Assembly: GCA_020722215.1 (NCBI GenBank)
Contig: DYLG01000010.1
Coordinates: forward strand, 1 to 34,124
Source of the DNA: Desulfomonile tiedjei
GTDB taxonomy: Bacteria > Desulfobacterota > Desulfomonilia > Desulfomonilales > Desulfomonilaceae
Direction of reading: 5' to 3'
Length of the DNA stretch: 34,124 nt
Part shown: positions 1 through 34,124 of the stretch, piece by piece
Position numbering within the stretch: position 1 is the first letter of the stretch
How the letters are laid out: each line of letters begins with the position of its first letter
Notes under the pieces: model-generated
Database searches by the model: none
Seen by the model: only the letters and a program-made list of their open reading frames with translations
Told to the model about the DNA's origin: nothing
Program-made: the position numbers and the translations under genes

Positions 1-649
1 CTGAGCCCTCGCCTCCGCCGGCATTGACGCCGCCTCCGTCCTGCTCCCCGGCATGCAGAGCATGCTTCCGACCGTCCGAACCTCCGCCGTCCCCTCGCCC
101 GCCAGTCTCCGTCCGCCCGGCACGCTGCCGCTCCACCTAATGCTCGGAGTTTCTTGCGGAATCAGAGGTCGATCGCCGCATCCGGTTGAGGGCGGTATGC
201 GAAAAGCGTGGCTTGCCCCCGCCATAGGTGCGATGCCCCCGGCCGAATTGCCCTTGGGCAGAGCGGGCTTGGGTTTCGGTCGACCGCTTCTTCTTATCAC
301 AGGTTGCACTCCTTTGTCAAATCCATTTTGGCGATTCGCCCGTCTGAGCTTGCGGGCCGCTTCGAGTTGTCGGTCTCGATCCCGCAGGGTGCTGCTATCC
401 CTTGTCAGGTGGCAGCAACCTCTTGGACAAATTCTGCCCGCTCACGTGATTAGCCCGTATTGGTACAGAGTTGACAACCGCAGTCCCTGCAAAACAAGAC
501 ACGAGGTGCGGAAACGCCGTGATGCAGCAGGATATAGCACAGCCCTTTACGATGGACAAGGCTCTTTTCAGCGGCTGCTTGAGCGCTGCAACCAACCGCG
601 CTATGCGCGCGAACCTGACCGTACAAGAATCAGTAACCTACTGATATTG
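1..649. other. Region without a convincing gene
   Basis: No reading frame here resembles a protein family I recognise. The longest plus-strand frame (from 53) runs into the end of the epimerase gene and has an arbitrary Pro/Arg/Ser-rich composition typical of a non-coding GC-rich frame. One minus-strand frame stays open to the left edge but shows no motif. Around 210-235 there is a short stretch resembling part of the palindromic repeats found elsewhere in the window. The stretch is probably the intergenic downstream end of the glycan operon. Confidence 0.5.
630..644 (-). terminator. Weak stem-loop after the epimerase gene
   Basis: A perfect 6-bp inverted repeat (TCAGTA/TACTGA, 3-nt loop) lies five bases beyond the stop codon of the minus-strand epimerase gene and is followed in that direction by TTCTTGT. 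The stem is AT-rich and the T-tract is interrupted, so termination here would be weak. It is the only terminator-like structure I see at the end of the glycan operon. Confidence 0.3.
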
Positions 650-1654
650 TTAACTGAACAAACCTGCCAAGCACCATTTCACCGTTAACCTGAGTCCAGA
701 GTCGAGATCCACTTGCGCTCGCCAGCCGAGCATCCTCTCGGCCTTGGACGTGTCCGAGAAGTTTCGCCTGACATCCCCGAGACGAGGCTCAGTGTGTATC
801 AACTGAACGTTTTCGATTCCCGCCTCGGCCAGAAGCTCCCTCAGTTTCCCGGCGATCTCCGAGACAGTCGTTTCCCTGCTGGTGGCTATCTGAAAAACCT
901 CGCCCCCGACATCCTCGGCCCTGGCCGCGAGGACTATGGCTCTTGTAAGATCCTCGATGAAGATGAAGTCCCTGGTCTGGTTGCCGTCCCCATATATTTC
1001 GAGAGGCTCGCGTCTCATTGCCCGACGGACAAACTTAACCACAACGCTGGTCTTCCTTCCCGAGCCCGGCCCGTAAACATTGCCGAAACGCAGGGCCACA
1101 GTCTCAAGGCCAAACGTGCGAAAATAGGCTGAACAATAGCCTTCTCCGGCGAGCTTGCTTGCGCCGTAGGGCGAGACCGGGTGACAGGCCAGTTCCTCAT
1201 GGATCGGTGGTTCGCAATCTCCTATAGGCGCCCCGCTGGATGCGAATATGAAGCGCCTTACGCTGCAATGCCGGGCGGCTTCAAGGTAGTTGACCAGGCC
1301 GATTACATTGTTGAGACAGTCGATCTTGGGGTGCTCCACGGAGAAAGGCACTCCCGTCTTGGCCGCCAGATGGACAATGATGTCCGCTCCATTGGCGGCT
1401 TTTAGAGCAAGGGCCTCGTCGCAGATGTCCCCGACGACCAGTTGCACGGGACCAGCCGCAGAACTGCCCGGCCAATTTGGCCCGTCGGTCAGGGATTTTT
1501 CTTCAAAGAGGGCAACCTGGCGCAAGTCTTCGCGGGTACCCACGCTGAGGTTGTCAACGACGCGTATGCTGTGACCACCCCCTCCAGCGAGGTACCCGAT
1601 AAGATTTGTCCCGATGAAACCGCAGCCTCCGGTAATCAACCATTTCATGTGCAT
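650..1654 (-). CDS. NAD-dependent nucleotide-sugar epimerase/dehydratase (extended SDR)
   Basis: A 334-residue extended short-chain dehydrogenase. It probably epimerises or dehydrates a nucleotide-activated sugar in the cytoplasm, using bound NAD. The N-terminal Rossmann fold shows the glycine motif TGGCGFIG (residues 8-15). The catalytic YxxxK is Y163/K167 (YGASK), preceded by the conserved Ser pair around 139-140. The segment RFGNVYGPG (about 189-197) and GDGNQTRDFIFIED further on are typical of UDP-glucose 4-epimerase-like enzymes. The ATG at 1654 lies 3 nt beyond the stop of the upstream sulfoquinovose synthase gene, so the two are translationally coupled; a second ATG six bases further in is possible. 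The family assignment is firm. The exact sugar substrate cannot be read from the sequence. Confidence 0.88.
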   Translation of the reverse strand: MHMKWLITGGCGFIGTNLIGYLAGGGGHSIRVVDNLSVGTREDLRQVALFEEKSLTDGPNWPGSSAAGPVQLVVGDICDEALALKAANGADIIVHLAAKTGVPFSVEHPKIDCLNNVIGLVNYLEAARHCSVRRFIFASSGAPIGDCEPPIHEELACHPVSPYGASKLAGEGYCSAYFRTFGLETVALRFGNVYGPGSGRKTSVVVKFVRRAMRREPLEIYGDGNQTRDFIFIEDLTRAIVLAARAEDVGGEVFQIATSRETTVSEIAGKLRELLAEAGIENVQLIHTEPRLGDVRRNFSDTSKAERMLGWRAQVDLDSGLRLTVKWCLAGLFS

Positions 1655-1657
1655 GCC

Positions 1658-2872
1658 TCAGGCGTTGTAACCTGCTCCCCGGTCTACTCCTACCAGATAC
1701 TCAACAGGCTTGCGCGAACCGTCCCACCTTATGTCCGGGGTTAGCGCCTCGAGTCGTGCCTGAATGCGGCTGCGGTATCGGATGAGGTCGGAAAGCGTGA
1801 GGCGCAATTCTTTTTCCATCTCATGAGTGGGCTGGTAGCCGAGGTCCGGAAGATGCTGGTGGTCAGGACGGTAATAGTGTTCTTCCATTTCCATCCTTGG
1901 ATTTTCCACGTTTCTCACTTCAACGTTCAGTCCGACTTCCTTGCCTATCTTCTGTACTTTGAGGGCGACTTCGGTCAGATCGTAGACTTCTTCGAACTGA
2001 TTGAAAACTCTGTACTCGCCTGCCTGGGGCGGATTCTCCACAGCAAGGGTCAGACACTGCATCGAATCCCGAAGAGGGAGAAATCCCCTGCGCTGATGGC
2101 CTTTTCCATACGGGGTCAGTGGCAGCCCCACAACGGCCTGGGCACAGTAGCGGTTAATGGCCGTGCCAAAGCACTGATCAAAATCAAAACGGGTCAACAG
2201 ACGCTCATCGTCTCCCATCTCGTCGATGCGGGTTCCGAAGACCACACCCTGCATGATATCCGTGGAACGGAGTTTCCAGAGCCTGCAAGCCATCATGACG
2301 TTGTTGGAGTCATGCACCTTGGTCTGATGATACCATGATCCTGCCTGCCGAGGAAAAGGCAAGGTATCGGTTCTACCGCGGTATTCGATGGTGAAAAATC
2401 CCTCGGGAATGTCCACATTGGGAGTGCCGTATTCACCCATGGTTCCCAGTTTTACTAGATGAGCCTGCGGACAAATGTCCCTCATGCAAAAGAGGATGTT
2501 CAGTGTGCCGAACAGATTGTTCCGATGGACGAAGATCGCGTGGTGAACGTCAATCATGCTGTACGGAGCCGACGGATTCTCGCCCAGATGCACAATAGCG
2601 TCAGGTCTGAAGGTGCGGAAGACCTCATCCACAAATGCGGCGTTTGTCAGATCTCCTCGAAAGAATCGGAGGTTTCTGCCGAAGGTCTCGCGAAAAGCTT
2701 CAATGCGTTCTGTCATTCGGCGAATGGGGGTGGCGGACTGAGAACCCATCTCTGCCACCCAATCACGCCTCATGTAGTTATCCGCGCCTGCCACTTCGTG
2801 ACCGCGCTTCGCAAGATACTGGGCAAGCGTCCAACCCAAATATCCGTCAACTCCTGCTATGAAAATTTTCAT
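1658..2872 (-). CDS. sqdB: UDP-sulfoquinovose synthase (SQD1/SqdB family)
   Basis: A 404-residue extended SDR that would convert UDP-glucose plus sulfite to UDP-sulfoquinovose, the head-group donor for sulfolipid or sulfonated glycans. The NAD-binding motif is GVDGYLG (7-13). Family hallmarks are HLGENPSAPYSMIDV (95-109), LGTMGEYGTPN (142-152), AGSWYHQTKVHDSNN (177-191) and FNQFEEVYDL near residue 290. T144, Y181 and K185 fall almost exactly where plant SQD1 has its catalytic T145, Y182 and K186. AGGGAGAA lies upstream of the ATG. No SqdX/SQD2-type sulfolipid synthase is present in the window. The glycosyltransferase and sulfotransferase-fold neighbours suggest the sugar may go into a surface glycan. 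Archaeal Agl3 is a homologue with that role. Confidence 0.93.
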   Translation of the reverse strand: MKIFIAGVDGYLGWTLAQYLAKRGHEVAGADNYMRRDWVAEMGSQSATPIRRMTERIEAFRETFGRNLRFFRGDLTNAAFVDEVFRTFRPDAIVHLGENPSAPYSMIDVHHAIFVHRNNLFGTLNILFCMRDICPQAHLVKLGTMGEYGTPNVDIPEGFFTIEYRGRTDTLPFPRQAGSWYHQTKVHDSNNVMMACRLWKLRSTDIMQGVVFGTRIDEMGDDERLLTRFDFDQCFGTAINRYCAQAVVGLPLTPYGKGHQRRGFLPLRDSMQCLTLAVENPPQAGEYRVFNQFEEVYDLTEVALKVQKIGKEVGLNVEVRNVENPRMEMEEHYYRPDHQHLPDLGYQPTHEMEKELRLTLSDLIRYRSRIQARLEALTPDIRWDGSRKPVEYLVGVDRGAGYNA

Positions 2873-2944
2873 ATGGTTCTCCCTGGAAAAGAATCAAGAA
2901 TGGTAACCATTCGGTCTTGGGGGTGCGGGACATGGGCGCCAAGG

Positions 2945-5038
2945 CTACCGCTTGCCTGGAATCAACAATGATCTTAGGAAGCCTTTGGTAATGCCGGCCA
3001 AGTATCCGGCTCTCTTTGTGAGTTCCACTGTTCGTTTGCCGAGTCGCCTGCGGGCCCTTTTACCGGCGATATACGGCCGCATCAGGCGCAAAAGAGGGAC
3101 TAAACGGCCTCGGAATTCGCGGCCGAACCTCCTCCAGGTACGCTTACGTCGAGGAATGAGTATCTCGGCCTTTGCGGCGCCCAAGAGATATTGTCTCTTG
3201 AAAATGTACCACAGGCGCATTTTGTGGGCAGGAGAATGGTGCAAGACCCAGCAATCCAAGCTGTAGTACACTCGCTGTTGATCCGCCGGGGTGACCTCGC
3301 GATAGGTGTCCAACACCTTGGCTTCCCCTCCGAATCCCAGTTTGGTTCCTCTCATTCCTATGGCCGGGTCAAATGCTCCCAGGCTTTCCAAAATGCTCCG
3401 CTTAATTATGAGATTCCCTCCGGATGTGCGGCACGTTGTGGAGAAGCCCGATACGTCGGCCGACTGGCGAATCTCGATTTCATCCTCGAACCAGCCTGGT
3501 TTGGCATCGGTGTAGTACGGGTATATGGGACCGCTGAGCAGATCCGGTTGATGTTTCCGGATCACGTCGTAAACGTTGGAGAGATAGGTCGGGGGAAGGA
3601 TCACATCGTCGTCCAGATATGCCAAGTACTCGCCCCGGGAGGCTTTGTATCCTCTATTTCTTGCATTGTTGAGCCCCTGGTTTTCTTCTTTAGCATAAAC
3701 GAAATGTCCGTGGGTCTTGCAATACGTTTCCACCAGATTTTCTGTTCCGTCGGTGGAATTGTTGTCCACTACCACGATTTCGAATGGTACGCCGTCGGCT
3801 TGTTGAGCGACCAGGCTTCTAAGACATTTGTCCAGTATTTTCTCCCGATTGAACGTGGGCACAATAACGGAGAGTCTGGGGCTTTCCGTTTCGGACTTCT
3901 CCCGCAACAGCGAATCGGGTCGCGGTGGAGCGTCCGCGGTCTTGTATCCATCGGTCGAGTAATTGTCCGATTCGTCGCCATAGGTGCGGGTTTGAAACCC
4001 GCCCCTACTACCCGATGTCATCTGGTGAGGAATTTTGCCAACGGCCGTGATCTCGATTTCCCCGTGCGGGCAACCTGCGCAATCAAATAGGCCCCGGAGC
4101 GGATCATTGTGATTGTCCCATTCAGCAGGCTTCTCCCGGAGCAAACCCGCCACAGCGCGGTGCCCGGAAATCTCTGCCATGGTCAGAGCGGTTCTTCCCA
4201 CACTGTCCCTTGCATCCACGCTTGCGCCCCGGTCCAGGAGCAATTTCACGATCTCTCCGTGTCCTCGGTCTGCGGCAATCATCAAAGCGGTTCGACCTAT
4301 CCTGTCCGTAGCGTTCACGTCAGCCCCGCGATCGATGAGCCGGCCGGCCAGTCTCAGGGCGCCTTTGTCCGCAGCCATCATGAGAGGGGTTCTGCCGAAG
4401 CTGTCCCTGACGCGGGCATTCAATCCCAACCACACCAAGCGCTCCGCAACCTGCAGATCATCGTCTTCCAGAGCCGCAATCAACGCTGAATGGTCATCGT
4501 ATCTGGAAGGTCTGATCCCAACGTTCTTCAACGAATCCGGCCCGATCGGATCATAGCCTTTGTCGGCCAGAATCTGCGCGACGTGGAAATGTCTCCCTTT
4601 CAATGCCGCCACGAGCGCGGTCCAGCCGTTTTGGGCCTTGACGGTGACGTCGGCCCCTTGCTTGAGAAGTTCTTCCGCCACCTTGGCGCGGCCTGTGCCT
4701 GCCGCAATGAACAGAGCTGTTCTGCCTCTCAAGTCTTCCGAATTGACATTGGCTCCCCTGTGCAGAAGAACTTCTACAGTTCGGAGATCACCTCCATAAA
4801 CCGCGGCCATGAGGGGAGTGTTGCCGTGAATTGAGGCTTGGTTGGCATCCGCACCCTGATCCAAGAGGAATTCAGCGACGCGCGGGCTGCCCCTCAGCGA
4901 CGCTTTGGTCAAGGCGCTCCATCCCATTGCATCCCTGAAATGGATGTCCGCCCCGAGCTTAACCAGCAGTTGAACCACCGACTTGAGCCCCAGTCTCGCT
5001 GCGATAAGGAGCATTCTATTAGCGTAGTTTTTGCTCAT
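2945..5038 (-). CDS. Ankyrin-repeat / family 2 glycosyltransferase fusion (long form)
   Basis: A 697-residue two-domain protein. Residues about 8-310 form roughly nine ankyrin repeats with recurring GRTALxxAA...LLDRGAxVxAxD units, normally a protein-protein interaction scaffold. A linker (about 311-386) carries a CxxC pair (C320/C323). From about 387 there is a GT-A fold, family 2 glycosyltransferase: LSVIVPTFNREKIL, VVVDNNSTDGT, NxARNRG and the metal/nucleotide site AYLDDDV. A basic C-terminal tail follows. I see no signal peptide or clear membrane helix, so it is probably cytoplasmic. It is a paralogue of the next gene (5223-6686) and was probably produced by tandem duplication. The linker is about 35 residues longer here and includes a palindromic repeat at DNA level (3981-4007). 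The sugar donor is unknown. The start ATG has only a weak Shine-Dalgarno sequence. Confidence 0.9.
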   Translation of the reverse strand: MSKNYANRMLLIAARLGLKSVVQLLVKLGADIHFRDAMGWSALTKASLRGSPRVAEFLLDQGADANQASIHGNTPLMAAVYGGDLRTVEVLLHRGANVNSEDLRGRTALFIAAGTGRAKVAEELLKQGADVTVKAQNGWTALVAALKGRHFHVAQILADKGYDPIGPDSLKNVGIRPSRYDDHSALIAALEDDDLQVAERLVWLGLNARVRDSFGRTPLMMAADKGALRLAGRLIDRGADVNATDRIGRTALMIAADRGHGEIVKLLLDRGASVDARDSVGRTALTMAEISGHRAVAGLLREKPAEWDNHNDPLRGLFDCAGCPHGEIEITAVGKIPHQMTSGSRGGFQTRTYGDESDNYSTDGYKTADAPPRPDSLLREKSETESPRLSVIVPTFNREKILDKCLRSLVAQQADGVPFEIVVVDNNSTDGTENLVETYCKTHGHFVYAKEENQGLNNARNRGYKASRGEYLAYLDDDVILPPTYLSNVYDVIRKHQPDLLSGPIYPYYTDAKPGWFEDEIEIRQSADVSGFSTTCRTSGGNLIIKRSILESLGAFDPAIGMRGTKLGFGGEAKVLDTYREVTPADQQRVYYSLDCWVLHHSPAHKMRLWYIFKRQYLLGAAKAEILIPRRKRTWRRFGREFRGRLVPLLRLMRPYIAGKRARRRLGKRTVELTKRAGYLAGITKGFLRSLLIPGKR
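3981..4007. repeat. REP-like palindrome inside a coding sequence
   Basis: The core GCGGGTTT-G-AAACCCGC is a perfect 8-bp inverted repeat, extended outward by TAGG/CCTA with a single mismatch. It lies in frame within the ankyrin-GT2 gene and encodes part of the interdomain linker (about residues 343-353). A related sequence (GGCGGGTTTGAAGCCC) occurs between genes at 22351. The shorter paralogue lacks this insertion. Confidence 0.75.
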
Positions 5039-5222
5039 CTCATCAACCGGAAAACCCTGCCATGAAAATCAGGAGACCCGATATGAAAACAGCCTCCCCG
5101 AATGGGGTTCATGTCCCTATCCAATATTCTCAAAAGGCAATCTCGCTCTCCAATCCTCCCCGGTCAACATCCCCCCGACTACCTGCAAGTTTGGACCACA
5201 CATGGACAAGTCTTGGGGATCG

Positions 5223-6686
5223 TCACTTTTTCGAGGCAACGAGAATCTTGACAAATTCTTTTGTGAATCCTGCGAGCAAAGCCGCGCGACGGGCCAACTC
5301 AGCCTTGCGCTTCCCCACGCGCATTCCTGCAACGACACCACGCGCGCATTCCACCGCTAGACGAGTTACGGGCCGCAACCGACGCCTGGCTTCCCCAAGA
5401 TACCGTGGCCACGTGCGAGTCTCCTTTGGGAACTTCACATGCGCAATCGCGGCACCCTGGATGTAAGACCTTCTTAGAATGTACGCAATACGCATCTTGT
5501 ACGCCGGAACATGGTGAAGAACCCAGCAATCCGGACTGTAGAAGACCCTCTGCTCCATAGATGGGGTCACAGCGCGATACTTTCGCACCACCTGTGTCTC
5601 TCCCCCGAAACCGAGACCAGTCCCCTTCATGCCAATTCGAGGATCGAACATCCCAAGTTCTGCCAACTTCTGTTTCCTGAAGGCCATGTTGCCGCCGACT
5701 ATGTCGCAATCCATAGAGAACCCTGGGCTGCCCGTATGAAACAATGTTGCCAACTGATCATCGTACCAACCGGGTTTGGGGTCGGTGTAGTACGGGAATA
5801 CCGGGGCCCCGATCAGGTCGGGTTTGTGCTTGTCGATAATGGCGCACATGTTGGAGACATATGAGGACGGCACGATAACGTCGTCGTCCAGATATGCGAG
5901 ATATTCTCCCCGGGCCGCTTGAAAGCCCCTGTTCCTGGCGTGGCTGAGCCCCTGGTTCTCTTCCCGGACATAAACAAAGCGATTGTCACTGCGAATATAA
6001 CTCTCTACAAGATCCCTGGTCCCATCAGTGGAGTTGTTGTCCACCACTACTATTTCGAATAGCCTGCCGTCAGTCTTCTGGGCGGCCAGGCTTCTCAGAC
6101 ATATGTCCAGGATTTTCTCCCGATTGAATGTCGGCACAATCAGAGAAAGTTGAGGGTCTTCCATTCCGGCCTGTTCAGGCGACAGATTCCGGGCGGGTCC
6201 TGCCCTTTCAACGCCCATGAAATCTATCTCACCGTACCGGCAATCTGCACAACTTAATAGGCCACAGACCAGATCATCAGGGTTGTCCCATGTCGGAAGC
6301 TTCTCCCTGAGCAGGTCCACCACCGCCCGGCGTCCGGAAATAAGGGCCATGGTGAGGGCAGTTCTTCCCACACTGTCCGTTGCATCGACCGCTGCACCCT
6401 TGTCTAGGAGCATCTTCACGATTTCCAGGTGTCCCCTATCGGCGGCCGTCATCAACGCCGTTCGGCCAACCAGGTCTCTTGCGTCCACCTGTGAGCCGGC
6501 GTCCAGCAACAGCCTGACCACACGACCGAACCCTTTGTCCGCTGCCATAATCAGCGGTGTGCGTCCAAGGTGGTCTGCGCTTTCCTGGTCGGCCCCGGAT
6601 ACGGCGGCGCGCGCGGCGGACACGGGGTCTTCCCGCTCCAACGCTCTGATCAGCGGTGATATCGCGGAGGTCGTCGGACCCACCAT
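5223..6686 (-). CDS. Ankyrin-repeat / family 2 glycosyltransferase fusion (short form)
   Basis: A 487-residue paralogue of the neighbouring fusion protein. About four ankyrin repeats (residues 10-135) lead into a linker with a conserved CxxC (C146/C149, LSCADCRYGEID). A family 2 glycosyltransferase domain follows from about 180: LSLIVPTFNREKIL, VVVDNNSTDGT, HARNRG and AYLDDDVI. The C-terminal tail is basic. The ATG at 6686 is chosen because GAGGT precedes it at good spacing and it lies 37 nt beyond the upstream gene's stop. A longer frame back to 6767 would overlap that gene and adds unrelated residues. The protein probably transfers a sugar to a surface-glycan intermediate in the cytoplasm, with the repeats docking it to a partner. 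Substrate and partner are unknown. Confidence 0.9.
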   Translation of the reverse strand: MVGPTTSAISPLIRALEREDPVSAARAAVSGADQESADHLGRTPLIMAADKGFGRVVRLLLDAGSQVDARDLVGRTALMTAADRGHLEIVKMLLDKGAAVDATDSVGRTALTMALISGRRAVVDLLREKLPTWDNPDDLVCGLLSCADCRYGEIDFMGVERAGPARNLSPEQAGMEDPQLSLIVPTFNREKILDICLRSLAAQKTDGRLFEIVVVDNNSTDGTRDLVESYIRSDNRFVYVREENQGLSHARNRGFQAARGEYLAYLDDDVIVPSSYVSNMCAIIDKHKPDLIGAPVFPYYTDPKPGWYDDQLATLFHTGSPGFSMDCDIVGGNMAFRKQKLAELGMFDPRIGMKGTGLGFGGETQVVRKYRAVTPSMEQRVFYSPDCWVLHHVPAYKMRIAYILRRSYIQGAAIAHVKFPKETRTWPRYLGEARRRLRPVTRLAVECARGVVAGMRVGKRKAELARRAALLAGFTKEFVKILVASKK

Positions 6687-6723
6687 AATTACCTCGTTCC
6701 ATAAGCGCTTGAAGGTCCGCCTG

Positions 6724-7713
6724 TCAGGATTTCCGAAGACGGGCCAGGCAAAGACAGTATTCCGCAATATAACCCGTGGCTAGGCCAGCCTGTAACAGAA
6801 AACCGGCCGCATGCTTTCTCAAGTTTCTCTCTCTTAGGGCTCCAGTGAAGTGCCTGAACGAGCACTCGATGACCTGCCGGATTCGCGAACGGCTCTGCCG
6901 ATAAAAATCCAGCCGGCATGACTGCCGATCCGACTGCTCGATTCGTCTGGTGGCCACTCCTGCGGCATATCCCCTTGTCCAGAAATGGGAGACCCTCATT
7001 TTCTCCTTTGGCACGTGATGGAAAACCTTGCATTCGAGAGAGTAGTAGACTTTCTGCTCATCAACCGGCGTCACGCGGCGGTATATGTCCAGGGGTTTTC
7101 TGTCCGCGCCCAAGCGGATGGTTTTGCCCTCCATTCCCAGGTTCACGTCGAACATTCCCAGGCGTTCAAGCACGTTCTTTCGTATGACGAGATTGCTGCC
7201 CGGCGCCCCGCAAGTCGTCGAGAATCCCGATTTCTGCTCAAACTTGCGGGTTTCCAGTTCGTCGTCGAACCAAGACGGCTTGGGGTCGGTGTAGTACGGA
7301 TAAATGGGACCGCACACGAAGTCCGGATCAAATTGGGTGATCACACGAAGCACACAGGCCACGTAATCAGGCTCGGCAATTGCGTCGTCATCCAGGAACG
7401 CAACATAGGTCCCGCGCGCATTCCGGCATCCAATGTTGCGAGCGTGCGAAACGCCTTGTCGCTCCTCTTTGAGATATCGAAAATGCCCGTATCGACAGCA
7501 GTGTGCGGCGACAAGGTCACGCGTCCGATCCGTTGAGTTGTTGTCTACAACGATTACCTCGAAAGCCTTGCCGGCACAAGACTGCTCCGCAAGGCTCTTG
7601 AGGCAATAGTCCAGGAACCTTTCCCGGTTGAACGTAGCGACGATTATCGAGAGGAAGGGCTCATGCGACTGCCAGCTTGCAGCCTTAGCCTCGATCAGGT
7701 CAAGCGCCCCCAA
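6724..7713 (-). CDS. Family 2 glycosyltransferase
   Basis: A GT-A fold glycosyltransferase of about 330 residues closely related to the GT2 domains of the two ankyrin fusions but without ankyrin repeats. Visible motifs are LSIIVATFNRERFL, VIVVDNNSTD, HARNIG and AFLDDDA, then YPYYTDPKPSWFDDE shared with the paralogues. TTG at 7713 is preferred as start: AGAGGG lies six bases upstream and the overlap with the preceding gene is then only 14 nt. An ATG at 7770 would overlap that gene by 71 nt, and its only purine run abuts the start codon. The protein is cytoplasmic and probably acts in the same surface-glycan pathway. The donor and acceptor are not readable from sequence. Confidence 0.85.
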   Translation of the reverse strand: MGALDLIEAKAASWQSHEPFLSIIVATFNRERFLDYCLKSLAEQSCAGKAFEVIVVDNNSTDRTRDLVAAHCCRYGHFRYLKEERQGVSHARNIGCRNARGTYVAFLDDDAIAEPDYVACVLRVITQFDPDFVCGPIYPYYTDPKPSWFDDELETRKFEQKSGFSTTCGAPGSNLVIRKNVLERLGMFDVNLGMEGKTIRLGADRKPLDIYRRVTPVDEQKVYYSLECKVFHHVPKEKMRVSHFWTRGYAAGVATRRIEQSDRQSCRLDFYRQSRSRIRQVIECSFRHFTGALRERNLRKHAAGFLLQAGLATGYIAEYCLCLARLRKS

Positions 7714-8971
7714 AGAGAACCCTCTTCCATTCAGCCACGTTTGCTCGAACAAGTTCTTCGTCAAATACATCCTTTTCGTGGGTGGCCTCGTTGAAGTATT
7801 TCTTCTTCAGCGGAACATGCTTTGCCTTGCGGGACATCTTATCGCGGAGCCTGTCAAAAACAGTTCTGATGCGCGGCCCCCCACCGTTTTGCCGAAGCCC
7901 TGCCACATACCGTGCAAGGCCTTCTATTGGATCTCCGTTTGCAAGCATCAGAGTAGCGGCCCAGTCCCTCAACGGCCTCCAATCGCCTGCTGATTCGGGG
8001 TTGCGGCAGATTCCCATGAACTCATCTTCGGTCCGCGCCCGTGGCACGAACTGGAGAAAATCGCAATAGAGCGAGTCCGGAATCGGAATGGGTTCCGCTG
8101 AGCATATTGGCTTGCCTGCAATCGCCGCTTCTATGAGCGTCGTGCTGTACGACGAAACCACAAGGTCGCTTGCAAGAATCCATTCCCTGACCGTTTCATC
8201 TTTGGTTAAGCGCAGGCGAGGCGGAATCCCGCCAACATGTTCGCTGAACAATTCGTGGATCATCTTTGCCGGAGTTGCAGGCCTTGGCCGGAAGATCACC
8301 TCCGCGTCAAGTTCAAGGGCAGCGCGGTTACACCATTTGAGAAGGGTCTTGATGGAATCGGAGCAGAATGTTCGCAGATCCGCCAGCACGTCATGTTCGC
8401 AACCCATGTTACAGAAATGCCTGATGTTGCTGTCCGTGACGAATGCCCACCTGTAGTTTTCCGGCACAAAGATCCACGGTCTGGCTTCATCCAGGCCGTA
8501 CTCTTCCGCAAGCCGGCTTCGCGATTTGTAGTAGGCCGAATAGGGAGCCCTGTACAACTGGTACGCGGGCTGACCATTGACGAATATGTGTTCTTTGGGA
8601 ACGCCGCTTTCAAGGAGAAAGTCTTTGTAGAAGCCGCCCCACGCGTGATGAAACACCCTGTTCCGAGTGAATTCGTCACCCGGTCTCTTGGCCGCCTCGT
8701 GCGCGGAGTAGTGGATTTCCTCCCAGGCGAGATTGAAATGCGTCGCCCCAGGCCATGCAAGGACATAATCGTGGGTTGCCAGGCCGGTCATCACGTAGAA
8801 GAACGGATAAACCACCACACGCGGTTGCGGGCCTTTGAGAAGTTCTTTGGTGTGAAGATATATGTGACGGATTGAAACGTCCACTCCGTACTTCTCTTCC
8901 GCAATGCATTTCGCGGCACATGCCACGTCCATCTCACGGGCCACATGTTCAATGAGCCACAGAATTTCCAT
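7700..8971 (-). CDS. Putative GT-B-like surface carbohydrate biosynthesis protein
   Basis: A 423-residue protein without signal peptide. The C-terminal half carries RPRPATPAKM and then LASDLVVSSYSTTLIEAAIAG, the pattern seen in surface-carbohydrate biosynthesis and CDP-glycerol-transferase-like GT-B proteins, where the Ser/Thr-Glu region binds the nucleotide donor. An N-terminal segment (EILWLIEHVAREMDVACAA) looks like the first Rossmann strand and helix of a GT-B fold. The C-terminal tail is Lys/Arg-rich. It lies in the glycan operon, overlapping the GT2 start downstream, with 106 nt to the upstream sulfotransferase-fold gene. The family-level match is moderate and the reaction is unknown. 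Confidence 0.7.
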   Translation of the reverse strand: MEILWLIEHVAREMDVACAAKCIAEEKYGVDVSIRHIYLHTKELLKGPQPRVVVYPFFYVMTGLATHDYVLAWPGATHFNLAWEEIHYSAHEAAKRPGDEFTRNRVFHHAWGGFYKDFLLESGVPKEHIFVNGQPAYQLYRAPYSAYYKSRSRLAEEYGLDEARPWIFVPENYRWAFVTDSNIRHFCNMGCEHDVLADLRTFCSDSIKTLLKWCNRAALELDAEVIFRPRPATPAKMIHELFSEHVGGIPPRLRLTKDETVREWILASDLVVSSYSTTLIEAAIAGKPICSAEPIPIPDSLYCDFLQFVPRARTEDEFMGICRNPESAGDWRPLRDWAATLMLANGDPIEGLARYVAGLRQNGGGPRIRTVFDRLRDKMSRKAKHVPLKKKYFNEATHEKDVFDEELVRANVAEWKRVLFGGA

Positions 8972-9077
8972 AAGTATGACCTACCGGATTACATGTTTGA
9001 AAAGGCACAACTCAGGAGCCGCTACAATATTGCGCCAGGATTCTCGCGCAAGGCCGGGCCTCTCTTGACAATCACAA

Positions 9078-9929
9078 TCACCCTCCCGACCACTTTGCCC
9101 TGAACCGGGCGATCTCTTGCTCAGTGTAGAAGTGCCTGGCCCATTTCAGACCGTACATCGCATCCATGAACTCGGGCCCTATGACCACGCCCTCCCTGAA
9201 TTTCCTGGTAATCTGCCCAAAGTCTTGGTCAGTGCTCACATTGTGCGTCACCAGCTCCATGTTGTCGATTTCCAAGAACTCCCTGAACGCATCTTTGTAA
9301 ACTCGATTGAGATCCTCAAGCCTGATGATGAGCAGTTCGACTCGCCTGTCAGGATATATGGTGATGGTATACCCTCTCTGATGAATGAATTCGATATCGA
9401 AAACATCAATATTGAACAACGCCTTCATTTCTTCGTCGAACCAATTGGAAAGTACCCTTTCCATGCGTTCGGCTGTTCTGTCAAAGGTACCCTGAAAAAA
9501 GTCCGCGTGCTGGTCGAAATGGTCACGGGCATCGGATAGAACGTCCTTGGGCACATAATGATCCAGTCTGTGGGCAAAAGACGAGAGGCTCCACGCTATA
9601 GGCTCGCGTACCAAAGTTATTACCTTCCAGTGCGCGTTCTCGTTATCGAGTATCTCGGAGCGTAGTTTCAGCGCCTTCTCGTACTTGTGTCTACGTTGCG
9701 GATCCGAGCCGTAGAGGTCCTTCATATCTGCTATGGATTCTTCCGACATGTGTTGAACGTGCCACACCGGCTCCGGGAGTTTAAGAGCCCTTAGTGACTT
9801 GTAAACGCTCATTGAGCCCACCTTCCCTACCACGTAAACCAGGATGTTCCAGCGAGGGGGCCCGGGGACAAGGGCTGCCGAGGGGGAGGCCTGTCGGTGC
9901 TTGAACCTTTCGATTATTCTCTTGAACAT
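9078..9929 (-). CDS. NKWYS-type capsular polysaccharide / sulfotransferase-fold protein
   Basis: A 283-residue protein resembling the putative capsular polysaccharide synthesis family (NKWYS, PF10364), which has a sulfotransferase-like P-loop fold. YVVGKVGSMSVYKSLR (about 32-47) corresponds to the phosphate-binding loop for the 5' side of PAPS. TLVREPIAWSLSSF (105-118) looks like the 3'-phosphate binding element. NWFDEEMKALFNIDVF and the C-terminal FYTEQEIARFRAKW are also family-like. The ATG at 9929 has GGAGG at ideal spacing; the in-frame ATG at 9959 has none. With a sulfoquinovose synthase in the same operon, it may sulfate a surface glycan. That is inference: no PAPS-dependent activity is proven for this family, to my knowledge. 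Confidence 0.78.
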   Translation of the reverse strand: MFKRIIERFKHRQASPSAALVPGPPRWNILVYVVGKVGSMSVYKSLRALKLPEPVWHVQHMSEESIADMKDLYGSDPQRRHKYEKALKLRSEILDNENAHWKVITLVREPIAWSLSSFAHRLDHYVPKDVLSDARDHFDQHADFFQGTFDRTAERMERVLSNWFDEEMKALFNIDVFDIEFIHQRGYTITIYPDRRVELLIIRLEDLNRVYKDAFREFLEIDNMELVTHNVSTDQDFGQITRKFREGVVIGPEFMDAMYGLKWARHFYTEQEIARFRAKWSGG

Positions 9930-9983
9930 CCGGTCCTCCTGCAAGGCCGCATAGTGCATTAAGGGGGTCTCATCGGTGAACTC

Positions 9984-10862
9984 TCACCCTGTCTTTTGCA
10001 GAAAGCAAGCGCCGAAGGTGTATTCGTTTTCGCTCTTTCTACTAAACAGATCCCACCACGAGAATTGTCCTCTTCTGATTCGTTGAATTCTCTGGGCCCA
10101 GGACGCGTCTTTGTGGTGAAAAGGGTGTACCAGATAGCTCTTGCCATTGTCATGGAAGACTTGGTTTCCCCTCATCGCAAGGCGTGACGGCTCAACGAAC
10201 TGTTCGTACACGTCCTGAGGTGAATTGATGCTCACTGTTTTTGAGGGGTTGCGGTAATCAAAGGTTATGCTGAAATTTCCGCCCTCAACGAGGAGAGACC
10301 TTATTGTCTCGTTGATCCTGATCCTGTCGTGGAGAGGTATATGTTCGAAAACACAGATGGAGGTGATGTGATTGAACTGGGTGTCAAATGACATCTCGCG
10401 CATGTCCATCGCGTAGTTCTTGAGATGCCATCCAGTCTCCGCTGCCACGTGATCAGCGTTCTTCACCAGTTCCTTCTTCTTATCCACGCAACACACTCTA
10501 AGACCTTTTGATGCCAAGTAGTACCCGAAAAGCGACGAACACCCGCCGAGATCCAGCACCGAGTCCCCCGGGCGAAACGGAGTGTTCATGACGACCCAGG
10601 CGATTTCCCAGTAGAGAAACCAGGGGAAATTAATATCATCCACTGCATCGTCCAGCGGCTGATATCCGTATCCGCGATTGATCCGCTCTGAACTGAGCGG
10701 GTCACCGCTGAGGTCAAACTGCCCGAACCACGAACTTATCCTGAGGCTCCTGCTCCTGAGTTCCTTTATGAGCGCGTTCAATTCCGCCACGATAGCGGAA
10801 GCGTCCGGCGACGCCAGATCATCCCGATCCATGGTCTTGTTGATTATTTCGGATGATTTCAC
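9984..10862 (-). CDS. Class I SAM-dependent methyltransferase
   Basis: A 292-residue cytoplasmic methyltransferase. The SAM-binding motif I is VLDLGGCSSLFGYYLA (about 102-117), followed by CVDKKKELV as the acidic ribose-contacting strand. ITSICVFEHIP matches the region around motif IV and the post-methyltransfer helix. The N-terminal 80 residues are a helical extension of unknown role. GTG at 10862 is chosen because GAGGAGG lies seven bases upstream; a TTG six bases earlier is too close to it. This is the first gene of the minus-strand glycan operon, 54 nt upstream of the sulfotransferase-fold gene. It may O-methylate a sugar, but the acceptor is unknown. Confidence 0.85.
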   Translation of the reverse strand: MKSSEIINKTMDRDDLASPDASAIVAELNALIKELRSRSLRISSWFGQFDLSGDPLSSERINRGYGYQPLDDAVDDINFPWFLYWEIAWVVMNTPFRPGDSVLDLGGCSSLFGYYLASKGLRVCCVDKKKELVKNADHVAAETGWHLKNYAMDMREMSFDTQFNHITSICVFEHIPLHDRIRINETIRSLLVEGGNFSITFDYRNPSKTVSINSPQDVYEQFVEPSRLAMRGNQVFHDNGKSYLVHPFHHKDASWAQRIQRIRRGQFSWWDLFSRKSENEYTFGACFLQKTG

Positions 10863-10927
10863 GCTCAAGCCTCCTCAACGTTGCCGGGCCTGAGCCGGCA
10901 GTGAATGTCAGCGGTGAGATGACCCAC

Positions 10928-10956
10928 AATATACGAGGCGCCCCTGCAAGAAGCAA
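10928..10956 (-). promoter_or_regulatory. Candidate sigma70-type promoter of the glycan operon
   Basis: Read on the minus strand, TTGCTT and TATATT are separated by 17 bases. The -10 box matches five of six consensus bases and the -35 box three of six. It lies about 66 nt upstream of the GTG start of the methyltransferase, the first gene of the glycan operon. Confidence 0.4.
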
Positions 10957-11450
10957 TAAACCGGAAACGCGCTGTTCATCGGCGCGTTGGAATGCTCTGT
11001 TTGATGGCGACCGCGCAAGGATTTTTCAGGCCAACCTGGCGCCACTTGCTGAATCTTGCGAGGCTTCGCCCCCGCAAGACGTTCGCATCTACCCAAGATC
11101 ACAGCGCTTTTAAAAATAATCCCCCCAGGGAACTTCGCGGCGACGCCCATCCTGTCACAGGCAAGGGCAACCAACTTCCCCTGCGCTAAGGCCATTGACG
11201 GATTCAAAGGGAAACGCCTTCATCAAACCCTTGCAATCGCATCCAGCCTTCAATTGGTCGACTCAATAGCAATAAATCCTGTTGCTCTGACCGTGTCGTT
11301 CCATCGAATCGACACAAAAGCAAGTAACCCGACTGCGCACAGGAATCAAGCAAAGAATATCCCCGCCGGCGGCCGTTGTGCCGCGCGAGGCCTTGATTCG
11401 AGCCAAATCCTCCTGCCTCGGACAATCTTCCGGCACCGCGCAGCCGGCAC

Positions 11451-11480
11451 TTGACTGACCGGTCTTTGCCGAAATACCAT
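11451..11480 (+). promoter_or_regulatory. Candidate sigma70-type promoter of the acyl-CoA ligase
   Basis: TTGACT (five of six consensus bases) and TACCAT (four of six) are 18 bases apart, ending 61 nt before the ligase ATG at 11542. The position suits a promoter for the plus-strand gene. No operator-like dyad is seen between them. Confidence 0.45.
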
Positions 11481-11541
11481 GTAATCCCCCGACTTGTCAA
11501 TCCTTTGGCGGAGCATCAATCCGGAGAGGAGATCGGAAGAA

Positions 11542-13140
11542 ATGAAGGACCAGTATTCGGACGGCGAGTCCGGTCCACCCCGTTCCAATGAGTCTAAGGA
11601 GTCCGACGCCTCGGGTCCTACAAGCGCTTTCGGCAGGGGCATTGCGCTTGTGGACCGGGCTCGGGATCACGCCGGCAGAGTTGCCGTCATTTCCGGCCAG
11701 GACGCTTTCACCTATGAGCAACTTCTGGAGGCTTCCGCATGCGTCGCGTCTTGCATACTCGACGGGAGGGACGATCTCCGTGAGACTCGGGTGGCTTTCC
11801 AGGAGCCCCCCGGCTTTGAGTACGCGGCTGTCCAGTGGGGGATCTGGCGAGCCGGGGGCATAGCGGTTCCCCTGTCGATGGATCACCCCGCTCCCGAGCT
11901 TGAATACGTTATCGACGATGCCGGCGCCGGAATAGTGATAGCCCATGCCGATTACGAGGAAAGAGTCCGTTGCCTGGCCCAACGTCGCGGCATACCGTTT
12001 CTTTTGGGCAATGAGGCGCTTCGGGTCAATCCCGCGCGCTTGCCCGAGGTCAATCCCGCCAGACGGGCAATGATCCTGTATACGAGCGGAACTACGGGAA
12101 GACCCAAAGGGGTCGTTACCACCCACAACAACATAAGAGCCCAAATCGAGTGCTTGATAGAGGCATGGGAATGGAATGCCCGAGACCGCATACTCAGTGT
12201 CCTGCCATTGAATCATGTGCACGGAATTATCAATGTGCTCTTATGCGCTTTTTGGGCTGGAGCTGCCTGTGACATTCTACCGCGATTCGATGCGGATCGG
12301 GTTTGGGCTCGTATCGCCGAAGGTGATCTGACGCTCTTCATGGCAGTGCCAACCATATACGTCAAGTTGATCCGTGCATGGGAGAAGGCTTCTTCGGCGG
12401 CTTGCATGGCCATGGGAGAAGGCTGCTCCCGAATGCGGCTCATGGTATCCGGTTCGGCTGCGCTGCCGGTACCCGTTCTTGAGCGATGGCGGGAAATCAC
12501 CGGTCACACTCTGCTGGAGCGCTATGGGATGACCGAGATAGGCATGGCGCTCTCAAATCCCCTCCACGGTCCGCGCAAACCGGGGCACGTGGGACAGCCG
12601 CTTCCGGGAGTGCAGGTAAGACTCCTTGATGAGTCGGGCAAACCGGTGTCTCCAGGTGAACCGGGCGAAATCCAGGTGAAGGGCCCCGGGGTTTTTCGCG
12701 AATACTGGCAACGGCCTGAAGCCACAAGAGAATCCTTCCGCGAAGGCTGGTTCGTAACCGGCGACATCGCAGTCGTCGAGGACGGTTCTTACCGCATGCT
12801 GGGACGCAGCAACACGGACATTATCAAGACCGGTGGATACAAGGTCTCTGCTCCGGAAATCGAGAATGTCCTGCTCGAACACCCGGAGATCGAAGAATGC
12901 GCGGTGGTGGGAATCGATGATCCCGAATGGGGACAGCGGGTTGGTGCAGCTCTGGTGTTGGCGAAAGGGGCCTCCCTTGATCCGGATTCCTTGCGGGCAT
13001 GGACCAAGGAACGACTGGCTCAGTACAAGACTCCCACGAGGATACTCTTCGTGGACGACCTGCCCAGAAACGCTATGGGCAAGGTTCAGAAAACGGTTGT
13101 CGTCGCGCTTTTTCCAAAAGGGGAGATGACAAACGCGTGA
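11542..13140 (+). CDS. Acyl-CoA synthetase, ACSF3/MatB-like (AMP-binding)
   Basis: A 532-residue adenylate-forming ligase that activates a carboxylic acid with ATP and joins it to CoA in the cytoplasm. The phosphate-binding motif ILYTSGTTGRPKG is at 178-190. The adenine-site motif RYGMTEIGMALSNP, the core TGD and the hinge region LGRSNTDIIKTGGYK are clear. K514 in NAMGKVQK is the C-terminal catalytic lysine. MTEIGMALSNP and DIIKTGGYKVSAPEIE resemble malonyl-CoA synthetases of the ACSF3/MatB group, but the substrate is not proven; a medium-chain or other dicarboxylic acid is possible. GGAAG lies just upstream of ATG 11542. A TTG at 11494 would add 16 residues with no better ribosome-binding site. 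Confidence 0.9.
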   Translation: MKDQYSDGESGPPRSNESKESDASGPTSAFGRGIALVDRARDHAGRVAVISGQDAFTYEQLLEASACVASCILDGRDDLRETRVAFQEPPGFEYAAVQWGIWRAGGIAVPLSMDHPAPELEYVIDDAGAGIVIAHADYEERVRCLAQRRGIPFLLGNEALRVNPARLPEVNPARRAMILYTSGTTGRPKGVVTTHNNIRAQIECLIEAWEWNARDRILSVLPLNHVHGIINVLLCAFWAGAACDILPRFDADRVWARIAEGDLTLFMAVPTIYVKLIRAWEKASSAACMAMGEGCSRMRLMVSGSAALPVPVLERWREITGHTLLERYGMTEIGMALSNPLHGPRKPGHVGQPLPGVQVRLLDESGKPVSPGEPGEIQVKGPGVFREYWQRPEATRESFREGWFVTGDIAVVEDGSYRMLGRSNTDIIKTGGYKVSAPEIENVLLEHPEIEECAVVGIDDPEWGQRVGAALVLAKGASLDPDSLRAWTKERLAQYKTPTRILFVDDLPRNAMGKVQKTVVVALFPKGEMTNA

Positions 13141-13142
13141 CA

Positions 13143-13169
13143 CGAAGGATCCGACGTCCTTTCGATTTT
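13143..13169 (+). terminator. Weak stem-loop after the acyl-CoA ligase
   Basis: AAGGA/TCCTT pair around a seven-base loop directly after the ligase stop codon, and ATTTT follows. The stem is short with an imperfect outer extension (CGA/TCG), so this is at best a weak intrinsic terminator. Confidence 0.3.
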
Positions 13170-13246
13170 CCATTGCTCCATTTGCGCTAACCCTGCATGA
13201 TGGAATATGGAAGTTGCTGGAACGCTGAAGCTACCGGAGAACGGAA

Positions 13247-13689
13247 ATGGCCGAAACAAGGGTCCTATTGATCGATACCGACCAGGCCTTTGCCTCCTGG
13301 CTCAAAGATCTGCTCTCAACGAGGCAAATCATCGTGTCCATGGTCTCAGGAAGCGCACAGGGCATCAAGCGGCTGGAAGTGAACCCCGACGTGGATGCAG
13401 TACTCCTTGAAGTCAAGCCCCCGCCGCTGGAGGACTTCACCGCGTTGAAGCGCATTCAGGAGCTGATTCCGACCGTCAAGGTGATCCTCATGGTCTCGAA
13501 AGCAGCCATGCACTCTGCGGTCGAAGGCTTGCGGCGGGCGCCCTCCCCTTTGTGGAAAAGCCATGCGAGGTGGAGGAACTTATTGCCCGGATTGAGGAAG
13601 CAAAAAGCGAGAAGTCTGAGCACGTCGACAAGATCCTGGTGACGGGTGCGAGCGTCCTGAGGCGACAACAGGCCGCCGAGGAGACTTAG
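13247..13689 (+). pseudogene. Frameshifted single-domain response regulator with Glu at the phosphosite
   Basis: A CheY-like receiver domain split by a single-base frameshift. Residues 1-94 read normally: strand 1 RVLLIDTD with acidic residues D10 and D12, then VDAVLLEVKPP where the phosphoacceptor Asp is replaced by E55, then VILMVSKAA with the switch Ser. Near 13534 the frame breaks. In the frame one base back (from 13537) the protein resumes as GALPFVEKPCEVEELIARIEEAK, including the conserved Lys of the KP motif, and ends at TAG 13689. One missing base would account for this. Read through, the product is about 147 residues with no DNA-binding domain. GGAGA precedes the ATG. It could be a real pseudogene or an assembly error. 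Glu at the acceptor site often mimics phosphorylation. Confidence 0.8.
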
Positions 13690-13757
13690 ACTCCGCGGCG
13701 TATACGGTCCTGTATTCCGATCGGTCAAGGGACCCGGCCAATGGCCTCTGACAGTAG

Positions 13758-13776
13758 GACCGGCATCTTGCCGGTC
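13758..13776. repeat. Perfect 8-bp palindrome (REP-like)
   Basis: GACCGGCA-TCT-TGCCGGTC forms a strong GC-rich hairpin between the response-regulator gene and the RidA gene, preceded by GTAG. No T-tract follows, so I read it as a repetitive palindromic element rather than a terminator. Confidence 0.6.
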
Positions 13777-13861
13777 ATTCGGCCGGGGACGGGGAGAGAC
13801 GCCGATCCTGCGGCAATACGTCATTGTATTCATACCATGAAACGTTAAGGAGAACGAAAAC

Positions 13862-14317
13862 ATGGAGTTACCGCTGACTCTTGCTCTTGCGGCAGCCTTC
13901 GGGCTTGCAGGTTCAATGGCTCTTGCTTGTTCTTCGGTTTCAAAGCAGGTCGTAAAGACGGACCAGGCGCCACTGCCTGTTGGTCCGTATTCTCAAGCCG
14001 TCAGGCACGGGGATTTGGTGTTCGTGTCAGGACAACTCGGTATGAACAAAGAGACCAAGAAGCTTGAGGCAACCGTGCGCGAACAGACCGCTGCGGCACT
14101 CACCCACATAAAAACGATTCTCGAGGCAGCGGGGAGCGGGATGGATTGCGTCCTCAAGACAACCATATTCCTGCTTGATATTAATGACTTCCCGGCGGTA
14201 AACGAGGTGTACGCGACCTTCTTTGTTAACGAGCCACCGGCACGATCTACGGTACAGGTAGCCGGGCTGCCGCTGGGCGGATTGGTTGAGGTCGAAGCGG
14301 TGGCGTACCTGAAGTGA
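13862..14317 (+). CDS. Exported RidA/YjgF-family protein
   Basis: A 151-residue protein. Residues 1-22 form a hydrophobic export signal ending MALA before C23SS. The cysteine suggests a lipoprotein, but the lipobox is not canonical (Ala rather than Leu at -3), so ordinary signal-peptidase cleavage after ALA is equally likely. The rest is a complete RidA fold with GPYSQAV, FVSGQLG and the substrate-binding Arg R128 in PPARSTVQV, then VEVEAVA. RidA proteins hydrolyse reactive enamine/imine intermediates (2-aminoacrylate) in the cytoplasm, and an exported copy is less usual. AGGAG lies about nine bases upstream of the ATG. The extracytoplasmic substrate is unknown. Confidence 0.88.
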   Translation: MELPLTLALAAAFGLAGSMALACSSVSKQVVKTDQAPLPVGPYSQAVRHGDLVFVSGQLGMNKETKKLEATVREQTAAALTHIKTILEAAGSGMDCVLKTTIFLLDINDFPAVNEVYATFFVNEPPARSTVQVAGLPLGGLVEVEAVAYLK

Positions 14318-14408
14318 TACACGGGTGTGGTCGGCCAGCACAACCGGGCACACCCATCGTGAACCTGCATCGTGTCCGGATGATTCCGGTTGACCGCGGA
14401 GTGCAGGC

Positions 14409-14434
14409 GAGGCAGCCTTGTCAGAGTCTGCCTC
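14409..14434. repeat. Stem-loop between RidA and methyltransferase genes
   Basis: GAGGCAG and CTGCCTC form a perfect 7-bp stem with a 12-nt loop. A second hairpin, GGGTGTG/CACACCC, lies at 14323-14355 just after the RidA stop codon. Neither has a following T-tract. They could slow or end transcription from the RidA gene. Confidence 0.4.
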
Positions 14435-14511
14435 TACCGGTCCGCGACCATTAATCCGGCTCGCCTGAGATACAGGCTTAGCACTCAATGGCGGGAGGCG
14501 GAGCGTTTAGC

Positions 14512-15306
14512 GTGGCAAATCTTATCAAGCGAATTGTCCCTGGTATTATCCAACGACGACTAAAGACGTTACTCTCCTACTTCCGGCGATTTCCACGTCC
14601 AGGTCGGCTCAAGGTCATTAAACAAAAAGCAAGAGCGTTGCTGCCCTACTACCGGCGATTCCATTGCCCGATCTGCGGCGCCTGGGATCGCCGTTTCGAA
14701 TCCTTCAGGGGCAGGCCTGATGCGCGCTGCCCCATGTGTGGGTCCCTTGAGCGCCATCGTTTCGTGTGGCTGTTCTGGCTGCGTCAGACCGATCTGTTCT
14801 CCGGCGCCCGAGCGAAAATGTTACACTTTGCTCCCGAACCGTGTTTGGCATCTCGCCTCTCACAGATGTCAGGCCTGGATTACACCACCGCTGATCTGCG
14901 CCGTCGACACGCAATGGTAAAGGCTGATATAACCGACCTGCAGTTCCCGGATGAAACCTTCGACGTGCTCTATTGCAGCCACGTGCTTGAACACGTGCCG
15001 GACGATCGGCAAGGGATACGTGAGTGCTGTCGAGTCCTGAAGCGAACCGGATGGGCGCTCATCTTGGTGCCGATCACGGCGAGGTCGACGTTCGAGGATC
15101 CATCCATTACCGACCCGAAGGAGCGAGAAAGGGTATTCGGTCTAGCAGGACACTTACGGCGATACGGCCCGGACTTCGCCGACAGATTAAGGGAGGCCGG
15201 GTTTGTTGTGTCCGTGTACACGCCGGACGATGTTGCAAGAGAGGATGCCGCCCGCTTTTCCATCGGACCGAAGGTGGGGCCTCTGTACCTGTGCCGTCGG
15301 CATTGA
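14512..15306 (+). CDS. Zinc-ribbon class I SAM methyltransferase
   Basis: About 264 residues. After a basic, amphipathic N-terminus come two CxxC pairs (C52/C55 and C73/C76, in CPICG and CPMCGSLERHR), a zinc-ribbon that precedes many sugar-modifying methyltransferases. The methyltransferase domain follows: MLHFAPEP replaces a classical glycine-rich motif I, DITDLQFPDETFDVLYCSHVLEHVPDD covers motifs II to IV, and LKRTGWALILVPI is the next strand. GTG at 14512 is preferred because GGAG lies eight bases upstream. The ATG at 14488 has no Shine-Dalgarno sequence but would simply add eight residues. The target is unknown. A glycan role is plausible from the neighbouring cluster, but it is a separate transcription unit. 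Confidence 0.85.
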   Translation: MANLIKRIVPGIIQRRLKTLLSYFRRFPRPGRLKVIKQKARALLPYYRRFHCPICGAWDRRFESFRGRPDARCPMCGSLERHRFVWLFWLRQTDLFSGARAKMLHFAPEPCLASRLSQMSGLDYTTADLRRRHAMVKADITDLQFPDETFDVLYCSHVLEHVPDDRQGIRECCRVLKRTGWALILVPITARSTFEDPSITDPKERERVFGLAGHLRRYGPDFADRLREAGFVVSVYTPDDVAREDAARFSIGPKVGPLYLCRRH

Positions 15307-15376
15307 GCTGTGATCGTCGGCGCATCTTCGCAGAACGTAGCAGTTCAGCATCAACATGCCTTCGAAGCGCAAATCA

Positions 15377-15520
15377 AACCACAAAGGCGCCAAGACACAA
15401 AGAAGGCTTGGTCGAGACAGGATAGGGGCGGTTCGCGAACCACCCCTATCCGGCCCCCGTCCCGCGGGACGCGGGATTCGTCGGGATGAAAGGCCTTGGT
15501 GTCTTCGTGTCTTGGTGGTT
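15377..15520. repeat. Composite palindromic repeat element with inverted arms
   Basis: The left arm (15377-15408, AACCACAAAGGCGCCAAGAC...) and right arm (15491-15520, ...GTCTTGGTGGTT) are imperfect inverted copies of a tandem AAGACAC-type sequence. Between them lie a 28-bp near-perfect palindrome centred on GGTTCGCGAACC at about 15422-15449 and the perfect 12-bp palindrome GTCCCGCGGGAC. No coding frame spans it. The nested structure resembles a non-autonomous mobile repeat. No target-site duplication was established. Confidence 0.55.
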
Positions 15521-15560
15521 CATTCTTTCTTCTTCCCGGCGAACTCTTGCCGCAGAGTTT

Positions 15561-16996
15561 CTACCGCTTCACGCCTTTGCCAAGCGAAGCCGCCGACCTT
15601 ATGTCCTTCATGAGAATTCCCGCCGCAACTCTGACGCTTTTGTTATGTATTATCATGCCGATCAGCTCTACGATTCGTCTGGGATCGAGGCCCCACCGTC
15701 CCCAGACCGTATCACTGAAAACTTTCCGAAACTGGGCAATCCTTTTCTCTGTTAACCCCTTGTCCACTCCGTCCGAGAATCGCCAAACCGTCTTGTTGCT
15801 TGAACTGTCCAAAGTTATGGGAGGTTCCCTATTGAAGTCTTCCCAAAGACGACTCCCAGGATGAACCATCAGAGGATTGATGTCGCAAAAATGAGGTCTT
15901 ACATTGCGTACAAAGTCCAACGTTGCTTGAAAATCACTCTCGGTCTCATTGGGGGCCCCGGCGATGAAGCTCGCGACAACGACTATGTGCGCCTTCTTGG
16001 CACGCTGGATTCCTGCGGCCAAGGCATCCGGACGAGCAGGCTTGTTAAGACTGGTGAGCACCCGAGCGCTTCCGCTCTCGACTCCTACAAAGACGAAGTC
16101 GAAACCCGCGCGATGCATCAGATCCAGAGTGGATTGGGACAACAGATGCAAGGTTGCGGCAAAACCGAAATGCAGGCCGAGCGGGCGGCGGATTAGCATC
16201 TCGCATAATTCACGTACTCGGACCTGATTGGCCGTGAAATTGTCGTCAAAAAAATCACGAATTCGTGGCCCTGTTCGGCTATTATGACAAGTTCCTCGAA
16301 AACCTTGCCGGCGCTCCGATGTCGGAAGCGCCCGCCGCAGAGTTTGACCATAGAACAAAATGTGCAGTGGAACGGACAACCGCGCGATGTGGATGCAGTA
16401 GTGACGCGGCCTCCTGCTTCCGGCAACTTCCACCCATACCATTGAGTGCCGTACAAGGATTTTTTCAAAAGGTTTCTGTCAATGGCACGGATCGAATCAA
16501 GATCGTCAATGATTTGTGGCTCCCCTCTTACTATTTGGCCGTTGGAACGATAGGACATTCCGGGCAGCCTTGAGACGTCCTTGCCATCCAGGAGCCGCTC
16601 ACACAGAGCAGGGAAACTGAAATCAGCTTCCCCTCTGAGAACGTAGTCGAGTTGAGGGACTTCCCTCAGCATCAAGTCATCGAACAAGGTAGCATGAATG
16701 CCGCCGGCAACGGTCACGATGCCGGGGTTTGCAGTCTTGACTCCTGTCAATAGCTCACGCGCTTCCGATACGTTTCCGCTGGTAACCGTGAGGCCCAGGA
16801 TATCGGGCGAGCACGAGAGAACCCTTGAAACCGCTTGGTCCACTGAGAGCCCCTCGGCATAAGTGTCGGCAATCTCAACGCGAAATTCCGGTGCATCTGC
16901 AAGTCCTGCACACGCGTATAGCAGCCCCAACGGCGGAAAAGAATTTTGATTCCAAGGACTGTCGTTGTCAGGAGCAGTCGCTAGGACGACTTTCAT
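15561..16996 (-). pseudogene. B12-binding radical SAM protein gene, frameshifted at a T7 run
   Basis: Two minus-strand frames together make one enzyme of about 478 residues. The first part (from ATG 16996, with GAGAGG just upstream) has a cobalamin-binding-type N-domain (about 1-130, including GGIHAT) and the radical SAM motif C207PFHC211TFC214. Near residue 249 the frame breaks at seven T (plus-strand A run 16248-16254). With eight T the sequence continues as FFDDNFTANQ, the normal continuation of the radical SAM barrel, and runs to 15561. Related proteins catalyse methylations, ring formations and rearrangements in lipid or cofactor synthesis; the reaction here is unknown. The break may be a sequencing error, a true mutation, phase variation or slippage. 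It lies alone, downstream of a long leader. Confidence 0.85.
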
Positions 16997-17185
16997 ATCT
17001 ACCTCTCTGAAATACAACCGAAATTACGCGGCGGTCTTGCCATTCGGAAGTCTTATAAGTCAGTGAGCGGGCGCGCTCTAATTCCTCCGACTTGAAAAAG
17101 CCCAGTGTGGTTCCCCCCAAAACTTCAAAAGACATAAGCCTTGTCGTGTTGATGATAATACTTCTCCTTTTTTATCCTATTCCTG

Positions 17186-17215
17186 GGTATACCGTTCCAT
17201 ACTCCCACCGGTCAA
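17186..17215 (-). promoter_or_regulatory. Candidate promoter for the radical SAM gene
   Basis: On the minus strand TTGACC and TATACC are separated by 18 bases, matching five and four consensus bases. The start codon of the radical SAM gene is about 190 nt downstream, which leaves a long untranslated leader. Confidence 0.35.
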
Positions 17216-17482
17216 GCGAAATCTTCGGGGCCTTGTGAGCATTCGCTTTTGTGGGGCACGCGTGCCGCACCGGTTGTCGCCGGGTCGCAACTTCGTCGTA
17301 TGAGAAAACCATGGCGACTCGTCAAAATCAGGAATCAACCATGGCACCCCGGGAATTGCTCACAGGGTGCAGTCCGGAGAAACCCGGATGCTGCGGAGGT
17401 TCAGGTTTCAACAAATCGCATGATGCCTTGGATACGATACTTTGAAAAGATTGAACTAAGTGTGCTTAAAGTACTTTATAGA

Positions 17483-17512
17483 TTGACAAAACCGCACCCT
17501 GCGGTGTATTCT
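17483..17512 (+). promoter_or_regulatory. Strong-looking promoter with dyad in the spacer
   Basis: A perfect -35 box TTGACA and a -10 box TATTCT (four of six) are 18 bases apart. The spacer contains CCGCA-CCC-TGCGG (17492-17504), a perfect 5-bp inverted repeat where a repressor could sit. No protein gene follows within 400 nt, but a terminator does, at 17570-17613. Confidence 0.5.
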
Positions 17513-17518
17513 CCAACC

Positions 17519-17613
17519 GTTCTATCCATAACATTCTGTGCGCCGGGGCATTATCCCCCGGATGTTGGTGAGTCCGACGGAGGTATGGGGTTAGGGTCGG
17601 ACTCTATTTTTTT
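17519..17613 (+). ncRNA. Putative small RNA of about 95 nt
   Basis: The predicted start lies about seven bases after the -10 box at 17507-17512. The transcript would fold into hairpin one (CCGGGG/CCCCGG, 17543-17561, loop CATTATC) and a terminator hairpin (17570-17604) ending in a T-tract. The terminator loop exposes GGAGG. No start codon with a ribosome-binding site and long frame lies within it. I recognise no known RNA family. The case rests only on promoter, hairpins and terminator lining up in an intergenic region. Confidence 0.4.
17570..17613 (+). terminator. Rho-independent terminator without an upstream protein gene
   Basis: GAGTCCGAC and GTCGGACTC form a perfect 9-bp stem with a 17-nt loop, followed by TA and seven T. 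The closest plus-strand gene upstream ends more than 2 kb earlier, so this terminator most likely ends a short local transcript. Confidence 0.7.
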
Positions 17614-17940
17614 GCAGGACCGCAACGCTTCATCCAAGTCCCTTCCTGAACGCGCTATCGTCCAGCTCACGGATCGTCGTCATGCCGTGCCGCCGGCCAT
17701 TACCGCGGCATTCAATTCTACATGACCTGTCCGCCGCGGCCGAGACGCTTGCGCCTCCGATTTCGGTTTGCACCTTCGAAGGATTTTTTTGTCCGTCCGC
17801 GGGATTTCCCTAGGCAAAGTGTATATTGTCTTAACAAGATGTCCGGCAGGGGAGTTTCCTGCCCAGGAGGTCGAACGCTCCAAATGGGAGACCGACACGG
17901 AACGTGAGGCTCTCTTAACCAACCGGCACGAGGCGCGCTT

Positions 17941-19017
17941 ATGGCCAAGAAGAGAGGACGTACGGGTCTTTACATCATAATACTGCTGGTCACCGGTTCG
18001 GTGGCCTCAGCCGGTTACCTCTTGAACGGAAGGCTTTCCGCCAAGCCACAGGAGCGCTATCGGACCGCGAAGGTGCTCAAACGGGATCTCGGTGCAACCG
18101 TTCAGGCTACAGGCATCGTCAAGCCCATGGTAGGGTCTGAGGTGAAGGTCGGTGCGCGCACGCCCGGCAAAGTCGTGGCATTGCCGATCAACGTGGGGGA
18201 CAAGGTGGTCCAGGGGCAAGTCATAGCCCAAATTGAGCAGGACGATCTTCGCGCCCGAGTGAAGCTTCAGGAGGCAATCCTTGCAGAAGCCCAGGCAGAG
18301 GAAGCGCGAATAGCCAAGGACCGTGAACGGGACAGGCAGTTGCATTCTTCCCGGTCGATCTCCGCGCAAAAAATGGACCTGACCGAAGCTCTCCATGAGA
18401 TAGCCAAAGCGCGGGTTCTCAAAGCCCGGGCCGAACTGGAAATCGCCAGAGCGCAGCTCTCGTATGCAACTATCGTTGCGCCCATCAAAGGGACGGTGGC
18501 ATCGGTCAACACAATGCAAGGAGAAACCGTGACGACCGGATTGAACGCTCCCACCTTTATCAGGATCATCGACCTGGGTCGCCTGGAGGTGCTGGCATAC
18601 GTCGATGAAAACGACATCGGCAAAGTCAGGGTGGGCCAGGAATCCATTTTCACGGTTGCGGCGCATCCGGCGCAGGAGTTCAAGGGCAAGGTGACGTCAA
18701 TTTATCCGTCGGCAACGATCCAGGACAATGTGGTTTATTACCTGACGTCCGTGAGCGTGGATAATCGGGAAGGCAAACTCATGCCGGACATGACTGCCAA
18801 CGTGCTGATCTTTCTTGACCAGCGCAAGGGGGTATTGACTGTGCCCAACAATGCCGTGCAGCGCGATAGCCACAGAAAATTCGTGCTCGTGCCGGCAAAC
18901 GGCTTGCCTGAAAGGCGATACGTGGAAGTGGGGTGGAAAGACCAGTCCAATACTGAAATAATCGAGGGCCTGCGGGAGGGAGAACTCGTTGTTCTGGGCG
19001 ACCGACCGCACAAGTAA
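17941..19017 (+). CDS. MacA-type periplasmic membrane fusion protein
   Basis: A 358-residue HlyD/MacA-family adaptor that links an inner-membrane ABC transporter to the outer envelope. Residues about 8-28 form the single N-terminal membrane anchor. A barrel-sandwich (lipoyl-like) half GKVVALPINVGDKVVQGQVIAQIE is followed by a coiled-coil hairpin (about 100-175, rich in Ala, Glu, Arg and Lys). The second half-motif, APIKGTVASVNTMQGETV, and a beta-barrel domain come next. GAGG lies eight bases upstream of the ATG. It is the first gene of a four-gene operon with its ATPase and two permeases. The substrate is unknown: MacAB-like systems export peptides, macrolides or lipids. Confidence 0.92.
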   Translation: MAKKRGRTGLYIIILLVTGSVASAGYLLNGRLSAKPQERYRTAKVLKRDLGATVQATGIVKPMVGSEVKVGARTPGKVVALPINVGDKVVQGQVIAQIEQDDLRARVKLQEAILAEAQAEEARIAKDRERDRQLHSSRSISAQKMDLTEALHEIAKARVLKARAELEIARAQLSYATIVAPIKGTVASVNTMQGETVTTGLNAPTFIRIIDLGRLEVLAYVDENDIGKVRVGQESIFTVAAHPAQEFKGKVTSIYPSATIQDNVVYYLTSVSVDNREGKLMPDMTANVLIFLDQRKGVLTVPNNAVQRDSHRKFVLVPANGLPERRYVEVGWKDQSNTEIIEGLREGELVVLGDRPHK

Positions 19018-19038
19018 TCCGAACGGAGGAATCCTGCA

Positions 19039-19737
19039 ATGATCAATTTGCAGAAGGTCTCGAAGACCTTCCAAAAGGAGAATATGGAGGTCAAGGTGCT
19101 CCAGGACGTGTCCCTGGACGTGGGTGATGGTGAGTTCGTTTCCATCATGGCGCCGTCGGGAATGGGCAAGAGCACTTTGTTGAATATTCTGGGATGCTTG
19201 GACAAGCCCACGTCCGGAGAATACCTTTTTGACGGCGTGCCGGTTCACGCGATGGACGACGATGATCTATCGAGGATCAGGAACGAGAAGATCGGATTCG
19301 TGTTCCAGTCCTTTCATCTCTTGCCGAGGATGACGGCCTGGGAGAATGTGATCCTGCCGCTCATCTACAGTGACGTGGACGTGGATATGAAGGAACGGGC
19401 CTTCAGCGTATTGACCTCGGTGGGGCTGGCGGACAGGGTGGATCACTTGCCCCGTGAGTTGTCCGGAGGCCAGCAGCAAAGAGTGGCCATTGCCAGGGCC
19501 CTGGTCAATTCCCCCCGTATAATTCTCGCCGACGAGCCCACAGGAAACCTCGATTCGGCTTCGGGACGCGAAGTTATGAGGGTATTCCGTGAACTTCACG
19601 CTGCCGGCACGACTCTTATCGTCGTCACCCACGATCGCGACGTGGCAGAGCAAGCGGATCGCATCATCGAGATGAAAGACGGGAGGATTTCAAGCGACGG
19701 GCCCACCAAGGTCAGAGCTGTGGAGGTATCGAAATGA
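19039..19737 (+). CDS. MacB/LolD-type ABC transporter ATPase
   Basis: A 232-residue ATP-binding subunit that energises transport from the cytoplasmic face. The Walker A region is APSGMGKST (38-46), where the first glycine of the usual GPSGSGKST is alanine. LSGGQQQRVAIARAL is the ABC signature, IILADEPTGNLD the Walker B with catalytic Glu, and VVTHD the switch His. The LFDG/RNEKIGFVFQSFHLLP segment is typical of the LolD/MacB subgroup. GGAGG lies upstream of the ATG. The stop codon overlaps the first permease start (ATGA), so the two are coupled. It is the only ATPase for the two permeases that follow. Confidence 0.94.
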   Translation: MINLQKVSKTFQKENMEVKVLQDVSLDVGDGEFVSIMAPSGMGKSTLLNILGCLDKPTSGEYLFDGVPVHAMDDDDLSRIRNEKIGFVFQSFHLLPRMTAWENVILPLIYSDVDVDMKERAFSVLTSVGLADRVDHLPRELSGGQQQRVAIARALVNSPRIILADEPTGNLDSASGREVMRVFRELHAAGTTLIVVTHDRDVAEQADRIIEMKDGRISSDGPTKVRAVEVSK

Positions 19738-20942
19738 GAGTTCTGCGCGCGAGCAAACAGGCCCTGAGTGCAATGGTGGAAAATAAGGCCCGAACCTTCC
19801 TGATGATGTTAGGAGTGATCATCGGTGTAGCGACGCTGACTGTGATCGCTTCTTCCGTAATAGGCGCTCGATCCGATGTCATGAGCAAGGTTCAGAAGTT
19901 CGGCCTGGATCAGATCATGATCATGGCCGGATCAGGCAGGAAACCGGGAGTCCCTCAGCCTGTGCCGACCACGCTGAGAATCGAAGACGCGCAGGCCATG
20001 GTTTCCGAGATCTCGAACGTCAAAGATGCGGTTCCGCAAATCAATCGACGGGATTTCCCGGTGAAATTCGGTAACAAGAGCACGTACGGCGTGCTTGTGG
20101 CTGCCGATGCCAATTGGTCCGACGTCTGGAATACCCCCCCGGAGAGGGGCAGATTCTTCTCCCGGGAGGACAACGCTCGTCTGGCCAGAGTGGCGGTTAT
20201 TGGCAGGACCATCGTGAAGGATCTCTTTGAGAGCGATGATCCCGTGGGAAAACAGATCCTCTTGGGAAACAATCCGTTTGAAGTCATGGGCGTCCTGGAG
20301 CCCAGAGGAACCGCAGCTTCGGGCGTGGACATGGACAGCCGCATCCTGATCCCCTTGCTCACGGGCCAGAAGAGGGTCTTCAATCAGGATTATCTGTTCA
20401 TGATCAAGATAGTTCTACACGATGCATCGAAGATGTCGCAAACCGTCGAGGACGTGAGAGCGCTTCTCCGCGAGCGCCACAACCTGCAGCCGGCTGTGGA
20501 GGACGACTTCACGATTGTGACCCCCACCCAGGTAATGAATCTTGCGTCCAAAGTGTCTTCGACATTCAGTCTGTTTCTGATTCTTGTGTCGGCCATATCC
20601 CTGGTAGTCGGCGCGGTTGTCATCGCGAACATCATGTTCATAGCAGTCAATGAGCGGAGATCGGAAGTAGGCATTCGCCGGGCCGTGGGCGCTCGCAAAC
20701 GCGATATTCTCATCCAGTTCCTGTTTGAGGCTGTCAGCGTCGCGGTTATCGGCGGCATAGCAGGAGTACTTCTCGGACTGGTGGGGCTCAAGGCCGTCGC
20801 AGGCTTCATGAAAGTCCCGGCGGTCATCATGTGGCAACCGTTAGTCCTGGCCCTGACATGTGCGGTCATGGTCGGGCTCCTGGCCGGTATTCAGCCCGCC
20901 AGGAGGGCTGCGAACCTTAATCCCATCGACGCGCTCAAGTGA
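19734..20942 (+). CDS. MacB-type ABC permease (first)
   Basis: A 402-residue FtsX-family permease. TM1 (about 20-42, in TFLMMLGVIIGVATLTVIAS) is followed by a large periplasmic MacB core domain (about 50-275). Three C-terminal helices follow, with the conserved cytoplasmic loop NERRSEVGIRRAVGARKRDILIQF that contacts the ATPase. The C-terminus is PARRAANLNPIDALK, as in many MacB/LolC-type proteins. It overlaps the ATPase gene by four bases and the second permease by four bases. It probably pairs with the second permease as a heterodimer. Confidence 0.92.
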   Translation: MRVLRASKQALSAMVENKARTFLMMLGVIIGVATLTVIASSVIGARSDVMSKVQKFGLDQIMIMAGSGRKPGVPQPVPTTLRIEDAQAMVSEISNVKDAVPQINRRDFPVKFGNKSTYGVLVAADANWSDVWNTPPERGRFFSREDNARLARVAVIGRTIVKDLFESDDPVGKQILLGNNPFEVMGVLEPRGTAASGVDMDSRILIPLLTGQKRVFNQDYLFMIKIVLHDASKMSQTVEDVRALLRERHNLQPAVEDDFTIVTPTQVMNLASKVSSTFSLFLILVSAISLVVGAVVIANIMFIAVNERRSEVGIRRAVGARKRDILIQFLFEAVSVAVIGGIAGVLLGLVGLKAVAGFMKVPAVIMWQPLVLALTCAVMVGLLAGIQPARRAANLNPIDALK

Positions 20943-22174
20943 CGCGGATGAGAACGCAACACTTCCGAGGCCTCAGCATTGCCATAAAGTCGCTTACAGG
21001 GCATCCGTTGCAGGTTGCACTTGCGGTGTTGGCGATCATGATCGGCGTGGCCTCCGTAATCGTAATGGTTGGCGTCGGGCGAGGGGCTGAAGAAGAAGTC
21101 ACTCAGAAAATCGCTCACATGGGCACTAACATGGTGGTAGTGACCGCCGGGCTGTCCCGAACGGTAAAGGGCCGGACAGGTAGTCTCGGAATTATGACCA
21201 CCCTCACCGTGAAGGATGCTGCGGCCATCGCCGAGGAATGTCCGTCCGTCCGGAACGTTGCTCCGTCGCATATCAAGAAACTGCCGGTGAAATTCGAAGC
21301 CGCGGTTTACAGCACGAGGATCGTGGGAACGGCTTCCGAGATCCAACGCATTCGGAACGTATCTGTGGTCTCAGGAAGGTTTTTCGATGAGGACGAGAAC
21401 CGGATCATGGCTCCTGTCGCCGTCTTGGGGCCCACTGTCGTGCAGATGCTTTTCGGCGGCCGAGATCCTGTGGGCGAGTCCGTCAGGATCGGAAAGGTGC
21501 TCTTCAAGGTGATAGGAGTCACCGCCCCCAAAGGGAGCGTTTCCGGCGAAGATGAAGACGATCAGATCTTCGTTCCGTTACGGACCGCCATGGTCAAACT
21601 GATGAATGTTACCTATTTGAGCCACATTTACATTGAAGCTGCCGATTTCAACCGTATCCATCCTGCCGCGGCCGAAATCAGATCTTTGCTGAGGGAGCGT
21701 CACCGCTTGCGAGAGAGCAGGGATGATGATTTCGTCATTCAGAATCAAGCCGACGTGATCGAAGCCCAGAGTTCCACTGCCCGCACATTCAGTCTCCTCA
21801 TCGCAAGTATTGCGTTGATTTCGTTGATAATAGGCGGTGTCGGCATCCTGGGAGTGATGCTTCTGAGCATCAGAGAACGGGTCAGCGAAATCGGAATCCG
21901 TCGTGCGGTCGGCGCCACGCGTAGAGACATTCTGGTGCAGTTCCTGGTTGAGTCGGCCTTTCTTGGGGTGGTCGGAGGAGTGGCCGGATTGGTTCTCGGG
22001 GTGAGCGGCTCCTTTGGGGTCAAGTATCTATCCGGAATGCCTGTCAGTCTCGTTCCGGCATCCATCGCGCTGTCGTTGATCTTTTCCGTGGGAACCGGTC
22101 TGATCTTCGGAGTGTATCCCTCATGTAAGGCCGCCCGTCTGGACCCGATCGAGGCTCTGCACATGAAGAATTGA
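20939..22174 (+). CDS. MacB-type ABC permease (second)
   Basis: A 411-residue paralogue of the preceding permease with the same layout: one N-terminal helix (about 22-42, AVLAIMIGVASVIVMVGVG), a periplasmic core domain, and three C-terminal helices around the loop RERVSEIGIRRAVGATRRDILVQF. It ends at CKAARLDPIEALHMKN. A GTG start at 20939 overlaps the previous stop codon (GTGA); an ATG nine bases later is an alternative. Two different permeases with one ATPase suggest a heterodimeric exporter rather than the MacB homodimer with fused ATPase. Confidence 0.92.
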   Translation: MTRMRTQHFRGLSIAIKSLTGHPLQVALAVLAIMIGVASVIVMVGVGRGAEEEVTQKIAHMGTNMVVVTAGLSRTVKGRTGSLGIMTTLTVKDAAAIAEECPSVRNVAPSHIKKLPVKFEAAVYSTRIVGTASEIQRIRNVSVVSGRFFDEDENRIMAPVAVLGPTVVQMLFGGRDPVGESVRIGKVLFKVIGVTAPKGSVSGEDEDDQIFVPLRTAMVKLMNVTYLSHIYIEAADFNRIHPAAAEIRSLLRERHRLRESRDDDFVIQNQADVIEAQSSTARTFSLLIASIALISLIIGGVGILGVMLLSIRERVSEIGIRRAVGATRRDILVQFLVESAFLGVVGGVAGLVLGVSGSFGVKYLSGMPVSLVPASIALSLIFSVGTGLIFGVYPSCKAARLDPIEALHMKN

Positions 22175-22210
22175 CCATATATGGCCTTTGCCGAAGGTTC
22201 CGTCATATAT

Positions 22211-22276
22211 GCGGCCCAGTGTCCCTTCCGCTCCGAACGGCACGGCCTGACTTCGCTTCAGGGACACATGGGCCGC
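22211..22276. terminator. Bidirectional stem-loop between convergent operons
   Basis: Arms of 16-17 bases (with one mismatch and a one-base bulge) pair across a 33-nt loop that itself holds a small CCTGA/TCAGG stem. An eight-T run follows about 25 bases downstream on the plus strand. The position between two converging operons favours a terminator role, though the T-tract is not adjacent. Confidence 0.45.
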
Positions 22277-22350
22277 CTCGCGCTGTGCCGTATCGGACAT
22301 TTTTTTTGGCAATCCCTATAGTATGAAGGAGTGTCCGGTCTGTTGGCAGC

Positions 22351-22378
22351 GGCGGGTTTGAAGCCCAGCCCTACCGGG
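22351..22378. repeat. REP-like palindrome
   Basis: GGCGGGTTTGAAGCCCAGCCCTACC is a degenerate copy of the palindrome found inside the ankyrin-GT2 gene at 3981-4007, sharing GCGGGTTTGAA, CCC and the CCTAC end. Confidence 0.55.
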
Positions 22379-22426
22379 AAATGGCACATTTTCCCCGGCA
22401 TCGATCAAGGACAATCTCGAATCGCT

Positions 22427-23257
22427 CTACCGGGGTCTCGCGGTGAGGAATCCGTCAAACTTCAACCTCTGGTGGGGGCATGCATCAATGCATCGAGCAC
22501 AGTTCGTGCACAATAGATTGCCGCCTTCCCGATAGGGCTGCAATCCCATGGGGCACGCGGACAGGCAGGGGCTTTCCTTGCAGCATGGAACGGCAGGATT
22601 CTTCGTTTCCGAGACTATTCTTAAGGTGAACGAAGACCGGAAAAGAGACAGGAATGCTCCGGTTGGGCAGAAGAACCTGCACCAGAAACGCGGAATCAGG
22701 GTGAACTCGAGGCAAAGCAGCACCGCGATGAATCCGATTTCCAGCGAAAAGGTTCGCTCCTTGACGAAAATCATTGCCTCCGTGCTTGTGATTCCCGGAG
22801 CACTCAGATAGTTGAGCACCGGTATTCCAATGGCGCCAGCAGCGGCCGTGCCCACCAGCAGGAAACCGAAACGCCACATATTCGCGGAAAAGGATCTCTT
22901 CACGGCGGGCGATGCGGGTTCGGCTTTCTTGAGTATGCGGGTTGCCGCTGCTAACCGAGCCGCACAGGCAACATCGGACAGGAGATGATACGGGCACATC
23001 CAACCGCACCATACCCGCCCCAGGAGCAAGGCCAGAAGCACCGGAAATATTGCGGCGCTCAGGAGTGGAACCGTCAGCTCTCCCGCGGCAAACATGGCCT
23101 GGAGAATCACCACCGGGTCTGCGATTCCGAGTCCTCCTATGTTAATTGCATAGAATGTTCCCGTGATCGCATAGATCTCATAGAGGTTCAGTACCGGCAC
23201 GGCGAACATGAGCGCAAACACTGCAATTTGTGAAGCGCGTCTGTAACGTCTGTACAT
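22427..23257 (-). CDS. napH: NapH-type quinol dehydrogenase membrane Fe-S protein
   Basis: A 276-residue membrane protein. It has about four transmembrane helices and the two cytoplasmic cysteine motifs of the NapH/CcoG group: CGWMCPY and CRFFCPTGA. Near the C-terminus a ferredoxin-type CTNCARCIDACPH binds a [4Fe-4S] cluster; a second cysteine-rich stretch (CCKESPCLSACP) may hold another. In Nap systems NapH and NapG form a second route for quinol electrons into NapA. The ATG overlaps the napG stop codon (TGATG), so translation is coupled. It is the last gene of the ten-gene operon. Confidence 0.9.
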   Translation of the reverse strand: MYRRYRRASQIAVFALMFAVPVLNLYEIYAITGTFYAINIGGLGIADPVVILQAMFAAGELTVPLLSAAIFPVLLALLLGRVWCGWMCPYHLLSDVACAARLAAATRILKKAEPASPAVKRSFSANMWRFGFLLVGTAAAGAIGIPVLNYLSAPGITSTEAMIFVKERTFSLEIGFIAVLLCLEFTLIPRFWCRFFCPTGAFLSLFRSSFTLRIVSETKNPAVPCCKESPCLSACPMGLQPYREGGNLLCTNCARCIDACPHQRLKFDGFLTARPR

Positions 23258-24039
23258 CAGTCCCAGCCCTCAATTTGGTCGGATGTTTCGTAAGGGAATT
23301 GGAAATCGGATGCGTCTCTCGATCCATCTATCTTGTATTTGCGGTCGAGAAGCTCTTCGCCCTTCAAGGCTCCTGACGAAGGCTTTTCAGCCCGGGAAAC
23401 CGCGGAATCGTGGTGGCGCCGGGCCTTGCCGAAATAGAACCCTGCCTCATCCACACGCCCCATGCCCGAGGGAATCACGTTGATCGCTCGCCTCGGCCTT
23501 GTGGGACAGCGTTCCGTGCATATTCCGCATCCGACGCATCCGTCCAGGACAACCGGAAAAAGGTTGCCCTTGAGCGTGATCGCTTTGTCCTGCAAAGGGC
23601 AGACGTTGTAACAAGTGTTGCACAGCGCTCCGATCTTTTGCTTAGCCCCTTGAGGCACTTTGTCCCGGTCTAGGAAAAGATGGCTGTAGCAAATGGATGG
23701 GTCGATCTTTGCTTTGCCCATTACCGCTTTTTCGGGGTTGCGCAGATGAGCGTCGAGCGCTCCGGTGGGGCACAGGCGACAACAGGCCATGCAAAGGTAG
23801 CAGGCTTTTTGCTCGGGGAATACATAAGGGGTGCCCATGGGCGGACCAACACCGGCCCTCTTGATGGACCCGTACGGGCAGACTTCCAGGCAGCGATTGC
23901 ACCGGATGCAAAGCCCCATGAACCGGCGCTCATCCACCGCGCCCGGAGGCCTTAGCCGGTTGATAGCGTAGTTGTTCACAAACGGATTCTGGCCGCGAAC
24001 AAAAACCCTTTCCAGAAATTCTCTCAAGCCGTCAGCCAA
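23257..24039 (-). CDS. napG: NapG-type ferredoxin with four [4Fe-4S] motifs
   Basis: A 260-residue electron-transfer protein. RPPGAVDERRF leads into cluster motif one (C44, C47, C50, C54). Motif two is C80, C83, C86, C90; motif three CNTCYNVCP is at 140-148; motif four CVGCGICTERCP is at 168-179. This matches NapG, the partner of NapH. Unlike typical NapG it has no twin-arginine leader, so it may be exported with NapH or act on the cytoplasmic side. The start is a TTG at 24039, nine bases beyond the napD stop. GAGGTGA lies 12 bases upstream of it, and no in-frame ATG precedes the first cysteine motif except M41. Confidence 0.88.
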   Translation of the reverse strand: MADGLREFLERVFVRGQNPFVNNYAINRLRPPGAVDERRFMGLCIRCNRCLEVCPYGSIKRAGVGPPMGTPYVFPEQKACYLCMACCRLCPTGALDAHLRNPEKAVMGKAKIDPSICYSHLFLDRDKVPQGAKQKIGALCNTCYNVCPLQDKAITLKGNLFPVVLDGCVGCGICTERCPTRPRRAINVIPSGMGRVDEAGFYFGKARRHHDSAVSRAEKPSSGALKGEELLDRKYKIDGSRDASDFQFPYETSDQIEGWD

Positions 24040-24048
24040 AACTTCTTA

Positions 24049-24318
24049 TCACCTCGCCGGCCCTGCTTGCATCCTTTCGATTTCGTCCTCGAAATTCACA
24101 TAGATGTGGGTTATGTCCACTATCTGATGAATCTCTTCCTTCAGGCGGCTGCAAAGGCTTTCCAGATCGGTAGTATCGTCGGCTTCCAGGTTGACCACGA
24201 GTTCGGTTCCCGATTCCGAGTGCACGTGAAACGTCACTTCATGGAACCGGCGGAGCTTTTCCAGCACGGCATCCATCGTTCCAGGCTCTATGAAAAGTGC
24301 ACTGCCCGTTATGACCAT
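24049..24318 (-). CDS. napD: NapD-type chaperone for NapA maturation
   Basis: An 89-residue protein with the ferredoxin-like fold pattern of NapD (MVITGSALFIEPGTMDAVLE, then a second strand-helix half). NapD binds the twin-arginine leader of NapA and helps load molybdenum cofactor before export. It is cytoplasmic. Directly downstream of napA (29 nt) and upstream of napG, as in Desulfovibrio. GAGAGG is upstream of the ATG. Low sequence conservation is normal in this family, so the call rests partly on position and length. Confidence 0.85.
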   Translation of the reverse strand: MVITGSALFIEPGTMDAVLEKLRRFHEVTFHVHSESGTELVVNLEADDTTDLESLCSRLKEEIHQIVDITHIYVNFEDEIERMQAGPAR

Positions 24319-24347
24319 TGGCTGCCTCTCGGACCTTTCGCCGGATC

Positions 24348-26741
24348 TCAGACTTTCACGGGAAAGGGCTCATCTACGCTGGAAATTATCTTCATGTCCG
24401 CGACGTCCTTCGGATCGCCGAATCGTGAGATCTTTACCGCGCAAATCTTGAACTCAGGCTGTTTGGAACCCGCGTCAAACGCGTCGATGGTCACGCGGTT
24501 GATCATCCTATCCCAGTCCTGGTCAAACCATGGCACGAAAAGTATTCCCGGCAAGGACACCTTGACGACGCGCGCGGGAAGAATGCAGAATCCCCGACGA
24601 CTTGTGATCTTGACAAGGTCGCCGTTGCGGATTCTGTGTTTTTCCGCGTCGGTGGGATTGATCTCTACGTACGCGTTGGGTTGGGAGCGGGCTATCTCAG
24701 GCACGCGCATGGTCATGGTACCGGAATGCCACTGCTCGATGACACGCCCGGTAGTGAGAAAGAAGTTGTACTCGTCGTCAGGCGGCTCTTCCGCTCCTTT
24801 GTACGGCCTGAGAAACACGTTGGCTTTGCCCTCGTGGTTTTTGTCTCCGTAGAAGTAGATCCTCGCTGAACTGGGGACCTTCACTATTTGAGGCATGTCC
24901 ATGATGGGATCGCGGCCTCTGACGTACCGCCGCTCGGTGCCGGGGCTCTTTTCGTCCGGGCAGGGCCACTGCAAGCCGGCCTCGCTCTTTTCAAGTCGCT
25001 CGTACGTCATGCCGAAAATGGTGTGTTCGGTCAACTTCACGCAATTGCGGTAATCGTCCCACGCCATTTTGTATGCGGTCCGCGGGTCGTCTCCATTCCA
25101 CGGAATGAGCTTTTCAAAGCCCATGCGCTTGGCAATCTGCGCTCCTATCCACAGGTCGGGTTTGGCTTCGCCGGGAGGATCAACGCACTTGCTCGTCAAC
25201 TGGCTTCGACGCTCCGAGCATCCGTACACGCCTCCTTTTTCATAGATGAACGCAGCGGGCAGGATCACGTCGGCGAACTGGGTTGTCCGGGTCGGAAATA
25301 TGTCCAGCACCACGAGAAAGGCTTCCTTCATTCCTTTCCAATACTTATGGCCGTTCGGGAGAGACTGGGCAGGGTTGGTCGTGGTGATCAACATTCCCTT
25401 TATGGGTTTTTTGGCATCACTTTCTGCGCCCAGACTTGCGAACATCTGCATGGTGTGAGCGCCCGGATTGGGATCTATCTTTCCCGGGGGCAATCCCCAT
25501 GCTTTCTCCACCTGGTCACGCACCTCAGGAATGGTGACGGGCCTGGTGCCCGGCAGAAGGTGGCTCAGTGCGCCGGTTTCACGCACCCCGCCGCACGCGT
25601 TAGGCTGTCCTGTCAGCGAGAATGAATCGGCTCCGTCAACGCAGATATTGCCAGTGATCAGGTGGAGGTTGTGGACAAGGTTGTTTGCCCACACGCCGCG
25701 GGTCCGCTGGTTGAGTCCCATGGTCCACAGGCTCATCGTGGGGCCTTGGGAACCGAACAGGCGTGCGGCTTCCTTGATGTTTGCAGCCGGGCATCTTGTC
25801 TTCTTCTCGACCGCTTCGGGAGTAAACTGCTCCAGGAACTCGACGTAAGCCTTGAAATCAACGACCTGTTTGCCCGTGTTAAAACGGCACAGGTTTTCAA
25901 TGAACCACTTGTCCGTCCAGCCGTTCTTGATTAGCTCCCGGGCCATGCAGTGAAACACGGCAAGATCCGTTCCCGGGTCGGCTGGGAGCCATACGTCGGC
26001 AATGCGGGCTGTAGAGGTGAGCCTCGGTTCGCAGACGATCACGTTGATCAGGTCGGGATCTTTCAGCTTTCTCCTGGCGATTCGTCGAAAGATTATCGGA
26101 TGGCACTCGGACATGTTTGAGCCCACGATGAAGAACGTGCGGGCCTTCTCGATGTCCGAGTACGCGCCGGCCGGTTCGTCCGTGCCGAAGGTTGTCACGT
26201 ATCCGCCGACCGCCGACGCCATACAGAGTCGAGGATTGCCCTCAACCATATTCGAGCCGAACCCGCCCTTCCACAGCTTGTTGAAGGTGTAGCTCTCTTC
26301 GGTCATGCACTGGCCGGACCCATAGAATGCAACGGCGTCTTTTCCGAACTTCTGCTGTAATTCCTTGAACTTCTTGCAGACCAGGTCAAGGGCCTCATTC
26401 CACGAAACACGTTTGTATTTTCCGTCCGCGCCACGAACGAGTGGGTACTTCAAGCGGTCCGGATGGTACATGCTCATGTATCCCTTGAATCCCTTAACGC
26501 AAAGAAAGCCGAAATTAGTCTGGGCCTCGGGATTGCCTCTCACTCCGACGACCTTGCCCTGCCTAACGCCTATGTATACGCCGCAGCCGGTACCGCAAAA
26601 CCGGCACGAGCCTTTGACCCATTTGTCCACCTCGATCCGATCCCCGGCCGCTCCGGCATCCCGGTCAACCGGTATGTTCAAAGCACCGGCGGCGAATGCG
26701 GCAGCCGATAGTTTGATCATCTCTCTGCGAGTCATATTCAT
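24348..26741 (-). CDS. napA: NapA-type periplasmic nitrate reductase, catalytic subunit
   Basis: A 797-residue molybdoenzyme that should reduce nitrate to nitrite in the periplasm. The N-terminus has a twin-arginine leader (TRREMIK at 4-10, followed by an Ala-rich stretch). A [4Fe-4S] cluster is bound by C46, C49, C53 and C81, followed by K83. C173 in NPRLCMASAVGGY is the molybdenum ligand typical of NapA. GQPNACGGVRETGALSHLLPG and NPAQSLPNG are NapA-like bis-MGD contacts. The length suits the monomeric delta-proteobacterial type. ATG 26741 is chosen because GGAGG lies five bases upstream; a TTG four codons earlier is not needed. NapB, the usual dihaem partner, is absent. The tetrahaem cytochrome just upstream probably delivers electrons. 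Confidence 0.93.
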   Translation of the reverse strand: MNMTRREMIKLSAAAFAAGALNIPVDRDAGAAGDRIEVDKWVKGSCRFCGTGCGVYIGVRQGKVVGVRGNPEAQTNFGFLCVKGFKGYMSMYHPDRLKYPLVRGADGKYKRVSWNEALDLVCKKFKELQQKFGKDAVAFYGSGQCMTEESYTFNKLWKGGFGSNMVEGNPRLCMASAVGGYVTTFGTDEPAGAYSDIEKARTFFIVGSNMSECHPIIFRRIARRKLKDPDLINVIVCEPRLTSTARIADVWLPADPGTDLAVFHCMARELIKNGWTDKWFIENLCRFNTGKQVVDFKAYVEFLEQFTPEAVEKKTRCPAANIKEAARLFGSQGPTMSLWTMGLNQRTRGVWANNLVHNLHLITGNICVDGADSFSLTGQPNACGGVRETGALSHLLPGTRPVTIPEVRDQVEKAWGLPPGKIDPNPGAHTMQMFASLGAESDAKKPIKGMLITTTNPAQSLPNGHKYWKGMKEAFLVVLDIFPTRTTQFADVILPAAFIYEKGGVYGCSERRSQLTSKCVDPPGEAKPDLWIGAQIAKRMGFEKLIPWNGDDPRTAYKMAWDDYRNCVKLTEHTIFGMTYERLEKSEAGLQWPCPDEKSPGTERRYVRGRDPIMDMPQIVKVPSSARIYFYGDKNHEGKANVFLRPYKGAEEPPDDEYNFFLTTGRVIEQWHSGTMTMRVPEIARSQPNAYVEINPTDAEKHRIRNGDLVKITSRRGFCILPARVVKVSLPGILFVPWFDQDWDRMINRVTIDAFDAGSKQPEFKICAVKISRFGDPKDVADMKIISSVDEPFPVKV

Positions 26742-26777
26742 GGCTTCCTCCAACGATCGGATTGCGTTTTGCGAGGA

Positions 26778-27287
26778 TTAGAATCCGGGCACATTGAATC
26801 GCTTCTCTCTTCCCGGAGCGAATCGTTCATAGTCCTTTATCTTGTGAACCGTGAACCAGTGCGCATGGTGACAAAAGGAGCAATTGGTCACTAACGCATT
26901 GGGGGGCATGTTATTTACTTGGAGCGAGTGACAACCGATGCAGACCACCTTGTCCGGTCGGGCCCTGTAATTGTTCACGTCACCGTGGCACACGCCGCAC
27001 GCGACGTTGTTGATGCCGTGCTTTGATCCCAGCCACTGCTGATACCGGACGGGATCCTCCTTCTTGTGGCAATCTATGCAACTCTGCTTCTGGAACTGGA
27101 CCCTGTGGCAATCCGGCAGTTCCCCCGGAGCCGGAGGAGGGGCCACGAACTGTTTCCAGCCCGGGTCCAGCGTGGAGGGAGTCGGGTTCTTGGGACAATC
27201 GGGGCAATCTTCCTTGGGAGTCGCAGCGGACACGGGCCCTACCATAATGATGCCGAGGATCGCTATGAAGCAGACCACCTTTCTCAT
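26778..27287 (-). CDS. napM: NapM-like periplasmic tetrahaem cytochrome c
   Basis: A 169-residue protein with a signal peptide (about 1-21, cleavage near VSA-A) and four CxxCH haem sites: C70-H74, C97-H101, C116-H120 and C136-H140. Two further cysteines (CPDC at 28-31) have no following His and may form a disulfide. NapM of Desulfovibrio is a small tetrahaem cytochrome encoded just before napA, and this gene has the same position and haem number. It would carry electrons to NapA in place of NapB. ATG 27287 follows GGAGAGG at good spacing. The frame is open further upstream but that extension has no start signal or family features. Confidence 0.85.
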   Translation of the reverse strand: MRKVVCFIAILGIIMVGPVSAATPKEDCPDCPKNPTPSTLDPGWKQFVAPPPAPGELPDCHRVQFQKQSCIDCHKKEDPVRYQQWLGSKHGINNVACGVCHGDVNNYRARPDKVVCIGCHSLQVNNMPPNALVTNCSFCHHAHWFTVHKIKDYERFAPGREKRFNVPGF

Positions 27288-27349
27288 ATTCCTCTCCTTC
27301 CGGTTGCCTCTGTCAGAGGCTCCTTGAAGCATAACCGCATCCGGGCCGA

Positions 27350-28177
27350 TCATTTGCATGCCTTCAGAGCTTCGACAAGACCGGGCACTGCCGGGGCTCC
27401 GATCTTCCTCAACGTGTCCTCGGCCGGCCCGGAGATGTTCGGATCGCGTCGCAGAACAAGCCGTATCAGTGGGTCCACCGCCGGGGCTCCGATCTGCGCC
27501 AGGGCCTCCGAAGCAGCGTCTGCGGAAGGGCGGTCCCCTTTTTCCATGACCTCGGTGAGCTGAGGAACCGCGCTTGCGCCGATTCGCCCAAGCGCTTCCG
27601 CTGCTGCCGACGCCCTGTTCCGGTTGTCGCTTGCCAGCGAGTCGATCAAGGCCCGCACTGAGTCCGGCGCCATCGCGCCAAGGGCCAGTATGGCCGCGTC
27701 GCGAACCTTTTTGTTCGCGTCTCCCAGACATTCGATCAGAGCCGGGATTGAGGCTTTCGACTGAGCCCTGATGCTGAAGAGTGCCAGCGCGGCAGCTTCT
27801 CTCACCAGAGGCTCCTGATCCTTCAGCGCCTCCACAAGGACATCCACCGCCGGCTTTGCGTTGGGGCCAAGCTCCGACAGAGCCTCCACGACAGTCAATC
27901 GAACAACCTCGTTCGGGTGCTTAACGGCGGATGCAAGGGCGCGAACAGTATCGGCTTCCAATCGACGTTGTTTCTTGAGCGCATTGGCTGCACGCATGGC
28001 AGTCAGCGGATCGGGACTGCCGAGATCTCTGGTCAGAGATGCCGGCTCCAGGGGACTCGCTGCCTGTTCCGCCGCCGAGGCCGCCATCGAAGACAGGAAC
28101 GCCAAGATCAATCCGGCGATCATCAAAACGGTTCCCGGAACTGTTGATCCGGAGGATTGCGCAGATCTGGGTTTCAT
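27350..28177 (-). CDS. Exported HEAT-repeat protein
   Basis: A 275-residue protein. After a short polar start comes a hydrophobic stretch (about 14-36, VLMIAGLILAFLSS) ending at an AxA-like site, so it is exported or membrane-anchored with its repeats outside. The remainder is made of about six HEAT repeats such as LVEALKDQEPLVREAAALAL and LIECLGDANKKVRDAAILAL. There are no cofactor motifs. It lies within the respiratory operon (19 nt after the NrfD gene, 62 nt before napM), so I infer a scaffold or assembly role for the multi-subunit reductase. This partner is not part of any Nap cluster I know. ATG 28177 is chosen because GGGAGAG precedes it. Confidence 0.85.
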   Translation of the reverse strand: MKPRSAQSSGSTVPGTVLMIAGLILAFLSSMAASAAEQAASPLEPASLTRDLGSPDPLTAMRAANALKKQRRLEADTVRALASAVKHPNEVVRLTVVEALSELGPNAKPAVDVLVEALKDQEPLVREAAALALFSIRAQSKASIPALIECLGDANKKVRDAAILALGAMAPDSVRALIDSLASDNRNRASAAAEALGRIGASAVPQLTEVMEKGDRPSADAASEALAQIGAPAVDPLIRLVLRRDPNISGPAEDTLRKIGAPAVPGLVEALKACK

Positions 28178-28196
28178 GGCTCTCCCTTCGTCCGAG

Positions 28197-29414
28197 TCAG
28201 GCCGCGGTCCGAGCGTCCTTGGTGAGTTCGCCCGTTTCAATGGGTATGATCAGCTTCAGGATCAAGGTCAATATGAGCAGTCCAAGAGACCATACCCCAA
28301 GCGTGACGAGAAGCTCCACCGCCGTAGGAGCATATTCCCAGACTTCTCCCAAAGGCGAGGGAATGAACCCCGGAATAATTAACCCGATTCCTTTCTCGAT
28401 CCAGATACCCAGTATGATGAGCACGCACCCCACATTGAGCGTGGCAAAGTTCCTGCGGGTGGCAGGGACGAGAAAAATGAGGAATGCCGCCACATTGAAT
28501 GCGAACGCACACCATATCCACGGAACAAGTCTGCCTTTTCCGTGAAGTCCTGCATACAGATATTGCAGCGGCGAAAGATGATGCGTGTCCGAATAGAGTT
28601 CCTTGAAGAATTCTGCTCCCAGCAAGAACAGGTTGATGGCCATCGCGTAAGCGATCATTTCGGCGATCTTGAACAGCGCCTCGTCCTTCACGTGGAATTT
28701 CGTGTACTTCCTTACCACCTGATAGAGAAGCATCACCAAGGCCGGTCCGGAGCAGAATGCGGAGGCCAGGAACCTCGGCGCGAGGATAGACGCGTTCCAG
28801 AAGGGTCGAGCAGCGAGGCCGTTGTAGATGAACGCCGTGACCGTGTGGATGCTCACCGCCCAGGGGATCGAAAGGATGATGAAGGGCGTTATGAAACGCA
28901 TGTTCGTGGGTTCGTTGTGATATGCCTTCCAGAGGATGTATCCCGGAATGAACAGGTTGAGAAACAGGTACCCGTTCAGCACCACTATGTCCCAACCCAA
29001 CAGGGACGTGGGCAGATTGAGAATCCCCCAGCCTGGAATCAGATGCCACAGCCTGTCAGGTCGGCCCAGGTCGGCAGTCACGAACATGAGACACATCAAG
29101 AGAGCGCTTACGGCAAGGGCTTCACCCACGATGACTATGTCTCGGATGGGGCCGAATTGGTACACGTAAGCAGGAATGATCAGCAGTACCGCGGCAGCGG
29201 CAACCCCGACCAGAAAGGTGAAATTACCGATGTAGAATCCCCACGACACGTAACCGGTCATGCCGGTGACAATCAGGCCCGTCTGAAGCTGCTTGGAATA
29301 AGCCGCGATCCCCACACAGGCAAATGTCAACAGGACAAGTACCCACACGTAGTAGACCGGGGGTCCTGTTACCAGCGTCTTGACGGCCCGCACAAAGAAT
29401 CCGGATCTCTGCAT
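28197..29414 (-). CDS. NrfD/DsrP-type quinol-interacting integral membrane protein
   Basis: A 405-residue protein with about ten transmembrane helices. The segment VSWGFYIGNFTFLVGVAAAA and TADLGRPDRLWHL are typical of the NrfD/PsrC family, which includes DsrP and the ActC/QrcD proteins. It binds and oxidises (or reduces) quinol in the inner membrane and exchanges electrons with an Fe-S partner, here the gene just upstream (15 nt). GAGGG precedes the ATG. In this operon it most likely replaces NapC as entry point for menaquinol electrons. It has no cofactor-binding cysteines of its own, as is normal for the family. Confidence 0.92.
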   Translation of the reverse strand: MQRSGFFVRAVKTLVTGPPVYYVWVLVLLTFACVGIAAYSKQLQTGLIVTGMTGYVSWGFYIGNFTFLVGVAAAAVLLIIPAYVYQFGPIRDIVIVGEALAVSALLMCLMFVTADLGRPDRLWHLIPGWGILNLPTSLLGWDIVVLNGYLFLNLFIPGYILWKAYHNEPTNMRFITPFIILSIPWAVSIHTVTAFIYNGLAARPFWNASILAPRFLASAFCSGPALVMLLYQVVRKYTKFHVKDEALFKIAEMIAYAMAINLFLLGAEFFKELYSDTHHLSPLQYLYAGLHGKGRLVPWIWCAFAFNVAAFLIFLVPATRRNFATLNVGCVLIILGIWIEKGIGLIIPGFIPSPLGEVWEYAPTAVELLVTLGVWSLGLLILTLILKLIIPIETGELTKDARTAA

Positions 29415-29429
29415 GATTGCCCTCGACTG

Positions 29430-30401
29430 TCAGATCGCGAAGAAGTAATAGAACTTCGGTTGGGTATTCAGCTCTTCTTTCAGGCGGAACACCCTCTTGG
29501 TCTTTATTATCCGGTTGATCTCGCTGTCGGGATCAAGAAGGTTGCCGAATTTCCTGGCCCCGACCGGGCAGACCTCGACGCATGCCGGGTACTTTCCCTT
29601 TCTCACTCTCTGGATACAGAAGGTGCATTTTTCCACAACGTTGCGCATACGGGGCCTGTTACCCAGGTAATGGGTTTGGGTGTTGATCCTGTCTTTGGGA
29701 ATAACCGGCTCGGCGAAGTTGAACCACCGCCCCATGTACGGACAGGCTGCCATGCAGTAACGGCACCCTATGCACCAGTTGTAGTCCACCACGACTATGC
29801 CGTCGGGTTCGGTCCAGGTTGCCTGGACAGGGCACACCTTTGTGCATGGAGGATTCGCGCAGTGCTGGCACTGGACCGGCATGTAGTAATAGCCCTGTTC
29901 GGGCACTTCCTCGGGATTGTAGTAGATCGTGGATTCCTCCAGATCCATGTTCCCGCGCTTGAATCTGAGCACTCGTATGTATTGAATCTGCGGGTCTCTG
30001 GACTGGTTGTTCTCCTCGACGCAGGCATAAACGCAGCGCCTGCAACCGATGCACCGCTGAATGTCCAGCCCGTAGGCATACAGAGTCCCGTCAATGGGGC
30101 CCTCAGCGCCCACAACGAACTCTTTTCCATATTTTTCCTTGTATTGGGTCCGGAGTCTCTCTATGGTCCCCTCGATCTCCTCCTTGGTCATCTGCTTGAA
30201 ATTCTTCTGAAAGAACTCCTGCCAGGTGCATGAACTCACGGCGAACAAGCCGAGCACTCCTGCCGCACTTTTCAGGAAGGTGCGGCGGTCGGGCAGCGGC
30301 TCTCGGGTATTGCCGGATTCCCGATCCGGTCCCTTTGGGTCTACGTCGTCATGCCCTTGCTCAGGGACGGATTCTTCGTCGGTGAATTGTCGATCACTCA
30401 T
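29430..30401 (-). CDS. Tat-exported four-cluster Fe-S protein (NrfC/DsrO/HybA type)
   Basis: A 323-residue electron-transfer protein with a twin-arginine motif (R39RTFLK) and a hydrophobic region ending VSSC58, which looks like a lipobox, so it may be a Tat lipoprotein. Four [4Fe-4S] sites are visible: C117/120/123/127, C178/181/186/190, C210/213/216/220 and C259/262/274/278. It should sit on the periplasmic face bound to the NrfD-type protein encoded 15 nt downstream, passing electrons to the tetrahaem cytochrome encoded 12 nt upstream. A 38-residue acidic extension before the RR motif is longer than usual. Start is the only in-frame ATG near the leader. Confidence 0.92.
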   Translation of the reverse strand: MSDRQFTDEESVPEQGHDDVDPKGPDRESGNTREPLPDRRTFLKSAAGVLGLFAVSSCTWQEFFQKNFKQMTKEEIEGTIERLRTQYKEKYGKEFVVGAEGPIDGTLYAYGLDIQRCIGCRRCVYACVEENNQSRDPQIQYIRVLRFKRGNMDLEESTIYYNPEEVPEQGYYYMPVQCQHCANPPCTKVCPVQATWTEPDGIVVVDYNWCIGCRYCMAACPYMGRWFNFAEPVIPKDRINTQTHYLGNRPRMRNVVEKCTFCIQRVRKGKYPACVEVCPVGARKFGNLLDPDSEINRIIKTKRVFRLKEELNTQPKFYYFFAI

Positions 30402-30413
30402 GGCTTTGCACCT

Positions 30414-31037
30414 TCAGTGCTTGGCGGACTCGTCCTTGGGAGTCCAGGGTTTGCTGGGCGGCGGCATGGGCTCAAGAGTCTTGAACCTCGGAGAATGGGG
30501 AGAATGGCAGTTAACGCACAGGTAGTACTCTTTCTTGCCGTTCCATTCTCCTGTTCGTTTGCCGTGTATTCCTTCCCGCCAGTCCCTGTATTTGGTTCCA
30601 TGGCACTTGCCGCAGAGAAGATAGGAATGCTCGAAGGTGATCAAGGTGCCGTCGCTCAAGGGAAGAAGGTGGTTACGTTCTTCCGGGTGATGACAGTCCA
30701 GGCACCAGACCCTTACTCCGCCATGGTTCAGTTCGATGTTCCTGTGCACCAGCAGCGCCTCTTTTCTCCTGAAGTTGATAGGGAAGTCCTTTTTGGGCCC
30801 GTGGCACGCACTGCACGGGGAAATGTCTTTCGGAAGAGGCTTGACCGGTACTGGGAACTCCTCACCGGGTTTGACCTTGGGTTCCAACTGTTTCCGAAGA
30901 TCGCGGCGCAACTCGGGGAACGTCTCGACATAGGGTTGCGCGGAAGCGATGCTTGCCAAAAGTCCCCAATATGTTGCGAGCGTGCTCGAAATGAGGGCCG
31001 CGACAGCGACAACAAGGATTCGGTTTTTCCCTTTCAT
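30414..31037 (-). CDS. Tetrahaem cytochrome c of the NrfD module
   Basis: A 207-residue protein. An N-terminal hydrophobic segment (about 7-32) is either a signal peptide cleaved after ASA or an anchor. Four CxxCH sites follow: C75-H79, C112-H116, C142-H146 and C174-H178. It lies between the HAO-like cytochrome gene and the Fe-S gene, and should carry electrons from the Fe-S protein toward the periplasmic reductases. ATG 31037 is preferred because AAGGG lies about eight bases upstream; the ATG at 31061 lacks a Shine-Dalgarno sequence and adds eight charged residues before the leader. It is not NapC/NrfH-like in layout. Confidence 0.88.
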   Translation of the reverse strand: MKGKNRILVVAVAALISSTLATYWGLLASIASAQPYVETFPELRRDLRKQLEPKVKPGEEFPVPVKPLPKDISPCSACHGPKKDFPINFRRKEALLVHRNIELNHGGVRVWCLDCHHPEERNHLLPLSDGTLITFEHSYLLCGKCHGTKYRDWREGIHGKRTGEWNGKKEYYLCVNCHSPHSPRFKTLEPMPPPSKPWTPKDESAKH

Positions 31038-31070
31038 GGGCTCGCCCTTATCTCCGCTCATGCTGCGGGC

Positions 31071-32432
31071 TTACTGGGCTTCTCTGCCGCCGTAGCGTTT
31101 CTTGTAGAATTCCTCGACCCTCTTGAGTTGCTCTTTGCTCATCCCCTCCTTGTACCAGCGGTGCATGGGGTCCTTGAAAACAAGCTCGTCGAGCAAGGGC
31201 GCTGCGGCTGCCTTGCCGCCCATAATGTGTTCCACTTCCGGTAGGAATTCCACGTAGAAATGCTTGGCAACTTCGTACATGCCGTGCCACCACGCATAGT
31301 CCGGTCCCATCATCGAAGCGCCGTGGCGGCCTCGACGGCCCTCGTGATGCCACAATTCCCAATAGATCCAATCGAGCTTGTCGTCGAAGTCGGCCTTGCT
31401 GATCTTGCCCATGTCAATGAGTTTCTTGCGGATATTCGTGGCAGGAATGCCGAACTTGTTGTTGTAAAGCTCCACAAGATCGTCAAACTGTTTGTAGAAA
31501 TCCTGTACCATGAAGTCGCTGTGGCACTGGCGGCACACGTCGTGCATGTTTAACCTGCGCTGTGTCCAGTTAGTCAGCTTCTTGGAAACGGCAGGTCTCA
31601 GCGTCCAGGAGATACGGGCGCCCACTTCGTGCGTGGCCGGCTGGTTCGGTGTGGCAGAGATATGGCATGTGGCACAGGTGGCTGCATCCTGATAGTCCAC
31701 ACCTACGATCCACTGGTCTCTATCCATGTTCAGCTTGTCCCTGAAAGCCTGGTACAGTATCCCGTGTTTGGACTCGTTGTAAATCTCTATCTGCGGATGA
31801 TCCGGCCCAAGGTGACACTTACCGCACGCGTCCGGCCGTCTGGCTTGTTCCTTGGAAAACCTGTGCCTCGTGTGGCACGCCGAGCAACTCCCCTTGCTCC
31901 CGTCCGGATTGATGCGGCCTATGCCCGTATTGGGCCAGGTTGCCGGGTCCAGCCGGCCGTTCTGGACAACCTTGATGTTGGAGCCATGGCACTGACGGCA
32001 TCCCGTGGAAACGCAAGGCGCTCCGCCCACCACTTCGCCCAGGTAGTTGTCCGAAGAATTGAGAATGTCCGCTGCCTTGGCGTGGTGCGAGGACTGTTGC
32101 TGATCGAACTGTTCCTTGTGGCATCGGGAGCAGTCCTTAGGACTCACCAAGGTTACGATCCAGAATCCCCTGTGGTCGTAGCCGTCCGGATCGCCGGGCT
32201 CTTTGTCCGTCTTTTTCTTGGCCTGGTGACAGTCATAGCAGTTGACGCCCGCCTGGCCCATCTTGCCCGTTCGCCACATCTTGTGGAGGGCCGGCGTCTT
32301 CAACTCGTGACACTTGATGCAGACCTGCCCCTCCTGGGAACCGTAAAGCTTCGGATCGACCTTCACCGCAGCAACCGCGGCATAGGAACAGACGAAGATC
32401 AACAGCGCGACGGGGATGAGAATTCTTCTCAT
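31071..32432 (-). CDS. Octahaem cytochrome c, hydroxylamine oxidoreductase (HAO) family
   Basis: A 453-residue periplasmic protein with a signal peptide (about 1-21) and eight CxxCH sites: C38, C65, C101, C145, C183, C203, C253 and C300. The spacing follows Nitrosomonas HAO, including the double motif around haems four and five (APCVSTGCRQCH, then SCSACHTRH). CGKCHLGPDH carries D211/H212, equivalent to the active-site Asp-His after HAO's CATCHSGVDH. HAO oxidises hydroxylamine using a tyrosine cross-linked P460 haem. Here the corresponding C-terminal region reads DYAWWHGMYE (378-387), and my alignment puts Trp at the cross-link position, as expected for reductive enzymes that take nitrite or hydroxylamine to ammonium. 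ATG 32432 follows GGGAGTGGAG. It is the first gene of the operon. Confidence 0.9.
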   Translation of the reverse strand: MRRILIPVALLIFVCSYAAVAAVKVDPKLYGSQEGQVCIKCHELKTPALHKMWRTGKMGQAGVNCYDCHQAKKKTDKEPGDPDGYDHRGFWIVTLVSPKDCSRCHKEQFDQQQSSHHAKAADILNSSDNYLGEVVGGAPCVSTGCRQCHGSNIKVVQNGRLDPATWPNTGIGRINPDGSKGSCSACHTRHRFSKEQARRPDACGKCHLGPDHPQIEIYNESKHGILYQAFRDKLNMDRDQWIVGVDYQDAATCATCHISATPNQPATHEVGARISWTLRPAVSKKLTNWTQRRLNMHDVCRQCHSDFMVQDFYKQFDDLVELYNNKFGIPATNIRKKLIDMGKISKADFDDKLDWIYWELWHHEGRRGRHGASMMGPDYAWWHGMYEVAKHFYVEFLPEVEHIMGGKAAAAPLLDELVFKDPMHRWYKEGMSKEQLKRVEEFYKKRYGGREAQ

Positions 32433-32546
32433 GGCTCCACTCCCTGTATCGTTGATAGTGCTCTTGAAAACTTGGGTTTCGCCTGGACTCGGCCGGCTCC
32501 GCCGGAAAGACCTCTCCCGCGTGACGCCCTCCGGGAGCCACTTTTT

Positions 32547-32570
32547 TGTGTCAGCTTGCATGTTGACACA
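32547..32570. promoter_or_regulatory. Dyad operator candidate TGTGTCA-N10-TGACACA
   Basis: Two perfect 7-bp inverted arms are separated by ten bases, so the centres lie about 17 bp apart on nearly the same DNA face. This is the geometry of a dimeric regulator site. It is about 115 bp upstream of the HAO-like start codon. I do not know which regulator binds. Confidence 0.55.
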
Positions 32571-32577
32571 GTTAATC

Positions 32578-32615
32578 GTAAAGGTGTGGTAAAAGGATGT
32601 AAAGAACCTGTAAAG
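32578..32615. promoter_or_regulatory. Four helically phased direct repeats (GTAAAG type)
   Basis: GTAAAGG, GTAAAAG, GTAAAGA and GTAAAGT start at 32578, 32589, 32599 and 32610, with spacings of 11, 10 and 11 bases. That is one helical turn each, the arrangement of OmpR/PhoB-type binding sites. They lie between the respiratory operon and the kinase gene, adjacent to the dyad. Confidence 0.55.
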
Positions 32616-32684
32616 TTGCAGGAAAACGGGGGACCGCCCGTCAGGTTGCTGTGTTAACCCGAACAAGGCCCCTCTCGGTTTGAA

Positions 32685-32714
32685 TTGGCCCAGGTTCGCG
32701 GGATGAGGTATACT
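32685..32714 (+). promoter_or_regulatory. Candidate sigma70-type promoter for the sensor kinase
   Basis: TTGGCC (four of six) and TATACT (five of six) are 18 bases apart. The kinase ATG is about 220 nt downstream, leaving a leader that contains the 22-bp palindrome. Confidence 0.4.
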
Positions 32715-32786
32715 AACACAGCTCTGCGAAATAAGTATTGCAGGGTTTTGGTGGACTTGCATGGGGATGCCGGGTCGATTGATGTA

Positions 32787-32808
32787 GGGGCGACCGGCCG
32801 GTCGCCCC
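32787..32808. repeat. Perfect 22-bp palindrome
   Basis: GGGGCGACCGG followed directly by CCGGTCGCCCC, flanked by GTA on the left and near-matching CAC on the right. It resembles the other palindromic repeats of the window in its GTAGGGGCG opening and would form a strong hairpin in the kinase leader. Confidence 0.75.
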
Positions 32809-32932
32809 CACCGCGGCCGGATGACGAAATGGACGCGGCGGTAATTTTGCGGTGGGGCATGAGTCCTGTCGCAGATTCCCCTCCATGCCGTCGATTTGAG
32901 GAGACTTCAGCCACTGCGTCGGGTGTTCGGTG

Positions 32933-34124
32933 ATGCTGTCTCGATTCAGATCTCTGTTTGCCAAAAGGATTTCCTTCAAGTTCCTGGCGAGCACCGCGCT
33001 GGCCACTCTGGTGATATTCCTGTTCCTGATCGTGTGGTTCTCGGTCGAGCAGGAGAAGCACATCATGGAGCAGGTGAAGACGCAGGCGATCATCCTTCAC
33101 AAGCAGATAGTGCTGACACGACAGTGGGTTTCCGACCACCGGGCAGTGCTCGTTCCCAAAACGGCTGAGGAACAGATCTCTCCTTTTTTCGAGGAACCCG
33201 AGGTAAGAGGTTCCGACGGCAAGGCTTACATCAAGATATCGCCGTCCTCAATAACCAGGATTCTTTCGCAACGGGCGCGCAAGGACGAACTCTACTGGTT
33301 CAAGCTTACCAACACGGATCTTCTCAACCCTGCCAACGCGCCGGATGAATACGAGATTCAAGCCTTGGAGCAGTTCAGGGGAAATGGGGTCCAAGGTGTC
33401 TTCCGAACGGAACGCATTGACGGCAAACCCGTGCTCCGTTACGTCGCGCCCGTACGCTCTTCCGAAAGCTGTTTGCAATGCCACATGGTGCAGAAATACA
33501 AGCCGGGCGAAGTGGCAGGGTGTTTGAGCATTTATGTGCCCATGGATGCCGCCATGACGGCAATCAACCGCAACAGGGCCATCCTGTTGGGCGGCGGAGT
33601 CGGGCTGGCCGCCGCGCTGGTCGTTTTGCTTTTCCTGGCGACGCGTTCCATGGTGTTCAAGCGCATCGGCGAGATCAGGGCAGCAATGAGCCGAATGACC
33701 AGCACAACTCCCGGCGAGGGTCCGACAGACCGCGGAGACGAACTCAAGGAAATCGCCGACTCCTGTTATCTCCTGGACGAGAAACTCAAGAACCAACACC
33801 TGGAACTGGAACGAAAGATCGCCGAGGCAACCAGGGATCTCTCGGGGGCCAACCGGAACCTGGAAGCGGCAAATGAAGACCTGCGAATGCTGAACCAAGC
33901 CAAGTCGGACTTCTTCTCGGACATCTCACACGAACTCAGGACCCCGTTGACCAACATCAAGGGAGCGGCAGACCTCCTCCTGAGGAAACTCTCGTGCGAC
34001 GACCCGAGCTGCATCGAGATCATAAGGCGAAACGCAGATCATCTGATCAAAATCGTTGTTGATTTCCTCGATTACTCGAAGATCGAGGCAGGACAGTTGG
34101 AGCTGCATCCAGCTTACGGCTCGG
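32933..34124 (+). CDS. Membrane histidine kinase with haem-type CxxCH sensor domain (3' end cut by window)
   Basis: The first 397 codons of a sensor kinase, truncated by the window edge. TM1 (about 17-37) and TM2 (about 216-240) bracket a periplasmic domain of the DUF3365/Tll0287-like type, with C180LQCH184 near its end (ESCLQCHMVQKYKPGEVAG), a probable covalent c-type haem site. A HAMP-like linker and a long coiled coil (about 275-320) lead to the HisKA domain, with phospho-accepting H333 in SDISHELRTPL. The ATPase domain would lie beyond the window. The ATG at 32933 has only a weak ribosome-binding site, and no better in-frame start follows the upstream TGA. Divergent from the respiratory operon, it is the likely regulator of it, sensing redox state, NO or another haem ligand. 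Confidence 0.88.
   Translation, partial: MLSRFRSLFAKRISFKFLASTALATLVIFLFLIVWFSVEQEKHIMEQVKTQAIILHKQIVLTRQWVSDHRAVLVPKTAEEQISPFFEEPEVRGSDGKAYIKISPSSITRILSQRARKDELYWFKLTNTDLLNPANAPDEYEIQALEQFRGNGVQGVFRTERIDGKPVLRYVAPVRSSESCLQCHMVQKYKPGEVAGCLSIYVPMDAAMTAINRNRAILLGGGVGLAAALVVLLFLATRSMVFKRIGEIRAAMSRMTSTTPGEGPTDRGDELKEIADSCYLLDEKLKNQHLELERKIAEATRDLSGANRNLEAANEDLRMLNQAKSDFFSDISHELRTPLTNIKGAADLLLRKLSCDDPSCIEIIRRNADHLIKIVVDFLDYSKIEAGQLELHPAYGS

Follow-up and report, generated by a model that had tools for sequence, protein, structure and literature searches.

Genomes are usually scored for nitrate ammonification by NrfA, the pentahaem cytochrome that operates with NrfBCD. Among octahaem cytochromes c (OCCs) of the HAO fold, the enzymes of Nitrosomonas europaea (NeHAO; PDB 1fgj/4fas) and Kuenenia (KsHAO; 4n4j) combine eight CxxCH motifs with an Asp-His pair and a cross-link tyrosine (Tyr467, within TYxxG), and act oxidatively in pathways other than the one proposed below. 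Kuenenia kustc0458 (HAOr; 6h5l) shares the fold and the Asp-His pair, lacks the tyrosine and has been proposed to be reductive. Its nitrite activity is low and disputed, the cross-linked kustc1061 reduced nitrite faster in vitro, and the link between tyrosine loss and reduction leans largely on kustc0458 itself (PMC11897245). A 2025 study termed tyrosine-less HAOs reductive, inferred reduction for most non-anammox HAOs, and traced the cross-link tyrosine to a His-bearing ancestor (PMC12758564). Ignicoccus hospitalis IhOCC (4qo5) likewise has eight haems, the HAO fold and no cross-link tyrosine. In Thermosulfurimonas dismutans and Dissulfuribacter thermophilus, NapMADGH occurs with a multihaem HaoA homologue, NrfD, an Fe-S protein and a cytochrome c, and without NrfA; a nitrite role was proposed for this HaoA/NrfD cluster and a sulfur alternative left open (PMC5276818). 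A nap-hao cluster has also been described in Deferribacter autotrophicus (PMC6896113).

The OCC described here is encoded in a 34,124-nucleotide stretch of DNA (the window) from an uncultured sulfate-reducer-like bacterium of the Desulfomonile family. It is a known kind of enzyme in a known type of cluster, and would most likely act as a nitrite reductase. Both the gene combination (PMC5276818) and the reductive label for tyrosine-less HAOs (PMC12758564) are already known. If nitrite is indeed reduced by the OCC, many lineages, Desulfomonile-type bacteria among them, would keep nitrogen as ammonium without being counted, and the view of the HAO fold as a reductase before cross-linked HAOs turned to oxidation would gain support.

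Table 1. The OCC cluster and its divergent neighbour, with the evidence for each assignment.
Feature	Coordinates	Strand	Evidence
Octahaem cytochrome c (OCC, HAO-like)	31071..32432	(-)	453 aa; N-terminal hydrophobic signal segment; 8 CxxCH; D211/H212; W381/W382 at cross-link site
Tetrahaem cytochrome c	30414..31061	(-)	4 CxxCH; one N-terminal hydrophobic segment; kept beside OCC in family
NrfC/DsrO-like periplasmic Fe-S protein	29430..30401	(-)	DRRTFLK Tat-type signal; four 4Fe-4S motif sets; DsrO 191 bits (cut-off 200)
NrfD/DsrP-like integral membrane quinol-interacting subunit	28197..29414	(-)	~10 hydrophobic segments; PF03916 119 bits; NF045798 426 bits (cut-off 350)
HEAT-repeat protein	27350..28240	(-)	Hydrophobic N-terminal segment; mechanical ORF, true start uncertain
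NapM-like small tetrahaem cytochrome	26778..27287	(-)	Position and haem count; order as in PMC5276818
NapA-type periplasmic nitrate reductase, 801 aa	24348..26753	(-)	Twin-arginine signal; Desulfovibrio NapA (2jim/2nap) 763 bits
NapD-like chaperone, 89 aa	24049..24318	(-)	PF03927 28.8 bits (cut-off 28)
NapG-like ferredoxin	23257..24039	(-)	
NapH-like membrane ferredoxin	22427..23257	(-)	
Divergent sensor histidine kinase	32930..34124	(+)	Tll0287-like periplasmic domain with CLQCH haem motif; runs off window

The OCC occupies a single ATG-started open reading frame closed by a stop codon, with exactly the coordinates and strand given in the initial annotation of this DNA. That annotation had also reported eight CxxCH motifs and D211/H212 as in HAO; a motif scan and an alignment to NeHAO bore this out, and the local sequences it quoted were accurate. 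The haem motifs lie at residues 38, 65, 101, 145, 183, 203, 253 and 300 and all are CxxCH; shuffled copies of the protein held a mean of 0.03 and at most 1. In the alignment, D211-H212 lay opposite the Asp-His of NeHAO (CATCHSGVDHNN). Among 15 relatives picked without a motif filter, D211 was invariant and H212 was at least 90% conserved. Both residues were invariant in a set of 65 relatives, a result partly imposed by the search, since CH[LI]GPDHP was one of its two patterns.

The protein matched the Pfam family Multi-haem_cyto (PF13447). No curated NCBIfam model covered it; the top hit, to hydrazine dehydrogenase, was partial and reached 64 bits (cut-off 900). Among solved structures, the closest by sequence was IhOCC (E 7e-42), followed by NeHAO (E 3e-21), KsHAO, kustc0458, Brocadia HAO and HDH. 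An AlphaFold2 model built from 65 sequences (pLDDT 87.7, pTM 0.81) also matched IhOCC best (Z 28.1 over 381 residues, 32% identity), with NeHAO, KsHAO and kustc0458 at Z 22-23; HAO-fold matches spanned Z 20-28 overall, and NrfA scored near 11. By motifs, sequence homology and predicted structure, the protein is an HAO-fold octahaem cytochrome c. IhOCC differs from it in carrying D-V for D-H, in lacking the WHHEGRR segment described below, and in length (521 residues against 453). The OCC had no match to the NrfA family (PF02335) and no CxxCK motif. Octahaem tetrathionate reductase was considered because of the WHHEGRR motif, and was set aside as the OCC had no TIGR04315 match at E 0.001. Elsewhere in the same genome, the top match to this model reached 23 bits (cut-off 375).

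The cluster begins with the OCC and runs along one strand through the tetrahaem cytochrome, the NrfC/DsrO-like Fe-S protein, the NrfD/DsrP-like subunit and the HEAT-repeat protein to NapM-NapA-NapD-NapG-NapH (Table 1). Formate dehydrogenase was rejected as an identity for the 801-aa molybdoenzyme, as its match to Desulfovibrio NapA in a PDB search scored nearly double that to the best formate dehydrogenase (763 against 400 bits); sequence comparison firmly assigns the product as NapA. The T. dismutans and D. thermophilus cluster agrees with this one in gene content, from which orthology was inferred, and belongs to lineages other than the Desulfomonile family. The NrfD-type protein passes the NCBIfam DsrP cut-off despite its nap/OCC setting, and automatic annotation would make it a sulfate-reduction subunit. 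The divergent histidine kinase adjoins the OCC in most family genomes; judged from its sequence, it is possibly a haem-c sensor that regulates the cluster. FNR-like and HcpR-like sites were not clearly above chance, and none fell in the OCC/kinase intergenic region.

We consider it probable that the OCC is a periplasmic HAO-fold reductase in NrfA's place, predicted to reduce nitrite at a non-P460 haem 4 and fed from menaquinol through the NrfCD-like pair. The NrfD/DsrP-like subunit would draw electrons from menaquinol; these would travel via the 4x[4Fe-4S] protein and then the tetrahaem cytochrome, a proposed carrier with an NrfB-like role, to the OCC. The arrangement would resemble NrfABCD, with the OCC for NrfA. 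NapMADGH would convert nitrate to nitrite, which the OCC would then reduce at haem 4. The product would most likely be ammonium, favoured because the Desulfomonile family lacks NrfA; it might be just hydroxylamine or NO, with Hcp completing the reduction. An invariant WHHEGRRxRxG...PDYxxWHG segment may replace the cross-link at the subunit interface, providing an anionic substrate with protons or charge. The NrfA system shares the proposed function and the feed through NrfC/NrfD-like proteins and a small cytochrome, and differs in its catalytic protein. For kustc0458 the redox partner is kustc0457 rather than an NrfCD-like module.

Within the Desulfomonile family, the OCC was present at 77% identity or more in 15 of 18 genomes, and the cluster order was unchanged in every relative with a long enough contig. 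A NapA orthologue accompanied the OCC in 14 of these 15 genomes, the remaining contig ending inside the cluster, and occurred in none of the three family genomes that lack the OCC; these co-occurrence counts draw on few lineages and several incomplete MAGs (the window's own genome is 82% complete). Full-length NrfA was found in none of the 18 genomes and in 7 of 24 from another family of the same class (f2), an exclusion between NrfA and the OCC that is phylogenetically confounded. One Desulfomonile is entered as nitrate-positive with lactate in a comparison table of PMC7773648. Hcp was encoded in all 12 family genomes tested. The same 12-genome test recovered no full octahaem tetrathionate reductase; one genome (G007) gave a sub-threshold match that was partial and contained a stop.

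We also scanned GTDB contigs with two search patterns, one of them CH[LI]GPDHP. The records behind the best 80 OCC loci carry labels of about 15 phyla and include both MAGs and isolates. In 28 of these loci an NrfCD-like, NapC-like, Rieske/cytochrome b, NapA/NapB, NrfA or sulfide-dehydrogenase gene was adjacent; the other 52, many on short contigs, had no such neighbour that we recognised. NrfCD-like neighbours accounted for 8 of the best 80 loci, mainly in the Desulfomonile family. A NapC-type quinol dehydrogenase stood beside the OCC in Vibrio, Photobacterium and Aestuariirhabdus, and Rieske and cytochrome b genes in Nitrospinaceae, KSB1 and Myxococcota. In Cloacimonadota the neighbours were NapA-NapG with NrfCD-like genes. 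Judged by gene identity, the recognised neighbours in these 28 of the best 80 loci would mostly be routes for quinol electrons to a periplasmic reductase.

Three arrangements among these loci deserve separate mention. Two Myxococcota loci (L102, L108) carry Rieske, cytochrome b, OCC, NapA and NapB in a row, which suggests that nitrate/nitrite reduction is fed from quinol in a bc-type manner. In a Geobacteraceae MAG (L042, 4263-7831), OCC, a NapC-type cytochrome and NrfA lie in a row; with NrfA placed second downstream of it, this OCC cannot be viewed simply as an NrfA substitute. In three sulfur-oxidising Gammaproteobacteria (L055, L056, L073), the neighbours of the OCC relative are a conserved TPR protein and flavocytochrome c sulfide dehydrogenase.

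When the stretch between haem motif 5 and the C-terminus was used for a maximum-likelihood tree, the window clade joined IhOCC and a second, IhOCC-like type of OCC from the same family. NeHAO, KsHAO, kustc0458 and a group of ~420-aa OCCs were split from it with support of 100/99, in a tree where the PDB pieces and the other side of the split form long branches, attraction between NeHAO and KsHAO is possible, and the root and deep order are unsure.

We counted two sets of loci against a role in nitrite reduction: the Geobacteraceae locus with its NrfA neighbour, and the three sulfur-bacterial loci with flavocytochrome c sulfide dehydrogenase. Sulfur respiration, too, uses NrfD-type modules, and multihaem nitrite reductases often act on sulfite as well. 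The substrate of the OCC might be polysulfide or a sulfur oxyanion such as tetrathionate or sulfite, instead of nitrite, with the DsrOP-like module as the feed. The DsrO/DsrP-like partner genes and the sulfur-bacterial relatives fit such a role, which is also the alternative named by the authors of PMC5276818. Yet the entire nap operon follows directly and co-oriented in each family genome with enough contig, and adjacency to NapA recurs in Cloacimonadota, Myxococcota and Halochromatium. A sulfur substrate is on this evidence unlikely.

NO and hydroxylamine are ligands of the HAO fold, as is established for HAO itself, and the position of the OCC beside NrfA in Geobacteraceae would suit a reductase of hydroxylamine or NO whose task is to remove toxic intermediates of nitrate/nitrite reduction rather than to carry out the main respiratory step. 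We regard this, too, as improbable for the window's OCC: with no full-length NrfA in its family another nitrite reducer would be needed, and a dedicated NrfCD-like electron feed suggests respiration.

The cross-link site bears on the nature of haem 4 in the OCC. With a profile built on 15 diverse OCC relatives (A2), hmmsearch aligned D378-Y379-A380-W381-W382-H383-G384 with G463-(g464)-W465-T466-Y467-T468-E469-G470 of NeHAO, placing W381 opposite the cross-link Tyr467. MAFFT alignment including the PDB stretches gave the identical register, with KsHAO TYGNG in the same columns as NeHAO TYTEG. The window clade has one additional residue between G384 and Y393, and the partner of Tyr467 therefore shifts by one, to W382, when the alignment is anchored C-terminally by the YVE motif or by structural end points (model 406-409 = NeHAO 491-494). 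Both registers give Trp opposite Tyr467, so the Trp assigned by YVE anchoring in the initial annotation holds (W382, or W381 by profile and MAFFT). Across 65 relatives, the W381 column contained Trp in 46, Gln in 16, His in 3 and Tyr in none, and W382 was invariant. A Trp occupies the same position in kustc0458 (DVSWWWG against DYAWWHG), which belongs to another tree clade. That the OCC lacks the cross-link tyrosine is well supported by these alignments, and haem 4 is accordingly expected to be an ordinary c-type haem because no tyrosine stands at the cross-link position.

An oxidative HAO with its cross-link shifted to Y379 had been left open by the initial annotation, as this residue lies two positions from the expected site; it is also nearly invariant (Tyr in 64 of 65 relatives). 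We consider this very unlikely because Y379 aligns with the non-cross-linked W465 of NeHAO, with Trp in IhOCC and with Val in kustc0458, and is Phe in the one remaining relative. In none of the alignments made did Y379 fall opposite Tyr467. The genome also gave no ammonia monooxygenase match, in a search run without a positive control and with none in the control genomes either. A purely electron-conducting, non-catalytic OCC, to which its eight haems and the nearby tetrahaem cytochromes might point, is highly improbable given that the D211/H212 pair of the haem-4 pocket, like the segment next to it, shows the conservation seen in catalytic HAOs.

Reduction rather than oxidation, as the initial annotation had proposed, remains the best reading of the OCC, but by a different route. 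The step from tyrosine loss to reduction is mere correlation, and tyrosine loss alone is a weak predictor because the nitrite activity of kustc0458 is disputed. As read from gene content, the context (nap genes clustered with NrfCD-like genes, and no NrfA) supports reduction better than tyrosine loss does; this strongest evidence had gone unused.

Nitrite reduction by the OCC may extend beyond the Desulfomonile family. We tentatively suggest, at somewhat short of an even chance, that the clade comprises widespread NrfA-independent, quinol-fed nitrite reductases, in which one OCC core is combined with interchangeable modules (NrfCD, NapC or Rieske/cytochrome b) and the invariant WHHEGRR...PDYxxWHG stands in for the cross-link at the subunit interface.

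The window's genome also encodes a second, IhOCC-like octahaem cytochrome (locus L128, 3365-4885 (-), on contig C114 of G000), which adjoins two AhpC/TSA-Redoxin proteins. Desulfomonile-family copies of this second type (L020, L021) have D-V instead of D-H. Further along the window, at 2945-5038 and 5223-6767 on the (-) strand, two proteins show an unusual combination by Pfam, with N-terminal ankyrin repeats fused to a family-2 glycosyltransferase.
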